Source of the DNA: Marinoscillum furvescens DSM 4134
GTDB lineage: Bacteria > Bacteroidota > Bacteroidia > Cytophagales > Cyclobacteriaceae
NCBI RefSeq assembly: GCF_003386095.1
Contig: NZ_QREG01000001.1
Span: forward strand, 496,001-560,000
Length of the DNA: 64,000 nucleotides
Direction: 5' to 3'
Shown: piece after piece, positions 1 through 64,000 of the stretch
Position numbering within the stretch: the first letter of the stretch is position 1
Layout of the letters: every line of letters starts with the position of its first letter
Notes under the pieces: model-generated
What the model saw: only the letters and a program-made list of their open reading frames with translations
Database searches by the model: none
Told to the model about the DNA's origin: nothing
Program-made: the position numbers and the translations under genes

Positions 1-1
1 C

Positions 2-343
2 CGCTTCAATATGCTTCTCGTATCCCTACCCGCCAACCACCACACTTACCAATGGCCAATCTCTGGATTATTACAGATGAACTGGCTCAAAAGCACCCTA
101 CAAAACAAAAAACACAGAGCACGGACGGATTTCATCCAAAAAGCACCCGGCAATGTAGCCGAAGTATGCTCACCCATACCACCTCATCAGCAGGGCACAG
201 GCCAAATCATGATTGCCTCCCAGGGTGGCCTTCGAAAATTCAAAGCGGTCACAGGTGATGAAACTGACCTCCTCACTGGTGCCATCGTAATAGTGACGGA
301 CGTAATAGATACTGAAACCGTAAAAGTCACTCGATCCAAGTAA
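2..343 (+). CDS. NfeD-like membrane protein, C-terminal part (5' end outside window)
   Basis: The reading frame is open from the window edge to a TAA at 341-343, so this is the 3' part of a longer gene. The last 60 residues (PIPPHQQGTGQI, then LRKFKAVTGDE and LLTGAIVIV) resemble the small OB-fold domain that ends NfeD-type membrane proteins in Bacteroidota, which are thought to work with membrane proteases or membrane-domain proteins. The hydrophobic region expected before it is not clearly visible in the residues present. The gene converges on dnaK, with the hairpin at 504-536 between them. The family call is an inference from pattern; the coding status is fairly safe because the conserved pattern is in frame. 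Confidence 0.55.
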   Translation, partial: RFNMLLVSLPANHHTYQWPISGLLQMNWLKSTLQNKKHRARTDFIQKAPGNVAEVCSPIPPHQQGTGQIMIASQGGLRKFKAVTGDETDLLTGAIVIVTDVIDTETVKVTRSK

Positions 344-503
344 CACGAATAGCGCACAAAAAAGTAAGCTACCAGTGTGCCTTCTCTCTTACTGACCCTA
401 CTCCGGGTGCTAGCATCAAAACAGTCTTTGGTTAAAAATGGCTCATAGCAAAATATTAAATATCGCCAACTTTAAGCATTGTCACACTGTCCCTTACAAA
501 TGC

Positions 504-536
504 AAAAAGCCCTTTCCGCGATAGCGAAAAGGGCTT
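504..536 (-). terminator. Rho-independent terminator of dnaK
   Basis: AGCCCTTT at 508-515 pairs with AAAGGGCT at 528-535. Read on the minus strand, the stem is followed by a run of T (complement of 504-508). It lies 36 bp past the dnaK stop. The 344-503 stretch before it holds nothing else recognisable. Confidence 0.8.
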
Positions 537-571
537 CCAATTGATAATCTATTATCTACGTAACGAAGAAA

Positions 572-2506
572 TTATTTCTTCTCTTCGTCCACTTCTTCAA
601 ATTCTACATCTGAAACATCTGAGTCAGATCCACCTGCCGATGCATTGGCATCTCCATTAGGGTCTGTGCTCTGCGCCTGCTCAGCACCACCTGCAGCCTG
701 CTGTGCAGCGTAGATTTCCTGAGAAGCTGCTTCCCATGCTTTGTTCATGCCTTCCATGGCTGCATCGATAGCGGCCAGGTCTTGCGAACCATGAGCTTCT
801 TTTAGTTTAGCGAGCGCTCCTTCGATAGCAGTTTTGTTGCCATCTGATAGCTTATCACCAAATTCCTTCAATTGCTTCTCTGTTTGGAAAATCAGTGAGT
901 CCGCCTGGTTGATCTTCTCAATCTTTTCTTTGGCTGCCTTGTCAGACTCTGCATTAGCTTGTGCTTCCTGCTTCATCTTTTCGATTTCCTCCTCAGACAG
1001 TCCTGAAGAAGCCTCAATTCTGATTTTCTGCTCTTTGCCAGTGCCTTTGTCTTTGGCAGACACATTCATGATACCATTGGCATCTATATCAAAAGTCACT
1101 TCGATCTGAGGTACTCCTCTAGGAGCTGGTGGTATACCATCCAGGTGGAACCTACCGATAGTACGGTTGTCCTTCGCCATAGGGCGCTCACCTTGAAGTA
1201 CGTGAATCTCTACAGATGGCTGATTGTCTGCAGCTGTAGAGAACGTCTCAGACTTTTTAGTTGGTATGGTCGTGTTTGCCTCGATCAGCTTAGTCATGAC
1301 ACCACCCATGGTTTCGATACCCAGTGAAAGTGGAGTAACGTCCAGCAGAAGCACGTCTTTCACCTCTCCGGTAAGTACACCACCCTGGATAGCCGCACCG
1401 ATAGCCACTACTTCATCAGGGTTTACGCCTTTAGATGGCTTTTTGCCAAAGAACTTCTCTACTTCTTCCTGAATTTTAGGGATACGCGTAGAACCACCCA
1501 CGAGGATCACCTCATCAATATCAGAAGCTGAAAGTCCGGCATCCTGAAGCGCCTTCTTACAAGGATCCATTGATCTTCTTACCAGGTCTTCGCTCAACTG
1601 CTCAAACTTGCTTCTTGAAAGTGTACGCACAAGGTGTTGTGGTATACCATCGATAGGCATGATGTATGGCAAGTTGATCTCTGTAGAAGATGAAGACGAA
1701 AGCTCAATTTTTGCTTTCTCAGCGGCCTCTTTCAGACGCTGAAGAGCCATAGGGTCTTTTCTCAAGTCCACATTGTGCTCACCCTGGAATTCATCTGCCA
1801 GCCAGTTGATGATCACTGAGTCAAAGTCATCACCACCCAGGTGTACGTCACCATTGGTAGATTTCACTTCAAATACTCCATCACCAAGCTCCAGAATAGA
1901 AATATCGAATGTACCACCACCAAGGTCATACACGGCGATTTTCATGTCAGCGTTTTTCTTGTCCAGGCCGTAGGCCAAAGCAGCAGCCGTAGGCTCGTTG
2001 ATGATACGCTTCACTTCCAGTCCTGAAATCTGTCCGGCTTCTTTCGTAGCCTGACGTTCTGCATCGTTGAAGTATGCAGGCACGGTGATCACCGCTTCTG
2101 TTACTTCCTGGCCTAGAAAATCCTCAGCTGTTGACTTCATTTTCTGAAGAATCATTGCTGAAAGCTCCTGAGGAGTATAGTTTCTATCGCCAATTTTTAC
2201 GCGTACTGTATCGTTAGCACCAGACTCCAACGCGTAGGATACGCTCTTTCTTTCGTCAGATACTTCTGAATATTTTTTACCCATGAATCGCTTCACGGAG
2301 CTAATGGTATTCTGTGGGTTGGTGATTGCCTGACGTTTTGCAGGATCACCTACTTTGCGTTCTCCATTTCCATTGTCCAAAAACGCCACGATAGACGGGG
2401 TAGTCCTGCGTCCTTCACTGTTTTGGATCACTACAGGTTCGTTACCCTCCATTACCGCCACGCAGGAGTTGGTAGTACCTAAGTCTATACCGATTATTTT
2501 TCCCAT
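572..2506 (-). CDS. dnaK: Molecular chaperone DnaK (Hsp70)
   Basis: Cytoplasmic ATP-dependent chaperone that binds exposed hydrophobic stretches of client proteins and works with DnaJ and GrpE. The 644-residue length is standard. The N-terminal ATPase domain shows [16 protein letters not shown] at residue 5, [29 protein letters not shown] and [14 protein letters not shown]. The substrate-binding domain follows the [11 protein letters not shown] linker region, and the tail ends in the usual acidic [11 protein letters not shown]. The start ATG gives the canonical [14 protein letters not shown]. dnaJ and grpE are not next to it here. The upstream region carries several TGTCAG/TGACAG copies (see 2597-2656) that could be heat-shock control sites. 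Confidence 0.98.
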
Positions 2507-2596
2507 TGTGTAACTATTTATTTGAGATTCTTACAATTCTTTTCAACTCGTCAATAGGTAATCAATGGTTGTGCCAACCGGCAATTGACCGGAGAA

Positions 2597-2656
2597 TGTC
2601 AGCTGTTTTGTGACAGATTGTCAGAGTCAGACACTCCCCCTAAAAATGTTTGTCAG
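2597..2656 (-). promoter_or_regulatory. Cluster of TGTCAG/TGACAG motifs upstream of dnaK
   Basis: TGTCAG occurs at 2597, 2619 and 2651 and the inverse-type TGACAG at 2611, forming TGTCA-N9-TGACA across 2597-2615. All lie 90-150 bp upstream of the dnaK start. Four hexamers of one type in 60 bp is more than expected by chance, so this may be the dnaK control region. No factor is identified. Confidence 0.35.
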
Positions 2657-2688
2657 AATATATGCCAGAAATAGAAATACAGCATCAG

Positions 2689-2886
2689 CTAGTCATTGCC
2701 ATTGTTTTTGTCTTGGCGCTGGCGCAAAAACCTCACCACAAACAGCAAAACCACCACAAGTGCTATGACAATGGGTGCATGATCATGAAATTTATCAAGG
2801 GCAGCAGGATCTGTGTCCGCACCTATTACATAGTACAACACAACACCCAGCAGTAGGTATAAAATATATCGATGCTCCTTTTTCAT
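2689..2886 (-). CDS. Small membrane protein of unknown function
   Basis: A 65-residue protein starting at MKKEHRYILYL; an in-frame ATG 36 bp upstream exists but would add a non-typical N-terminus, so the inner start is preferred. Two hydrophobic stretches are visible (ILYLLLGVVLYYVIG and IVIALVVVLLFVVRFL) joined by a short polar loop with DPAALDKFHDHAP, and the tail is basic and polar (RQRQDKNNGND). It lies between dnaK and the hexosaminidase gene on the same strand. I do not recognise a family. The clean two-helix layout supports a real gene. Confidence 0.55.
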   Translation of the reverse strand: MKKEHRYILYLLLGVVLYYVIGADTDPAALDKFHDHAPIVIALVVVLLFVVRFLRQRQDKNNGND

Positions 2887-2959
2887 AATACTCAGCAGGA
2901 ATTTTGAGCCCAAAGCTAACATTTCACTGCTGAGCGGAGTGTATTTCAGCCATCAAAAT

Positions 2960-5023
2960 CTAATCCTGTGCACTGCGCCGGTAATCCACCTGATCTAGCA
3001 ATCGCTCCACTCCTTCTAACATTTGCAACTCGGTGCGTCCGCCATTGGCTCGGGCCTCTACCAGTTGTTTTCGTGCTCTGGCTACCCACTCCGCAGGCAA
3101 CTCTCGCTGTGCCACTATAGCTTCTAGTGCCACGCGTCCTGATTTGGCAGCTTCCGACAGGTTAGCAGAAAGATTTGATATTTGTTTCAACACAGGTGAA
3201 TCCTCGATTATCGGCACCACCTGATCATGATTCGCCTCCCAGGTGATGAGCTGTGTCTTGAGCGACTCATGCAATGCCTCCCCTTTTAAAAAGGCCTCCA
3301 CCTGCTCATTAAAAACACGGGCCACACGGGCATCAGCCGTAGCTGCATCAGCCCATAATGTAAATGGAGAATAAGAGGCATACATGGTACCTCCCGGATT
3401 TCTGGTATAGCCCTTCATAGGCTCCACCACCTCAAGCAAAGTCTCTAGTGGCTTGGGATCATGACCTGCAGCCAATTGCCGCAAGATACGCTTTGGTTCA
3501 CTGACATGTTTGAGATGCAAACGCTCCAGGTATTGATTCACAATCGATAGTCTACGGTACATTTCATCCACATCATTCACCTCCTCAGCAGACCATAAGC
3601 GCTCTGCAATAGCCGCCCCACGGGGCCACAGGCGGCTGTCTATGGTATGTTCGGTAACCAGCTCGCTCCACATACACATTTCACCACCCAGTATATGAGA
3701 CCTGGCCTCATCATCCAGATCTACAGAAGCCGGTGCAGGATCCATTAGGTAATGCTCCTCGGCTGTCATCATCAGATCCAGGTAGTACCCATTAGAAAGT
3801 ATAGCATCATACCCCGACCTGGCAGCAGCGTAGAGCGAAGCTTTAGGAGTAACACCTTCCCACGCTCCTCTCCAGGAGTGAATCAAAGCACTTTTGGGCA
3901 TATCAGGAGTCATGATCTCTTCCCACCCCATAGTGATCTTGTTCTGGTCAGCCAGGATTTTCTCTATTCGAATGTTAAAATAGGTCTGCAGCTCATGGTT
4001 GGTGTCAATTCCTCTGGCTTGCATAAAAGCCTGGATTTTCTCGTTTGCATCCCAATGCCTACCCATATTTTCATCTCCACCTATATGAAAATAAGGATCT
4101 GGAAATATGGCAGCCACTTCTTCGAAAAGATTCTCTAAAAACTCATAAACAGCTTCATTGGTAGGATCTAAGGTAGGGTCAAAAATACCTGCATATCGCT
4201 GGATCTGATAAGTAGTATCCGCACTCCCTAGCTCAGGGTGTGACACTAAAATGGCTGTGGCATGTCCTGGCACATCGATCTCTGGCACCACACGAATGCC
4301 TCGCTCTGCAGCGTAATTAATGATTTTTTGCAATTCGGCTTTGGTGTAAAACAACCCATCAGAACCAAGTTCAGTTAGCTCAGGATAGGTCTCTGTAGCG
4401 ATTCGAAATCCCTGATCATCCGACAAGTGCAAATGAAGTACATTCAGCTTCAGAGCTGCCATGGCATCCAGGTTTCTATAGATCACCTCCAAAGGCATAA
4501 AATGCCTTGCCACGTCCAGCATAAGCCCACGCCATGAAAACCGTGGAGCATCCTGGATCTGTACGTAAGGGAAGGCATAGCGTCCTTCTCTTACCTCCAC
4601 CAGCTGCAAAAGTGTTTCCAGAGCGCGAATAGCACCTATATCCGTATCAGCAATAATATGCAGTCCTCCATCGTCTATGGTCAGCTCGTATGCCTCTTTC
4701 ATGTCAGGTAGTACTTCCCCCTTTTTTTCCACCCGTATTTTCAGATTGGCCTCCTTGTAGCCTGAGCCATCAACCTGAAACTGCTGAAAAAATAAGCCTG
4801 TCTGCTCATCCAGCCGACGAAGAAAGCGGGTAGCCTGTGCAGCCAACCGGGGGCGATAGTCTCCGGAAAGGGCTATAGTAAAGTCTTTAGCTATAAAATA
4901 ATGCTTGTCCTGTAGGTCCACTTTCTGTGGATAGGGCATCACGTTGACGTACTGAGCCTTAGCTGGCAAGCAGGATACAAGCACAAACAATACCAGAGGA
5001 ACGAAAATATAAGAACGACTCAT
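2960..5023 (-). CDS. Beta-N-acetylhexosaminidase, GH20 family
   Basis: Exo-glycosidase that removes terminal N-acetylglucosamine or N-acetylgalactosamine by substrate-assisted catalysis. Of 687 residues, 1-23 are a signal peptide; LVSC at 15-18 also fits a lipobox, so surface lipoprotein anchoring at Cys18 is possible. The GH20 N-terminal domain spans about 25-155 and the barrel about 160-510, with LHLHLSDDQGFR near 196, PEIDVPGHATA near 248 and the catalytic HIGGDE at 313-318 (Asp317/Glu318). The substrate tryptophan region GGEMCMWSELV is present. A helical C-terminal extension of about 150 residues follows. It lies 207 bp downstream of susD on the same strand, so it is probably the enzyme of this locus, acting on chitin- or glycoprotein-derived GlcNAc glycans. 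Confidence 0.93.
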   Translation of the reverse strand: MSRSYIFVPLVLFVLVSCLPAKAQYVNVMPYPQKVDLQDKHYFIAKDFTIALSGDYRPRLAAQATRFLRRLDEQTGLFFQQFQVDGSGYKEANLKIRVEKKGEVLPDMKEAYELTIDDGGLHIIADTDIGAIRALETLLQLVEVREGRYAFPYVQIQDAPRFSWRGLMLDVARHFMPLEVIYRNLDAMAALKLNVLHLHLSDDQGFRIATETYPELTELGSDGLFYTKAELQKIINYAAERGIRVVPEIDVPGHATAILVSHPELGSADTTYQIQRYAGIFDPTLDPTNEAVYEFLENLFEEVAAIFPDPYFHIGGDENMGRHWDANEKIQAFMQARGIDTNHELQTYFNIRIEKILADQNKITMGWEEIMTPDMPKSALIHSWRGAWEGVTPKASLYAAARSGYDAILSNGYYLDLMMTAEEHYLMDPAPASVDLDDEARSHILGGEMCMWSELVTEHTIDSRLWPRGAAIAERLWSAEEVNDVDEMYRRLSIVNQYLERLHLKHVSEPKRILRQLAAGHDPKPLETLLEVVEPMKGYTRNPGGTMYASYSPFTLWADAATADARVARVFNEQVEAFLKGEALHESLKTQLITWEANHDQVVPIIEDSPVLKQISNLSANLSEAAKSGRVALEAIVAQRELPAEWVARARKQLVEARANGGRTELQMLEGVERLLDQVDYRRSAQD

Positions 5024-5043
5024 AGGATGAAGAAATTAAATAA

Positions 5044-5065
5044 GGGAGGGCTGATATGCCCTCCC
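5044..5065 (-). promoter_or_regulatory. Perfect GC-rich hairpin in the GH20 gene leader
   Basis: GGGAGGGC at 5044-5051 pairs exactly with GCCCTCCC at 5058-5065 around a 6-nt loop, 21 bp upstream of the GH20 start codon. A strong stem so close to the start could affect translation or mRNA processing. Confidence 0.45.
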
Positions 5066-5126
5066 CAGGAGGGTAGATTTGAATGAAGTGTAATAAGAAA
5101 TCAACGTTCGATTTCTCGTTTTATAA

Positions 5127-5154
5127 ACTGTGTGATGGCAACAAATCACACAGT
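5127..5154 (-). terminator. Hairpin after susD, probable (partial) terminator
   Basis: ACTGTGTGAT at 5127-5136 pairs perfectly with ATCACACAGT at 5145-5154, loop 8 nt. On the minus strand the stem is followed by TTTATAAAA, a weak T-rich tail. It lies between susD and the GH20 gene and could reduce read-through into the enzyme gene. Confidence 0.5.
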
Positions 5155-5165
5155 ACATTTTTAAG

Positions 5166-5193
5166 GATGGCCTCCACTTTTGCAGAGGCCATC
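5166..5193 (-). other. Perfect inverted repeat just downstream of susD
   Basis: GATGGCCTC at 5166-5174 pairs with GAGGCCATC at 5185-5193, loop 10 nt, 37 bp past the susD stop. No T-run follows on the minus strand, so it is more likely an mRNA-stabilising or processing stem than a classical terminator. Confidence 0.45.
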
Positions 5194-5230
5194 AATCAAC
5201 TAATCTGCATCACATCGATGCACAAACCTA

Positions 5231-6913
5231 TTATTTTGCCCACCAGAGGGCTACATCCTGCTTATCCGGCCCCTGTGCCGAAATTGCAGACTGGTAGTTG
5301 TCGCCATTTTCACTTTTTACGGCATTGCCATACTGCATCCTCATTGGGTAGGCACCATTGATATCACCTGGAGCGAAAATATCTGGATCTGAAACTCCCG
5401 CAGACAACTCTGAAGGATAGCCCATGTCACGTACTACGGCCCACGCTTCAAAGCCATCAGTATAAGAAGCAATCCATCGCTGCACGGCTATCTTCTCCAA
5501 TTGCTCATCGGTAGTTCCAGACAAATCAGCTATGGATGCATTTTCTAAATACGTAGTGATCTGTCCCTCTGAAACGCCCCACATTCTCATGGACTGTGCA
5601 ATACCCGTTTCATATAGAGTCTGTGCATCACCAGAGCCCAATCCTTTTACAGCAGCTTCTGCCTGCAGGAAGTAAGCTTCAGCAGAGGTAAAAACGATCT
5701 CCGAAGGGATTTTCTCACCACCTTTTGAGCGAACAATTTCCTCCGCAGGGTTGGAGAAAAACTCGTCCTGAACATACTGCTTGATAAACCCATTGAGCCG
5801 GACAGGCTGCCCTACATAGGCTCCAGCTTCTACAGACACAGTAACTTCATCTCCTTCTCGGGTAACCGTAGGATTGGCTCCTGCCTCGGTCAGCACTTCT
5901 ACGATAAAGTCTACTCGCTTGTCAAAGTTTTCAAACCCTTCTGGATTATCCGCCTCACTTGGCTTCACCCAGGTAACCTCTCCTCCTGCTATAGGCTGTG
6001 CATAAGCACCAAGCCGTGGATCATTATGATTTTGCAGGTAGTCTACCAGTGGCTTACTTACCTTCCAGTTGGACCCTGCCCCGAAGTTGTGCCACACATC
6101 TCCATAAGCTGCGCTTGCCCACTGGCTGATGATGTTGTCTTTCTGCATCAGCACGTCAGTCTCTAGCAAAGGCGCACTCAATGCTTCGGAAATGGCCGTC
6201 TCCGCAAACGATGCTCCAGATGCTCCATGAGCCCTTAGTGCCATACGTAGTTTCAAAGTGTTGGCAAGGCGCTTCCATTGCTGCAAATCTCCACCGCAGT
6301 AGATGTCGTTTGCTCCAAGATCTTCGATACCTACACCTGTACGCTCAGTATCACCGATGGTGGCCATGGCCTCATCTAGCTTATTGATAACCCCTTGATA
6401 GATGGTGGCCTGGTCATCAAACCTCGGACTCAACACTTCCGGGTCTCCTACCTCTGAATAAGGAATTTGACCGAAAGTGTCCGTGTACATTTGATAGTAA
6501 AGCCCACTGATGATTTGCCCCACCGCATACATCTGGGGGTTTTCGAAATCGCCACCTGTAGCCGTCAACTTCATATAGTTGTCCAGGTCGCCAAAATAAC
6601 CAGCCAGCCAGTCCCAGGCAGCATCTGTATAGCCTGGGTTGTAGGTATAGCCCAGTCCGTCATTCCACCAGGAAGCATTAAAACCAAATGTAAATTGTCC
6701 CGCATAGCGATCCGCATGGATCAGTTGCGCCCTCCAGTAAGCATAGCGCCCTGGACCGTAAAGATTAAACTGTGCACCAGTAAGAAAGAATTTAGCACTG
6801 GCTTCTTCTGTTGTGATATGATTAGGATTGGTGTTGATCTCCTCAAAATCAGAGGTACATGCTCCCACCCCTAAAGTCATCACTAGTATTGCTATATATT
6901 TTATCGCTTTCAT
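5231..6913 (-). CDS. SusD-like outer-membrane glycan-binding lipoprotein
   Basis: Surface lipoprotein that forms the lid of a SusC/SusD importer and binds glycan before TonB-dependent uptake. The start is taken at MKAIKYIAILVMTLG, 24 bp inside the longest frame, because it gives a clean lipoprotein signal with lipobox GVGAC (Cys at about 19). The 560-residue body has the SusD-type start TSDFEEINTNPN, a helical TPR-like core with AVGQIISGLYYQMYTDTFGQIPYSE, and the late motif AEAYFLQAEAAVKG. The pattern fits the SusD_2/3-type subgroup. It lies 23 bp after the susC stop, so the two are co-transcribed, and the GH20 gene follows. Confidence 0.93.
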   Translation of the reverse strand: MKAIKYIAILVMTLGVGACTSDFEEINTNPNHITTEEASAKFFLTGAQFNLYGPGRYAYWRAQLIHADRYAGQFTFGFNASWWNDGLGYTYNPGYTDAAWDWLAGYFGDLDNYMKLTATGGDFENPQMYAVGQIISGLYYQMYTDTFGQIPYSEVGDPEVLSPRFDDQATIYQGVINKLDEAMATIGDTERTGVGIEDLGANDIYCGGDLQQWKRLANTLKLRMALRAHGASGASFAETAISEALSAPLLETDVLMQKDNIISQWASAAYGDVWHNFGAGSNWKVSKPLVDYLQNHNDPRLGAYAQPIAGGEVTWVKPSEADNPEGFENFDKRVDFIVEVLTEAGANPTVTREGDEVTVSVEAGAYVGQPVRLNGFIKQYVQDEFFSNPAEEIVRSKGGEKIPSEIVFTSAEAYFLQAEAAVKGLGSGDAQTLYETGIAQSMRMWGVSEGQITTYLENASIADLSGTTDEQLEKIAVQRWIASYTDGFEAWAVVRDMGYPSELSAGVSDPDIFAPGDINGAYPMRMQYGNAVKSENGDNYQSAISAQGPDKQDVALWWAK

Positions 6914-6936
6914 GTTCGTTACTTTTAGGAGTTCCA

Positions 6937-9900
6937 TTAAAACTTGATGTTAAGATTGAAACCATACTGCCGCGTAGATGGCAGGTTGTAGTACAATACC
7001 CCTTGTGCATAGTTACTGGTACTGTAGCTCGACTCTGGATCAAAATTGTCAAGCGCTCTGTACAGGAAGAACAGGTTTCGCCCTACCACTCCCACTGACA
7101 CATCCTTGAAAGGTGTAGCTTCCAGCAGGGATTTTGGCAGACGATAGCTCAATGAAGCCTCGCGAAGCCTTACGTTGGTCTGATCAAATATGTAGTTTTC
7201 TGGAACAGAGCTATAATTGCCCCAGTACTGCTGAGCAGTGATATTATTCTCATTTGCTACATATTCAGGTTCGTCGTTAGAGCCTATGTTTTCAGACCCT
7301 TCCACTATGACTCCTCCCTCTCTATATTGCAATGTCTTTTTACCTACACCTGCCGCATCAAGTCCTGCATCTGTACCAGAATACAACTCACCTCCTATAC
7401 GTGCATCTATAAGCACACGAAGTGAGACGTTCTTGTAAATGATGTTGTTGGAGAACCCTCCGGTCCAGTCTGGCTGATAATTACCTAACTTGGTGTAGTC
7501 AGAATCTATCTGAGGCACCCCATCTATAGTCACAATGTTTCCATCATCATCTCTCAGGTACGTATAGCCATAGATATCACCATATCCACCGCCCACAGTG
7601 GCTCGCACCAGCACGGTACCAGCATTGGTAGTCGTAAAGTTAAAGTGCTCTACATCACCTATTAATTCATCCAGCTTATTGCGGTTTCTAGCAAAGTTTA
7701 CTGACATATCCCATGTGAGCCCTGGCGTCTTCACCACTGTTCCTCCCAACATAAGTTCCACTCCTTGATTGGTCATTTGCCCTACGTTGGTATGAAACTC
7801 CTCATATCCCGTAGACTCATTCACAGGTACCTGCATAATCAAGTCTGTAGAGTTAATCTTGTAATAGGAGATGTCTGCATAAAGTCGGTTGCCAAACGCA
7901 CTGATATCCGTACCTATTTCAAACGACTTGGTCTGTTCAGGTTTGAGGTTCTCATCAAATAGCACAGAAGACCTGTTCAGAATAGGCAAGCCCAGATACG
8001 AAGATGTAGGGTTGGATAAAGTATAAGGAGTAGCTAACTGAAAAGGGTCCGTATCATTACCCACCTGCGCCCAGCTAGTGCGAAGCTTCCAGTAATCTAG
8101 CACTGAAGCTGTAGGATCTACAAACTTGTCTACGAGTATCGACAAACTAGCCGAAGGGTAAAAGTATGACCAATTATCTTTTGGCAAGGCCGAAGACCAG
8201 TCATTTCTTGCAGACAGGTTCAGATAAATAAAATTGTCAAATGAAAACTCTGCGGAACCATAAAGTGAGGTCACTTTTTTCTTTTGGGTAGGCGTATAGC
8301 TTGGGGATAAAATAGACGCACTTGCCACAATCGACTTAGTAGGAATTTTGAAGTTTTCCCCATCTACACCTTGCTGCTCGTAAGTATTGAGTCTCCAGTT
8401 ACCACCCGCATTTACTGATACATTGAATTTGCTCGCCACTTCCTTATTGTACATGAGTAAGAAGTCTGCATTGGTTTCACCTGTCTTATAATTATCGTAG
8501 CTAAAGCGTCCACTCTGGTAGTACCAGTGCCCTGGATTCTCTACTCGTTCTATTTTTTGGTTTACCTGATCGGAACCCACACGCACAAAGCCTTTAAAGT
8601 CATTGGTGAAATCATATGTAGCTTTCACAAAACCCGAAAAGCGATCTCTATAATCTTCGTTGCGGTCATTATTCAATATCCAATAAGGGTTGCCATTGCC
8701 GTTGCTGTAGGAGTTGACCATCAGATCATCACCTTTGTAGTTTTTCAGGTCATTGATATCCACATTTCGCGGAATGTCATAGAGGTAAGCCATGAGTCCT
8801 TCAGTACCCTGAGCCGCACGGTTTTTGGTCTCCTGATGAAAATATGTCACCCTGGAGTCAAGACTTAATTTTTCGCTTACCTGCGAAAAGCCTCTAAGGT
8901 TGAAGTTGTGCTTTTGCAACTCTGAATTAGGCACAATCGAGCTAAATGAAGAGTTGGTGTAAGAAAAACGCATGCTTGCGGTTTCTGAACCTCCATCTAT
9001 AGCTACTGTGTTGATGGCATTAAACCCTGTTTGGAAAAAATCAGCCACATTGTCGGGCTGTGCGGTGTAGGGCTTGGTTTCACCTGTCCAGTAGATTTGG
9101 TTGGAGCCATCCATTTTCGGCCCCCAGCTACCACCATTTTGTTTCAAAGTGGCCACATCGGTGTACGAATCCCCGTTAGATCCCTGGCCATATTCGTTTT
9201 GGTACTCAGGCAGTAAAAGAGGGTCCTCCCAGGTGAAGTTTGAAGAGTAAGACACTCCAAGACCTTTACCTGTACGTCCTTTTTTTGTAGTGATCATCAC
9301 CACTCCATTGGCCGCACGTGATCCATACAACGCCGCGGCATTAGGACCTTTGAGCACAGTCATGGACTCGATATCGTCAGGATTCAAATCCGAAATACCC
9401 GTACCGTAATCTACACGCTCATAGTTGGCTGTACCGTCACCATTGGACGAACCAAAGCCTGAATTATCAATCGGCACTCCATCCACCACATACAGAGGCT
9501 GGTTATTTCCTGTCAGGGAGTTATTTCCTCTAATGATTACTCTGGATCCACTCCCTACACCACCTGTAGACTGGGTAATCACCATACCCGGCACGCGGCC
9601 TGCCAATGAGTTGACTACATTGGCCTGCTTTACGGTAGAGAGGTCTTCGGACTCTACGCCGGTCACTGCATAGCCCAGTGCTTTTTTGTCCTTCTCTATT
9701 CCGAAAGCAGTAACGACCACTTCCCCGAGCTCTGTAATATCCTGTGTCAGGGTTAGGTTTACTACAGACCTGGAACCTACTGCTTCTTCTTTATTTACAT
9801 ATCCTATAAATGAAAAGACAAGCACCGCATCATCTCCAGTGACCTGCAATCGGTAATTACCGTCTAAGTCAGTAGTGGTACCTGTACTCGTACCTTTGAT

Positions 9901-10026
9901 GAGCACGGTGGCTCCGGGAATCGCTTCTCCTGATTCAGTATCTGTCACCGTACCGGAGACCGTCCGCTGCCCCAGGGCTACGACACTGATCAGCATCATC
10001 GTAAAAATTGGTATCAGTTTCTTCAT
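6937..10026 (-). CDS. SusC-like TonB-dependent outer-membrane transporter
   Basis: Outer-membrane barrel that imports oligosaccharides using energy from TonB/ExbBD. The chosen start MKKLIPIFTMMLISVVALG gives a signal peptide; the longer frame adds 17 unlikely residues. A carboxypeptidase-regulatory-like domain follows (TVSGTVTDTESGEAIPGATVLIKGTSTGT, about 22-100), then the TonB-linked plug with LGEVVVTAFGIEKDKKALGY and PLYVVDGVPIDN, then the SusC signature GPNAAALYGSRAANGVVMITTK, and a barrel ending in the aromatic tail TRQYGFNLNIKF. At 1029 residues it is full length. It heads the operon with susD and the GH20 gene; a 16-bp palindrome sits in its leader. Confidence 0.96.
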   Translation of the reverse strand: MKKLIPIFTMMLISVVALGQRTVSGTVTDTESGEAIPGATVLIKGTSTGTTTDLDGNYRLQVTGDDAVLVFSFIGYVNKEEAVGSRSVVNLTLTQDITELGEVVVTAFGIEKDKKALGYAVTGVESEDLSTVKQANVVNSLAGRVPGMVITQSTGGVGSGSRVIIRGNNSLTGNNQPLYVVDGVPIDNSGFGSSNGDGTANYERVDYGTGISDLNPDDIESMTVLKGPNAAALYGSRAANGVVMITTKKGRTGKGLGVSYSSNFTWEDPLLLPEYQNEYGQGSNGDSYTDVATLKQNGGSWGPKMDGSNQIYWTGETKPYTAQPDNVADFFQTGFNAINTVAIDGGSETASMRFSYTNSSFSSIVPNSELQKHNFNLRGFSQVSEKLSLDSRVTYFHQETKNRAAQGTEGLMAYLYDIPRNVDINDLKNYKGDDLMVNSYSNGNGNPYWILNNDRNEDYRDRFSGFVKATYDFTNDFKGFVRVGSDQVNQKIERVENPGHWYYQSGRFSYDNYKTGETNADFLLMYNKEVASKFNVSVNAGGNWRLNTYEQQGVDGENFKIPTKSIVASASILSPSYTPTQKKKVTSLYGSAEFSFDNFIYLNLSARNDWSSALPKDNWSYFYPSASLSILVDKFVDPTASVLDYWKLRTSWAQVGNDTDPFQLATPYTLSNPTSSYLGLPILNRSSVLFDENLKPEQTKSFEIGTDISAFGNRLYADISYYKINSTDLIMQVPVNESTGYEEFHTNVGQMTNQGVELMLGGTVVKTPGLTWDMSVNFARNRNKLDELIGDVEHFNFTTTNAGTVLVRATVGGGYGDIYGYTYLRDDDGNIVTIDGVPQIDSDYTKLGNYQPDWTGGFSNNIIYKNVSLRVLIDARIGGELYSGTDAGLDAAGVGKKTLQYREGGVIVEGSENIGSNDEPEYVANENNITAQQYWGNYSSVPENYIFDQTNVRLREASLSYRLPKSLLEATPFKDVSVGVVGRNLFFLYRALDNFDPESSYSTSNYAQGVLYYNLPSTRQYGFNLNIKF

Positions 10027-10057
10027 ATCAATAAACTTTTTAGTGTGATTGGTTTCG

Positions 10058-10073
10058 TGACTGATTTCAGTCA
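10058..10073 (-). promoter_or_regulatory. Palindrome in the susC leader
   Basis: TGACTGA-TT-TCAGTCA is a perfect 7-bp-arm inverted repeat, 32-47 bp upstream of the susC start codon. Candidate operator or leader hairpin for the SusCD-GH20 operon. Confidence 0.4.
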
Positions 10074-10222
10074 ACAATCCGAATTAACCTATTCTTAATA
10101 CCATTGGGAAATTTTTTAGCAATACCGCGGCATTTCGTAGCTAAACTGCAGACTTACTGCTACAAGACGCAAATACGTTGTTGAGCGTCCGAACTTTACC
10201 ATTCGGCTAAAAAACGCTATTT

Positions 10223-10248
10223 CTCTTCAATCAAGGAAGATTGAAGAG
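10223..10248 (+). promoter_or_regulatory. Perfect palindrome upstream of the LytS-type kinase gene
   Basis: CTCTTCAATC at 10223-10232 and GATTGAAGAG at 10239-10248 are exact inverse complements around AAGGAA. It is 49 bp before the kinase start in the 270-bp divergent region shared with susC, and no T-run follows, so an operator is more likely than a terminator. Confidence 0.45.
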
Positions 10249-10296
10249 CCGATATCTAATAGTTTAATAATATATTGATGCTCTGAACACAGATAA

Positions 10297-11364
10297 ATGC
10301 ACGTGAGCAACCAAAAACGGATCATCCTCTACCATGTCATTTTTTGGCTGGGGTATTTCACTTTCAACAGCGTGAGGTGGGGGCACTATTTCAGTGACTA
10401 CATCTACTCCATCAAATCCAATCTCGTTGAATTCCCGATCCACATCGTACTGGTCTACTTTCACTTGTACTGGCTGGTACCCAAACTCCTGACTACCAAA
10501 AAATACGTCTGGTACGGTGTGGGCATTTTCTCTGCCACACTGATCATGTCGCTGGTAAAAATCATATTGACGTACTACCTGGTGACCACAGACATCTGGC
10601 CAGAAAGTGCCTATAAAGAAACCAACCTGTTTGGTATCAGCTACTTGCTGTCTGTCTTCGTTGGTGAGCTCTACATTGTAGGCCTTACAGCTGCCATTAA
10701 GTTTACCATAGACCGCATACGAGAGCGGGATGCTCAGCGCGAACTGGAAAAAAACAGTCTGGAAACGGAGCTGGCCTACCTCAAAAGCCAGATTCAACCT
10801 CACTTTTTTTTCAACACCCTCAACAGCCTGTATGCGCTCACTTTGGACAAATCCGAACTAGCGCCAAACACCATCCTAAAGCTATCCAACATGATGAGCT
10901 TTGTGATCTACCGGGCCAAGGCTAACGTAGTGAGCCTGATGGAGACCGTTACGCACATGAAAAACTATATAGAGCTCGAAAAAATAAGGTTTGGGGACAA
11001 ACTCAACGTAGACCTACAAATCTCCGGACAGTTAGAAGGGCAGATTCCACCACTAATACTCTCTCCCTTTTTAGAAAACAGCATCAAGCACGGCGAAAAA
11101 TCAGAGGACGGCTCGCTGGATATCCAGATTCAGCTGGATGTGAGTGATGCCAACATCCTACACTTTCAAATTTCCAATCAGACCAAAACCATTGACGACT
11201 CCACTGCAGTCAAGCAACTCAATGGAAATGAAGGAATAGGCCTAACCAATACCATCCGTAGGCTTAAATTGCTTTACCAGGATGAATATGATCTCAAAAT
11301 AGATGACTCAAACGGAAAGTATCGTGTAGATTTAAAAATTCCCCTCAACCCCAAAATGCTATGA
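10297..11364 (+). CDS. LytS/YehU-type sensor histidine kinase
   Basis: Membrane kinase of the His_kinase (PF06580) type. Residues 1-140 hold about four membrane helices (IILYHVIFWLGYF, FPIHIVLVYFHLYW, YGVGIFSATLIMSLVKIIL, LSVFVGELYIVGLTAAI), then a short coiled coil. The phospho-acceptor motif QIQPHFFFNTLNSL carries His169, and the ATPase N-box is PFLENSIKHG with Asn261; a G-box GNEGIGLTNTIRRL follows. There is no separate sensor domain, so the membrane part is the likely input. It overlaps the response regulator by 4 bp (ATGA), so the pair is translationally coupled. It is divergent from the SusCD operon, which makes control of that operon possible but unproven. Confidence 0.93.
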   Translation: MHVSNQKRIILYHVIFWLGYFTFNSVRWGHYFSDYIYSIKSNLVEFPIHIVLVYFHLYWLVPKLLTTKKYVWYGVGIFSATLIMSLVKIILTYYLVTTDIWPESAYKETNLFGISYLLSVFVGELYIVGLTAAIKFTIDRIRERDAQRELEKNSLETELAYLKSQIQPHFFFNTLNSLYALTLDKSELAPNTILKLSNMMSFVIYRAKANVVSLMETVTHMKNYIELEKIRFGDKLNVDLQISGQLEGQIPPLILSPFLENSIKHGEKSEDGSLDIQIQLDVSDANILHFQISNQTKTIDDSTAVKQLNGNEGIGLTNTIRRLKLLYQDEYDLKIDDSNGKYRVDLKIPLNPKML

Positions 11365-12068
11365 ATATAAGATGCCTGATCATAGATGATGAACCCCTGG
11401 CCATCAGCGTAATCAAAAAATACATCGAAGAAGTAGATGACTTCATCTGCGTAGGGTCATGCGGCAATCCTCTGGAAGCTCTAAAATACCTGGAAGAGCA
11501 TACCGTGGACCTGATCTTCCTGGACATCAATATGCCCAAGCTAACTGGCATGGAATTTCTCCAAAGCCTTAAAGAACGCCCGCTGGTAGTTATCACTACA
11601 GCATACCGCGAATATGCCGCTGAAAGTTATGACTATGACGTGTTGGACTATCTGGTAAAACCAATCGAATTTCCACGCTTTTTCCGCACGGTCCAAAAAG
11701 CACATGACCGCCTCAAATTTCCTACAGCCAATGGCTCCTCAGAAAGCTCCGCAAAAAACGACCACCTCTTTCTAAAAGTGGACAAAAAGATGGTCAAGGT
11801 CTTTTTTGATGAGATCCTCTATGTGGAGAGCCTCAAGGACTATGTGATGGTGCGCACCCAAAACGAAGACCTGATCGTACACCACAACCTGCACTCGTTT
11901 ACCGAACTCTTACCTCCAGAGGGGTTTATGCGGATACACCGCAGCTACACAGCTTCACTAGACAAAATCAAAGCGATAGATGGCAATCAGGTAGAAATCG
12001 GCGGCAAGTACCTGCCCATAGGCCGTAACTACCAGTCGGAAGTTAAAACCAGAATTCTGAAAGGGTAA
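11361..12068 (+). CDS. LytTR-type response regulator
   Basis: Partner of the kinase just upstream. Of 235 residues, 1-120 form a receiver domain: acidic pocket IIDDEP at 7-12, phospho-acceptor Asp55 in LIFLDINMPKLTG, switch Thr in ITTAYREYAAESY and the conserved Lys in DYLVKPIEF. Residues about 135-233 form a LytTR DNA-binding domain (FDEILYVESLKDYVMVRT, FMRIHRSYTASLDKI, and GGKYLPIGRNY). LytTR regulators usually bind paired imperfect direct repeats. No such pair was found by eye in the upstream divergent region. Stop TAA at 12066-12068; the next gene converges 10 bp away. Confidence 0.95.
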   Translation: MNIRCLIIDDEPLAISVIKKYIEEVDDFICVGSCGNPLEALKYLEEHTVDLIFLDINMPKLTGMEFLQSLKERPLVVITTAYREYAAESYDYDVLDYLVKPIEFPRFFRTVQKAHDRLKFPTANGSSESSAKNDHLFLKVDKKMVKVFFDEILYVESLKDYVMVRTQNEDLIVHHNLHSFTELLPPEGFMRIHRSYTASLDKIKAIDGNQVEIGGKYLPIGRNYQSEVKTRILKG

Positions 12069-12078
12069 CCCTCCTGCA

Positions 12079-12261
12079 TCATTTTCGAAGATGCCTACCC
12101 ACTGCAATGCTCACTAGCAAAAGCATTCCAATGGCCAGACTCGCCCCCAAACCAATGGATAAGGTAAAACCATATTCTTTGGCCAAAAACGCAAATAGTC
12201 GTCCCCCGAGCCAGCATACAGCCACAAAAGTCAGCGCTTGCAAAATCGTTTTTCGCTTCAT
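12079..12261 (-). CDS. Small two-helix membrane protein, unknown function
   Basis: Sixty residues, ATG start, with a basic N-terminus (MKRKTILQ) and two hydrophobic segments (ALTFVAVCWLGGRLFAFLA and LSIGLGASLAIGMLLLVSIAVG) and a basic tail RHLRK. It is convergent with the LytTR gene (10-bp gap) and divergent from prfC. I recognise no family. The clear membrane topology and lack of overlap support it as a gene. Confidence 0.5.
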   Translation of the reverse strand: MKRKTILQALTFVAVCWLGGRLFAFLAKEYGFTLSIGLGASLAIGMLLLVSIAVGRHLRK

Positions 12262-12275
12262 GAACTAAAGATATT

Positions 12276-12283
12276 TAACTTTG
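12276..12283 (+). promoter_or_regulatory. Bacteroidota-type -7 box of prfC
   Basis: TAACTTTG matches the phylum's TAnnTTTG -7 consensus exactly and lies 22 bp upstream of the prfC start codon, implying a short leader. The -33 region is weak. Confidence 0.55.
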
Positions 12284-12305
12284 CGGGCTTAATAAAACGC
12301 AGGGA

Positions 12306-13886
12306 ATGACACTCGAACAGGAAATACAGAAGCGCCGCACCTTTGGCATCATTGCTCACCCGGATGCTGGTAAGACCACCCTTACAGAAAAACTCCTCCT
12401 CTTTGGTGGAGCCATCCAAACCGCTGGAGCAGTAAAATCCAACAAAATAGATGTGGGCACACGCTCCGACTGGATGGAAATCGAAAAGCAAAGAGGTATA
12501 TCAGTAGCTACTTCCGTGATGGGATTTGACTACAAAGACCTCAAAATAAACATCCTGGATACTCCTGGTCACGAAGATTTTGCAGAAGACACCTACCGTA
12601 CCCTCACCGCTGTGGATAGTGTAATCATGGTGATCGACTGTGTGAAAGGTGTGGAGAAACAGACCGAAAAGCTCATGGAAGTATGCCGCATGCGCAATAC
12701 TCCTGTGCTATGCTTTATCAATAAACTCGACCGAGAAGGACGCGATGCTTTTGACCTGCTAGATGAAATCGAAGAAAAGCTCGACATCAAAGTGCGCCCG
12801 ATGAGCTGGCCTATCGGAATGGGTAAATCCTTACGAGGCGTCTATAACCTGTTTGAAAACAACCTCAACCTCTACGAGCCCAGCAAAACAAAAAAGGTGA
12901 CCGATGTAGTAGAAATCAAAGGCATCGATGACCCGGCACTGGAGCAACACCTCCCTCAAAGTTCTGTGAAGGAGTTGCGAGAAGAAATCGAACTGGTAAA
13001 CGGCGTTTACGACCCTTTTGACACACAACAATACCTGGATGGTAAAGTAGCACCCGTATTTTTTGGAAGTGCCGTCAACAACTTTGGCGTGCGCGAACTG
13101 CTGGACTGCTTTATCCAAATAGCCCCACCTCCAGTCCCTCGTGAAACAGAGGAGCGTCAAATCCTACCCGAGGAAAAGAAATTTTCGGGATTCATTTTTA
13201 AAATCCATGCCAATATGGACCCCAAGCACCGCAACCGCATTGCCTTTGCGCGCATCTGCTCTGGAGTCTTCAAACGAGGCAGTAATTACTACCACGTAAG
13301 ACAGGAAAAGCCCTTCCGGTTTTCGAATGCCACGGCCTTTATGGCACAGCAAAAAGAAACAGTAGACGAAGCATTTCCTGGTGACATCATTGGTCTGTAT
13401 GATACTGGCAACCTCAAGATAGGCGACACACTCACCGAAGGGGAAAAAGGACTTTACAAGGGCATCCCGTCATTTTCACCAGAGCTGTTCCGCGAGGTAA
13501 TAAACCTGGACGCCATGAAAGCCAAGCAATTGGAAAAAGGTCTCAACCAGCTCATGGACGAAGGGGTTGCACAGCTTTTCACCTTTGAGATGGGGTCTCG
13601 AAAAGTGGTAGGAACTGTAGGTGCTCTACAGTTTGAGGTATTGCAGCATCGCCTCCTCAATGAGTACAATGCCAAGGCCCGATTTGATGCGGTAAGCATC
13701 TATAAGGCCTGCTGGATCAGTGCTGAAGATGACGCCAAGCTGGATGCATTTGTCAAAGACAAATACCGCCACATCGCTAAAGACAAAGAAGGCAAGCTGG
13801 TATTTATGGCCGAGTCCAAGGCGTGGTTGCAAATGGTGCAGGACAACTTCCCCGACATCCAGTTTCACAACATCAGCGAATTTTAG
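12306..13886 (+). CDS. prfC: Peptide chain release factor 3
   Basis: Class II release factor GTPase that removes RF1/RF2 from the ribosome after peptide release. The 526 residues match the family length. G1 motif [13 protein letters not shown] at 17-29, G2/switch I with [11 protein letters not shown]3 [17 protein letters not shown], and G4 [10 protein letters not shown] are all visible; the C-terminal domain has the RF3-type ending ([20 protein letters not shown]). Start ATG is preceded by a good -7 box at 12276. It is monocistronic as far as can be seen, followed by a hairpin and the convergent chemoreceptor gene. Confidence 0.97.
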
Positions 13887-13896
13887 TGTAAGCTTT

Positions 13897-13937
13897 CAGT
13901 GCGTTGGGTTGAGGGTTGACCACCCGCCCACGCACTG
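13897..13937. terminator. Hairpin between convergent prfC and chemoreceptor genes
   Basis: CAGTGCGTTGGG at 13897-13908 pairs with CCCACGCACTG at 13927-13937 with one bulge. It starts 11 bp after the prfC stop and ends 9 bp before the stop of the opposing gene. There is no T-run, so it may block read-through in both directions only partly. Confidence 0.45.
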
Positions 13938-13945
13938 CATCAAGG

Positions 13946-15919
13946 CTAACCGCGCTCAGCAATCACCTCATCGGCACTTGCTCGCTTAGTAGCTTCGCCA
14001 TCCATTACAAACCGACCGGTATTTCCTGTCAGCTCATCCGCTATACGGGTCACATCAGCAGCTATACCGTGGTAGCTTTGCATCAGGTTAGACATTTGCT
14101 GCGTAGAAGTGGCAGCCTGCTCTGCTCCGGCAGCAGTCTCTTCGGTTATCACCACTATTTTCTCAACTCTGCTTGCGATTTCATTCACATCACTGTACTG
14201 TCGCTTCGTAGACTGAGCTATTTCATTGGACAAGCGAAACGTCTCCTCGTAAGATGCAGCCATCTCTGCAAATGACCGTTTAGCCTCCGAGGTATGCGCT
14301 CCTCCTGCCTGCACCACACTGTTCATATCTGTGATCAGCTGCTCAGTTGTGTTGGCCGAATACTGCACATTGGCCACCAGCGCTTCTATCTGCTTTACAG
14401 AATCCCTGGACTGCTCGACCAGCTGGCGTATTTCTGAAGCGATCACAGAAAACCCTCTGCCCGCATCCCCAGCTTGTGCAGCTTCTATGGCTGCATTGAG
14501 CGAAAGCAAGTTAGTTTGAGAGACAATCACTTCTATGATGCCCAGAATCTTGGAGATTTCAGCGGAGTTTGTGCCAAGCTCCTGTATAGAAGACCTGCTC
14601 TTTTCAAAATAATTGAGGATCTCGTGCATGCTATCTCCTACCTGCTCAATGGTCTGACTACCCGTCTGGCAGATTTCCACTCCTTCAGATGCGGTTTGGT
14701 TGATGGTGGCCGCCTGGCTATCGATTTGTCCCGAAAACTGGCGGATATTAGTGATCAGCTCTGATGTAGCATTTACCTGCGTCACCTGATTGGCGGCACC
14801 CGCACTGATTTCGTTCATCGTTTGAGCTATTTCCACCACCTGTCGGTTCACCTGATCACTATTTTCCTGACTGATTACAGCCACCCTTCGGATATTTTGA
14901 GACTGATCATTGATATCATTCAACAGATCCGAAACATTCTCCAGGGCGTTGTTGAGGTTTTCGCCCAGCCGGGCCACTTCACCCTGGCACTCCATCCGAA
15001 ACCGCTCCGTCAGGTTGCCTCTGGACATCTGGTTGATCACACGATTGAGCTCTGAAAACGGCGCCACCAGCGATTCAAAAAGGGAATTAATAGAAGTAGC
15101 CAGATCACTCCATTGCCCGTTTTGCTCATCCACATGCATCCGCAGACTGTAATTGCCCGACTCCACCACTTCTTTGATCAGGCGGTTGGTCTCCTCTATG
15201 GTATCACCCAGACGAAGCTGAGCCTCCTCCAATATGGCGTTTTGCCTGATCACCTCCTCATTCTTACTTTCTGCTATTCGTGTTTGCTCCGAAATTTTCT
15301 TTTCAAACTTCTGATGCATATTCACAATTAGATACAACTCAAAAGCAACAATGGCCGCTACAGTACGGGCGGCTATATTGAACGAGTTCATATCGGCCTG
15401 TTCATACGGCAGCTCATCTACCGGCAGCCCAAGTGCGCTTTGAATACTTTCAAAAAACACATAGCACAGCAGCGACCCGACCAGGGTAAAGTTGAACAGC
15501 TTTCGCTCTCGCTGCAGATCAAAAATGATAGCCGTACCGATGATCACTGGCCACAGGTATATCTTATTGACCTGCACACGCATGATACCTGCATCTACTC
15601 CCTGCTCGATATACAGGAGGTTGAAATAGTAGAAAGTGAACACCTCGTAGCACACCATCCCAAATACCAGAAATACGCGACCCGCCCGATGCCAGCCGCC
15701 TACATTGAGCGCATAGCCTATCACAAAAACTGGAAGCACAAAAAGGGCCTCCAGCGCTACCTCCCCTAGCCCCGACACTATCAGTGCCAGCGTAAGCACT
15801 GCCACTATAGGGATGGCAAAAACTACCAGGCAGTTGGTATAATAAACACGACTTTTGATGGCCTCCTCGGTTTCCTGAGAAGTACCGGCATATAGCAGGT
15901 TCTTTAAAATGGCTTTCAT
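13946..15919 (-). CDS. Methyl-accepting chemotaxis protein with polytopic membrane sensor
   Basis: Chemoreceptor of 657 residues (start taken at MKAILKNLLYAG; a second ATG lies 18 bp upstream). Instead of a periplasmic ligand domain between two helices it has about six membrane segments (near 28-49, 54-73, 82-103, 119-134, 141-157, 184-200). A coiled coil and one or two HAMP-like segments follow (VAPFSELNRVINQMSRGNL). The signalling hairpin is near the C-terminus with QTNLLSLNAAIEAAQAG and GRGFSVIASEIRQLVEQS, which contacts CheA/CheW. No CheR-binding pentapeptide is obvious. No other che gene is in the window. In gliding bacteria such a receptor may steer surface motility, but that is inference. 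Confidence 0.93.
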   Translation of the reverse strand: MKAILKNLLYAGTSQETEEAIKSRVYYTNCLVVFAIPIVAVLTLALIVSGLGEVALEALFVLPVFVIGYALNVGGWHRAGRVFLVFGMVCYEVFTFYYFNLLYIEQGVDAGIMRVQVNKIYLWPVIIGTAIIFDLQRERKLFNFTLVGSLLCYVFFESIQSALGLPVDELPYEQADMNSFNIAARTVAAIVAFELYLIVNMHQKFEKKISEQTRIAESKNEEVIRQNAILEEAQLRLGDTIEETNRLIKEVVESGNYSLRMHVDEQNGQWSDLATSINSLFESLVAPFSELNRVINQMSRGNLTERFRMECQGEVARLGENLNNALENVSDLLNDINDQSQNIRRVAVISQENSDQVNRQVVEIAQTMNEISAGAANQVTQVNATSELITNIRQFSGQIDSQAATINQTASEGVEICQTGSQTIEQVGDSMHEILNYFEKSRSSIQELGTNSAEISKILGIIEVIVSQTNLLSLNAAIEAAQAGDAGRGFSVIASEIRQLVEQSRDSVKQIEALVANVQYSANTTEQLITDMNSVVQAGGAHTSEAKRSFAEMAASYEETFRLSNEIAQSTKRQYSDVNEIASRVEKIVVITEETAAGAEQAATSTQQMSNLMQSYHGIAADVTRIADELTGNTGRFVMDGEATKRASADEVIAERG

Positions 15920-16145
15920 TAGGTCTGGTGATAACACAAAAAAATGGAATACAACTACTCCGTATTGGCAACCAACAAATTAGCACAATCTCACAAAAAA
16001 TGAGGGTGATCTGACTGGATAAAATCCACGAAGCTGTGTCTGTCCATCAAAAAGCTCATCACCATGCGGTATTTTCTCCCTTCTCCTATCAAACAAAACC
16101 TCCGGAGCATCGCCAATTGCCGGAGTATTATTTCCTTTGCACCTT

Positions 16146-16832
16146 ATGCAAACTCCCCGTGTGATCTACGAAGACAACCACCTACTCATTTTGCACAAGC
16201 CTGCTGGCTGGCTGGTGCAGGGAGACAAAACGGGCGATCGTACACTCACGGACTGGGGAAGGGCATATATCAAAGAAAAATACCAAAAGCCCGGAGAGGT
16301 GTTTTTGCACCCTACCCACCGGCTGGACAGACCCGTGAGTGGAATCTGTGCCTTTGCGCGAACTTCAAAAGCACTGGAGCGCATGAACAAGCTCTTTCGG
16401 GAGGATAAAATAAAAAAAACTTACCTGGCCATCAGCCAGGGAAAACCCGCCAATCCAGCCAACAAATTGGTGCACTGGCTCGTGAAAGATGGCAGCAAAA
16501 ACATCACCCGTGCATACTCCAAAGCGAAAGGAAACGCTAAAAAAGCCGAGCTGGACTATGCACTTGCCGCCACAGACAAGACACACTGCCTGCTCAAAGT
16601 ATTTCCGGTCACGGGCAGGCCACACCAGATACGGGTACAACTGGCCCAGATGGGCTGTCCCATTCAGGGAGACTTAAAATACGGATACCCTACACCAAAC
16701 CCCGACAAAAGCATCTCATTGCACGCTTTTCAGCTTAGCTTTATACATCCGGTTCGCAAACAACCGGTAACTTTCACCTGTAAACCTTCCTGGACTGCCT
16801 TTAAACCCATCATCAATGAGCTGGATAGATAA
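16146..16832 (+). CDS. RluA-family pseudouridine synthase
   Basis: Isomerises a specific uridine in RNA to pseudouridine. ATG at 16146 is preferred; a TTG 9 bp upstream is possible. The 228 residues begin PRVIYEDNHLLILHKPAGWLV, the usual RluA opening, and carry the active-site motif HRLDRPVSG with catalytic Asp61, then FPVTGRPHQIRVQLA and PIQGDLKYG. There is no N-terminal S4 domain, so the target (23S rRNA or tRNA) cannot be named. It is the first gene of a plus-strand operon and overlaps the next gene by 17 bp. Confidence 0.94.
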   Translation: MQTPRVIYEDNHLLILHKPAGWLVQGDKTGDRTLTDWGRAYIKEKYQKPGEVFLHPTHRLDRPVSGICAFARTSKALERMNKLFREDKIKKTYLAISQGKPANPANKLVHWLVKDGSKNITRAYSKAKGNAKKAELDYALAATDKTHCLLKVFPVTGRPHQIRVQLAQMGCPIQGDLKYGYPTPNPDKSISLHAFQLSFIHPVRKQPVTFTCKPSWTAFKPIINELDR

Positions 16833-17115
16833 ATTAAAAAAACGCTGGAACCTTAAAAGTGGCTTTCAGGTGATCATCGTACTGATCGTATTCGCCTGCA
16901 CCGGATTTACCGTCATGTTTCTCAAAGACCCCATCGTTTCGCTTTTCACCACCGATGGCGAAAAAAGCCTTTGGTTTACAATCGCCTATTACCTGCTCAT
17001 CCTGCCTGTTTACAATGTCATACTGTTATTTTATGGTTTCTTGTTTGGGCAGTTTGCGTTCTTTTGGGAGTTTGAGAAAAAGATGTGGAAACGAATGAGC
17101 GGCAAAAAAACATGA
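16816..17115 (+). CDS. Small membrane protein (resembles DUF6787-type Bacteroidota family)
   Basis: Ninety-nine residues with a basic amphipathic start (MSWIDKLKKRWNLKSG), two membrane helices (FQVIIVLIVFACTGFTVMF and WFTIAYYLLILPVYNVILLFYGFLFG) and an aromatic/basic tail (FAFFWEFEKKMWKRM). Small proteins of this layout are common next to diverse genes in Bacteroidota; I believe the family is DUF6787, from memory. Function unknown. It overlaps both neighbours (17 bp upstream, ATGA downstream), so it is translationally coupled within the operon. Confidence 0.7.
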   Translation: MSWIDKLKKRWNLKSGFQVIIVLIVFACTGFTVMFLKDPIVSLFTTDGEKSLWFTIAYYLLILPVYNVILLFYGFLFGQFAFFWEFEKKMWKRMSGKKT

Positions 17116-18074
17116 TGCTTAGAAGACCAGCAGCCATTCAGCAGATCAATGCCCTGGGCAAAAGCCACACCCCCTTCCTGTTTTTCACAGACTTTTTGGG
17201 CACCAGTGCTTTTGTATGCCCGCTAGACCAGCTCCAAAAACACAACATCACCTATGCATTTGGAGACCAGGCATCGAGTCACTCCAAACCCAATTTCGCG
17301 TTTTCAAAACAACCATTGCTTCGCGAAGAATTCGCGTTGGCATTTCGATACGTGGTAGATCAAATCAACTTTGGCAACTCCTACCTGGTCAACCTTACCG
17401 TAAAAACGCCCATAACCACAAACCTTTCACTACAAGAGATTTATGCCGTAAGCAAGGCTAAATACAAGCTTCGCTACCAAGATCAGTTTGTATTTTTTTC
17501 ACCGGAGACTTTCGTCAAAATTGAAGACGGACACATCTACTCTTACCCGATGAAAGGCACCCTGGATGCTGCCGTACCCAATGCGCGCCAGCAACTGCTC
17601 AACGACCCTAAAGAAACCGCCGAACATGTCACTATCGTAGACCTGATTCGCAATGACCTGAGCCAGATCGCAGAAAAGGTAGCCGTCACCAAATTTCGGT
17701 TTATCACCGAAGTACAAACCCATGAAAAAACCCTCCTACAAGTGAGCTCGGAAATTCGGGGCCAGCTTCCCCAGGACTATCACAGCCGACTGGGCACACT
17801 ACTTTTCAAACTGCTGCCCGCCGGCTCCATTTCGGGTGCTCCCAAAAAAGAAACCGTGCAGATCATCGCCAATGCAGAGACCTATGAGCGCGGCTTTTAT
17901 ACCGGCATCTGTGGAGTGTACGATGGCCAAAACCTGGACAGTGGAGTCATGATCCGATTCATAGAAAAAGAAAACAATCAGCTCTACTACAAAAGTGGCG
18001 GCGGCATCACTTCGTTTAGCAACGAAGCCAGTGAATACCAGGAAGTAATTGATAAAATCTACATCCCTTGTTAA
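17112..18074 (+). CDS. pabB: Aminodeoxychorismate synthase component I (PabB-type)
   Basis: Makes 4-amino-4-deoxychorismate from chorismate for folate synthesis. Start at the ATGATG that overlaps the previous stop; a longer frame exists but would overlap more. The 320 residues are shorter than the roughly 450 of E. coli PabB because most of the N-terminal half is reduced, which is common in this phylum. Chorismate-binding motifs are NSYLVNLTVKTPI, YPMKGTLDA (Lys in place of the Ala of TrpE-type PIAGT, which favours PabB), VDLIRNDLSQIA, LLPAGSISGAPK and RGFYTGICGVYD. It is followed 10 bp later by a PabC-like gene, so the two probably act in sequence. Confidence 0.88.
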   Translation: MMLRRPAAIQQINALGKSHTPFLFFTDFLGTSAFVCPLDQLQKHNITYAFGDQASSHSKPNFAFSKQPLLREEFALAFRYVVDQINFGNSYLVNLTVKTPITTNLSLQEIYAVSKAKYKLRYQDQFVFFSPETFVKIEDGHIYSYPMKGTLDAAVPNARQQLLNDPKETAEHVTIVDLIRNDLSQIAEKVAVTKFRFITEVQTHEKTLLQVSSEIRGQLPQDYHSRLGTLLFKLLPAGSISGAPKKETVQIIANAETYERGFYTGICGVYDGQNLDSGVMIRFIEKENNQLYYKSGGGITSFSNEASEYQEVIDKIYIPC

Positions 18075-18084
18075 CCCTCTTAGC

Positions 18085-18678
18085 ATGACCTTAGGCCCTA
18101 CTTTTCTGGAAACCATCTGCGCAGTAGACCACACCTACCCGCTGCTCGCATACCATCAGCAGCGTCTGGCACAGACCTATCGTCATTTTTTTGGAGGCAC
18201 ACCACCACAGCTGACGGACCATCTGCCGGAGCCTGCCAAAAGCAAGCACAAGGTACGAGTACACTATGGAGCTGACCATTTGGATGTTACCTCCACCCCC
18301 TATACCAACCGGCAAATACAGCAGATAAAAACAATAACCGCCACCCCATCACTGACCTACACTTACAAATATGCGCATCGAGAAGACCTGGAGTCTCTTT
18401 TTGCCCAACGTGGCAATGCCGACGAAATACTCATCATAAAAAACCAGCTGCTAACCGATAGCTTCTATGCCAACATCGCGCTATGGGACGGATCCCACTG
18501 GTACACCCCAGCACACTGCCTACTCAATGGCGTACGCAGGCAGGCGCTACTAGAAGCAGGACGTATTATATCCTGCCCGCTTAGCGTAAGCGACCTCACT
18601 TCTTTTCAGAAAATCAGTTTTATCAGTGGCATGCTAGAGCTGGATGAGGTATCAGCGCCAGTATCAGCAATCAGCTAG
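18085..18678 (+). CDS. Aminotransferase class IV (PabC-like, aminodeoxychorismate lyase candidate)
   Basis: PLP-dependent fold IV enzyme expected to release pyruvate from aminodeoxychorismate to give 4-aminobenzoate. At 197 residues it is clearly shorter than the usual 270, mainly at the N-terminus (it starts MTLGPTFLETICAVD). The likely PLP lysine is Lys95 in YTYKYAHRED; GNADEILIIKN and LTDSFYANIALWDG match the class IV pattern with the substrate-side Glu replaced by Asp; LLNGVRRQALLE follows. Start chosen at 18085 because it lies 10 bp after pabB; a frame start further up would overlap pabB. Its stop overlaps that of the convergent SiaC-like gene by 8 bp. Confidence 0.82.
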   Translation: MTLGPTFLETICAVDHTYPLLAYHQQRLAQTYRHFFGGTPPQLTDHLPEPAKSKHKVRVHYGADHLDVTSTPYTNRQIQQIKTITATPSLTYTYKYAHREDLESLFAQRGNADEILIIKNQLLTDSFYANIALWDGSHWYTPAHCLLNGVRRQALLEAGRIISCPLSVSDLTSFQKISFISGMLELDEVSAPVSAIS

Positions 18679-19111
18679 CCAGGCAGAGCATCCGCACCGG
18701 ATACGATAGCTCCAGTACAGTAAACACCTCTCTGCCCGTAAAGTAAATCGGATGGGTTTCATCTTTGGAAAACCAGTCGAGAGCTATGTCTGCACCATTT
18801 TTAGACTCCTCCTCCAGGCGATTAAAAAACTCCATTAGTAGAAAGACAGAGTCGTGATTGATTTCATCGTAAATCAATGAAACCCGAAGCTTGTTGGCTT
18901 GCTTGAGGCCACCGAGTACATGATGAAAGATCCGCCGGTAAAAAGGCCTGATAGTGGCTCGTGTGGATGTACCGCGAATTACCAACGTGGAGTTGTGCAG
19001 CGTATAGCTTACATGCGGTGTTGAGGTTGTTGGGTCGATGATCAGATCACCTGCAGGTGCCACCACTGGCGCCTGTCTGGATGACAAAAAATCCTGCTCA
19101 AAGCTACTCAT
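18671..19111 (-). CDS. SiaC-like (DUF1987) protein, paralogue 1
   Basis: A 146-residue protein of the SiaC/DUF1987 type, small STAS-like proteins that in Pseudomonas bind a diguanylate cyclase and are switched by Thr phosphorylation. The core TPHVSYTLHNSTLVIRG, then FYRRIFHHVLGG, LRVSLIYDEINHDSVFLLMEFFNRLE and ADIALDWFSKDE follows the family order of strands and helices. At the position that aligns with the phosphorylated Thr it has His86, with Ser88 two residues on. A 30-residue N-terminal extension precedes the core. It is the most downstream of four paralogues and is preceded by a 24-codon frame ending 9 bp upstream. Confidence 0.7.
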   Translation of the reverse strand: MSSFEQDFLSSRQAPVVAPAGDLIIDPTTSTPHVSYTLHNSTLVIRGTSTRATIRPFYRRIFHHVLGGLKQANKLRVSLIYDEINHDSVFLLMEFFNRLEEESKNGADIALDWFSKDETHPIYFTGREVFTVLELSYPVRMLCLAS

Positions 19112-19120
19112 AGTTAGGTA

Positions 19121-19195
19121 TTAGAAGTTACTGGCCAGTGACAGCACATACAGCACCACTGCTGCTATCCCTGCCGTTTTTATCATTCGTTTCAT
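19121..19195 (-). CDS. Possible 24-residue hydrophobic peptide upstream of SiaC-like gene 1
   Basis: ATG at 19193-19195, stop TAA at 19121-19123. The peptide has a basic start (MKRMIKTAG) and one hydrophobic stretch (IAAVVLYVLSLASNF), the size of a single membrane helix. It ends 9 bp before the SiaC-like start, close enough for translational coupling. It could be a small membrane protein, a leader peptide or chance. Length alone gives no statistical support. Confidence 0.35.
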   Translation of the reverse strand: MKRMIKTAGIAAVVLYVLSLASNF

Positions 19196-19432
19196 GTGAG
19201 TAGTTTTTTTTCCAAGCCTCCAGTGCAATATCCGTCGGTTTCTCGCTAGATGGTCAACTCGCTTCATACCTCCATAGCAATTGCACGGTGCTTTTTCCAG
19301 TTCTAAATATTTTTAAAGTTAGCTGGCATGTCAGACCTACGTGAGCGTATTATACGGATATTGCATAAATAAGCATTTCTCGTAGTTGCATAGGCAATTC
19401 TCTGATTCCAACTGGTCGCACGCTAAAAATAA
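19196..19432. repeat. Intergenic region with a spaced 12-bp inverted repeat
   Basis: No gene is seen here. TGCAATATCCGT at 19224-19235 is repeated in inverse orientation as ACGGATATTGCA at 19354-19365. The second copy abuts a short palindrome CGTAT-T-ATACG at 19346-19356. The two copies may be binding sites of one regulator upstream of the 24-codon frame and SiaC-like gene 1. No clear -7 box was found; TAACTTTA near 19316 on the minus strand is a near match. Confidence 0.35.
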
Positions 19433-19460
19433 GGGGAGCCGCGCCATGCGCATACTCCCC
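19433..19460 (-). terminator. Terminator of SiaC-like gene 2
   Basis: GGGGAG at 19433-19438 pairs with CTCCCC at 19455-19460; on the minus strand the stem is followed by TTATTTTTAG. It lies 45 bp past the stop of the gene at 19505-19921. Confidence 0.6.
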
Positions 19461-19504
19461 TCCGCTCAATTCACCGCTAAAAAGAGCCTCGTCTCCTGGT
19501 TGGG

Positions 19505-19921
19505 TTACCTGGTTTTAAAATCAAAGTCGAGCCCGTAGATATCCTGAAAATCCATTCCTGTCTCGATCATCTCTATGTTGTCGTACGTTGTTATCCATGC
19601 CACATACACTTCTTTGCCCATAGCTGCAGCTTTCCCCAGCACTTTGAATACCTCAAAAAGCAAACTAGAACTGATAGTATTTAGCCTGTTAAACTGCACC
19701 TCCACTTTGAGTTTATTCAGCTCAGACGCATCAGATTTAAACTGGTCTACTACAGCCGTGCAAAGCTCCTCCATGTTTACACCAGCGGTGGTTTCAGCAA
19801 TAGTCAGACACTGTGCATGACGATCGTAGTGCACATAAGGTGTAGCGCGTCTGATCTTAGATGCGTCCAGGATTTCGGCTAATGCTGGATAAAGTACTGG
19901 GTTTTGGGCTGTAGACTGCAT
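19505..19921 (-). CDS. SiaC-like (DUF1987) protein, paralogue 2, with canonical phospho-Thr position
   Basis: A 138-residue SiaC/DUF1987-type protein. It is the member closest to the family pattern: ATPYVHYDRHAQCLTIAE, LKVEVQFNRLNTISSSLLFEV, then GKEVYVAWITTYDNIEMIETGMDFQDIYGLDFDF, which matches the family ending in which an acidic helix precedes a short final strand. In the segment LNTISSSLLFEVF, Thr82 aligns with the Thr that is phosphorylated in Pseudomonas SiaC. It has its own promoter (20043-20081) and terminator (19433-19460), so it is a single-gene unit. No SiaA phosphatase, SiaB kinase or cyclase gene is nearby. Confidence 0.82.
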   Translation of the reverse strand: MQSTAQNPVLYPALAEILDASKIRRATPYVHYDRHAQCLTIAETTAGVNMEELCTAVVDQFKSDASELNKLKVEVQFNRLNTISSSLLFEVFKVLGKAAAMGKEVYVAWITTYDNIEMIETGMDFQDIYGLDFDFKTR

Positions 19922-20042
19922 AATTCTTACGGTTTAATAGTTCTTTAGTCAAATAAATAAAGTCGGCCGGGTAAGAATGGTCCGTGGGAGCGAACCTGCA
20001 TTGGGAAGGTGAAGCCTGAGTGTTGGTGACTTCTTATGTATA

Positions 20043-20081
20043 CAAAGGTGGGGAGAATGCGCTACCCTGGTAAGGGCATAA
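20043..20081 (-). promoter_or_regulatory. Promoter of SiaC-like gene 2 (shared architecture)
   Basis: On the minus strand the -7 box CACCTTTG (20043-20050) fits xAnnTTTG. Counting from its upstream edge, the element TTATGCCCTTACC (20069-20081) ends the interval at exactly 31 nt, the same as in two neighbouring promoters (20679-20717, 21853-21891). Confidence 0.55.
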
Positions 20082-20099
20082 TGCTTAATTAGGAAAAAT

Positions 20100-20134
20100 A
20101 GGTGGATCACCTACTAATGCTGAGCGATCCACCT
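20100..20134 (-). terminator. Terminator of SiaC-like gene 3
   Basis: AGGTGGATC at 20100-20108 pairs perfectly with GATCCACCT at 20126-20134 around a 17-nt loop. On the minus strand ATTTTTCC follows. It lies 7 bp past the gene's stop codon and also carries the TCACCTA motif seen upstream of the neighbours. Confidence 0.6.
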
Positions 20135-20141
20135 GGCCCTG

Positions 20142-20579
20142 TTAGAAATTTTTAGATATTGTATTGAAAGGAATGTCAAACTGGTGGGCATACTCTACTC
20201 CCACCAACCTCATACCTTCATCTTTATTTCTGGAAAACCAGTTGACCTCCACCTCTCCTCCGGCTTGCTTTACTTTTTCCATCTCATGAAATACATCCAT
20301 GAGCATCACGATGGTATTGAGGCACAGCTCGTCAAAGGCGAGCATCAGCGTGAGCTCACGATGCTCATTCAGGCATTTACTGGCCCAGTTATAAATCTCC
20401 GCATAAAACTCCGGCACATTGTCCGATACGGACTTTCCTCTAATCAACACCGCCCGCAAGCGTTCGTTGAGCTGTACATACGGTGTTTCATTTGTGGCCT
20501 GGTATACCCGGATACCAATGTTGTTTTGGCTCTGGGGCTCCTGTAAATACTCAGGTATTAAATCTGATCGTTCGTTCAT
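20142..20579 (-). CDS. SiaC-like (DUF1987) protein, paralogue 3
   Basis: A 145-residue SiaC/DUF1987-type protein. Core: NETPYVQLNERLRAVLIRGKS, EFYAEIYNWASKCLNEH, LTLMLAFDELCLNTIVMLMDVFHEME, then GGEVEVNWFSRNKDEGMRLVGVEYAHQFDIPFN. The WFSRNKDE segment matches paralogue 1 (WFSKDE), so these two are closest to each other. At the phospho-Thr alignment position it has Leu87, and Thr89 two residues on. An N-terminal extension of about 30 residues precedes the core. It has its own promoter at 20679-20717 and terminator at 20100-20134. Confidence 0.75.
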   Translation of the reverse strand: MNERSDLIPEYLQEPQSQNNIGIRVYQATNETPYVQLNERLRAVLIRGKSVSDNVPEFYAEIYNWASKCLNEHRELTLMLAFDELCLNTIVMLMDVFHEMEKVKQAGGEVEVNWFSRNKDEGMRLVGVEYAHQFDIPFNTISKNF

Positions 20580-20678
20580 CGGTGATTTAGTTTGATGGTA
20601 AATGATGGTTAAATATTCGTACCACAGGTCGTGGCTTGTTGGGAAGAATTATGAATATCCGATAGGAACCGTACTATA

Positions 20679-20717
20679 CAAAGATGGCTTTAAACCAACT
20701 TATTTATAAGGGTAAAA
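20679..20717 (-). promoter_or_regulatory. Promoter of SiaC-like gene 3 (shared architecture)
   Basis: Minus-strand -7 box CATCTTTG (20679-20686) with the element TTTTACCCTTATA (20705-20717) starting 31 nt upstream of it. The 10 nt before the element (AAAATCAGGG) also match the promoter at 21853-21891 (AAAATCAGCA). The start codon is about 100 bp downstream. Confidence 0.6.
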
Positions 20718-20791
20718 CCCTGATTTTCAGCATTTAGGCATAAACCCCAAATCTCATAGGCGAATCACCTAGTAGCAGTTAGAAACAACAA

Positions 20792-20811
20792 AGCCGAAGT
20801 AAACTTCGGCT
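20792..20811 (-). terminator. Terminator-like hairpin after SiaC-like gene 4
   Basis: AGCCGAAG at 20792-20799 pairs perfectly with CTTCGGCT at 20804-20811, loop TAAA. On the minus strand a T-rich stretch (TTGTTGTTT) follows. It is 50 bp past the stop of the gene at 20861-21310. Confidence 0.6.
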
Positions 20812-20860
20812 CTGAAATGCACCCGAAGGTGTTTCGCCTAACCTAATCTATTTCTAACTG

Positions 20861-21310
20861 CTATATCAATTTAAGCTCAAGGTTGAGCTCGTATAATTCT
20901 GCAAAATCCATTGCCATATCCTGAAGCTTTCTATTGGATCTGTCGGCCATCCAGAACACCTGAGAGTCCGTACCCTCTGCCATCGCTTTCTTCAGTGATT
21001 TAAAGAGTTGGAAAAGTACTTTGGCGGTCTCAGGGTTAATGTCTTTTAGATAAAGCTCTACCGTAGTGGCTTTCTTATTGGTCAGCCCTTGCCGCAGCTC
21101 TTTTACAAACGGCTCGTAAAATGCCTCCATCCCGGCGCCCAGAGACACGCCTGCAATGTGCAACCTGGCCGATCTCCTGTCATAGCACACATAGGGGGTC
21201 TGTCCGGTTTGAGCTACTACCAGCTTAGAGGCTGGGCGTCTACCCAATTGCTGCATTTTAGTAAATGCTGAAATAATGGCTGTTTCGATGCTTACGGTTG
21301 TAGTGTTCAT
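20861..21310 (-). CDS. SiaC-like (DUF1987) protein, paralogue 4
   Basis: A 149-residue SiaC/DUF1987-type protein: TPYVCYDRRSARLHIAGVSLGAG, FYEPFVKELRQGL, TVELYLKDINPETAKVLFQLFKSLKKA, then SQVFWMADRSNRKLQDMAMDFAELYELNLELK. The DFAELYEL ending matches paralogue 2 (DFQDIYGL), so these two pair off. At the phospho-Thr alignment position it has Pro93, and Thr95 two residues on. It starts 51 bp after the stop of the exported protein at 21362-21826 with no terminator between, so the two are probably one transcript. Confidence 0.75.
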   Translation of the reverse strand: MNTTTVSIETAIISAFTKMQQLGRRPASKLVVAQTGQTPYVCYDRRSARLHIAGVSLGAGMEAFYEPFVKELRQGLTNKKATTVELYLKDINPETAKVLFQLFKSLKKAMAEGTDSQVFWMADRSNRKLQDMAMDFAELYELNLELKLI

Positions 21311-21361
21311 TTTCTTTAGCTTAAAGTGGTTCTTAATTCTGTTGTTGGTTATGGCATAGTA

Positions 21362-21826
21362 TCAGTTACGAGGATTCCAGCTATTGATTCGGATATTTAT
21401 ACCGGCCATGAAAGTAGGCCTAAAGGCTCTTACCCCTACATCTCCAAATACTTTTACATGCTGGATAGGCTCGAAGCTTCCCTGCACACTCGGTGTGATC
21501 ATAAAATGCTGATTATTGATCACTCCCGTACGGACCTTCAAGCTCACAGCTGCACTTCCTGATGCTATAAAAGGATAAGTCATATAGGCTCCGAAGAACT
21601 GGTTTTCTACATCTGCTGTAGTTCCTTCTTCTGCAAGAGCCACCACGGGAGAGCGCTGGTAAAACCCTCCGATTTCCACGTTGGGAGAAAATGCATAGCC
21701 GATTGCAGTCCCTATTTTGGTGTTTACTGTGGTACGTTCGATATAGTTAGTGACCGTCACTCCCTGAGCAGTGGCCGTAGTAAGAATGAGTGTTAGAATA
21801 GCGATTGTCAGTATGGCGTTCTTCAT
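21362..21826 (-). CDS. Small exported protein, probable outer-membrane barrel, unknown function
   Basis: A 154-residue protein with a clear signal peptide (MKNAILTIAILTLILTTATAQ). The mature part alternates polar and hydrophobic residues (TKIGTAIGYAF, VEIGGFYQRSP, FFGAYMTYPFI, VSLKVRTGVI, HFMITPSVQGSF, KVFGDVGVRAF, FMAGINIRIN), as in a small 6- to 8-strand outer-membrane barrel. No family is recognised. It is the first gene of a unit with SiaC-like gene 4 and uses the same promoter architecture as genes 2 and 3, so its expression is tied to them. Confidence 0.65.
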   Translation of the reverse strand: MKNAILTIAILTLILTTATAQGVTVTNYIERTTVNTKIGTAIGYAFSPNVEIGGFYQRSPVVALAEEGTTADVENQFFGAYMTYPFIASGSAAVSLKVRTGVINNQHFMITPSVQGSFEPIQHVKVFGDVGVRAFRPTFMAGINIRINSWNPRN

Positions 21827-21852
21827 GGCGTTTGTTTGGATTAGTTACATTA

Positions 21853-21891
21853 CAAAATTGCCATAGAAAAACGCCCTATATAAGAGTAAAA
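21853..21891 (-). promoter_or_regulatory. Promoter of the exported protein / SiaC-like 4 unit (shared architecture)
   Basis: Minus-strand -7 box CAATTTTG (21853-21860), 27 bp before the start codon, with TTTTACTCTTATA (21879-21891) starting 31 nt upstream. The rest of 21827-22140 holds a TCACCTAGG / TTTAGGTG / TTACCTA cluster at 21950-21985 and the sigma54 elements of the next gene. Confidence 0.6.
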
Positions 21892-22028
21892 TGCTGATTT
21901 TGAGGATTTAGGTGCTGTGCGAAATGGGATACGAAATATGTATTAAGCCATTCACCTAGGCTTTTTTTAGGTGATTTACCTACCCTTTGAAACTAATTCA
22001 AATACTTCTTGCCAATCGCACATTAAAT

Positions 22029-22044
22029 TGTTCGAAAACGAACA
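22029..22044 (+). promoter_or_regulatory. Palindrome, candidate enhancer-binding-protein site
   Basis: TGTTCG-AAAA-CGAACA is a perfect 6-bp-arm palindrome centred about 64 bp upstream of the -24 element at 22100, a normal distance for an NtrC-type activator. Confidence 0.5.
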
Positions 22045-22099
22045 GTTCACGCGCCCCAAAACAAACACAACCATCTGTATATCTGATACTTACATTTTC

Positions 22100-22115
22100 T
22101 GGCAAAGATTTAGCA
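22100..22115 (+). promoter_or_regulatory. Sigma54-type promoter of the FtsX-like permease gene
   Basis: TGGCAAAGATTTAGCA keeps the sigma54 geometry: GG at positions 2-3 and GC at positions 14-15, as in the TGGCAC-N5-TTGC consensus, with two mismatches. The predicted transcript would start about 15 nt before the ATG at 22141. Confidence 0.55.
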
Positions 22116-22140
22116 CCTTAGCAGCTCAAACACACTAACC

Positions 22141-24597
22141 ATGCTCAGAAATTTATTTACTGTCGCCATCCGCAACCTCAAGCGCCAAAAATTCTTTTCC
22201 ATCCTGCACATCATCGGGCTATCTATAGGTGTGGCAGCATGCCTCACAGTATGGTTATACAGCCATCATGAGCTGAGTTATGATCAGTTTCATGAAAAAG
22301 CAGACCGGATCGTACGAGTCAACCAGACCTTTATATGGGGGGATACCGATGATTTGTTTGGCTCCACCGGACCTGCCGTGATCCACGCCCTGCGCAGCGA
22401 AATCCCCGAATTTGAAAGCCTCACCAGAGCACATACTCCCGGCAGCCGGCTCGTCAGATACAATGCACCCGATAAGCTCATCATGTTTGAAGAAGACAAC
22501 ATCGTGGCTGCAGACAGTAATTTCCTTCAGGTGTTTACCTTTCCGCTATTGCGCGGAAATCCGGCTACTGCTCTCACACACCCCAACAGCGTCGTACTCA
22601 CGGCCACCACTGCCCAGCGCTACTTTGGCAGTATAGACGTCCTGGGCAAGCAACTGGAAATGGGTGAAGGCGACCAGCAAAAGACTGTTCAGGTGACGGG
22701 AGTAGCCGAAGACCTGCCCGGCAATTCGCACATCGAGTTTGACTTCTTGCTTTCCATGTCCTCCTTTCCACGGGTACAGCGCCAGGCAGACTCCTGGATG
22801 TGGACCACCTTTATCACCTTCGGCGTGCTGCGGCCAGACGCCTCTCTGGAGCAGGTAGCCCAAAAAGTGGCTCAAGTGCCCGGAAAATATCTGGAGCCTT
22901 TTCTGCAAAAGTATCGAGGCATCAGCTACGAAGAATTCAAAGCTTCGGGTGAAGAATGGGACCTCTATCTACAACCACTTCTAGACATCCACCTGAGATC
23001 TACCAATGTCTACTCACGCCTCAATGAAGTAAACGACATCAAAACGCTCTACATCCTGTGGATGGTAGCAGGACTTACCCTACTGCTATCACTAATCAAT
23101 TTCATCAACCTCTCCACAGCGCGTTCTACGGCTCGTGCCAAAGAGGTAGGCGTGCGCAAGGTCATCGGCTCTGGCCGGTCGCTGCTGATCTTTCAGTTTC
23201 TCACAGAATCTGTTCTACTGGCTACAGCCGCTGTAGTGGTGGGCATATTGCTCACAGAGCTCAGCCTGTCATTATTCAACCAGGCCATGAATACCGACCT
23301 GGCACTAAAGCCTTTCCAAACCATACTATTACTACCCTCTATGGCCATCATAGCGCTGGGCATGGGAGCGCTCGCCGGCATCTACCCGGCCTTTTACCTG
23401 TCTTCCTTCAGACCAGCACAGGTACTCAAAGGCACCATACAGGGCGGCACCAAAGGCACACGCGTACGCAACCTACTGGTGACACTGCAGTTTACGATCT
23501 CTATAGGCCTGATCGGCAGCACACTCATCATTCAGGAGCAAGTGCACTACTGGCAGTCTTTTGATCTGGGCTTCGACCGGGACAATAAAATCATCATCCA
23601 GCACGCCAACCGTCTTGGAAACTCTTTTGAAGCTTTCAAAAACGACCTCCTCAGCAACCCACTCATCGAGCAGGTGACCTACGCCTCAGATACGCCTCCG
23701 CTGGTGCACGACTTTGACAACTTCACCCTGGACGGCCAGGAAGAAAAACAACTGTCCGTTAACTATGTGGCAACCGATGAGCATTTCACGGATGTTTTTG
23801 GCCTGGAGATCATCCACGGGCGCTCCTTCAGCAAGGCTTTTAACGAGTCCAACAACATCATCGTGAACCGTCGCCTAACCCAAAACCTTGGATTTACCAC
23901 ACCTGAAGAAGCCCTGCAGCACAAGCTCGAGCACTACGGACAAAAATTTACCATCATAGGGGTAATGGACGATTTCACCACCAGCCTGTCGGGCAATCAG
24001 TACCCATTCGCCATCCTGGCCAATAATGCTCCGATCTACAGAGACAGCAACTATGAGCTTACACTCAACCTGAGCCGGGAAGTACAGCCAGAGGAGCTTA
24101 CCACCCTGCTGCAAACACTGGAAGCCCAATGGCAAGCCACCAACCCGAAGGCTCCCTTTAGCTACGCATTTGTAGACCAGGAGTACATGCAGCTCTTTAG
24201 CCAGGCAATCGTATTTGGCAAAATGCTCCGTGCGCTGGCCATACTCGCTGTACTCATTGCCTGCCTTGGGCTCATCGGGCTCATTGCCTATGTGATCGAC
24301 AAGCGAAACAAAGAAATAGGCATTCGCAAAGTGCTCGGTGCCTCCATGAGCAGTATCTGGCTGCTACTATCACGTGATTTTGGAAAGCTGCTGGGCATTG
24401 GCTTTGTGCTGGCCATACCTGCCACCTGGCACCTGATGAATCTCTGGCTGGAAGATTACCCGATCCGCACAGCCATCTCAATGTTTACGCTCCTGGCTGC
24501 CGGAGGCATCATGCTATGCACCACACTCATCACCATGAGCTTTCAGACCATCAAAGCAGCACAAATAGACCCTGTGAAATACCTGAAAGAGGAATAA
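22141..24597 (+). CDS. FtsX/MacB-type ABC transporter permease (two-unit form)
   Basis: Inner-membrane permease of 818 residues, the long form typical of Bacteroidota, with two FtsX units each preceded by a periplasmic MacB-type domain. The start MLRNLFTVAIRNLKRQKFFSILHIIGLSIG is the family's usual opening, and its first helix runs to about residue 42. Three helices lie near 305-430 (LWMVAGLTLLLSLINFINLSTA, LLATAAVVVGILL, LPSMAIIALGMGALAGIYPAFYLS), a second first-helix near 435-460, and three at the C-terminus with DKRNKEIGIRKVLGAS. The EVGVRKVIGS and KEIGIRKVLGA motifs are the coupling loops for the ATPase. No ATPase gene is adjacent. A sigma54-type promoter precedes it. Confidence 0.93.
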   Translation: MLRNLFTVAIRNLKRQKFFSILHIIGLSIGVAACLTVWLYSHHELSYDQFHEKADRIVRVNQTFIWGDTDDLFGSTGPAVIHALRSEIPEFESLTRAHTPGSRLVRYNAPDKLIMFEEDNIVAADSNFLQVFTFPLLRGNPATALTHPNSVVLTATTAQRYFGSIDVLGKQLEMGEGDQQKTVQVTGVAEDLPGNSHIEFDFLLSMSSFPRVQRQADSWMWTTFITFGVLRPDASLEQVAQKVAQVPGKYLEPFLQKYRGISYEEFKASGEEWDLYLQPLLDIHLRSTNVYSRLNEVNDIKTLYILWMVAGLTLLLSLINFINLSTARSTARAKEVGVRKVIGSGRSLLIFQFLTESVLLATAAVVVGILLTELSLSLFNQAMNTDLALKPFQTILLLPSMAIIALGMGALAGIYPAFYLSSFRPAQVLKGTIQGGTKGTRVRNLLVTLQFTISIGLIGSTLIIQEQVHYWQSFDLGFDRDNKIIIQHANRLGNSFEAFKNDLLSNPLIEQVTYASDTPPLVHDFDNFTLDGQEEKQLSVNYVATDEHFTDVFGLEIIHGRSFSKAFNESNNIIVNRRLTQNLGFTTPEEALQHKLEHYGQKFTIIGVMDDFTTSLSGNQYPFAILANNAPIYRDSNYELTLNLSREVQPEELTTLLQTLEAQWQATNPKAPFSYAFVDQEYMQLFSQAIVFGKMLRALAILAVLIACLGLIGLIAYVIDKRNKEIGIRKVLGASMSSIWLLLSRDFGKLLGIGFVLAIPATWHLMNLWLEDYPIRTAISMFTLLAAGGIMLCTTLITMSFQTIKAAQIDPVKYLKEE

Positions 24598-25197
24598 CTA
24601 CAACTTAAAACCGACGCAAATCATTGTCCCCCATGCAACATCTCCAGTAGAATAAAGCCCCTGCAAAAAGGGATTAGTCGTTATGAAAAACTGACCCTTT
24701 TGTAGCAACCTAACATTCACCATCGTGGTAAGACCAACACTCACTTCATCTCTATAAACCGGATAACCTATAGATGAGCCATGGTTCTGAGGGTTTAACT
24801 CATCATCTACGGTTTGGTACCCGGCTCCCTCCAGTGATTTCAACAGTCTCAATGAGGGTCCTAAGGAAATGGAAAACCAATCTGCCTGTTGCTGAAATGG
24901 CACATAGTTCGCTAAAACATCGATTGTCCAAATTTTAGCTGAGTAAAAATTCCCGCCTGACACAAAGGACTCGGCACTCCCATTGAGGTGGGCCAAAGAA
25001 AAACCCAACCGATCTGTCAAATGCAATGTATACTCGGCATGAAATACGAAACCTATATGGTCTCCGGTTCCTAAAAACTGACCACCAGAACCAACTTTTA
25101 GCGAGTGATGCTTTTCCTGGCTTCCCTGAGAAAAAGCTGTAATGGATATAAACAAGCCTATCAAGGTAAGTAGTGAAGCTCTCCAAATCAGTTTCAT
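24598..25197 (-). CDS. Exported outer-membrane barrel-like protein, unknown function
   Basis: A 199-residue protein with signal peptide (MKLIWRASLLTLIGLFISITAFSQ). The mature part shows repeated amphipathic strands (HSLKVGSGGQFLG, IGFVFHAEYTLHL, LGFSLAHLNG, DWFSISLGPSLRLL, VSVGLTTMVNVRLL, FFITTNPFLQGL) and ends in the hydrophobic VGFKL, like small outer-membrane barrel proteins. No specific family is recognised. Its stop codon directly abuts that of the convergent permease gene with no gap. Confidence 0.7.
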   Translation of the reverse strand: MKLIWRASLLTLIGLFISITAFSQGSQEKHHSLKVGSGGQFLGTGDHIGFVFHAEYTLHLTDRLGFSLAHLNGSAESFVSGGNFYSAKIWTIDVLANYVPFQQQADWFSISLGPSLRLLKSLEGAGYQTVDDELNPQNHGSSIGYPVYRDEVSVGLTTMVNVRLLQKGQFFITTNPFLQGLYSTGDVAWGTMICVGFKL

Positions 25198-25305
25198 CTG
25201 TCTATTAGTTTACGATTGGTTCGCAATGTTATGTGTAGAAATTGAAGGTAACGCAACAGTAAATATAGAAACGATTTTGACTGTAGTCGTCCAATTCAAC
25301 CCAGT

Positions 25306-25355
25306 CTGGCACATCAAATATATGTGCCAGCTTTCGCACAGACGGTGTATCTTTA
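25306..25355 (+). promoter_or_regulatory. Palindrome and -7 box upstream of the exported TPR protein gene
   Basis: CTGGCACAT at 25306-25314 pairs exactly with ATGTGCCAG at 25322-25330. Eighteen bp on is TATCTTTA (25348-25355), a near match to TAnnTTTG, 26 bp before the start codon. The palindrome would overlap the -33 region, the usual place for an operator. Confidence 0.4.
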
Positions 25356-25381
25356 AGAATTTGACACACAATTCACAGCCA

Positions 25382-27565
25382 ATGATACCTGTAAGGCACA
25401 TTTTCACCACACTAGTCTGCACCCTCCTCACGCTCACTGCCACCACGCAAGCCCTCCAACCCGGCAAGTGGATGGGCACATTCTCATTTGCGTCAGGCAC
25501 GGAGTTTCTAATGGTGATAGAAGTGGACCAGGTCGCCAAAAAACGCTTTACCGGTAAGGTCTACTGGCCAGACTACTTCAACAATGCAGCCGCTATAGAA
25601 GGGTCTATCAAAAAAAAGAATTTCACCTTTAAGGAAGTAAAGCTGCTGCAGGGCAAAGAAATGGACATGAGCAGCAAATACCAGTTTGTCATTGGTGAAG
25701 AAGGCGAACTTCTGGGCACGGCTGGTCAGGGCTCCGCGCCCAATGCTACCTTCAAGCTAAAAAACTATGACCAGATGACGCCCTCTCTGCAGGCGGAGTG
25801 GGATGAGCGCCTGGCTGCAGAAGCACAAAAATGGGGTGTGGCCATCATTGGCCCCGAAAGTCCCAAAGAAGAAGCTGAAGCCAAACTGCTCAAATACCGC
25901 CAAATCAGCGCTGACTTTGACCAGTCCACCTCCTCCCTCACTGTATGGGGCAGCACATTTATCAAAGGCATGCACTTCCCCATATTCCTGGTCTTTGTCA
26001 ACCCTGAAATGTACATGGAAATGGAACTCCAGGGAACAAAATTTATCCAGGTTAAAACAGACAGCATAGAGTGGAGCTACAACCCCACCCAAGATCAGGT
26101 GATCGTGACCCCTAAAGAAAAAAACGAAGACAATGGCATCTTTGGCAATGCGGGCATTAGCGCAAACGCACGCGTGATTGCTGCCAATACAGCCACTATA
26201 AATGGACTTTCCGCCACTCGAATAAAAATACAAGATGGCGCCAACACCAAAATCATTTATCTCAGCAAAAACCACGACCTGCTCCGCGAAGAAACCAGTA
26301 CAGAAATCCAGGATTTTTCCGGATACTACCCGCTGGAGGGAGTATCTATGCCTGGAGTATTCAAAAACGTTTCTCTGGAGCAGCACCTCATCCTCAACCT
26401 GGACAGTGCTGTACTCAACCGTCCGGTAGATGAAAGCCTGTTTCAAATACCTGAACACCTGCAGTCCAAAATCTACGAAGAACAAAACGAAGACAAGTAC
26501 AACGAAACCGGCAACGAGTTTTTCAAAGACGGAGCATACGAAAAAGCCATCAGCAACTACAACCAGGCCATACAGCTAGATGCAGATCGCTTCATCTTTT
26601 TTTATAACCGAGGCAGTGCTCACCTGAAGCTTGGCAACAACTATGCCGCCATAACGGACCTCACACGTGCCATAGAGCTCAACCCTGAATACCAGCAGGC
26701 GTGGAACCAACGCGGTGAAACCAAAGCCAACCTGGGTGACCAGGCCAGCGCCATGGAAGACTACCAGCAGGCCATAGCACTCGACAGCAGCTATCAGGAC
26801 GCCTGGCTAAACCTCGGGCTGGCACAGTACAACCAGGGCAATTTTGAGCATGCGCTCACCAGCTTTTCGCAACTCATCTCGCTAGACAGCACCAACGGCC
26901 TCTACCACTACAACCTCGCCTACACCTACTCCCAGCTAGGCAAAGACACGGTAGCCATCACCTACTTTGAAAAAGCGCTGACCCACGGTCACGACCCCAT
27001 CAATAGCAACAACATGATCGGCATCTCCTACTACCGCATGGAAGACTACCGGTCGGCAGCTGTGTACTTTCGGGAAGTCGTAGCCCGAAACAATGAAAAC
27101 CCCGTATACCTGCTCAACCTGGGCAAGTCACTCTATGAAATAGACAGCCTGGAACCAGCCAAAAGCTATATCAGCAAGTCGCTGGAGCTGGCCCCAGACA
27201 ATGACGATGCTCTCAACCATCTGGGGCTAACCTACTACGCACAGGAGGACTACAGCACCGCCATCACCTTCTTCACCAAAGCCATAGCCGTAAACGAAGA
27301 CAATGCCTACTACTATGACAACCGCGCCTTTGCCAAAGCCGGCATGCTCAACTACACCGGTGCGATAGAGGACTTTACCGAGTCTATAGACCTCTATCCC
27401 AAAGACCCCAATGTCTACTACAATCGCGCACAGATGAACCTCAACCTCAACAACAAGTTTGATGCGTGCCGTGATTTTAGAAAAGCTAGTGAAATGGGCA
27501 TGGAAGCAGCCAAAGAGGCCATCGCCGAAAACTGTGGACTGGGATCACCCATAGACCCGGATTGA
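25382..27565 (+). CDS. Exported protein with LolA-like middle part and C-terminal TPR repeats
   Basis: Start chosen at MIPVRHIFTTLVCTLLTLTATTQA, which gives a signal peptide; the longer open frame upstream encodes no plausible protein. The 727-residue product has an N-terminal domain of about 100 residues (GKWMGTFSFASGTEFLMVIEVDQ), a middle domain (about 165-355) whose order of strands (FIQVKTDSIEWSYN, ATRIKIQDGANTKIIYLSKNHDL, YYPLEGVSMPGVF) recalls LolA-type lipoprotein carriers, and about ten TPR units from about 370 to 715 (for example AYEKAISNYNQAIQLD, AAITDLTRAIELNPEYQQAW). TPRs point to a protein-protein scaffold in the periplasm. The exact role is unknown. The gene stands alone on the plus strand. 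Confidence 0.8.
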   Translation: MIPVRHIFTTLVCTLLTLTATTQALQPGKWMGTFSFASGTEFLMVIEVDQVAKKRFTGKVYWPDYFNNAAAIEGSIKKKNFTFKEVKLLQGKEMDMSSKYQFVIGEEGELLGTAGQGSAPNATFKLKNYDQMTPSLQAEWDERLAAEAQKWGVAIIGPESPKEEAEAKLLKYRQISADFDQSTSSLTVWGSTFIKGMHFPIFLVFVNPEMYMEMELQGTKFIQVKTDSIEWSYNPTQDQVIVTPKEKNEDNGIFGNAGISANARVIAANTATINGLSATRIKIQDGANTKIIYLSKNHDLLREETSTEIQDFSGYYPLEGVSMPGVFKNVSLEQHLILNLDSAVLNRPVDESLFQIPEHLQSKIYEEQNEDKYNETGNEFFKDGAYEKAISNYNQAIQLDADRFIFFYNRGSAHLKLGNNYAAITDLTRAIELNPEYQQAWNQRGETKANLGDQASAMEDYQQAIALDSSYQDAWLNLGLAQYNQGNFEHALTSFSQLISLDSTNGLYHYNLAYTYSQLGKDTVAITYFEKALTHGHDPINSNNMIGISYYRMEDYRSAAVYFREVVARNNENPVYLLNLGKSLYEIDSLEPAKSYISKSLELAPDNDDALNHLGLTYYAQEDYSTAITFFTKAIAVNEDNAYYYDNRAFAKAGMLNYTGAIEDFTESIDLYPKDPNVYYNRAQMNLNLNNKFDACRDFRKASEMGMEAAKEAIAENCGLGSPIDPD

Positions 27566-27605
27566 TCGCAGCCCTTAAGATTAAAACACAGCCTCACACC
27601 TCATT

Positions 27606-27702
27606 TATACCCTATAAGGTATAAATAAAAAAGAACACTCATTTCTATACCCGTTATGGTATAATAGCGAAAAATGTGTATTTTTAAACCCGAAAGGGTA
27701 TA
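27606..27702 (+). promoter_or_regulatory. Three phased hip operators
   Basis: An 18-bp palindrome TATACC-N6-GGTATA occurs at 27606-27623 and 27646-27663, with a one-base variant (TAAACC-N6-GGTATA) at 27685-27702. Starts are 40 and 39 bp apart, close to four helical turns, so a HipB dimer on each would lie on the same DNA face. The last copy ends 6 bp before the hipB start codon and overlaps the probable -7 box TATTTTTA, as expected for autorepression. Confidence 0.8.
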
Positions 27703-27708
27703 GTTACA

Positions 27709-27942
27709 ATGAAAACGAGATTAGCAACGTTCGTCAAGGATAAAAGAAAACAGGCAGCAATGAACCAGGAAGACCTCTCCTTTGCTGCGGGAGTTGGGTT
27801 GCGGTTTGTCCGCGATCTGGAGCAAGGAAAACCAACGCTCAGGATGGACAAAGTAAACCAGGTATTGAACCTTTTTGGGTATGAACTAGGACCAGTAGCA
27901 CAAAACAGAGATGAGGAAAGCCAAAGTTCTGTATCAGAATAA
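27709..27942 (+). CDS. hipB: HipB-like DNA-binding antitoxin/autorepressor
   Basis: A 77-residue XRE-family helix-turn-helix protein. The HTH is in LATFVKDKRKQAAMNQEDLSFAAGVGLRFVRDLEQGKPTLRMDKV (residues 5-49), with the HipB-typical ending VNQVLNLFGYELGPVA. It presumably binds the three palindromes upstream and represses the operon with the toxin complex. It overlaps the next gene by 32 bp. In tripartite HipBST systems HipB alone does not neutralise the kinase; it acts with HipS. Confidence 0.9.
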   Translation: MKTRLATFVKDKRKQAAMNQEDLSFAAGVGLRFVRDLEQGKPTLRMDKVNQVLNLFGYELGPVAQNRDEESQSSVSE

Positions 27943-28225
27943 GTGGGCCGGAACGCTCACCGAAGACGAAGAAGGGTACCATTTCCAATATGAGGAAACG
28001 TATTTGGAAAACAAAAATGTGCCAGTAAGCTTAACGCTACCCCTCCAACAGGAGCCTTATCACTCCAATATACTGTTTCCGTTTTTCGATGGCCTCATAC
28101 CAGAAGGCTGGATTTTAGAAATCGTGGAAAAAAACTGGAAAGTAAACGAAAAGGATAGAATGGGCGTTCTCCTGGTCGCCTGCAGAGATTGCATAGGCGC
28201 AGTATCAATAGAACCACACGCATGA
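27911..28225 (+). CDS. hipS: HipS-like protein (free-standing HipA N-terminal subdomain)
   Basis: A 104-residue protein equal to the N-terminal subdomain-1 of HipA (VLYQNKWAGTLTEDEEGYHFQYEE, VPVSLTLPLQQEPYHS, LFPFFDGLIPEGWILEIVEKNW, DRMGVLLVACRDCIGAVSIEP). In HipBST systems this domain is a separate protein that serves as the antitoxin of HipT. It starts inside hipB (32-bp overlap) and its TGA overlaps the hipT start (ATGA), so the three genes are translationally coupled. It is not a broken hipA: both junctions are clean and the kinase has its own N-terminal module. Confidence 0.85.
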   Translation: MRKAKVLYQNKWAGTLTEDEEGYHFQYEETYLENKNVPVSLTLPLQQEPYHSNILFPFFDGLIPEGWILEIVEKNWKVNEKDRMGVLLVACRDCIGAVSIEPHA

Positions 28226-29148
28226 CCTGTCTTTACTGCTATAAAGAATCCGAAAGCGACTTTCACCCAGGGTGTAGCAAGAAATTGTTCGGCACCACTA
28301 CACCCCCTATCGTACCCTATACTAAAAATGATTTGCTCATCCTCGCCGAGCAAATGATCAAAGGAAGAGCCACCGTTACCGGAGTACAACCCAAACTTTC
28401 CCTCCACATAGAGAAACCCACCAATGAACCCGAAAAGCTAACAATCGTGGGGCTATGGGGAGCATATATCCTCAAACCACAATCTCCTACCTGGGCCGAA
28501 CTCCCTCAAATAGAAGATGTGACCATGCACCTTGCTCAGCTATCAAAAATCCGAACGGCAGAGCATTCACTGATCAGACTAAGTTCTGGAGAGCTCGCCT
28601 ACATCACCAAACGCATGGATCGAAATGCCGGAGAAAAAATCCACATGGAAGACATGTGCCAGCTGCTCGGCAGGTTGACTGAAGACAAGTACAAATCTTC
28701 GCATGAGCAAATCGCAAAGGAGATAAAACGCAGCAGCATACACCCCGGCCTGGATCTCGTCAGATTTTATGAACTCACCCTGTTTAGTTTCCTTACGGGA
28801 AATGCAGACATGCATTTGAAAAACTTCTCACTCATCAAAAATGAGCAGGGACACTACGAATTGGCTCCAGCCTACGACCTGGTAGCCACCGCACTTGTGG
28901 TGGAAGGAGATGACGAAGAGCTCGCCTTGACATTATGTGGTAAAAAGAAAAGACTCAGAAATTCCGATTTTTTAAATGCAATGACCACATCAGGCATACC
29001 CCAAAAAGCAGCAGAAAACATCCTTCACAAATATTCCAAGCTGTTATACACGTGGAAGGAATTCATCCATCGATCTCTTTTATCACAAGAGATGAAGCAA
29101 GCCTATGGCCAACTGATCGAAAGTAAGCATCAACAACTGTATGGGTAG
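28222..29148 (+). CDS. hipT: HipT-like Ser/Thr kinase toxin
   Basis: A 308-residue HipA-type kinase lacking subdomain 1; known homologues phosphorylate aminoacyl-tRNA synthetases or related targets and stop growth. It starts at the ATGA overlap (MTCLYCYKES). Residues 3-18 carry Cys3, Cys6, His15 and Cys18 (CxxC then HxxC), which looks like a small zinc-binding knuckle. The Gly-rich loop is TVTGVQPKLSL (51-61), with Thr51 and Thr53 where HipT/HipA carry autophosphorylated Ser. The catalytic segment is GNADMHLKNFSL (Asp196, Asn201) and the metal site is APAYDL (Asp219). All kinase residues look intact, so the toxin is probably functional. Confidence 0.88.
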   Translation: MTCLYCYKESESDFHPGCSKKLFGTTTPPIVPYTKNDLLILAEQMIKGRATVTGVQPKLSLHIEKPTNEPEKLTIVGLWGAYILKPQSPTWAELPQIEDVTMHLAQLSKIRTAEHSLIRLSSGELAYITKRMDRNAGEKIHMEDMCQLLGRLTEDKYKSSHEQIAKEIKRSSIHPGLDLVRFYELTLFSFLTGNADMHLKNFSLIKNEQGHYELAPAYDLVATALVVEGDDEELALTLCGKKKRLRNSDFLNAMTTSGIPQKAAENILHKYSKLLYTWKEFIHRSLLSQEMKQAYGQLIESKHQQLYG

Positions 29149-29163
29149 TAAGCATTGCTAAGC

Positions 29164-29393
29164 ATTGAGTCGTTCATGTTGCTCATTGAGAAGTCCTTGT
29201 TGGGCATTGAGTGGTCTTTGTTGTTTATTGAGAGGTCCTTGCTAAGCATTGAGGGGTTCATGTTGCGCATTGAGCAGTCCTTGCTAAGCATTGAGTGGCC
29301 CTTGTTGTACATAAGCATCGCTTGTTAGGCATTGAGAGGTGTTTGTTGGACGTTGAGTGGTCCTTGCTGAGCATTGAGGAGCTCTTGTTGGGC
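29164..29393. repeat. 21-bp degenerate tandem repeat array (11 units)
   Basis: Eleven units start at 29164, 29185, 29206, 29227, 29248, 29269, 29290, 29311, 29331, 29352 and 29373; all are 21 bp except the unit at 29311 (20 bp). The consensus opens ATTGAGnGGTCCTTG and ends in a variable GC-containing six. The array begins 15 bp after the hipT stop. On the minus strand it encodes a heptad-like peptide (SMLSKDx), but the frame runs into hipT and has no signal or domain. The rest of the gene-free 29149-29541 is the atpC 3' duplicate. Confidence 0.85.
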
Positions 29394-29455
29394 AGCATGT
29401 TTAGCTATCGACAAGCTCTTCAGGTACGACACCAGGTCCTTCATTCACCCCCACC

Positions 29456-29528
29456 AAACAAAAAAGGGCTGCAAATGCAGCCCTTTTCATCTATATCTTA
29501 AAAATGATATCGCTTATTCGTTGATCAC
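29456..29528 (-). repeat. Copy A of a 73-bp duplication of the atpC 3' end and terminator
   Basis: Matches 30305-30377 at 72 of 73 positions (the mismatch is at 29489). It contains the last four codons of atpC (VINE plus stop) and the terminator. Similarity continues weakly to about 29541 with a gap (TVL before VINE), which shows that it derives from atpC coding sequence rather than from a chance terminator match. Confidence 0.9.
29462..29487 (-). terminator. Terminator (copy A) after the orphan exported protein gene
   Basis: AAAAGGGCTGC and GCAGCCCTTTT flank AAAT; on the minus strand TTTTTTGTTTG follows. It is identical to the atpC terminator and now serves the gene at 29542-30216. Confidence 0.85.
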
Positions 29529-29541
29529 AAGTACCGTCAAC

Positions 29542-30216
29542 TTACCAACTTATTGCCCTATTCAGCCCCAAACCAACGTAGTAATAATCTGAGTTAAAAT
29601 CCCTCGTTGGGATATTCTGGGTGTAGCGAGCGTAAGCCATCACCTTCATTTTAGAAGTAACCTGTTTTTGAACACTGACCTCCCCATCCCAAGCTGTATG
29701 GGTAAACGTTTCTACGGCAAACCCCACAGTATAATCAACCAGTTGATCATTCTCGAACCTCGCTGAGGTTAATCTAAATGAAGCGATTTGCTGATTTAAA
29801 AGATTAAGACCCGGAGTAATCCTGACCCTGAACCCCAGGAATTTTGGCAATTCGTAGGATAAATAGATGCGAGCATTTTGCATCCCTGCCTGATAAAAGT
29901 CGTACCCAAAAACTTCTGCAAACGAAAGATTCCGTATCCTTTTGTCTGCTTCAGGAGGCACGCCTGAAAAAAGCTGCTGCGTAGGTCTCATATAGGATGG
30001 GTAGTCATCGTAGCCTCCTGCACCTAATCCTACCCCTGCAAATAAATCACCAATCAAGCCCCGTTCATACGACAATTCGAAGTGATAGCCATTACCCCAG
30101 GCTCCAACCATATCTGGATTGAGCCCACCCACTTTTAACGAAAGGAAATCCGCTTGGCCGAGGGAGCAAAAGCTAACCAATGAGAAAATAAGACAGAAAA
30201 CACCTTTCATCATCAT
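29542..30216 (-). CDS. Orphan exported barrel-like protein between the two atpC 3' copies
   Basis: A 224-residue protein with signal peptide (MMMKGVFCLIFSLVSFCSLGQA); three adjacent ATG codons make the exact start uncertain by two residues. The mature part has strand-like segments (FLSLKVGGLNP, GYHFELSYERGL, LFAGVGLGAGGY, NARIYLSYELPKFLGFRVRITPGLNLL, YTVGFAVETF, MKVMAYARYTQNI, YYYVGLGLNRAISW), ending in Trp, as in outer-membrane barrels. No family is recognised. It lies in the 776 bp between two near-identical 73-bp copies of the atpC tail and reads in the same direction as atpDC. The bracketing suggests it arrived or was duplicated with the repeat. Confidence 0.7.
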   Translation of the reverse strand: MMMKGVFCLIFSLVSFCSLGQADFLSLKVGGLNPDMVGAWGNGYHFELSYERGLIGDLFAGVGLGAGGYDDYPSYMRPTQQLFSGVPPEADKRIRNLSFAEVFGYDFYQAGMQNARIYLSYELPKFLGFRVRITPGLNLLNQQIASFRLTSARFENDQLVDYTVGFAVETFTHTAWDGEVSVQKQVTSKMKVMAYARYTQNIPTRDFNSDYYYVGLGLNRAISW

Positions 30217-30304
30217 TAATTTAATTGAGGCAAGATGTGCGTAGAGTAATTTACAAAAAGAATATATATTAGCAACTACCTCTTTTAGCGCATTTACATA
30301 TGAG

Positions 30305-30377
30305 AAACAAAAAAGGGCTGCAAATGCAGCCCTTTTCTTCTATATCTTAAAAATGATATCGCTTATTCGTTGATCAC
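30305..30377 (-). repeat. Copy B of the 73-bp duplication (native atpC 3' end)
   Basis: This copy is continuous with the intact atpC reading frame and is therefore taken as the original; its partner is at 29456-29528, offset by 849 bp in the same orientation. Confidence 0.9.
30311..30336 (-). terminator. Terminator of the atpDC operon
   Basis: Perfect 11-bp-arm stem AAAAGGGCTGC / GCAGCCCTTTT with a 4-nt loop, followed by T6 on the minus strand, 26 bp past the atpC stop. Confidence 0.9.
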
Positions 30378-30623
30378 TTTTTCAGCCAGTACGGTTACTT
30401 TATTGTTGAGCACCTCTACCACACCACCACTTACTTGTATGTGGGTTTCTTCTGGCTTTTTGTTGACCTCTCTTACAAACTTGATATCTCCAGTACCTAG
30501 AGTAGAGATCATCGAGGCGTGATTGCTCAGCACCTGAAATGACCCATCGCTACCTGGAAAAGTGGCGCTTTCCACTTCACCTTCATAGACTTTTTCGTCC
30601 GGAGTTACTATCTCTAAAAACAT
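30363..30623 (-). CDS. atpC: ATP synthase F1 epsilon subunit
   Basis: Central-stalk subunit of F1Fo ATP synthase that links gamma to the c-ring. Its 86 residues form only the N-terminal beta-sandwich (FLEIVTPDEKVYEGEVESATFPGSDGSFQVLSNHASMISTL), ending VLAEKVINE. The inhibitory C-terminal helical hairpin of E. coli epsilon is absent, which is common in Bacteroidota, so this protein cannot inhibit ATP hydrolysis in that way. It lies 80 bp after atpD. The other F1Fo genes are not in the window. Confidence 0.95.
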   Translation of the reverse strand: MFLEIVTPDEKVYEGEVESATFPGSDGSFQVLSNHASMISTLGTGDIKFVREVNKKPEETHIQVSGGVVEVLNNKVTVLAEKVINE

Positions 30624-30703
30624 CTTGTATATCGTTTGGGCTGCTCAGAGGCCGCTTTTGCGACCTCCTGCAGCTGTCAATCTCTAAAAAAAGGTCTTTC
30701 GAC

Positions 30704-32215
<1,512 letters not shown>

Positions 32216-32385
32216 CTAACTGTGATTTAAATAAGCGTATCTTGAATCGAGTGCGAAATTAATCTAAAATTGATTAAGAGAAAAAGCACCGCTGGAAAAG
32301 TGTTCGCGATTTCATCAATATCCAGGAAAACACCCCTTTTCATACCCTCTACCACATCTCATATACCAAATTACCTCTACGAGTA

Positions 32386-33597
32386 TCAGGTTTTTAGCAA
32401 TATCCTGAAGGTCGTCCCTTTGTCTACTTCTGAGTGTTTTACAAAAATCTTCCCGCCATGGTAGTTTTCTACAATCCGCTTGGTCAGCGCCAGACCCAGC
32501 CCCCAGCCTCGTTTTTTGGTGGTAAAACCCGGCTTAAAAACTTGTTTCACGCGGTGCTTGGCGATCCCTTTTCCGGTATCGGATATATCCACGGCTACTT
32601 GCCCATGATTGATCCGCATCACACGGATATCTATTCGCCCCTTGCCCTCCATGGCATCCACAGCATTTTTAATGATATTTTCGATCACCCAGGCAAACAG
32701 AGGCTTGTTGAGCAAGCAACCAATATCCTCATTGGGAAAAGCCTCTACAGTCATGGCCACTTTTTTAGAAATGCGCACCTCCAGGTAGCTGATTACATCA
32801 CGCACCACCTCATACATGTTTTCCTCCCGCATCTGCGGCACACTACCGATGTTGGAAAAGCGCTCAGTAATCATCTCTAGCCGGTCCACGTCTTTTTGCA
32901 GCTCCAAAAAGATATCGCGATGATCCGGAAAGGTCTCTTTGAAATATTCTACCCAGGCAATGAGCGAAGAGAGTGGCGTACCCAGCTGATGTGCGGTCTC
33001 TTTAGCCATACCTACCCATACCCTATTCTGCTCTGCAGTACGCGAGTAGTTAAACACCGTGAAAATTATGAGCCCAAAAATGGCGATAATGGAAAGCTGC
33101 ACATACGGATAGTAGCGAAGCTGAACCAGGAGGTACGAACTCTTATAATATATGTGCTTGTAGCCATACACCTGATTATCGTCATCCACCAGCGTTACCA
33201 GGATGGGGTCACGCTCGGCTTTCATATTAGAGATTTCTTCGCGCAGGTAGGCACCCTTCGCCGCGTCTTTTAGGTTGTCAGCCTTAGGCAGATTTCGGTA
33301 GTACTCCGGCTCACCAAATTCATTGGTAAGGATCACCGGGATGGTGTTGTTGGCCTGAATGATTTCCTCCAGGATAAAAATCTGATTGGGAGCATCACTT
33401 TCGTTGGTGAGGTACTCTAGCGTACGGGCATAGAGGTCTATCTGCTTTTTCTCACGCTCGCGGATCTGCTTCACCAGCTGATCGGTATAGATAATAGAGC
33501 CAGCACTAATAATGAGTGAAATACCCAGCACCACCCATTTAAAGCTGGACCGATTGGAGTACAAACTGACCGAGGGCTGTTCACGATAGGTATTCAA
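32386..33597 (-). CDS. Sensor histidine kinase, two-helix membrane type
   Basis: A 403-residue kinase with helices at about 25-45 (VVLGISLIISAGSIIYTD) and 175-195 (LSIIAIFGLIIFTVF) flanking an extracytoplasmic region of about 130 residues. The dimerisation/phospho-acceptor motif is AKETAHQLGTPLSSLIAWVEYF (His in the AHQLGTPL box), and the ATPase domain shows NIIKNAVDAMEG, VDISDTGKGI and RGWGLGLALTKRIVENYHGG. The AHQLGTPL variant is widespread in Bacteroidota. No response regulator gene is next to it, so it is an orphan here; it lies upstream of atpD on the same strand with a 173-bp gap. Confidence 0.93.
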   Translation of the reverse strand: MNTYREQPSVSLYSNRSSFKWVVLGISLIISAGSIIYTDQLVKQIREREKKQIDLYARTLEYLTNESDAPNQIFILEEIIQANNTIPVILTNEFGEPEYYRNLPKADNLKDAAKGAYLREEISNMKAERDPILVTLVDDDNQVYGYKHIYYKSSYLLVQLRYYPYVQLSIIAIFGLIIFTVFNYSRTAEQNRVWVGMAKETAHQLGTPLSSLIAWVEYFKETFPDHRDIFLELQKDVDRLEMITERFSNIGSVPQMREENMYEVVRDVISYLEVRISKKVAMTVEAFPNEDIGCLLNKPLFAWVIENIIKNAVDAMEGKGRIDIRVMRINHGQVAVDISDTGKGIAKHRVKQVFKPGFTTKKRGWGLGLALTKRIVENYHGGKIFVKHSEVDKGTTFRILLKT

Positions 33598-33717
33598 TAG
33601 TTTTTGGGGTTTAGCAGAATGGGGCTAAGATAGCTAAAAGCAGGAGGCTCCACCAATTTTTGGTTTTTTGGCATCTACCAAAATTTATTCTCAACATTTA
33701 GCAGCCACATCAAACAA

Positions 33718-33760
33718 AAACTGCTCCACCAGCCCAATACCCGAGCCAATGAAGCAGTTT
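33718..33760 (-). terminator. Terminator of the NatAB-like operon
   Basis: AAACTGCT at 33718-33725 pairs with AGCAGTTT at 33753-33760; on the minus strand TTTTTGTTTG follows. It lies 23 bp past the permease stop. The loop is long (27 nt) with some internal pairing. Confidence 0.65.
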
Positions 33761-33783
33761 ACAAACGAACTTTTACTTCTTAC

Positions 33784-35103
33784 TTAATTCTTCATCATAA
33801 ACCACTTGGCCAGCACCTTGTAGTTGACCTTGGTGCCATGCATGAGGATACCGATGCGATAAATACGGCTCGCTACCCATACGGTAAACACAAAACCACC
33901 CACCATCAGGGCCATGGACAAGGCTAGCTGCCATACCGGCACCCCAAAAGGCACGCGCATCATCATCACCACCGGCGAGGTAAACGGTATCATCGACATC
34001 CAAAAGGCCAGCGAACCATTGGGGTCATTGAGCACGGCGGTGAGCATCACTATAGCCACAATCAGCGGCATGGTGACTGGCAGCATAAACTGCTGGGCAT
34101 CGGCATCACTATCTACCGCAGAGCCTATGGCTGCAAACAGAGCTCCGTATAATAAGTAGCCAGCCAAAAAGAAAAACAAGAATGCCACTACGACCATCGG
34201 AAGGTTTATGGATTCTACGGCACCCGCTACCTTAGCCATAAAATCTCCACCTGAGTCTTCTTCTAGCTCGGCTTGTGCTGCAGCTACCTCCTCCATACCG
34301 GGGCGCTGCTGCTGAGCCTTCATGGCATCATCCATAAAGGCTCCTCCTACCACAGAGCTCACCCCCATAGTCAGCAGGATCCACAAGATAAACTGTGTAA
34401 GCCCCACACCAGCGATACCAATTACCTTGCCCATCATCAGCTGAAAAGGCTTCACCGATGCAATGACCACCTCAATGATCCTACTGGTTTTTTCTTCTAC
34501 AACTCCACGCATACACTGCGTGCCGTATACGAAGATGAAAATGTAAATCAGAAACGAGGCTACATACCCAATCACCGTAGCTCCTACCGAGCTGCTTTCT
34601 TTCTCACCTCCAGCCGACAGGTTGATGGTGGCTATGTCCACATCGGCTTTGAGCTCATCCAACACCGACTTATCGATCCCTGACCGGCGTAGTTTTTCGT
34701 TTTCTATCTCGCCTTCCAGCTTTCGGCTAAGGGAGTGGACTAGAGAAATACTTGGATTGCTTTGCGCATAAAACGTGACTCCTTCCGGGTTTTCTACATC
34801 TACCCTGGGGATGTACAGCACTCCATCATAGGCACCATCTTCCAGGTCGCGTTTGGCGGCATCCAGATTTCCAGTACTATAATCAAAGGTCATTTCTTTC
34901 GAATCTTGAAACACTGCCTCAAACATGCCACTCTCATCGATCACCTGTAGGTGCTTCGTTTCTCCAGACTCTGTAGCACTCCACCCGATGAAGAAAAAGA
35001 AGCCTCCAAACAGCAATGGCCCGAGGAGCGTCATGATGATGAATGATTTTTTACGCACTCGCGACAAATACTCACGAGCAATGATCAACCCTACCTTATT
35101 CAT
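33784..35103 (-). CDS. ABC-2 type transporter permease (NatB-like)
   Basis: A 439-residue permease with one N-terminal helix (FIIMTLLGPLLFGGFFFFIG), a periplasmic domain of about 140 residues, and five helices in the C-terminal half (VIGYVASFLIYIFIFVYGTQ, VIGIAGVGLTQFILWILLTMG, VVVAFLFFFLAGYLLYGALFAAIGS, FMLPVTMPLIVAIVMLTAVL, LALSMALMVGGFVFTVWVASRIY). The segment MRGVVEEKTSRIIEVVIASVKPFQLMMGKVIGI is the ABC-2/NatB signature. It overlaps the ATPase gene by 8 bp, so the pair is coupled. NatAB homologues export Na+ or small molecules; the substrate here is unknown. Confidence 0.93.
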   Translation of the reverse strand: MNKVGLIIAREYLSRVRKKSFIIMTLLGPLLFGGFFFFIGWSATESGETKHLQVIDESGMFEAVFQDSKEMTFDYSTGNLDAAKRDLEDGAYDGVLYIPRVDVENPEGVTFYAQSNPSISLVHSLSRKLEGEIENEKLRRSGIDKSVLDELKADVDIATINLSAGGEKESSSVGATVIGYVASFLIYIFIFVYGTQCMRGVVEEKTSRIIEVVIASVKPFQLMMGKVIGIAGVGLTQFILWILLTMGVSSVVGGAFMDDAMKAQQQRPGMEEVAAAQAELEEDSGGDFMAKVAGAVESINLPMVVVAFLFFFLAGYLLYGALFAAIGSAVDSDADAQQFMLPVTMPLIVAIVMLTAVLNDPNGSLAFWMSMIPFTSPVVMMMRVPFGVPVWQLALSMALMVGGFVFTVWVASRIYRIGILMHGTKVNYKVLAKWFMMKN

Positions 35104-36007
35104 GATTGCCTCCTTTCACTTTTTGGATAAATATTTCATTGATAGTGGGCACCTTTTCTATAAAGGAGTGAATCTCCACCTCGCCCATCAGCACGCGCAG
35201 CAGGTTATTAGGGCCTCCATCGGTTTTGTCTTTGATGACAGACCGTGTATACCCTACTTCGCCAGGCGCTGATGTAAGCAACTCATAGTCCGCACCAGCG
35301 GTCAGCTGCCCTTCGTGCTCTACGATAAATGTTCCGTTTTTGTGAGCCTGCTTGATGTCTACTTTTTTGCCATCCAGAATTTTTTCTGACTGATTGATCA
35401 GGGCTATGTGATCACAAAGCTCTTCTACCGACTCCATACGATGGGTAGAAAAAATTACGGTAGCACCATTGTCGCGCAGCTGCAAAATTTCATCTTTGAT
35501 CAGATTGGCATTTACCGGATCGAAACCTGAAAACGGCTCATCCAAAATAATCAGTTCGGGCTCATGCAGTACGGTAGCTATAAACTGCACCTTCTGAGCC
35601 ATTCCTTTGGAGAGGTCTTCGATGGCTTTGTTGTGCCAGGGTGTCAGCTCGAGCCTTTTCAGCCAACTTTTGATTTTGGCTACGGCATCTGGCCGTGAGA
35701 GTCCTTTTAGACGTGCCAAATAAAGCAGCTGCTCGCCTACTTTCATCTTTTTGTACAAGCCTCGCTCCTCTGGCAGGTAGCCAATAAGGCGCACCATTTC
35801 AGGAGTGATCTCTTCACCATTGAGCATTACACGTCCCTGATCCTGCTCTATGATGCGGGTGATGATCCGGATCAAAGTGGTCTTGCCAGCGCCATTCGGT
35901 CCCAGCAGCCCGAAAATACTTCCTTTGGGGATGGTCAGGCTAACGTCATTCAGCGCAGTATGCGATGCGTAGCGCTTGGTCAGCCCTTCTACTTGTAATA
36001 ATTCCAA
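35096..36007 (-). CDS. ABC transporter ATP-binding protein (NatA-like)
   Basis: A 303-residue ATPase: Walker A GLLGPNGAGKTTLIR at about 33, signature LSKGMAQKVQFIA, Walker B LIILDEPFSGFDPVN, switch His in FSTHRMESVEELC, and a C-terminal DUF4162-like domain of about 80 residues. The start is a TTG at 36007: the upstream in-frame sequence reaches a stop after four codons and contains no ATG or GTG, and MELLQVEGLTKRY from that TTG is the normal family N-terminus. It is first in the operon with the permease. Confidence 0.95.
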   Translation of the reverse strand: MELLQVEGLTKRYASHTALNDVSLTIPKGSIFGLLGPNGAGKTTLIRIITRIIEQDQGRVMLNGEEITPEMVRLIGYLPEERGLYKKMKVGEQLLYLARLKGLSRPDAVAKIKSWLKRLELTPWHNKAIEDLSKGMAQKVQFIATVLHEPELIILDEPFSGFDPVNANLIKDEILQLRDNGATVIFSTHRMESVEELCDHIALINQSEKILDGKKVDIKQAHKNGTFIVEHEGQLTAGADYELLTSAPGEVGYTRSVIKDKTDGGPNNLLRVLMGEVEIHSFIEKVPTINEIFIQKVKGGNHE

Positions 36008-36106
36008 AATAACTTTTTTTTAGGTTTTGCATGTTAGTTGAATGCGCAGTGAATTTATTACACATACTCGAGATATTTTTACCATCCATATAAATGATTC
36101 GTAAAA

Positions 36107-36859
36107 GTGAAGATTGCTAAATCGCCTTACACCTGGTACGCTATTTTGGTGTTTTTGATGAGCTGCGTAATAGTGGTACCTACATTGGCACTACTGAGCA
36201 CCAACCGCCGCTGGCACCTCGCCGGACTACAGCTCCACCGCTGGTGGGCAAAAATCGTATTTTGGATTTGGCGAATGCCCGTAGAAATCTCAGGGCTAGA
36301 GCACCTGAAGACTGCAGATCAAAAGATCTATTGCAGCAATCACTTTTCATACCTGGACATCCCCACATTTTTTCTCACCACAAGTGGAAAACTGATCGGC
36401 AAAAGCTCGCTCACCAACATTCCGCTCTTCGGCTATTTCTTCAAAAAAATGCACATCCCCGTCAACAGGTCCAGCATGCGAAGCAGGGCAGAAAGCATGA
36501 AACGCTCGCAGCAAGCGATAGACGAGGGGTATGACGTGGCATTTTTCCCCGAAGGGGGCATCCGTGTGCAGCCCAGCGACCTGCCCTACATGTGTAGCTT
36601 CAAAGACGGTGCGTTTCGACTGGCAGTAGAAAACCAGCTCCCCATCATTCCCATCACCAAGGCTACCAACTTCATCATTTTGCCCGATGTATCGGAAATA
36701 AAATTTAGACACACTCCCTGCAAAATCACGGTCCATCCGCCCATCTACCCTCAGGGAAAAGGTGAAACTGCCATCAAAGCACTTAAGGAGCAGGTTTTCA
36801 ACACCATACAATCCGAACTTCTAAAGCATCACCCTGATAAAGTCAAAACTGTTAGCTAA
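36107..36859 (+). CDS. plsC: 1-acyl-sn-glycerol-3-phosphate acyltransferase (PlsC-type)
   Basis: Inner-membrane enzyme that adds the second acyl chain to lysophosphatidic acid. The 250 residues start with GTG (an in-frame stop lies just upstream) and one membrane helix (WYAILVFLMSCVIVVPTLALL). The catalytic NHX4D box is SNHFSYLDIP (His79, Asp84) and the substrate motif is FFPEGGIRV near 147; GKLIGKSSLTNIPLFGYF between them is typical. It precedes gatC by 25 bp on the plus strand. Confidence 0.92.
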   Translation: MKIAKSPYTWYAILVFLMSCVIVVPTLALLSTNRRWHLAGLQLHRWWAKIVFWIWRMPVEISGLEHLKTADQKIYCSNHFSYLDIPTFFLTTSGKLIGKSSLTNIPLFGYFFKKMHIPVNRSSMRSRAESMKRSQQAIDEGYDVAFFPEGGIRVQPSDLPYMCSFKDGAFRLAVENQLPIIPITKATNFIILPDVSEIKFRHTPCKITVHPPIYPQGKGETAIKALKEQVFNTIQSELLKHHPDKVKTVS

Positions 36860-36884
36860 TATTGTCGGCTAGAAGGTATTCGTC

Positions 36885-37172
36885 ATGAAAATAGATAAGG
36901 ACACACTACATAAAATAGCACATCTGGCGCGAGTGGAGATCAAACCTGAAAAAGAGGAAGGATACATCAAAGACCTGGAAGAAGTACTCACCTGGGTGGA
37001 AAAACTCAATGAGTTGGACACCGATGGTGTGGAGCCTCTTACGAACATGTCTTTTGAAGAGAATGCCCTACGACCGGATGAGCGTAGCCACCAGCTCGAA
37101 CATGAGCGAGCGCTAAAAAATGCTCCAAAGGCAGACGATGACTACTTCCGCGTACCTAAAGTACTGGACTAA
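36885..37172 (+). CDS. gatC: Asp/Glu-tRNA amidotransferase subunit C
   Basis: Small subunit of GatCAB, which converts Glu-tRNA(Gln) and Asp-tRNA(Asn) to the amide forms. The 95 residues show the family pattern: IAHLARVEIKPEKEEGYIKDLEEVLTWVEKLNELDTDGVEPL, then the loop NALRPDE and ending KADDDYFRVPKVLD. gatA is 21 kb away in this window (57969-59393) and gatB is not present, so the subunits are encoded apart. Confidence 0.95.
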   Translation: MKIDKDTLHKIAHLARVEIKPEKEEGYIKDLEEVLTWVEKLNELDTDGVEPLTNMSFEENALRPDERSHQLEHERALKNAPKADDDYFRVPKVLD

Positions 37173-37193
37173 AACGTGAAACAACTTACTGGC

Positions 37194-40019
37194 ATGCCTC
37201 AAAAACTCCTGATCGTTTTCTTTTTAGGAGTAGCAGGACTTTTCTGCTATCATTATTTTGCAGGCTATGATAGCAGCATCAACTGGAATGTAACCACCAC
37301 CGCAGAAACCGAAACATTCGAACACTCCACTATTGTCAAAGGGCCATTTACCTTTAGCCTGGAAGGCAGCAAATACGCACTAGCTGAGTCATTCACGGCG
37401 GGCCCTATCACCCGAGATTACCAAAGAGACGGTGCTTTCCTCCTACTCATGTTTATCGGGCTGGCCATTTTTCTAACCACAGCCACCTACCTCACGCGGT
37501 TTTGGTTTATCCTGATCATGGGCGCCATGATTTTTTTCATCATCAGCCTGCAGCTGCCAGAGATTCAATTATTTGGCTTTAGCGATACCTCCTCCGGTGC
37601 AGCCATCGTTACATTACTGATCATACTGCTGCCTGCGTATGTTTTTCATGCGTTTGCTACCAGCAGCCCTTATGCGCTGCGTTTGCTCACCATTCTTGGA
37701 GCCTTTGCCTCCATAGCCTTGTTTTCCGGAGTAGAGCTGATTACCCTGCAGGAGCAGCTGATCAGCCGCAGCTACTTTGGGTGGGTGATATTGTCGCTGC
37801 TCTTTCTGATTACCATCGCAGAAGACCTCATTTTTGGCATCTTGTACCTCATCACCCGTTCTAAAGGCGGACAGGGCAACGCACTCCATTTCTCTATTTT
37901 CTCATTGCTATACCTGACCGTATGGGGACTGTACTATGCCAATAAATACGGATACCTCTCAATAGAACTCACGTTCTTCAATCCTTTTGCAGTCTTTATT
38001 CTTAGTAGCATAGTGGCGCTTTGGGCACTAAAACACAAAGCCTACCTATTCCAAGGGCTAATGCCTCTCCGTATGGTGTATGCTTTTTTCTGCAGCGTTG
38101 GCATTATGGTGATGGCTTTCTATGGACTGGCATTTTTCCGTGGCAACGACCCGGTATACGAAGCTTTTCACTATTTCATTCTCTATACTCACATCGGTTT
38201 TGGTGTGATGTTTTTCATTTACATCCTTGTAAATTTCATCACTCCGCTCGTACAGGGCTTACAGGTATATAAAGTAGCGTACCGCAACCAAAACTTTCCC
38301 TACATAAGTGCCCGACTTGCAGGTTTAGTGGCTGTAGCGGCCCTTTTTTACCTCGCCAGCCGTGAGCCGTGGCTACTCTATCAGGCAGGAAAATTCAACT
38401 ACCTGGGTGCACAGGCCCAAACCATGGGCAATGACCTGCTGGCCAAAGAGTACTTCTCCCAGGGTGCAGTATATGGCCAGGACAACCACTTTAGCAACTA
38501 CCAGTTGGGATACCAAAAACTACAGGAAAATGATTTTGACCAGTCAAATTACCGGTTTGGTAGAGCTACCGTACGCTACCCTTCGCCACAGGCGTTTATC
38601 AACTACTCCGGCACTTTTGCTAAACTAAATGAAGCCACTCCAGCCCTGGTAAGCCTTCAGGATGGTTTGCGCGAGTTTCCCAATAACAGTCAATTACTCA
38701 ACAACCTGGGGCTCATTTACCTGGATCAGGGAAAACTCCGACAAGCGGAAACCACCCTTCTGCAAGCTGAGTCAAATAATGAATGGACACAAGCAACCCA
38801 GGTAAATCTCTGGAGAGTTAAACCCTTTGACAAGGAGGTAACCTCATTTAAGGAAAGCAACCTGGCGGTAAAAGCAAATATTCTGGCCAAGGCACTGAAC
38901 ACGGAGGATCGCATCAGCTTGCCTCTGGACACCTCCAACCTTTACCCTTCTTACCCACTGCATCGCATGGCGTATCTCACCAATGCCGCCGGATACTTTG
39001 GAAGTGAAGCGATTGCCGGCCTACTTGAGCGTGAGCTGGCAGGCCCAATCGAAGAGTCAACTTACTGGACGGCAAAAAACGCCGTAGCACTCACCTATTA
39101 TCAAGCCCTGGACATCAACCAGGCCATCAGAAGCCTGCACCAACTTGCCCTGGAAGCTACCGGTGAGCAAGTGGCGAATTATTACTACCAGATGGGGCTG
39201 ATTGCTCTGGATCAAAATAGCCCTGAAATGGCGCTTTCATATCTGGATGCATCCATTGAAGCAGGAGGAGACCAGGCATTGTTTGCCAAACTGGCCGCAG
39301 CATTGGAAGTATCTTTTGAGCAAGGTCTGGAATGGGCTAACCACCTTACCTCTCTTGATACCTCATACTTATCCGTAGCCAACAGCCTCGCTCAGCTTGA
39401 AAACCGTGAAAACCTCGAGCAAGGGAAGCAACTTACGAGACTTTACTACTTCCACGAAGACTACCAACTGGCCGAGCTATCCGCCCTACTGAGTACTGCC
39501 GACAGCTCTTTTGCTCAGAATTTCTGGACCAAAGCATCACACGACCTACTCACCACTGGCAACTTTGATCGACTTACAGGGTTAATGAGTATTTTAAAAC
39601 CTAAACTGCCCCCCCAGCACACCATAAAAGCACGTCTGCTGCTTGCCCTACAAGAGCAAAAACCGCTACCGGACCACCCAGCCAGCAGATTACTGGCAGC
39701 CAAAGATGCCAATGGACTGAGAAACTACCTGCGCAAAAATCCTTTTGATGAACCCATGGTCCTACACCTTTCGCGCGAACTTCTGCGCTGGGACCCCTCC
39801 ACAGCATACGATGTGCTGGTGGAAGCCATTGACATCAACAAAAGGAGTGTAGCTTTGCACAAGCAATACATACTTACAGCTCTGGAAGTGGGGCTACAGA
39901 GCTATGCCAGCGACGCGCTGGAAAAGCTCGAAACGATAACAACCCGGAATGACTATCGGGAGTTTGAGCAAAGATATCTGACCCGAAAAGCAGAAATCGA
40001 CGCTGAATCCGCCTGGTAG
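37194..40019 (+). CDS. Large polytopic membrane protein with TPR domain, unknown function
   Basis: A 941-residue protein; ATG at 37194 is preferred over an upstream GTG because it gives a direct signal-anchor (MPQKLLIVFFLGVAGLFCYHYF). Residues 1-390 hold about eleven membrane helices, with one loop of about 70 residues after the first. From about 395 to the end the protein is helical with TPR-like units (AKEYFSQGAVYGQDNHFSNYQLGYQKL, NNSQLLNNLGLIYLDQGKLRQAETTLLQAE, IALDQNSPEMALSYLDASIEAGGD). No catalytic motif is seen. It follows gatC by 21 bp. It could be a membrane scaffold or an unusual envelope biogenesis factor. Confidence 0.75.
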   Translation: MPQKLLIVFFLGVAGLFCYHYFAGYDSSINWNVTTTAETETFEHSTIVKGPFTFSLEGSKYALAESFTAGPITRDYQRDGAFLLLMFIGLAIFLTTATYLTRFWFILIMGAMIFFIISLQLPEIQLFGFSDTSSGAAIVTLLIILLPAYVFHAFATSSPYALRLLTILGAFASIALFSGVELITLQEQLISRSYFGWVILSLLFLITIAEDLIFGILYLITRSKGGQGNALHFSIFSLLYLTVWGLYYANKYGYLSIELTFFNPFAVFILSSIVALWALKHKAYLFQGLMPLRMVYAFFCSVGIMVMAFYGLAFFRGNDPVYEAFHYFILYTHIGFGVMFFIYILVNFITPLVQGLQVYKVAYRNQNFPYISARLAGLVAVAALFYLASREPWLLYQAGKFNYLGAQAQTMGNDLLAKEYFSQGAVYGQDNHFSNYQLGYQKLQENDFDQSNYRFGRATVRYPSPQAFINYSGTFAKLNEATPALVSLQDGLREFPNNSQLLNNLGLIYLDQGKLRQAETTLLQAESNNEWTQATQVNLWRVKPFDKEVTSFKESNLAVKANILAKALNTEDRISLPLDTSNLYPSYPLHRMAYLTNAAGYFGSEAIAGLLERELAGPIEESTYWTAKNAVALTYYQALDINQAIRSLHQLALEATGEQVANYYYQMGLIALDQNSPEMALSYLDASIEAGGDQALFAKLAAALEVSFEQGLEWANHLTSLDTSYLSVANSLAQLENRENLEQGKQLTRLYYFHEDYQLAELSALLSTADSSFAQNFWTKASHDLLTTGNFDRLTGLMSILKPKLPPQHTIKARLLLALQEQKPLPDHPASRLLAAKDANGLRNYLRKNPFDEPMVLHLSRELLRWDPSTAYDVLVEAIDINKRSVALHKQYILTALEVGLQSYASDALEKLETITTRNDYREFEQRYLTRKAEIDAESAW

Positions 40020-40071
40020 ATTCCAAATGTATAACGCTGGCTACCCACCAGCATAACATGTACTTTGGACT

Positions 40072-41643
40072 ATGAAACACCCCTTTCAATTTGGTGAGGA
40101 TACCCTCACCCCTGCGCTAGCATTGGCTCTTGCGAGAGGCTCTCTGAACGGCGCCTTTAGCTCAACTACAAAAGAAAAAATCATCAAAAGCCATGATGCT
40201 GTGGCGGCTATTGCCAACGGTGACCGAGTGGTCTATGGCGTGAATACTGGCTTTGGGCCACTTTGCACTACCATTATTTCCAAAGAGCAAACCCGTGCGC
40301 TGCAGGAAAACATCTTGCGCAGCCACAGTGTAGGCGTGGGTGATGCGGTACCTCAAGAGGTGGTAAAACTCATGCTGGTCACCAAACTGCACGCGCTTAG
40401 CTTCGGCTACTCGGGCATAGCGCTCGCTACGCTAGAGCGGATCCACTGGCACCTGCAAAACGACATCATCCCGATGGTGCCTACCCAAGGGTCTGTAGGG
40501 GCCTCGGGAGACCTGGCGCCATTGGCTCACCTGTTCCTTCCGCTTATAGGCCTGGGGCAGGTTATGGCTGATGGCCAAATACAAAACAGCCTGGAAGTAC
40601 TGGAAAAGCACCACCGGGAGCCACTAAAACTAGGCCCGAAAGAAGGGCTGGCACTCATCAATGGCACACAGTTTATTTTGGCGTATGCCACTCGCGCTGT
40701 AGAGCGCCTGCACAACTGCCTGGAACTGGCAGACATCATTGGCGCCATGTCGCTAGAAGGAGTGCTGGGATCAGCGGCCCCTTTTCACAGCAAGCTGCAC
40801 CAGCTCAGGCCCTTTGCAGGCAACCAACACGTAGCCTTCCGTCTGCGCACACTACTTAAAGACTCAGAGATGGTCGCCTCTCACCAAAACTGCGGACGTG
40901 TACAGGATCCCTATTCGCTCCGCTGCATGCCTCAGGTGCATGGCAGCTCACGCAGCGCATGGCTACACCTCTACCAGCAAGTGACCACCGAGCTCAACAG
41001 CGTCACCGACAACCCGATCATTCTTAGTGCGGAGGAATCCATAAGCGGTGGCAACTTTCACGGACAGCCACTGGCCCTACCTTTGGACTATGCTACTTTG
41101 GCTGCTGCCGAAGTGGGCAACATTTCGGATAGGCGCACCTACCTCCTCCTGGAAGGCGGTGAAGCAGGCTTACCAAAACTACTCATGAAAAACACGGGTA
41201 TCAACTCGGGCTTTATGATCCCGCAATACACCTCTGCAGCACTGGTGAGCGAAAACAAGTCACTATGCTTTCCTGCCAGTGCTGACAGCATCCCTACCTC
41301 GCTAGGTCAGGAAGACCATGTAAGCATGGGCTCCATAAGTGGCCGCAAGCTCAACCAGGTCATCGACAATCTGGAGAACATCTTAGCGGTGGAAATGATC
41401 TGCGCGGCACAAGCTTTTGACTACCGAAGGCCTATGAAATCTGGCAAAATACTGGAAGCTTGCCATGAGCTCATCAGAAGTCAAATAGATCATGCCGAGG
41501 AGGACCGCATTTTTGCCAATGATATCCGAAAAGCACACAACCTAATTAGCAGCGGTGCCATCAACAGCACTGCTTATGACATAGCCCAAAAACACGACAT
41601 TAACCTTAAAGGAGATTACTATGAACAGTTCTCAATTTCTTAA
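40072..41643 (+). CDS. hutH: Histidine ammonia-lyase
   Basis: First step of histidine degradation: L-histidine to trans-urocanate and ammonia. The 523 residues carry [12 protein letters not shown], the MIO-forming Ala144-Ser145-Gly146 in [14 protein letters not shown], and the family motifs [29 protein letters not shown] and QEDHVSMGS. It overlaps hutU by 23 bp, so the two are translated together. hutI and hutG, which complete the pathway, are not in the window. Confidence 0.97.
41608..41614 (+). promoter_or_regulatory. Strong Shine-Dalgarno site of hutU
   Basis: AAAGGAG lies 6 nt before the hutU ATG at 41621 and inside the 3' end of hutH. Such a site is unusual in this phylum and settles the overlapping start. 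Confidence 0.7.
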
Positions 41644-43291
41644 AAAATACGCCAATCACCCCACCTACAAATCACCTATTGGAAACACACTCCACGCAAA
41701 GTCGTGGCAAACCGAAGCACCGCTCCGGATGCTGCTCAACAACCTGGACGCGGAAGTAGCCGAAGACCCCGGCGAACTGGTCGTATACGGTGGCACAGGG
41801 CAGGCTGCCCGCAACCGGGAATCGTTAGAAAAAATCATTCAACTGCTCCTTGAACTCGAAAACGATGAGAGTCTGCTGGTACAGTCTGGCAAGCCTGTGG
41901 GCAAAGTGCGTACACATGCAGAAGCACCGCGTGTACTTATCGCAAATTCCAACCTGGTGCCTGCCTGGGCCAATTGGGAACATTTCGAAGAGTTGAAAGC
42001 AAGAGGCCTGATGATGTACGGCCAGATGACGGCAGGCAGCTGGATATACATCGGGTCTCAAGGTATCCTGCAAGGCACCTACGAAACCTTTGCAGCATGT
42101 GCCAATCAGCATTTTGATGGCACACTCCGACATAAGTTGCTCGTTTCTGGAGGACTTGGCGGGATGGGTGGAGCACAACCGCTCGCTGCCACGATGGCCG
42201 GCGCCACCTTTTTAGGTGCAGATGTAGACCCCACACGCATTGAAAAGCGCCTCAAAACACGCTATATCGACAAGATGACCGATAGCTACGAAGAAGCCAG
42301 AGACTGGGCCCTTTCAGCTAAAGCCAAAGGGGAGAACATTTCCATAGGGCTGGTGAGTGATATTGGAGACCTCCTCGAAAATCTAAAAACTGACGGCATA
42401 GTACCTGACGTACTAACCGATCAAACTTCAGCACACGACCCGGTTTTTGGCTATGTGCCTAACGGACTAAGCCTTGAAGAAGCGGCTGCTCTTCGCTCTA
42501 AAGATACCAAAGCGTACAAAGCATTATCCCTGAAGAGCATGGCCAGGCACGTAAGCCTCATGCTGGAAATGCAGCAGCAAGGAGCCATTACTTTTGACTA
42601 TGGAAACAACCTACGGGAATTCGCCGTGCAAGGTGGCGAGCCCAACGCTTTTGATTTCAAAGGGTTTGTGCCAGAGTACATTCGCCCACTTTTTTGTGAA
42701 GGCAAGGGACCTTTTCGGTGGGCAGCGCTCTCAGGAGATCCAGAGGATATTTATACCACCGACAAAGCCTTGATGGAAGCCTTTCCCGAGAATGAACACC
42801 TGATCAATTGGCTAACGCAGGCCAAAGAAAAAATTAGCTTTCAGGGCCTGCCCTGTAGAATCTGCTGGCTAGGTATGGGCGAACGCGAAAAAGCTGGCCT
42901 GATCTTCAATGAGCTGGTGAAGAAAGGTAAGGTAAAAGCACCAATCGTGATTGGTCGGGATCACCTGGACTGTGGATCGGTAGCTTCACCCAACCGGGAG
43001 ACGGAAGGCATGAAGGATGGAACGGATGCCGTGTCTGACTGGCCGCTGCTCAACCTACTATCCAACGCTTCTGGCGGAGCCACGTGGGTATCCTTTCACC
43101 ACGGCGGTGGTGTAGGCATGGGCTACTCACAGCATGCAGGCATGGTAGTGCTTGCCGATGGCTCTAGCCGAGCAGAGCGCTGCCTACGCAGGGTACTGCA
43201 CAATGATCCGGCCATGGGCATCTACCGACACCATGACGCAGGCTATGAAGACGCCACACGTACCGGCGAACAGCACGGTATTTTAATTTAG
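41621..43291 (+). CDS. hutU: Urocanate hydratase
   Basis: Converts urocanate to imidazolonepropionate using tightly bound NAD+ as electrophile. The 556 residues show [32 protein letters not shown], the NAD-binding [20 protein letters not shown], the [13 protein letters not shown] segment with the conserved active-site Cys, and [18 protein letters not shown] strong ribosome site fixes the start inside hutH. The stop overlaps that of the convergent STAS-like gene by 9 bp. Confidence 0.97.
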
Positions 43292-43648
43292 TGACTGTGT
43301 GACCAGGTATTCTTTCGCTGCTTCTTCACTATCAAAAGGTTTTAAGGACCCTCCTAGAATCTTATTGTAAATGATAAGCAGCGCTTTTTTACCTCCGGTT
43401 ACGCCCACGATGGCTCCTTTCATGGGAATGTCCTTGGTCTCTTCACCAAGCCTTCTGATAAATTGATTGAATTTTGGTTTGGCAAATGCCCCCGTGATAT
43501 TGACTAAACGCAAATGAGGTTTGCGTTCTGAAAGTAGCCAATCTCGAAGATGTGTTGCTGTGGTGATCATTTCATCTTCAGACTGCTCTTGATAGTCCAC
43601 GTAGATTATCTCTTTGCCTTTATAGTAAATCTTGCTAAATCCAGCCAT
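43283..43648 (-). CDS. STAS/SEC14-like (SpoIIAA-like) small cytoplasmic protein
   Basis: A 121-residue protein with the pattern of STAS/SEC14-like small proteins: [13 protein letters not shown], then [66 protein letters not shown] and [13 protein letters not shown]. Such proteins are often found alone in Bacteroidota and are of unclear function. It lacks an obvious phospho-Ser of the anti-sigma antagonist type. Its 3' end overlaps hutU on the other strand. Confidence 0.7.
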
Positions 43649-43746
43649 TGGCGGTGTGTGTTTGTTAGGTTAGAAAAGCTGTCTTGTAAATTAATACGCG
43701 CTAAATAAACACACAACGCATTTGGAAGAGAAAATGCTCAACAAAC

Positions 43747-43778
43747 AAAAAGCCCTTGTATTGCTACAAGGGCTTTTC
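43747..43778 (-). terminator. Terminator of the tonB end of the long operon
   Basis: AGCCCTTGTA at 43751-43760 pairs perfectly with TACAAGGGCT at 43765-43774; the minus-strand read-out is TTTTTGTTTG. It lies 27 bp past the tonB stop and closes the minus-strand block. Confidence 0.9.
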
Positions 43779-43800
43779 TATTTAGAGAATAAGATTATTC

Positions 43801-44478
43801 TTAGTTACTCAGCTTAAAGATGATAGGCAGTACCATTCTTACTTTTACCGCTCTACCACGCTGCTTACCTGGCTTAAACTTTGGTGACTCACGAAGTACT
43901 CTTTCAGCTTCTTCATCACATCCAGCGCCAATTCCTTTTACAGCTTTCACTTCCGTTACGGTTCCGTCTTTGTCTACTACAAACTGTACATAAACTCGAC
44001 CTTCGATACCCATACGACGTGCTTGCGACGGGTAACTCATTTGATCTCCAACGTACTTGTAAAAGGCTGCCATTCCTCCTGGGAACTCAGGCTGATCTTC
44101 CACAATCGTGAAAACTTCTTCAACCACTTCCTCTTCAGGAGCCTCTTCGAACACGATATCTTCAATTACAGTTTCTTCTGTAACCTCCACATCAAGTTCT
44201 ACTTCTATTTCTTCTTCAATTTCCTCCTCATCAGGAACCTCTATAATTTCCGGAAGTTGGATTTTTGGTGGTGGTGGTGGCGGCTGCTCCGTAGGAGGTA
44301 TTTCCATGATGTCTTCAAAGTCATCTTCCACCTGCCCTAAATCTACCAACCCCGAGTCATCGTAGGTTCTCCATTCGAAGGCAACTATCACCAATAGCAA
44401 ACTCACTGAGAAGCCAATGTTCATCAGCAGCCCGGACATCCGGTTGAGATCTGCTTTGGGGTTCTTCTTTGGTTCCAT
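43801..44478 (-). CDS. tonB: TonB energy-transducing protein
   Basis: Couples the proton motive force from ExbBD to outer-membrane transporters such as the SusC protein in this window. Of 225 residues, a membrane helix is at about 18-38 (LLMNIGFSVSLLLVIVAFEW), then an acidic stretch, PPTEQPPPPPPKIQLPEI, a long Glu/Val-rich spacer (about 75-125) instead of the usual Pro-Lys region, and the C-terminal domain from about 130 (PEFPGGMAAFYKYVGDQMSYPSQARRMGIEGRVYVQFVVDKDGTV, ending KVRMVLPIIFKL). The highly acidic spacer is a marked feature but is common in this phylum. It has its own -7 box. Confidence 0.93.
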   Translation of the reverse strand: MEPKKNPKADLNRMSGLLMNIGFSVSLLLVIVAFEWRTYDDSGLVDLGQVEDDFEDIMEIPPTEQPPPPPPKIQLPEIIEVPDEEEIEEEIEVELDVEVTEETVIEDIVFEEAPEEEVVEEVFTIVEDQPEFPGGMAAFYKYVGDQMSYPSQARRMGIEGRVYVQFVVDKDGTVTEVKAVKGIGAGCDEEAERVLRESPKFKPGKQRGRAVKVRMVLPIIFKLSN

Positions 44479-44516
44479 AAATAATTTATCTTTTAATCTT
44501 TCTTCAAGAGTAGTCT

Positions 44517-44524
44517 CAAATATA
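44517..44524 (-). promoter_or_regulatory. -7 box of tonB
   Basis: TATATTTG on the minus strand fits TAnnTTTG exactly and lies 38 bp upstream of the tonB start, just past the vanZ-like stop codon. It lets tonB be expressed separately from the upstream operon. Confidence 0.5.
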
Positions 44525-44956
44525 TCACTTATCCAACTTATTTTCCATACAGATTAGTTCCTTTTTGAGAAAATAAGCCACTGTAAGGCCAATTACAGCT
44601 CCTATCATATCTGCCAGAAAATCCTGAACATCACCTGCTCTGCGTGGCATCAGCGTCTGGAGCATCTCGGTAGCAATGCCAAAGAATACTGCACCGCCAA
44701 GTACAGCAAGCAAAGTGGATATTTCCTTACGCAACCGCTGATCCAACACCAGGTACACCTGACATGACCACATGGCAAACAAAGCAAAGTGTGCCACCTT
44801 GTCCTCTCCACGAAACCACCGCGGCCCACGCACAAATTCTCCCGGCATCAGCAGCAGATAAAGAATTAGTGCCGTCCAAAGAACGGTAGTAGCTAGCAGA
44901 TAGGGCTGGAGCTTGCGGATATTATTGACCAATGAGTTTTTGATAATCTTCAGCAC
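44525..44956 (-). CDS. VanZ-like membrane protein
   Basis: A 143-residue protein of the VanZ type: four membrane helices ([75 protein letters not shown]) and the motif [10 protein letters not shown] with the [25 protein letters not shown] segment of the family. VanZ itself gives low-level teicoplanin resistance, but most family members are of unknown function. The apparent start is a GTG that overlaps gcvH by 35 bp; a TTG further in would shorten the overlap. Confidence 0.85.
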
Positions 44957-45296
44957 TTAGTAGTTTGTCTCCATTGTCTGAAACTTTCACTTTAATCATC
45001 CAGCCTTCACCATAAGGATCAGAATTGACAAGCTCAGGGCTAGCCTCCAGTTCTGAATTGAATTCAAGGATTTCGCCAGATAATGGCATGAACAGATCAG
45101 AAACTGTTTTCACAGCTTCTACTGTACCAAATACTTCTCCAGAGTCGATGGATTCTCCTTCAGTTTCGATCTCTACATAGACAATATCGCCTAGCTCACC
45201 CTGAGCAAAGTCTGTGATACCGATGTAGGCTTCGTCACCTTCTATTCGCACCCATTCGTGATCTTCTGTGTAGAGTAAGTTTTCTGGTATATTCAT
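44922..45296 (-). CDS. gcvH: Glycine cleavage system H protein
   Basis: Lipoyl carrier of the glycine cleavage system that shuttles the aminomethyl group between P, T and L proteins. The 124 residues have the usual length; the lipoyl lysine is Lys63 in [28 protein letters not shown] and [13 protein letters not shown] are further family motifs. gcvP and gcvT are not nearby. It has its own promoter 57 bp upstream of the start. Confidence 0.97.
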
Positions 45297-45352
45297 TTCT
45301 TTAGCGTTACAAGGAGCCGTATGGCTCTGTTGATGTTATTTATTTTGAGGCC

Positions 45353-45360
45353 CAAAAATA
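45353..45360 (-). promoter_or_regulatory. -7 box of gcvH
   Basis: TATTTTTG on the minus strand matches TAnnTTTG exactly, between the sprA stop... read in the other direction, 57 bp upstream of gcvH and 22 bp past the sprA stop. A small stem GAGCC/GGCTC (45314-45327) lies in the leader. Confidence 0.5.
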
Positions 45361-45381
45361 CTTAAAGTTGTGTGTTCCTCA

Positions 45382-48300
45382 TTATTGAGTAAGACTAAAT
45401 CTTAGCTGAGTGCCAATCGCTGTAGTAGCTGTTTTGAATGAGCTGATCTTCGGCTCGTTTACACTCCTCTCAAAGTAGAACGAAAGATCAAGCTGATCGT
45501 TGATCTTGTAAGTAAAAGATGGTCGAAACTGGAAATTGGTATTACCATTGGTCACCTTACTCTCCCCTTCGAGTTTTCGCTGAATCGTCTCAGAATCCCT
45601 AATAGTGAGGCTTACGCGCATTGTTACGGCATTGTCCAGCGTAATTGTTCTTCCCTGTATTTTAAAAGGCAACTTGAATTCATCATTGGTGTAACCAAAA
45701 TCTAAGGTCACATCATTGCTAGTTGTCTCTGTGATTTGGGAGTTAGAAACGTTTAGGGATAGTGTACGCTCTTTTTTATACTCGAGGCGAGTGGAGATAT
45801 CTTTCTTAGTTCGGAAATTCACACCAATCAGCGGCATAAATTGCTCCGAAATGGTAACCTGATTGAGGATATACACTGGAACAAAGCGCCCCGAGTCATT
45901 CGTCTGGGTGGCCTGAGGGTAGTCCAAAATACTGTTATCGAGTGTAACGCTCAAATCTTGCCCTAGCTGATCACCGTATTGGCTGATGTTGAAGTTGTAA
46001 TCATTGATACTATACATAGACCGATAGCCGTGCGACAAGGTGATGGAGCTAAACAGCTCGGCGAAAAGTGGGATTTTGGACAAGCCATTATAGTCTACAC
46101 GCCATCCCGGAAGAGGGATTTTCGGAAATGGATTTAGGTCTATGCTCCCAGCATCGCTTCCCGAATAGGCTGAAATAAAAGCCGGCACCAATACATCTTG
46201 TGATAGAGAATCATAAAACCCATTTTCACCATTTATTCGGTTTTGGCGCTGACGTATCGTCTCCACATTTTGCCTGAAAGCATCAAAGGTCTCCGAGGTG
46301 TTATTCGCGCCTTTTTCATCAAATGCTGTTTTGATCGACATAAAGGAGATGTTGTAGCTTCCTTTTCGGGCGGGCGTAAGCGAACGGTAGCCGTTGTTGT
46401 CAGGCTCGTTTTCATCATACCTAAAAATCTCTTGAAAGGTCGCGTTATTGGTCCGCGAAGCATCCAATTGGATCTTGAAGTCCTTGGCTGGCTCAATGGA
46501 GGCACGAATACCCAGGTCTTCACTATATGTCTGTACAAAAGGTGTAGTCAGCTGCTGACTTTTCGTAAGCCAACCATTCCTGGCGGCCTTAAATCGTATG
46601 TCAGGATCCTGCTGACCAAGCAAAAATCCCCAACCCGGGGAGTTCCAGCTACTATCCATCCCCATTAAAAAGGGTTCGTTCATAAAGCCAGACAAAGAAG
46701 TGCTCTCTCTGATGTTATAAGTCATGTTGATATTGCGCACTGCCATCAACGTTCTTAGGAAAATCTTGCCTGGGTTAAAATTGCTAGACTCTGATTCTTC
46801 ATCGTCATTGCGTTGCCTTCTTCGTTGAGGTGTATTGATCTGCTTGAGGAAGTCTATTTTGTTATAAAGCTTCACCAGATCTACTTTCCCAGAAACGCCC
46901 CGGTCTCTGCGGTTTTCAATCGTATGCCCAAAGAAAAATCCCAGGGTGTCGTTTTGATCCAGTGAGCCTGCAGTCCAGTTGTAGCCCACCGCATACTTAA
47001 GATCCGCGCTTAACCAGTCAGTTAGTGGCAGCTTGTCGAGCGGTGTTTTATAAGTAGCAGAAATGTCCTGAGTGAAATTCTTCATCCTTCCCAGGCTTTT
47101 GATTTCCTCCCAGATATACTGCCTTTCCTCCTGAGAGTCGATATCCCCTTCTATTGGAGTGCTGTCTTCGATCTCATCTATTACCGCATTGGCTCTGGCG
47201 CTGTAGTCGAGGTTTAGGCTTTTGAAGAGGTTCCAGCGCAAGCTGTAGTTTCTGTTGAAAGTAAAAAGCCTTTCGTAATACTCATCTCCATACATTGGGT
47301 TGAGCTCGTCATCATACAGACGTGTCATCCTGAAGTTACGATTGAGATCACCACGTACCGAAACGCTATTGGGCAGCAAAGAAAGGTTAAGGTCTTTGAT
47401 CAACTTTAAGTAAGGACTACTAAAAAGCTCGCCTTTCGCAAATGGCTCTATCACCAATGGCTGCGGCGAGTAATTGTACCCCACACCCGCACTTACACTT
47501 TTTTGCAAATAAGTTTCTGTATTGACATTGCTGGTGGTCACATCACTGTATGCGTAAGAAAACGAAAGGTTTTCTATATCGAAGAAGTGACGGTTGGCAT
47601 CTTGATTTACTTTTTCTTTTCGAACGTTGGTAAAGTTGATACTACGCCGCTCTGACCGCTCCTCTACAATTCTACGGTATTGATCTCGCTCTTCGGGCGA
47701 GTCGAAAGCTTCTAATGATGCTTCGAGAGGAATATCAGGATCCAGAGGATCAAACTGAGGGATTTTTCTTGAGCGCTCCAAGCTCACGAACATCGGCACT
47801 TTCAGACCGGTTTTTTCTGGCAACAGAAACTTATCCACGTTTACATTGGCAGACAAGTCATACTGTGTCATCTCATAGCGGGTGCGCTGCTGGATGGTCT
47901 GCTGCAAGTTTCCAAAGCCTATAGAAGTATACCGCGTAGATGCATTGATGGTGGCCACGTCGGCCAGTTTTGTACTTAGGCGTGCATTGGCCGCCCAGCC
48001 TTTGTTGGAATCAAAGTCTGTCACGCGAAGTTCATTGGCCCAGAGGCATACTGATTTCGGCGACCGATCTTCAGACTCAGGATTGCGCACCCCGATCATC
48101 AGAACCTGTACCGAACTAATATCTGGGCGCCCTTTTACCGTAAAGCGATACCGCCGGTCGTTGGACATGGTGGTATAAGGTATACGCTCGTTGAAGTTGG
48201 CACGATTCCGCTCAGATTTGATCCCAAGCAGTTCATTAATGGATACGTCGATTTCATTGAGCTCTGGCCACACCTCACTGGCACCATTAGCTCCGGGTGG

Positions 48301-51300
48301 CGTCACTTTTAGTGGCACTTCTATTTCATAGTAGTTTTCTGTATGATCCGTACCAAATCGCACAAACCCATAAACCTCATCATCTGCCAGGGCTTTGTAG
48401 TTGTGCGCCTGTGCATGCAAAAACATCTGTAGTCTGCCGTAGTTGATCAGGTCTATTGTCACATTTTTGAATACCGCACGAGCATCGTTTTCTTCCAGGT
48501 CAGCCACACAAATCTGTAAAGATTGCTCGTTTACACGACGGTTAACGATGGTGGTGTTGTCTCGGTCTCGATTGATTCCCGGTGGTACTACATAAGGGTA
48601 ATCCCCGGTACTGTTTTCTTCCACATTGACTACCGACACATTAAAATCGGAATAGGAGGTTTCAGGAATTTCATTCAACCCTGGAGAGTTGAGGGCTTCC
48701 TGGTATTTTCTCCACTGACTACCTACAAGTTGAAATTTACCCATTCGCAGCACCACTGGTTGAGAAAAATCCGTGAGGTACATTCTTAAGTATCGGATGG
48801 TCTTAAACCCACTTATACCGCCATATACCCGATCAGGATTTCGGATCGGAATACGGAAAAGGTACCAGTTAGCACCATTGATCCCTTCCTGAATATCTAC
48901 GATATGATTCTCTCCGACTACAAGCTTGTCTGGCCGTAGGTCTAATTTGTACTCGTAGTATTCCTCCAGGTCGGAAATAGTATTGTCCTGATTAAGATCC
49001 TCATTGTCTGGTGTAGTAGTAGATGCCTGAATGATGCTGTTCCCGGAATTTACCGGGGAGTTGCCGTCCAGCCCATTGAAATTTTTGTACCGCTCGAGGA
49101 TACCTGCATCCTGCGCATCATAATCACTTCCCAGAAAGTAGCGAAAGTTATCTGCAGAGGGATCCTGCTCCATGGCTGCTCGTGCCGATTGCGGGATTTG
49201 GTTCAGGAAATCCTGAAAGTAACTACGCTCATCTTCATCTGTGAGCCCTTCAAGCCCCACATCCTGATTAGCTCGTGCTGCTGCTGAGTTTTCAAAATAG
49301 TTAGTCAAAAATGGTTCTGACGGCACACGCCCCCACTCATTGGGGATGACCTGGGTAGTATCACCATCTGCAGGCAGACCGCTTTCAAACGCATGGCGTC
49401 CATCAGGAATCACATCTTCAGAGATGCTTCCAAGGTTAAAAATCAGCTCTCCTCCTGTGGTGTTTTGCTCATTGAAAATCCCATCATTCACTACATCCGT
49501 GAATGGGTCCATCATCCAAAATTCGAGATACTCTACGTTAGTCTTATCAAAATCCACTTCATTGGTGATCGCTCTTGAGATAGCACCGAAATTAGCTCTT
49601 GGATTTTTTAGGAGTCCCTCATCTGTGAGCGTAGGGTCATACTCCAGATCGGGATTGAAATTGTACTGCCCACGCTCTCGCGGAAAGTAGGCGATATCAA
49701 AAATATTTTCAGGAGTTACGATTTGGTTGTTGTCACGCTGGCGAAAGATTTCCTGAGGCATGACAGGCCGCACGTAGTTATTTTCCAGCTCATCTTCCGA
49801 GATGTTTTCTGGCCTCCGGCTTCCTCCACTTCTATAAAAAACCGATATATCTACGGAGTACCAGGCGATCTTGGCTTTATTGTAATTGGAACGACGACCT
49901 GTCTCTTTTGCTCCATACTGATCATTAACCGTCTCTGGTGTAGCACCCAGCTTCCAGCCTGCCCATCCCATCAGGTTGATAGGTGTAACTGCGCTCTCAA
50001 AATCATCGATGTAGGAAGTCCCTTTCCCGTCTACCAGATTGGAAGTACCCGGTCGCATCTGAGCAAACTCAGCATTGAAGGTGATGGAAGATGGAGCTTT
50101 GGTACTAACCAGCGGTAAAAAATCCATTGCCTTTGTGAGGAAAGGCACCTCATCCTGAAAGTTGATATCAAAGCCGTATTTTGTGTTCTTCGTAGGTTCA
50201 TCCCCAATAGCAAATCTGGACACTCCTCCCGGCTGTTCGTTGAGGTGTAGTAGGGTGGCCCCAATATTGAAGCGTTCGCTAAATTGATAATCTGCTCGCA
50301 CACCATACAGCCACCTCGACTGAAAATTGAACAAATCAGCTTTCTCGTAAGCAATATTGATCGTTTTACCAGAGCTCAAAATCCCATCATTGAGAATCCG
50401 TACTCGGCCCAGGTTATAGTCCACAGTATAGTCCAACCCTTCGGTGAGCGGTGTGTTCCCAGCCGTAACCACCACAGAATTTTCGGCGATATTGATGCCT
50501 GGAAGGGCTATTTCACTGGAAGATCCTGAGTTGAACTTACCCAGAATAAAAAATTTATTCTTAGAAGCCACCTGCTCCGCATCAGCTCTGGTGGTACGGT
50601 AGAGGGTGTCGTACACATATTTTTCTTTGAGTGCTACTTCACCGGGTTCGAAGTAACTCTCCAGCGTGGAACCGAAAGGCTCCAGCACAGGGAATATCAC
50701 ATTTCCGTTGCGCTTATCAATGGTAAGTCCTTCTATAAAGTCAAAGTTTCCATCACGCTGTTTATCGTTGTTCTGATTGAGCTGATCGAGTCCCAGAAGT
50801 TCTATGAGTGGCTTGTCTTTTGTCTGCCGGCCTTCATGCAAAGAGGGGTTGTCTATACCTGTGGCATCATCACGGTAGTGAATCCTGAGTGTAAACCCAT
50901 CCCGCTCTATTTGGCTGGCATTGAGGTTATAGATGTTTTTCATCATCAGGTCCCAGGTAGGCACCATGGTATTGATCTTATCCGGGCGCAGCAATTTCAA
51001 GAAAACCACCTGATCGTCTGATAAGGCTGAATATTCTTCGGAGAGCTCTCCCACGGTATACACCTGACCATTGTACGAATACTCATAAGCCACCGCAAGC
51101 ATTTCATCATTTTGAAGCTTTCGCAAAAGCGTGATATAGCCTAGTCGATCATGGTAGACAAACTCATCATCCTCCAGTCTACGAGCTGTTCCTTTCTTTA
51201 CAAAGTCTGTGCTATTGACAAATCCCCACTCTTGTTCCAGAATATTGGTCACCTGATCATTTTGGCGTAACCTGCCATCAGACTTAAGCGACGCGAAGAG

Positions 51301-52530
51301 TTCATTGGCGCTATTGTCCGTTGGCACCCTACCCTTCCCAGAACCAACATAGGGATTGCCCTTGCGGTAGATTCTATTACCTTCACCCAAATCCATCAAC
51401 CCTAGCACCTCACGAGTGGTTCGGGTATCGTTGTTACGGTTGATCACATAGGCTTCCACACGGGTGATATTTACTCCGGAGGTCACTTGAGGAAGGTTTT
51501 GCAACCAGCCTTCATAGTTGTTTCTGAAAAAGTGAGATAGGAAGAAATGCCGATTCTCATCGTAATTACTGGCCCTCACTTCAAATTCTTTCCCCTGAAA
51601 GCCACTTTCTATGGTTATCACATCACTTTTACCCTGCTGCCGCGACATTACTCCTGTGAGAAATAGCTTCCCGAATTGCAATTGGGTCTTAACTCCAAAA
51701 AGTGACTGGGCCCCGGTCATGAGGCTATTGGTCACGGGCATGCTCACATTACCTATTTCAATCTTTTTGACGATATCCTCCTCGTACCCGGTATATTCTA
51801 CCTTGAGGTTGTTTTGAAAATCGAAGGTATTGTTGTTGTCAAAATTGGCTGTGACGGCAAGCTTTTCCCCTATTTTCCCTACCAGATTAAGTGAAATCTG
51901 CTGATCAAAATTAAATCCTCCATTGCGCTGCTGGCGAATGGGAATTGCAGGGTTGTCTACTCGCTGAAAACGACCGCCAAAGTCCAGGTTTACAAAGCCA
52001 TTGGGCTGTATGTCTACATAGCTTCCGCCAAACAAACGATCAAAAATCGGGCTGATATAAAGTCGTGGTATTAAGCTACGACCACTGACGGCACTTTCTC
52101 CATCCAGGCCAGACGAACGTTCTTTGAAATATTCTTTAGTGATGGCTTGATCATTGTAAGCGTCGTACTCTTCAAAGCTCATAGTGGTGACCGGCCGGAA
52201 ATTCACATCACCGATGCGCTCATATACATTGTAATTCACGGAGGAGTCGAACTCTACCTGAAGATCTACTGAAGAGGGGTCAGATAACTGTAGTGGCGAA
52301 GGGCTGGATCGATTAGAAAAGGGATCTCCAAACCTATAGGACGGTTGATACGTAGGAGTCTTTGTAGGCTCATAGGGTGGAATGGTGTCTTGGGGCACCG
52401 TATCCTGAGGAGCGGTTTGCTGCTGTATGATGAGCAAAGGCATGGCATGCAGGGACGGGCTGGCTATGGCACACCAGACACAACACAACACTACACCTAC
52501 CAGTAGTTGTATGTAAGTTCTACTCTTCAA
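45382..52530 (-). CDS. sprA: SprA (Sov) cell-surface translocon protein of gliding motility and type IX secretion
   Basis: The giant outer-membrane barrel through which type IX secretion substrates cross the outer membrane; also required for gliding in Bacteroidota. At 2382 residues it has the family size. It starts with a signal peptide (MKSRTYIQLLVGVVLCCVWCAIASPSLHA), followed by a Pro/Gln/Thr-rich segment and repeated SprA-type blocks such as DNNNTFDFQNNLKVEYTGYEEDIVKKIEIGNVSMP (only partly quoted in families), GVKTQLQFGKLFLTGVMSRQQGKS and MGWAGWKLGATPE, and ends in alternating strands (ISTRLEYKKERTLSLNVSNSQ, AIGTQLRFSLTQ). It is 13 bp downstream of ruvA on the same strand, the conserved order in this phylum. 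No obvious type IX-exported protein is encoded in the window. Confidence 0.96.
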   Translation of the reverse strand: MKSRTYIQLLVGVVLCCVWCAIASPSLHAMPLLIIQQQTAPQDTVPQDTIPPYEPTKTPTYQPSYRFGDPFSNRSSPSPLQLSDPSSVDLQVEFDSSVNYNVYERIGDVNFRPVTTMSFEEYDAYNDQAITKEYFKERSSGLDGESAVSGRSLIPRLYISPIFDRLFGGSYVDIQPNGFVNLDFGGRFQRVDNPAIPIRQQRNGGFNFDQQISLNLVGKIGEKLAVTANFDNNNTFDFQNNLKVEYTGYEEDIVKKIEIGNVSMPVTNSLMTGAQSLFGVKTQLQFGKLFLTGVMSRQQGKSDVITIESGFQGKEFEVRASNYDENRHFFLSHFFRNNYEGWLQNLPQVTSGVNITRVEAYVINRNNDTRTTREVLGLMDLGEGNRIYRKGNPYVGSGKGRVPTDNSANELFASLKSDGRLRQNDQVTNILEQEWGFVNSTDFVKKGTARRLEDDEFVYHDRLGYITLLRKLQNDEMLAVAYEYSYNGQVYTVGELSEEYSALSDDQVVFLKLLRPDKINTMVPTWDLMMKNIYNLNASQIERDGFTLRIHYRDDATGIDNPSLHEGRQTKDKPLIELLGLDQLNQNNDKQRDGNFDFIEGLTIDKRNGNVIFPVLEPFGSTLESYFEPGEVALKEKYVYDTLYRTTRADAEQVASKNKFFILGKFNSGSSSEIALPGINIAENSVVVTAGNTPLTEGLDYTVDYNLGRVRILNDGILSSGKTINIAYEKADLFNFQSRWLYGVRADYQFSERFNIGATLLHLNEQPGGVSRFAIGDEPTKNTKYGFDINFQDEVPFLTKAMDFLPLVSTKAPSSITFNAEFAQMRPGTSNLVDGKGTSYIDDFESAVTPINLMGWAGWKLGATPETVNDQYGAKETGRRSNYNKAKIAWYSVDISVFYRSGGSRRPENISEDELENNYVRPVMPQEIFRQRDNNQIVTPENIFDIAYFPRERGQYNFNPDLEYDPTLTDEGLLKNPRANFGAISRAITNEVDFDKTNVEYLEFWMMDPFTDVVNDGIFNEQNTTGGELIFNLGSISEDVIPDGRHAFESGLPADGDTTQVIPNEWGRVPSEPFLTNYFENSAAARANQDVGLEGLTDEDERSYFQDFLNQIPQSARAAMEQDPSADNFRYFLGSDYDAQDAGILERYKNFNGLDGNSPVNSGNSIIQASTTTPDNEDLNQDNTISDLEEYYEYKLDLRPDKLVVGENHIVDIQEGINGANWYLFRIPIRNPDRVYGGISGFKTIRYLRMYLTDFSQPVVLRMGKFQLVGSQWRKYQEALNSPGLNEIPETSYSDFNVSVVNVEENSTGDYPYVVPPGINRDRDNTTIVNRRVNEQSLQICVADLEENDARAVFKNVTIDLINYGRLQMFLHAQAHNYKALADDEVYGFVRFGTDHTENYYEIEVPLKVTPPGANGASEVWPELNEIDVSINELLGIKSERNRANFNERIPYTTMSNDRRYRFTVKGRPDISSVQVLMIGVRNPESEDRSPKSVCLWANELRVTDFDSNKGWAANARLSTKLADVATINASTRYTSIGFGNLQQTIQQRTRYEMTQYDLSANVNVDKFLLPEKTGLKVPMFVSLERSRKIPQFDPLDPDIPLEASLEAFDSPEERDQYRRIVEERSERRSINFTNVRKEKVNQDANRHFFDIENLSFSYAYSDVTTSNVNTETYLQKSVSAGVGYNYSPQPLVIEPFAKGELFSSPYLKLIKDLNLSLLPNSVSVRGDLNRNFRMTRLYDDELNPMYGDEYYERLFTFNRNYSLRWNLFKSLNLDYSARANAVIDEIEDSTPIEGDIDSQEERQYIWEEIKSLGRMKNFTQDISATYKTPLDKLPLTDWLSADLKYAVGYNWTAGSLDQNDTLGFFFGHTIENRRDRGVSGKVDLVKLYNKIDFLKQINTPQRRRQRNDDEESESSNFNPGKIFLRTLMAVRNINMTYNIRESTSLSGFMNEPFLMGMDSSWNSPGWGFLLGQQDPDIRFKAARNGWLTKSQQLTTPFVQTYSEDLGIRASIEPAKDFKIQLDASRTNNATFQEIFRYDENEPDNNGYRSLTPARKGSYNISFMSIKTAFDEKGANNTSETFDAFRQNVETIRQRQNRINGENGFYDSLSQDVLVPAFISAYSGSDAGSIDLNPFPKIPLPGWRVDYNGLSKIPLFAELFSSITLSHGYRSMYSINDYNFNISQYGDQLGQDLSVTLDNSILDYPQATQTNDSGRFVPVYILNQVTISEQFMPLIGVNFRTKKDISTRLEYKKERTLSLNVSNSQITETTSNDVTLDFGYTNDEFKLPFKIQGRTITLDNAVTMRVSLTIRDSETIQRKLEGESKVTNGNTNFQFRPSFTYKINDQLDLSFYFERSVNEPKISSFKTATTAIGTQLRFSLTQ

Positions 52531-52543
52531 ATACTCTTGTCGG

Positions 52544-53137
52544 TCAGGCTCGTTTTAGAGCGAGTTTTATTAGGTCCTCAAGTTTAATTTGCTGGCCCTG
52601 TTGTTTCAAAATAATATCAATACTTTTTTCCGCTGCGGGCTTACTTATTCCCAGAGTGGTTAAAGCGGATAACGCCTCATCGCGCAATGTATTGTTAGCT
52701 ACAGCCGCAATTTCTACTTGCTTGTCTAGCAGACCTTCTTTTTTCATTTTGTCCTTTAGCTCCAGGACAATTCGTTGGGCGGTCTTCAGACCGATACCTT
52801 TTACACCTTGAATGGTTTTTACGTCTTCACTCAGAATGGCACGTTGCAGTTCTTCTGGAGACAAAGAAGAAAGGATCATGAGCCCCGTACTGGGCCCTAC
52901 ACCAGAGATGGATACCAGATCCAAAAAACGTTTCTTTTCGGATTCCTCACTAAACCCAAATAAGGTATGCGCATCTTCCTTGACATGAAGATGCGTATAC
53001 ACTTTAGCTTTATCCTTGTCTTTTAATGCGGAATATGTACTTAAGCTGATCTTGGCTTCATAGCCCAACCCGTTGATGTCCACTACGACATACGTTGGGT
53101 CTTTTACTACCAGCTTCCCCTCAAGGTAATTAATCAT
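52544..53137 (-). CDS. ruvA: Holliday junction branch-migration protein RuvA
   Basis: Tetrameric protein that binds four-way DNA junctions and recruits RuvB. The 197 residues have the three RuvA domains: OB-fold ([31 protein letters not shown]), a helix-hairpin-helix pair (FLDLVSISGVGPSTGLMILS and IQGVKGIGLKTAQRIVLELKDK) and the C-terminal RuvB-contact domain (RDEALSALTTLGISKPAAEKSID). Start overlaps the maeB stop by 4 bp (ATGA). ruvB and ruvC are not nearby. Confidence 0.97.
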   Translation of the reverse strand: MINYLEGKLVVKDPTYVVVDINGLGYEAKISLSTYSALKDKDKAKVYTHLHVKEDAHTLFGFSEESEKKRFLDLVSISGVGPSTGLMILSSLSPEELQRAILSEDVKTIQGVKGIGLKTAQRIVLELKDKMKKEGLLDKQVEIAAVANNTLRDEALSALTTLGISKPAAEKSIDIILKQQGQQIKLEDLIKLALKRA

Positions 53138-55428
53138 TTTGCTGAGTTTTCTCTTTTCTCATTGAGCTGTGCATCCACTACGGCTATGGCCACCATATTG
53201 AAGATGTCGCGTACACCACTACCTACCTGCAGCACATGTACTGACTTGTTCATCCCCATTAGGACCGGACCGATAGCTTCAGCTCCTCCTAGCTCCATTA
53301 GCAGCTTGTAAGCGATGTTGCCAGAATCCAGATCAGGAAAGATAAGGGTATTGGCGGGATTTTCGGCTAGCTCGCTGAAAGGATAATTTTCTTTTAAGAA
53401 GTCTTTATTCAATGCAGCATTGGCCTGAATGTCTCCATCGATCACCAGATCTGGCCACTTTTCTTTGGCAAGCTTTACGGCTTTGGCAGCCTTTTCAGGC
53501 ACCTCCCCTCGGGCGGACCCAAAGTTGGAGTACGAAAGCATGGCCATGCGCGGCTCTGTATCAAAAAATCGAACCACTCGTGCGGTGAGACCTATGATGT
53601 CTACAAGCTCTTCTGCTGTAGGGTTTAGGTTTACGGTAGTATCAGCAAAAAAGAAATTGCCTTTGGAATTGCTGATGATATACATTCCTCCAACCCGATT
53701 CACGCCTGGCTCTACTCCGATGATCTGAAGGGCTGGAAGGATCGTTTTTGGGTAATCATTGGAAAGCCCAGAGATAAAAGCATCTGCCTCACCTTTTTCT
53801 ACCATCATGCAGCCGAAATGGTTCCGGCTTCTCATCATGGACTTGCGTGCCATTTTGAGAGTAACTCCTTTGCGCTGACGCTTTTCAAAAAAGGCCTCTG
53901 CAAACTCTTCTACCTTTTCCGGCTCCAGATAAGGATCTATCATCTTACAATCGCGCAGACCGTCTAGCTCATGCTCTTCAATGAGCTGATTGATCACGTC
54001 TATTTTTCCTAATAGAATAGGAATAGCCACACCTTCATCCAATGACAGCTGAGCAGCTTTTAGGATATTCACATCATCAGACTCAGCAAAAACCACTCGC
54101 TTAGGGTTTCTCCGTGCACGAGTAATGATCCGTGAAATCAAGCGCTGATCGATACCGATGCGCTCTTCTAGCTCCAGCTTGTACTGCTCCCAGTCCTCGA
54201 TGGTATTGCGCGCCACTCCGGTATCTATAGCTGCTTTGGCTACTGCCGGCGAGATGGTAGTGATCAGCCTCGGATCCAGTGGCTTTGGGATGAGGTATTC
54301 TTTACTAAACTTAATATTTCTCTGACCATAGGCTTTTAGCACCATCTCTGGCACTGCCTGCTTGGCCAGGTCAGCTATGGCATTTACAGCAGCCAACTTC
54401 ATTTCTTCATTGATGGCTGTGGCACGTACGTCCAGTGCTCCTCTGAAGATGTATGGAAAACCTAAGACGTTGTTTACCTGATTGGGATGATCTGATCGAC
54501 CTGTTGCCATGATAATGTCATCGCGCGTTTCCATAGCCAAATCATAGGCTATTTCCGGGTCTGGGTTAGAAAGCGCAAAAACAATAGGGTCTTTAGCCAT
54601 TTTCTTTAAAGATTCAGGCTTTAAGATATTTCCTATAGAAAGGCCTAAAAACACATCTGCATCTTGCATGGCATCCTCGAGCGTATCCACATCCTCACGA
54701 TCAGTAGCGTATCGCGCTTTCGTTTCGTCCAGATTTCCTCGAGATTTTTTGATGACTCCCTTGCTATCAGTCATCAGGATGTTTTCTTTGGTGACTCCCA
54801 TAGACACATACAGGTCCGCACATGCTATAGCTGCTGCACCTGCACCACTCACCACTACCTTTACCTCCTCTATCTTCTTGCCGTTGATCTCCAGTGCGTT
54901 GATGAGGGCCGCAGATGAAATGATGGCCGTACCGTGCTGATCATCGTGCATCACTGGGATATTCATTTTCTCCCGCAGCTCACGCTCGATCTTGAAACTT
55001 TCAGGCGCCTTGATGTCCTCAAGGTTGATACCTCCAAAGGTAGGCTCCAGGCTTTTTACGATTTCAATGAATTTATCCGGGTCGGTTTCATCTATCTCTA
55101 TGTCAAACACATCGATGCCTGCAAATTTCTTAAACAGCACACCTTTGCCCTCCATCACTGGTTTGGAGGCTTCAGGCCCAATGTTTCCCAGACCTAGCAC
55201 GGCTGTACCATTGGAGATTACTCCTACGAGATTACCTTTAGCTGTATAGCGATATACTTTTTCTCTGTCCTCCGCTATGTCTTTGCAGGGCTCTGCCACT
55301 CCCGGTGAATAGGCCAATGCCAGGTCATGCTGACTGCTAAGGGGTTTTGTTGGGGTTACTTCGATTTTACCGGCCGGACGGGCCTCATGAAAGTCCAGTG
55401 CTTCCTTTCTTCTAACTTTAGCACACAT
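53134..55428 (-). CDS. maeB: NADP-dependent malic enzyme, MaeB type with phosphotransacetylase-like domain
   Basis: Oxidative decarboxylation of malate to pyruvate with NADP+. The 764 residues split into the malic enzyme half (about 1-430: [84 protein letters not shown]) and a phosphotransacetylase-like half (about 435-760: [63 protein letters not shown]). The second half is generally regulatory, binding acetyl-CoA. ruvA follows with an ATGA overlap. Confidence 0.97.
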
Positions 55429-55452
55429 AAGGTTAGGGTTTTATTGTTTTAT

Positions 55453-56532
55453 TCAGGATGGGTTTTCCTGAGTGTTTGAATCTATTTTAAATGTAGAAAT
55501 GATCGCTTCTACTTCGCGTATCAATTGTTTTTTCTTTCCGGCAGGATTGTAAACATAGCCCTCCACATAATAAAGCGTCTGACTTGCCTCATCCACCACA
55601 GTATAGCTCACATAGGGTCCTCCCGCCGAATTGTCACTTACTTTCCATAGCCCTCTGGCTTCTACTGCAAATCGGTCATTGAAAGTAACTCTTTCTGTGA
55701 AAATCGGCACTACCTGCTGTCTGGCAATGTGAAGTTGAGGTTTTTCTGAATCGCGCAAGTACGTGGATGTGATTTCATCTCTCAGTTCGTCTACCTTATT
55801 AAAAACTCCTCGATCATTATACGGTCGTTCATGAATTATAATGTTGAGTTCGGATTCTTTTTCAAGTTTTCTAAGCCATACAAAGTCCTTCAGGTTTTTG
55901 GCCAGATCATAACCAAACGGAATCTCCATCGTGTAAGCATGGTCCTCTGCGATAGCTTTTTCAAGCTGATCTTTAGATTTGGCAAGGACTTTTTCCCTTG
56001 TACGCTGCCTCACGGCAGACTCAAACAGCTCGATTAGACGAGACCTGTTGTCTTTTATCTTTTCCAGCAGTTGCTCTTCATTCTGTCCAAACAAATACAA
56101 GACTATTTGGCCTTTGGCAAACTCATCTCTACGAACAGTATAAAACAACGAACTGTCCTGTTGGATCATTTTCAGCGAATTGTCCGTAAAGTACTCTCTA
56201 ATCGTAGTGCTTTCGAGGCCTTTTTTATCAAGCGTCATGACAAAGATCATGTTTTTGGCATGCTTGAAGACGTCATTCAACTTTCTCGGGTTTACCTTGT
56301 TGAGGGAAAACTTTGGCTCATCCTGTGGCAGGCCACGCATGTACTGGCGGTACATGTCTCGCATCTGATCCCCCAGATCTGTGGCCCAGTGCGCCGAGTC
56401 GATCACCAGGATTATTTCATCAGCCTCACCACGCGCCAACGGCATAAAATCTTTTTTGACTTTATCGGTTGTGCTTTTACAGGCAATTAGAGTGGACAGA
56501 CAAAAAACAGTCAGCAGGAATGTAATTCTCAT
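55453..56532 (-). CDS. DUF4837-type lipoprotein
   Basis: Start chosen at MRITFLLTVFCLSTLIACKST, a lipoprotein signal with lipobox LIAC; the longest frame adds 57 residues without a sensible pattern. The 359-residue product matches the Bacteroidota DUF4837 pattern by position and content: DEIILVIDSAHWATDLGDQMRDMYR, LPQDEPKFSLNKVNPRKLNDVFKHAKNMIFV (long stretches partly quoted), and a late YVSYTVVDEASQTLYYVEGYVYNPAGKKKQLIRE. Function unknown. It lies between the lytic transglycosylase and maeB genes, the conserved order in this block. Confidence 0.75.
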   Translation of the reverse strand: MRITFLLTVFCLSTLIACKSTTDKVKKDFMPLARGEADEIILVIDSAHWATDLGDQMRDMYRQYMRGLPQDEPKFSLNKVNPRKLNDVFKHAKNMIFVMTLDKKGLESTTIREYFTDNSLKMIQQDSSLFYTVRRDEFAKGQIVLYLFGQNEEQLLEKIKDNRSRLIELFESAVRQRTREKVLAKSKDQLEKAIAEDHAYTMEIPFGYDLAKNLKDFVWLRKLEKESELNIIIHERPYNDRGVFNKVDELRDEITSTYLRDSEKPQLHIARQQVVPIFTERVTFNDRFAVEARGLWKVSDNSAGGPYVSYTVVDEASQTLYYVEGYVYNPAGKKKQLIREVEAIISTFKIDSNTQENPS

Positions 56533-56588
56533 GGCAATTCTGGGTTTGTTCGTAAAGGTTATTAAAGGCAACTTTAATACCAACGAAT

Positions 56589-57941
56589 TTACTGTGAAGA
56601 TATGATAAGTTGCTGACCCGGCTTTATGGTATTGCCCTTCAGGTTGTTCAGGGATTTGAGCTGCTCTATAGATAGGCCAGCGTATTTGTTGGCAATATCC
56701 CACAGTGTATCGCCTGGCTGCACATAGTATACCTTCTGCCCGGGCAATGGTTTGGGCTTATTGACATCTCTTGCTGAGGAAGTGTAGAGGTCTTTGGTAC
56801 TGCTACTGTAGGTAGGCATCACCCAGACATTGAGCCTTTGGCCTACTCTTATCATGTTGCCACGAATGTTGTTCCAGGCACGAAGGTCTGAGACTCGCAC
56901 ATGATAACGCTGTGCGATGGTGCCCAGCACATCGCCACTCCGAACGCGATAGATTTGTTTGATTCGGCCATAGGTACTACCCGGGGTGTTTCTTGCCAGA
57001 TATTCTAGTTGAGCCTTTCCCACTCTACCGGCAGTATCGTACAACACCGCCCGATTGGCCACTATAGTATCTTTCAGGTCGGCAGGAATACGTAGCGCAA
57101 AATTTTTGGTGCCCTCAGGCAATGCCCCTCGCTTGATGTTTGGGTTTAATGCAAGCAAGTCATCCAGGCAGACGTTGAGCTGACGAGCAAAAGTCTCCAA
57201 ATGAAAGTACTGGCTGACCATAACCGTATCAAACCGGGGCATTATTTCCTTATGTTCTGGAAGGAGGTTGTGCTCCGCAGCATAATTTACGGTGTACATG
57301 ATGGCAACAAACTGAGGCACATACGACCTGGTTTCGCGAGGTAGGTATCGGTAAATGTCCCAAAATTTCTTTTTATAACCACTTCTGCGAATTGCTTTGC
57401 GGACGTTGCCTGGGCCACAATTGTATGCTGCCAGTGCTAACTCCCAGTCGTTAAACATGCTATGAAGGTCCCGCAAATGCCTTGCAGCGGCATCTGTGGA
57501 AGCAAAGGGATCCATACGATCGTCCAGGTACCAGTCATTCTTCAATCCATACATCTTGCCCGTAGAAGACATAAACTGCCATAGTCCTACAGCGTTGGCA
57601 TGTGAGATGGCGTTGGCTCGCAAACCTGACTCCACGATGGAGAGGTACTTGAGTTCGTCAGGCAGGTCATATTTGGCCAGAGTTTCCTCAAAAATGGGAA
57701 AATACAAATCAATTTTACTCAGCACATTTCGAGTATAGGCTCGATCACGAATCGTGAAGTAATCGATAAAGGCCTTAACCTTTTCATTGTAGCCAAGCGG
57801 CACTTCACCTTCAATACTATCGATTCGAGCCCCTATTTCTTCGTAGGTGAAGTCAGGGATGTAATCGTAGGCGATATCCGGACGCTGAGCATTCGCTGCG
57901 ATACCGATAAGCACCAAAACTCCTGAGAGTATTTGTTTCAT
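56589..57941 (-). CDS. Membrane-bound lytic transglycosylase with two LysM domains (MltD-like)
   Basis: Cleaves peptidoglycan glycan strands to 1,6-anhydro-MurNAc ends in the periplasm. Start taken at MKQILSGVLVLIGIAANA (signal peptide), 9 bp inside the longest frame. The 450 residues have an SLT domain at about 95-215 with catalytic Glu in LKYLSIVESGLRANAIS, then VGLWQFMSSTGKMYGL and LALAAYNCGPGNVRKA. Two LysM units follow near 330-375 (YRVRSGDVLGTIAQRYHV) and 405-450 (YYVQPGDTLWDIANKYAGL). Lies 27 bp after the gatA stop, on the same strand. Confidence 0.93.
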   Translation of the reverse strand: MKQILSGVLVLIGIAANAQRPDIAYDYIPDFTYEEIGARIDSIEGEVPLGYNEKVKAFIDYFTIRDRAYTRNVLSKIDLYFPIFEETLAKYDLPDELKYLSIVESGLRANAISHANAVGLWQFMSSTGKMYGLKNDWYLDDRMDPFASTDAAARHLRDLHSMFNDWELALAAYNCGPGNVRKAIRRSGYKKKFWDIYRYLPRETRSYVPQFVAIMYTVNYAAEHNLLPEHKEIMPRFDTVMVSQYFHLETFARQLNVCLDDLLALNPNIKRGALPEGTKNFALRIPADLKDTIVANRAVLYDTAGRVGKAQLEYLARNTPGSTYGRIKQIYRVRSGDVLGTIAQRYHVRVSDLRAWNNIRGNMIRVGQRLNVWVMPTYSSSTKDLYTSSARDVNKPKPLPGQKVYYVQPGDTLWDIANKYAGLSIEQLKSLNNLKGNTIKPGQQLIISSQ

Positions 57942-57968
57942 ACCTGTCATAACACGAAAACTGTCAGA

Positions 57969-59393
57969 TTAATTTTCCAAAAGGTAATTGCTGAAGGCTA
58001 ACAGCTTAGCTTCATCAAATGCCTTAGTGATCAGCTGCAGTCCTATGGACATGCCATCCTGATCTCTACCCACAGGCACAGAAATAGCTGGCACCCCTGC
58101 TACTGAAGCTTGTACGGTAAACAAGTCAGCAAGGTACATTTCCATGGAGTTTTCTGTTTTGGCGCCGAGCTCAAACGCCGTGGTTGGCGCTGTTGGCATG
58201 GCCACAAAATCATAATTCTCCAAAAGTTCATTTAGCGCACTTTGGATCATGCGGCGCACCTTTTGTGCCTTGAGATAATAGGCATCATGATAGCTTGCAG
58301 ATAACACTGCCGTTCCTAGCAGTATTCTCTTAAGTACCTCCTCACCAAAACCTTCGGCACGAGATTTTTTATACATCTCTTCCAGGTTTTTAGCTTCTGT
58401 ACTCCGGTGCCCAAAGCGCACACCATCATAGCGAGACAAGTTTGAACTAGCCTCAGCAGTGGTAAGAATGTAGTAAGTAGGAAGGGCATACTCCATGAGT
58501 GGAAATGAAACCTCCTCTACAGTATGACCATCTGCCTTGAGTGCTTCAATTTTAGAAAGAAATGCTTCTTTCACATCTCCATTAAGCGCATCGTTATCGA
58601 TGGTCTCTTTGATATAGGCAATTTTCTTTTTGCTCGAAACCTCTAGCTGCTGCGAATAGGCTGGTACGACCTGTCGTGACACAGTGCTGTCATTAGCGTC
58701 TTCACCGGCGATTACTTCCATAACGAGGGCCATATCTGCTACATGATGTGCAAATACCCCTATGGTGTCAAACGTGCTGGCATATGCCGCCAGGCCATGA
58801 CGAGAAATGCGACTGTAAGTAGGTTTCAGCCCTAGAATGCCGCAAAATGAGGCCGGCTGACGTACACTTCCACCGGTGTCCGTGCCTAGTGATACCGCAC
58901 ACATATCCGCCTGAACTGCTACTGCAGATCCTCCTGATGACCCTCCGGGCACTCTGTTGGGATTATCGGCATTGCGTACGGGACCAAATGCCGAATTCTC
59001 GTTAGAGGAACCCATTGCAAACTCATCACAATTATTGCGACCTATGATGATAGCGTCTTCATCCAGCAAACGCTGAACTGCTGTAGCGTTAAACTGAGAC
59101 TCGAATCCATTGAGGATTTCTGACCCACACTGCAAGGGATGATCCTGATAACATAGGACGTCTTTGATAGAAACTACCATACCGGCAAGTTTGCCGGCTG
59201 AGCCAGCTTGCAATTTACCATCTACCAGAGCTGCTCGCTCTAAAGCCTCCTCATCATATACAGACAATAAGGCATTGAGCTCAGAGTTTTTAGCCCGGAT
59301 ATTTTGCAGGTAATGCTCTACTACCTGGACGCAGGTAAGCGAACCGTCAGTAAGCTGCCGGCTGATTTCAGCAAAGGAGGAGTGAGAACGCAA
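57969..59393 (-). CDS. gatA: Asp/Glu-tRNA amidotransferase subunit A
   Basis: Amidase subunit of GatCAB that hydrolyses glutamine to supply ammonia. The Ser-cisSer-Lys triad is visible: Lys77 in VSIKDV, Ser in GGSSGGSA (about 152-153) and the nucleophile Ser176 in TDTGGSVRQPA. The 474-residue length is normal. It sits directly between tatA (3 bp before its start) and the lytic transglycosylase, far from gatC (36885) and without gatB. Confidence 0.97.
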   Translation of the reverse strand: MRSHSSFAEISRQLTDGSLTCVQVVEHYLQNIRAKNSELNALLSVYDEEALERAALVDGKLQAGSAGKLAGMVVSIKDVLCYQDHPLQCGSEILNGFESQFNATAVQRLLDEDAIIIGRNNCDEFAMGSSNENSAFGPVRNADNPNRVPGGSSGGSAVAVQADMCAVSLGTDTGGSVRQPASFCGILGLKPTYSRISRHGLAAYASTFDTIGVFAHHVADMALVMEVIAGEDANDSTVSRQVVPAYSQQLEVSSKKKIAYIKETIDNDALNGDVKEAFLSKIEALKADGHTVEEVSFPLMEYALPTYYILTTAEASSNLSRYDGVRFGHRSTEAKNLEEMYKKSRAEGFGEEVLKRILLGTAVLSASYHDAYYLKAQKVRRMIQSALNELLENYDFVAMPTAPTTAFELGAKTENSMEMYLADLFTVQASVAGVPAISVPVGRDQDGMSIGLQLITKAFDEAKLLAFSNYLLEN

Positions 59394-59396
59394 ACT

Positions 59397-59612
59397 TTAG
59401 TTCTTTTTAGAGTCGTCTGAAGAAGTGGATTTAGCGCTTTCGTCTATTTCAGTCTTGATCTCTTTGGTAGCATCTTTAAATTCACGAATGCCTTTACCCA
59501 TGCCTCTGGCGATTTCAGGTATTTTCTTCGCTCCGAAAAAGATGATCACGAACAAAATGATCACGATCAATTCCCATCCACCTGGCATTCCAAATGCTAA
59601 CACCGTATTCAT
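59397..59612 (-). CDS. tatA: Sec-independent (Tat) translocase protein TatA
   Basis: Pore-forming component of the twin-arginine export system. The 71 residues have the short N-terminal helix WELIVIILFVIIFFGAKKIPEIARGMGKGIREFKDATKEI, i.e. a membrane helix, FGAKKIPE hinge and amphipathic helix, then an acidic polar tail rich in Ser/Asp. gatA follows 3 bp later. tatC is not in the window. Confidence 0.96.
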   Translation of the reverse strand: MNTVLAFGMPGGWELIVIILFVIIFFGAKKIPEIARGMGKGIREFKDATKEIKTEIDESAKSTSSDDSKKN

Positions 59613-59669
59613 AATTGATTGCTTTTAAAATATTTTCAAAGATAGCTATAAAACGTTCCTACGAAAAAA

Positions 59670-60863
59670 TCATTTCGGAGAAAGCCATTTTTCTGGATCA
59701 AGTTTGGCGTAGTTTTTCCAAACTTCAAAATGAACTTCGGAAACTCCGTCCTTATCTGTATGCACTGAGCCTATGGCCTGATCTTTCTTAACCACGTTGC
59801 CTTTCTTCACATTGACCTCCCTGAGCCTCGAATATACGGTATAGTATTCACCATGCTGTAAGATGACCACATTGTACATGCCTGGCACATAAGCGATCTG
59901 AATCACCTTGCCATCGTACACACTTTTTACCTGCTCACCCTTTTGAGTTTGAATGTCCACTCCAGGGTTGTCCTGGATGATTCCTTTCATTACCGGGTGC
60001 GGATGTTTGCCAAACTTAGAAGAAATAAAGCCCGAACTCACCGGCCAGGCCAGTTTGTTTTTATTGGCCTCAAAAGATGCTGAAACCTCCTCCTCATCTG
60101 CAATGGCACTAGACGACAGGGTCTTGGACCGCTCCAGTTCTTTTCTCACAATTTCTGCGATTAGATTGTCCAGACGCTCCACTGCCTTTTTCCTGTTGGC
60201 CAGTTCTTTTTGTAGTTCTTTTTCTTTCTTGGTTAGCTCCTGTACCAGGTTGCTCTGTTTGGATTTGAGGCGAATGAGTTTCCTGTTTTCTGCTAGCTGC
60301 TGATCGAGCAAAGTTCTTTGCTCCGCTCTTTTTATCTCCACTTTGCCCCGCTGATCTTCGAGCTCCCGGCTCACTTCTTCAATCTGCCGCACTTGTATTT
60401 TCCGAGCATCTGCATACTGCTCCAGGTACTTTAGTCTCATAAAAAGCTGGTTAAACGTACGCGCAGAAAATAGAAAGGTGAGTTTGGAATATCCCTGATT
60501 TGCCTTATAGCTGCTGTAAATCATGGCCGCATATTCTTCCTTAAGACGCTTCAAGTCGGCTTGCAATGCTCTTACGATAATATTGAGGTCGGAAATTTCA
60601 CCGTCTAGCAAGGATATCTCCTGATTTAGTGAGCTTATAAGCCCTTCACGTGCAGCTATCTGTTGATTGAGTGCCCGCAACTGACCAAGCGTTGCCTTCT
60701 TCTCCGATTCAGTGTCACTGAGAATTTTTTCCGCCTCAGCTATCTTGCTCAGGTTTTCACGCTTCTCCTGCTCTAGCTGAGACTTGGTCTTTTGTGCATG
60801 TAAGGAAGTTGAAAAAATGAGCAATAGCAGCCCCAGGGCTTTACACCAACTATTTACGCTCAT
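59670..60863 (-). CDS. EnvC-like coiled-coil protein with degenerate M23 (LytM) domain
   Basis: Start at MSVNSWCKALGLLLLIFSTSLHA (signal peptide); it overlaps the DUF4292 stop by 14 bp. Of 397 residues, about 25-255 form a long coiled coil (KTKSQLEQEKRENLSKIAEAEK onward), and about 280-395 a LytM domain. The zinc ligands of active M23 peptidases are not all kept: the HxGxD motif reads NPGVDI, the HxH region reads VYSRL, while HFEVW retains His. This pattern fits EnvC-type activators of cell-wall amidases rather than active endopeptidases. Likely periplasmic, acting in cell division or separation. Confidence 0.85.
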   Translation of the reverse strand: MSVNSWCKALGLLLLIFSTSLHAQKTKSQLEQEKRENLSKIAEAEKILSDTESEKKATLGQLRALNQQIAAREGLISSLNQEISLLDGEISDLNIIVRALQADLKRLKEEYAAMIYSSYKANQGYSKLTFLFSARTFNQLFMRLKYLEQYADARKIQVRQIEEVSRELEDQRGKVEIKRAEQRTLLDQQLAENRKLIRLKSKQSNLVQELTKKEKELQKELANRKKAVERLDNLIAEIVRKELERSKTLSSSAIADEEEVSASFEANKNKLAWPVSSGFISSKFGKHPHPVMKGIIQDNPGVDIQTQKGEQVKSVYDGKVIQIAYVPGMYNVVILQHGEYYTVYSRLREVNVKKGNVVKKDQAIGSVHTDKDGVSEVHFEVWKNYAKLDPEKWLSPK

Positions 60864-61593
60864 ATCGCTGTGGCACATTAAACGGAAATTTCAATGGTTT
60901 CTTTTCGATGGACGTCTGCTTGTAGGCAATCTGCACTTCGGTGTTGCCTTTTTCTTTACTAGTAGTCAGCTTGGCCATGATCTGATAAGGGAAGACTTCC
61001 TCCTCTACCAGCTGAAAATCACTGTAATTTACAGAAAATGAATTATTAGAAACTGTATCCCGCACCTGTACCTTTTCCAGCTTCATGGTCTTAGCACCTA
61101 TAAAGTTTTCAAACGCAAATGGACCGTGCTGTTGCCGGTAGGTGTATGCCTGTGGTGAGCGTACGACTCGTTCTTTGTCATACGGATAAATGAGGTTGCC
61201 CAGGATGGCAGACTGCACCAGCTGATAGTTGAGCTCAAAGTCAAATTTTTCACTAAGATCCGCAAAGTGGTACTGCATGTACTGCTTATTTACTTTATCG
61301 ATAACCGCCACGGAATCCGTGGTGATTAGCACACGGGCCACTTCTATGCCTAGCCCGGGAGACAAAGACATCCAAATGACACTGTCCCGCTGAATGCGAA
61401 TATTAGCACTCCCAGAAAGGCTATTTTTTTCTGACTCAAAGTCAATTTTAGCTTTGGCCGACAAGTAGTCGAACTCTACATCGTCTACCACGAGTGTCTT
61501 GCCATTTCTATCAAAGATATCCGACAACTTCTTATTACAACCTGCCAGCAAAACTACCGTCAGCACCAGCAAAGTCCTCACCAGACTACTCAT
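60850..61593 (-). CDS. DUF4292-type lipoprotein (LolA/LolB-like)
   Basis: Start at MSSLVRTLLVLTVVLLAGCNKK, a lipoprotein signal with lipobox LAGC. The 247 residues show a lipoprotein-carrier-like half-barrel pattern (VEFDYLSAKAKIDFES, SGSANIRIQRDSVIWMSLSPGLGIEVARVLITTDSVAVID, then FSVNYSDFQLVEEEVFPYQIMAKL), as in DUF4292 members common in this phylum. A role in lipoprotein sorting is possible but not shown. It overlaps both neighbours by a few bases. Confidence 0.8.
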   Translation of the reverse strand: MSSLVRTLLVLTVVLLAGCNKKLSDIFDRNGKTLVVDDVEFDYLSAKAKIDFESEKNSLSGSANIRIQRDSVIWMSLSPGLGIEVARVLITTDSVAVIDKVNKQYMQYHFADLSEKFDFELNYQLVQSAILGNLIYPYDKERVVRSPQAYTYRQQHGPFAFENFIGAKTMKLEKVQVRDTVSNNSFSVNYSDFQLVEEEVFPYQIMAKLTTSKEKGNTEVQIAYKQTSIEKKPLKFPFNVPQRYERK

Positions 61594-63298
61594 ACAATTT
61601 TCTGTCTGCAATTTTCTTTTCTATCTGTTTAGAAGCCTCATTGGTCTGTAGTGCACGCTTCCATTGTGCTACCGCCTCATCTATTTTGCCAAGTTGAAAG
61701 AGCACATCACCGTAGTGTTCTATCACTGTACCATCTTCTTGCATGTTGGCAGCTTTTCGCAAATAAACTAAAGCTTCTTCGAATTTACCTAGTGTATAAA
61801 GCACCCATCCATGCGTATCCAGATAGGTAGGGTTTTCAGGGTGAGCCTCAACCAACCTCGTGGACATTGCCAGAGCCTTTTCCATTTTTTCCTCTCTGAG
61901 GCTGAGGAAATAGCTGTAATTATTCAGCACATGGTCATTGTCGGGATTTGCTTTGAGCGCCTGCTCATAGGCAGCGTAGGATTTTTCATATTGCTTCATG
62001 CTATTGTAAGCATCACCCATCTGCCCATAGAATATCGTGAGCAAGCCAGGCTCAGTGGCAAATCTTTTTCCCTGATCCAGAATTTGTACGGATTTACGAT
62101 AATCCTTTTTGATCAGATATCCAGTGCCTGCAAAGTAATACAGCGCTGCCTGATTCGGGAAATACTCTAAGGCTGTTTCCGCGTGAACAATCACACTGTC
62201 GTACTGATTGAGTGATGCTTCCAGATTTAGAATATTTTGCCATACACCAAAATTCCCCGGATCAATGCTCACAGCACGAAGGTAGTAGTCACGGGCCTCT
62301 TCCTTTTGCTCTAGGCGAAACATTACATCCCCAGAAAATGCCAGCACTTCATATTGCTCAGGGTACTGCGACACCATTTTCTTTGTCAACTCAGTAATCG
62401 CCGCAAACTCCTCTGGAGTCACCACATAGTCGAGAAAGTTATTGAGAACCGAAAGTTTGGCTTTATAGTCCACCTTCGGTGAATCGAATGTGCTCATGGC
62501 CAGGTTAATGGCACGAGGGGTATCGCCTTCCAGCAGTGCTATTTCACTTAAAAGCAAATCTGCATGCTTGCTGTTGTTGAGAGTCTGCAGTCTTTCTTTA
62601 GCTTCTTCCAAACGATTGTTGGCGATCAAAAACTCGCACAGTTCAATGATATAGCGGTCCTGCCCCGGGTTTTCACCAATGAGCTTGTCCCAATCGGCAA
62701 TCAAAGCATCGAAATCTTTGTCTTTCAAGTAGATCTTCTGCTTTTCGCGAAGCACCATTTCGTTCATGCCAAACACTTCCTCCGCACGGCGGTAGGTCGC
62801 CAGCGCTTTTTCGTTTTGTCCCTGATACTGATAAATGATCGCCAGGTCAAACAAATAAGTCTCTGTACCCGGAATATGGTCTATCATTTGCTGATAAATC
62901 CGGGCGGCTTCCTCATAATTGGAAAGCGATTTCTGAACCTCTGCAGCTAGCAGCAAATAATATTTATTACCCCCATCAAGCTGCATGGCTTTTGTGGCAT
63001 AAGGCAGTGCGAGCTGGCTATCTCCATTCTTAGTAAGAATTTCAGCGATTTTAAAATTGACCACCGCATTGCTGGGGTCTATCTCCAAAGCTTCCTTAAA
63101 AAGCTCCAGAGCTTTGTAGTAATTTTCTAGAATATGCTCCCGCTCAGCATCTATCAGGATCATTTCGAGCTTCAGGGCATCACTTTCAGAAAGCTCCGTG
63201 ACATCCAAAGGCTCAAATTTTTCTTTCTTTGACTTTTTTCTTTGCGCCTCAGCGAGGCTGGCAAAGAGTAGCAATATGACTAAGCAGGCTATTCTCAT
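61586..63298 (-). CDS. Exported TPR-repeat protein
   Basis: Start at MRIACLVILLLFASLAEA (signal peptide), 33 bp inside the longest frame. The 570 residues are almost wholly TPR units (ALELFKEALEIDPSNAVVNFKIAEIL, AARIYQQMIDHIPGTETYLFDLAIIYQYQG, FGVWQNILNLEASLNQYD, SYAAYEQALKANPDNDHVLNNYSYF, PTYLDTHGWVLYTLGKFEEALVYLRKAANM). TPR arrays in the periplasm serve as scaffolds. It begins 4 bp after the nucleotidyltransferase stop, so they are one operon. Confidence 0.88.
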   Translation of the reverse strand: MRIACLVILLLFASLAEAQRKKSKKEKFEPLDVTELSESDALKLEMILIDAEREHILENYYKALELFKEALEIDPSNAVVNFKIAEILTKNGDSQLALPYATKAMQLDGGNKYYLLLAAEVQKSLSNYEEAARIYQQMIDHIPGTETYLFDLAIIYQYQGQNEKALATYRRAEEVFGMNEMVLREKQKIYLKDKDFDALIADWDKLIGENPGQDRYIIELCEFLIANNRLEEAKERLQTLNNSKHADLLLSEIALLEGDTPRAINLAMSTFDSPKVDYKAKLSVLNNFLDYVVTPEEFAAITELTKKMVSQYPEQYEVLAFSGDVMFRLEQKEEARDYYLRAVSIDPGNFGVWQNILNLEASLNQYDSVIVHAETALEYFPNQAALYYFAGTGYLIKKDYRKSVQILDQGKRFATEPGLLTIFYGQMGDAYNSMKQYEKSYAAYEQALKANPDNDHVLNNYSYFLSLREEKMEKALAMSTRLVEAHPENPTYLDTHGWVLYTLGKFEEALVYLRKAANMQEDGTVIEHYGDVLFQLGKIDEAVAQWKRALQTNEASKQIEKKIADRKLYE

Positions 63299-63302
63299 CC
63301 CA

Positions 63303-64000
63303 TCATTTCTTCCATTCCGAAAAATCCCCAAGACTTACGTCCTCTGGGGCAGACTCCATGTTAACGTGGTTACCAATCATCGAGTTTTGTAGATTCACAC
63401 CTTTTAACGTACTGTCTGATTGTATCAACGCATCCTGAATGCGGCTATCTGACACCTTAGAACCAGCACCTAAAGATACCCCAGGGCCGATGACCGAGTT
63501 TGTAACCTCCACACCGTCGCCAATAAATACCGGAGGAATCACCACGCTATCTTTAACGATGGCAGACTCAGAAATGATATTCTTTCCAAGAAATCCAAGG
63601 TACCGACTGTTTGACTCCACGGTTACACGTTTATTTCCACAATCTAACCACGCGTCTACCGCACCAGTGGTAAACTTCACCCCGTCCTGCTTTAGATTTT
63701 CCAGGGCAGTAGTGAGCTGGTATTCGCCACCAGCACGCACGTCATTGTCTATTATATAATCTAGCTGCTCACGAAGCTTTTCTCCTTCTTTGAAATAATA
63801 TATACCTATGATAGCCAGGGCTGAAACAGGCTCTTTTGGCTTCTCTACAAACTCTGTAATGACTCCATCCTGATCCAGGTTCACTACTCCATAAGCGCTC
63901 GGGTCATCCACTTGTTTTACCCAAATAATGCCTCCGTCTTCCGTATTGAGTTTAAAGTTAGCCTTAAACAAAGTATCCGAAAATGCCACGGTCACCTTGC
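63303..64000 (-). CDS. Sugar-phosphate nucleotidyltransferase, C-terminal part (5' end outside window)
   Basis: The frame stays open to the window edge, so the catalytic N-terminus is missing. The visible part starts KVTVAFSDTLF, then VKQVDDPSAYGVVNLDQDGVITEFVEKP, the nucleotidyltransferase substrate region, then GGEYQLTTALENL and DAWLDCGNK. From about 140 residues before the end a left-handed beta-helix of hexapeptide repeats follows (SAIVKDSVVIPPVFIGDGVEVTNSVIGPGVSLGAGSKV). This fits glucose-1-phosphate thymidylyl- or similar NDP-sugar transferases. The nucleotide and sugar cannot be named without the N-terminus. Confidence 0.9.
   Translation of the reverse strand, partial: KVTVAFSDTLFKANFKLNTEDGGIIWVKQVDDPSAYGVVNLDQDGVITEFVEKPKEPVSALAIIGIYYFKEGEKLREQLDYIIDNDVRAGGEYQLTTALENLKQDGVKFTTGAVDAWLDCGNKRVTVESNSRYLGFLGKNIISESAIVKDSVVIPPVFIGDGVEVTNSVIGPGVSLGAGSKVSDSRIQDALIQSDSTLKGVNLQNSMIGNHVNMESAPEDVSLGDFSEWKK

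Follow-up and report, generated by a model that had tools for sequence, protein, structure and literature searches.

Four diverged SiaC-like genes beside a predicted outer-membrane barrel gene in Marinoscillum furvescens: possible adaptors outside the SiaA/SiaB phospho-loop

The window analysed here, a stretch of 64,000 nucleotides from Marinoscillum furvescens DSM 4134 (contig NZ_QREG01000001.1, positions 496,001 to 560,000), carries four SiaC-like genes, P1 to P4, behind a small predicted outer-membrane barrel gene, O. We propose that the array encodes lineage-specific, neofunctionalised SiaC-type (STAS-like) adaptors. They would stand mostly outside the SiaA/SiaB loop, be set by dose, be driven by NarL-type regulators and serve an envelope response. 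We give this reading a probability of roughly one half. What sets these proteins apart is that, though of the SiaC family, they would operate outside the phospho-circuit by which the SiaABCD system is defined. The features of the region are given below in positions of the window and in the direction of transcription; T68, Y65 and S69 are residues of Pseudomonas aeruginosa SiaC.

21851 to 21884, minus strand: promoter-like element in front of O; matrix training site
21362 to 21826, minus strand: O, small predicted outer-membrane barrel; first gene of the probable O-P4 unit, 51 bp gap to P4
20861 to 21310, minus strand: P4, SiaC-like (PF09345); Pro at the T68 position; immediately behind barrel gene O
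20789 to 20814, minus strand: terminator-like hairpin between P4 and P3; terminator scan and folding, z -2.56
20677 to 20710, minus strand: promoter-like element in front of P3; matrix training site
20142 to 20579, minus strand: P3, SiaC-like (PF09345); Leu at the T68 position; tree sister of P1
20100 to 20134, minus strand: hairpin and then a U-rich tract between P3 and P2; folding, z -3.72; outside the scan's list
20041 to 20074, minus strand: promoter-like element in front of P2; matrix training site
19505 to 19921, minus strand: P2, SiaC-like (PF09345); Thr kept at the T68 position, Y65 and S69 missing
19431 to 19462, minus strand: hairpin and then a U-rich tract between P2 and P1; folding, z -1.95; outside the scan's list
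18671 to 19111, minus strand: P1, SiaC-like (PF09345); His at the T68 position; no promoter-like element in front

All four proteins belong to the SiaC family. Their PF09345 scores are 47.1 (P1), 61.8 (P2), 79.3 (P3) and 74.2 bits (P4), each above the gathering score of 24.5 bits. P1, which has the weakest score, was modelled with AlphaFold2, using 33 relatives from its own and related genomes. The model has a mean pLDDT of 90.2. Eight PDB chains match it with E values of 0.001 or less, and every one of them is a SiaC chain (6kko, 6kkp, 7e6g, 6k4f), with TM scores by target of 0.85-0.92, an rmsd of 1.4-2.3 and an identity of 20-22%. The fold predicted for P1 resembles that of SiaC in the crystal structures. 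The likeness to SiaC of the P. aeruginosa SiaABCD system (6KKP, 6KKO, 7E6G) is one of profile for P1 to P4 and one of fold for P1. The sequence-only reading had placed four SiaC-like genes in a row on one strand, and its coordinates are exact. It had named missing PF09345 matches in two or more of the proteins, or a different fold, as grounds against itself; all four match the profile, and the fold predicted for P1 is that of SiaC.

The pairwise identity of the four proteins is 21-30%, in agreement with the strong divergence claimed earlier. They had also been sorted into two pairs. P1 and P3 do group in the tree (support 94/92, though the branch of P1 is flagged as long), whereas P2 and P4 are not recovered as sisters, though both fall inside one expansion clade of 25 rows (96/87). 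The motifs behind this pairing fared unevenly as well. The proposed WFSxxxDE is inexact: P1 reads WFSKDE and P3 reads WFSRNKDE, and the W of the WFS motif is invariant across the family alignment. DFxxxYxL is found in P2 and P4 as claimed, yet it is a form of the family-wide consensus.

In P. aeruginosa, SiaB phosphorylates SiaC at T68 and SiaA removes the phosphate (PMC7647112), and the stalk of SiaD is contacted by SiaC residues Y65, N67, T68 and S69 (PMC8457831). Binding between SiaC and SiaD is prevented by phosphorylation or by the triple change N67A/T68A/S69A, while proteins changed at only one of N67, T68 and S69 could still restore biofilm (PMC8457831). The T68 position is occupied by His, Thr, Leu and Pro in P1, P2, P3 and P4, respectively, as read from an alignment that is approximate for such diverged proteins. 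Compared with P. aeruginosa SiaC, the phospho-switch Thr is missing in three of the four window proteins and kept only in P2. Among the other docking residues, Y65 and S69 are missing in all four, and N67 is kept in three. Canonical SiaCs (n=31, the genome's own core SiaC and 30 loci) keep Y65, N67 and T68 without exception. Their position 69 is S in 25 and A in 6, and neither S nor A is found there in P1 to P4. None of 41 non-canonical proteins has Y65. Thr at the T68 position is present in 16 of the 42 proteins examined, core included.

These residues bear on the function first suggested for the array, a multi-input switch in which several SiaC proteins compete for a single SiaA/SiaB pair and a common output. 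Partners of this kind had been described as lying outside the window; profile searches agree, with no SiaB, SpoIIE or GGDEF match in it. Compared with SiaABCD, no kinase, phosphatase or cyclase adjoins the window genes, and an outer-membrane barrel gene is linked to them instead. The host assembly (5.96 Mb, 62 contigs) has ten PF09345 matches, nine of them over the cut-off. It has a single SiaB-type kinase (PF19788), at C2:293460, directly in front of the canonical SiaC. Two of its six SpoIIE matches, a HAMP-SpoIIE and a REC-SpoIIE protein, lie within about 5 kb of this SiaB. Kinase and phosphatase candidates encoded elsewhere, far from the array, are present, but the usual cyclase is not: the genome gave no GGDEF match, while 8 of 14 control genomes were positive. 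The ratio of one SiaB to ten PF09345 matches and the Thr of P2 would suit competition. So would the P. aeruginosa single changes N67A, T68A and S69A, each of which still restored biofilm, so that a Thr-less protein could be an always-on binder (PMC8457831). On the other hand, a GGDEF output is without a match, and the promoter-like element stands at the array and not at the canonical siaC. We judge competition for shared SiaA, SiaB and SiaD partners unlikely because P1, P3 and P4 have no Thr and P1 to P4 have no docking Tyr or Ser.

About equally improbable is that P1 to P4 work in the manner of classical STAS anti-anti-sigma factors, their target being an RsbW-like anti-sigma factor or kinase encoded elsewhere. 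The fold of SiaC does resemble an anti-sigma factor antagonist (PMC7647112), RsbS is a weak match of the P1 model (E 0.22), and the genome has six SpoIIE-type phosphatase matches. However, no anti-sigma gene was seen adjoining the array, and the phospho-acceptor is gone in three of the four proteins.

The absence of a GGDEF match is not peculiar to this genome. Among 59 genomes searched, the own genome included, SiaC is found in 45, SiaB in 44 (43 over the cut-off) and GGDEF in 2, with GGDEF unmatched in the other 57; SiaC must therefore have other outputs. The ratio of SiaC to SiaB matches is 4 to 10 in the genus of the window and at most 3 in other genomes having both. The system also differs from the STAS-domain cyclase regulators HsbA and BgrV, named in PMC8457831 and PMC7647112, as the own genome has no cyclase match.

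A candidate for such an output is found next to canonical siaC. At 11 of the 31 canonical loci (1.5 kb flanks), siaC is directly followed by a gene for a coiled-coil protein of 160-204 aa with a hydrophobic C-terminal part. The conserved core of the own protein, which has 176 aa, reads I-T-R-V-S-D-R-L-Q. All 11 members share the Asp and 10 share the Ser, while 9 have the Arg (Lys in the other 2) and 9 the Gln (His in the other 2). The SiaD residues touching SiaC include V78, R80, I81, S82, D83, R84, Y85 and Q86 (PMC8457831). The own coiled-coil protein has identical counterparts, at the same spacing, to R80, S82, D83, R84 and Q86, and the other three are similar. When 948 ORFs of at least 90 aa from the collected loci, a redundant set, were examined for this docking motif, 14 carried it; 13 of the 14 belong to the coiled-coil family, with the own gene counted three times. 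The family is matched in 27 of the 59 genomes, partial matches among them. A natural fusion exists in genome G044 (locus L135), where SiaC, stalk and membrane part form one protein of 324 aa. At L139, L140 and L141 a related stalk precedes a HisKA-HATPase; L139 alone retains the Gln, which is replaced by Tyr in L140 and by His in L141. A PDB sequence search with the coiled-coil family returned generic coiled coils only (best E 0.15) and did not recover SiaD; the link to SiaD thus rests on the residue pattern of PMC8457831 and on the fusion, not on an alignment.

Judging by these sequence patterns, SiaC may dock on a portable stalk, with the cyclase replaced by other outputs in this order, and the coiled-coil membrane protein is a candidate replacement. 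SiaC has so far been known as a switch of a diguanylate cyclase, and the coiled-coil candidate and the fusion make other outputs testable. A wider generalisation is possible but tentative. SiaC would be a general helical-stalk adaptor and not a c-di-GMP device, GGDEF-less Cytophagales would use coiled-coil or kinase outputs, and the genus of the window would have diversified SiaC into many adaptors freed from phosphorylation, which a single promoter class ties to a NarL-type pathway and which are made together with outer-membrane barrels.

The barrel gene O heads the array and was absent from the sequence-only reading. It has no Pfam match. Its model (pLDDT 82.7) contains a signal-type N-terminal helix (residues 2-19) and eight strands, and the best Foldseek matches are designed eight-strand barrels, OmpX and OmpA. 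O is predicted to be an eight-stranded outer-membrane barrel with a signal-type helix, in which it would be like the OmpX/OmpA-type barrels. It differs from them in the missing Pfam match, in its narrow spread and in its identity, which is only 8-16% to the seven best Foldseek matches and 1qjp.

O is closely paired with SiaC-like genes (S) in the genus. A profile search for O in the 59 genomes, made with no reference to SiaC, gave 19 matches in 8 genomes. In the Marinoscillum-like genus, S lies directly behind O on the same strand at 15 of 16 O genes found by this O-only search, the sole exception being L098 in G004. Three O genes are located outside the genus; no S follows those in G036 (contig C215) and G019, and that on contig C165 of G036 reaches the contig end. 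Across a collection of 84,980 species, O was found at 13 loci, seven of which are the genus loci from the 59-genome search. Among the remaining loci, the O-S arrangement is present in L080, L082 and L083, O without S in L078 and L081, and L079 is at a contig end. O is therefore not tied to S everywhere, and many S genes are without O.

Many O and S leader regions share a promoter-like element in which CNCTTATA is separated from CTTTGTAT by about 21 bases. Five own-genome sites were used to build a matrix, which was then applied to 38 non-redundant leader regions from other genomes. Of these, 24 scored above all 187 control regions and 27 above the 95th percentile of the controls, in a test that is not wholly blind, since inspection of all regions by eye had first revealed the form of the element. 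No matrix element was found in front of P1 or of the canonical siaC. Pattern counts as such are not enriched. In the own genome, the exact pattern has 14 matches and its reversed control 15. Of the 14, five are located before S or O genes (three in the window, one each on C17 and C38) and one where contig C25 ends. A stricter pattern has 7 matches in five genus genomes against 6 for the control. Five of the seven stand before S genes, one lies inside a large ORF and one behind a NarL regulator (L153, G001), which is 50-56% identical to the other NarL regulators. With an eye-made consensus, many regions score no better than shuffled sequence. Sigma-70-type promoters number 5 against 6.9 in shuffles, an uninformative count, and no Rfam family reaches its gathering score in positions 18000-22500.

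Elements and hairpins stand between the genes, and for this reason we prefer separate units over one operon. O-P4, P3 and P2 are probably transcribed as separate units from a common promoter class. A single four-gene operon is judged less likely, although the region has 3 terminator-like sites against 2.9 in shuffles, which is not above expectation, and two of the three hairpins stem from folding of chosen stretches. The multi-input idea may survive in another form, in that the units would be transcribed separately and have a partner gene for an outer-membrane protein.

No regulator is located beside the window array. Elsewhere, NarL-type regulators adjoin O or S at L050 (an O-O-S locus on C13 of the own genome), L057, L067, L070, L078, L080, L082 and L083. 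These eight share 47-79% mutual identity, and six have a Pfam assignment. PAS histidine kinases are found in front at L057, L070, L080 and L082. S is adjoined by AraC-type regulators at L054 and L062 and by a LytTR regulator at L066. In L053 and L061, the genes that converge on S had been taken for response regulators by size; Pfam assigns them to HlyIII. The 818-aa gene of L080, considered as a counterpart of a permease in the window, is a glycoside hydrolase.

Our preferred reading, that of neofunctionalised adaptors, would work as follows. A PAS histidine kinase and a NarL-type regulator would sense a cue and then switch on O-S units, presumably through the common element. O would be inserted into the outer membrane. 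The S proteins would accumulate, their action being set by the amount of each made, and they would probably attach, via new surfaces, to the helical stalks of dimeric signalling proteins. In the window, a NarL-type pathway would drive the O-P4, P3 and P2 units, and the whole may belong to a response of the cell envelope. The array would be an example of a phospho-adaptor that is copied, loses its phospho-site and has its transcription re-wired to an envelope gene. Searches of open-access literature found no account of SiaC arrays, O-S pairs or the coiled-coil partner, and on SiaC arrays nothing beyond the Pseudomonas work.

The window S genes and other genes of the genome differ in how fast they change. 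PrfC, encoded near the array, shares 91% identity with its copies in three genomes of the genus, and core SiaC is 86-88% identical in two. The window S proteins have at most 36% identity to any S at the compared loci L051, L059, L064, L065 and L068. Such very low identity, together with a copy number that varies among species, would also be expected of paralogues that decay or drift and have no selected role. We consider drift of this kind very improbable. All four ORFs are intact, dN/dS is 0.07-0.30 in the reciprocal pairs with measurable dS (dS is saturated in most pairs), and both the promoter-like element and the O-S pairing are conserved.

A coiled-coil gene, its product hydrophobic in the C-terminal part, stands immediately behind the canonical siaC, the copy with the phospho-Thr and docking residues, in the M. 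furvescens genome, and the same arrangement is found at the loci L018, L020, L022, L023, L025, L026, L028, L029, L037 and L043. Residue comparison reveals that the SiaC-touching residues in the stalk of the diguanylate cyclase SiaD are present in this coiled-coil protein. It is a candidate SiaC target where genomes have no GGDEF match. A natural fusion of SiaC with such parts is observed, and a related N-terminal stalk is found in three histidine kinases, for which SiaC control would be possible.

L046 10336-10866 (own contig C2): coiled-coil protein, hydrophobic C-terminal part, immediately 3' of canonical siaC
L135 919-1893: single 324-aa protein of SiaC, coiled coil and membrane part
L139 769-1797, related stalk, then HisKA-HATPase
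L140 1492-2538, related stalk, then HisKA-HATPase
L141 772-1770, related stalk, then HisKA-HATPase

Outside the window, the own genome holds two almost identical SiaC-like copies, and further matches lie close to the ends of contigs C17 and C25. Together they perhaps represent a second, collapsed array.

L047 4770-5282 (C17), SiaC-like match
L048 2905-3327 (C38), SiaC-like match
L049 461-856 (C25), SiaC-like match

Within the window array, P1 is the sole gene lacking the promoter-like element of the leader regions; a small ORF stands before it.

19121-19195, minus: 24-codon ORF, hydrophobic middle, immediately 5' of P1

By eye, inverted short elements like AGGTGAAT/ATTCACCT or GTGAATCAC are seen 5' of the promoter-like element (window ~21920-21975), and resembling letters also precede the SiaC-like gene in L047, L054 and L056.

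At the syntenic locus of two Marinoscillum-like genomes, a 422-aa protein precedes the pair of outer-membrane barrel and SiaC-like genes.

L051 7659-8927: 422-aa protein, CHASE2 sensor domain
L059 7695-8963: 422-aa counterpart, matched by size and place only

Elsewhere in the window, a HipA-type gene is split into two overlapping ORFs.

27911-28225, plus: HipA N-terminal domain
28189-29148, plus: HipA-like C-terminal domain
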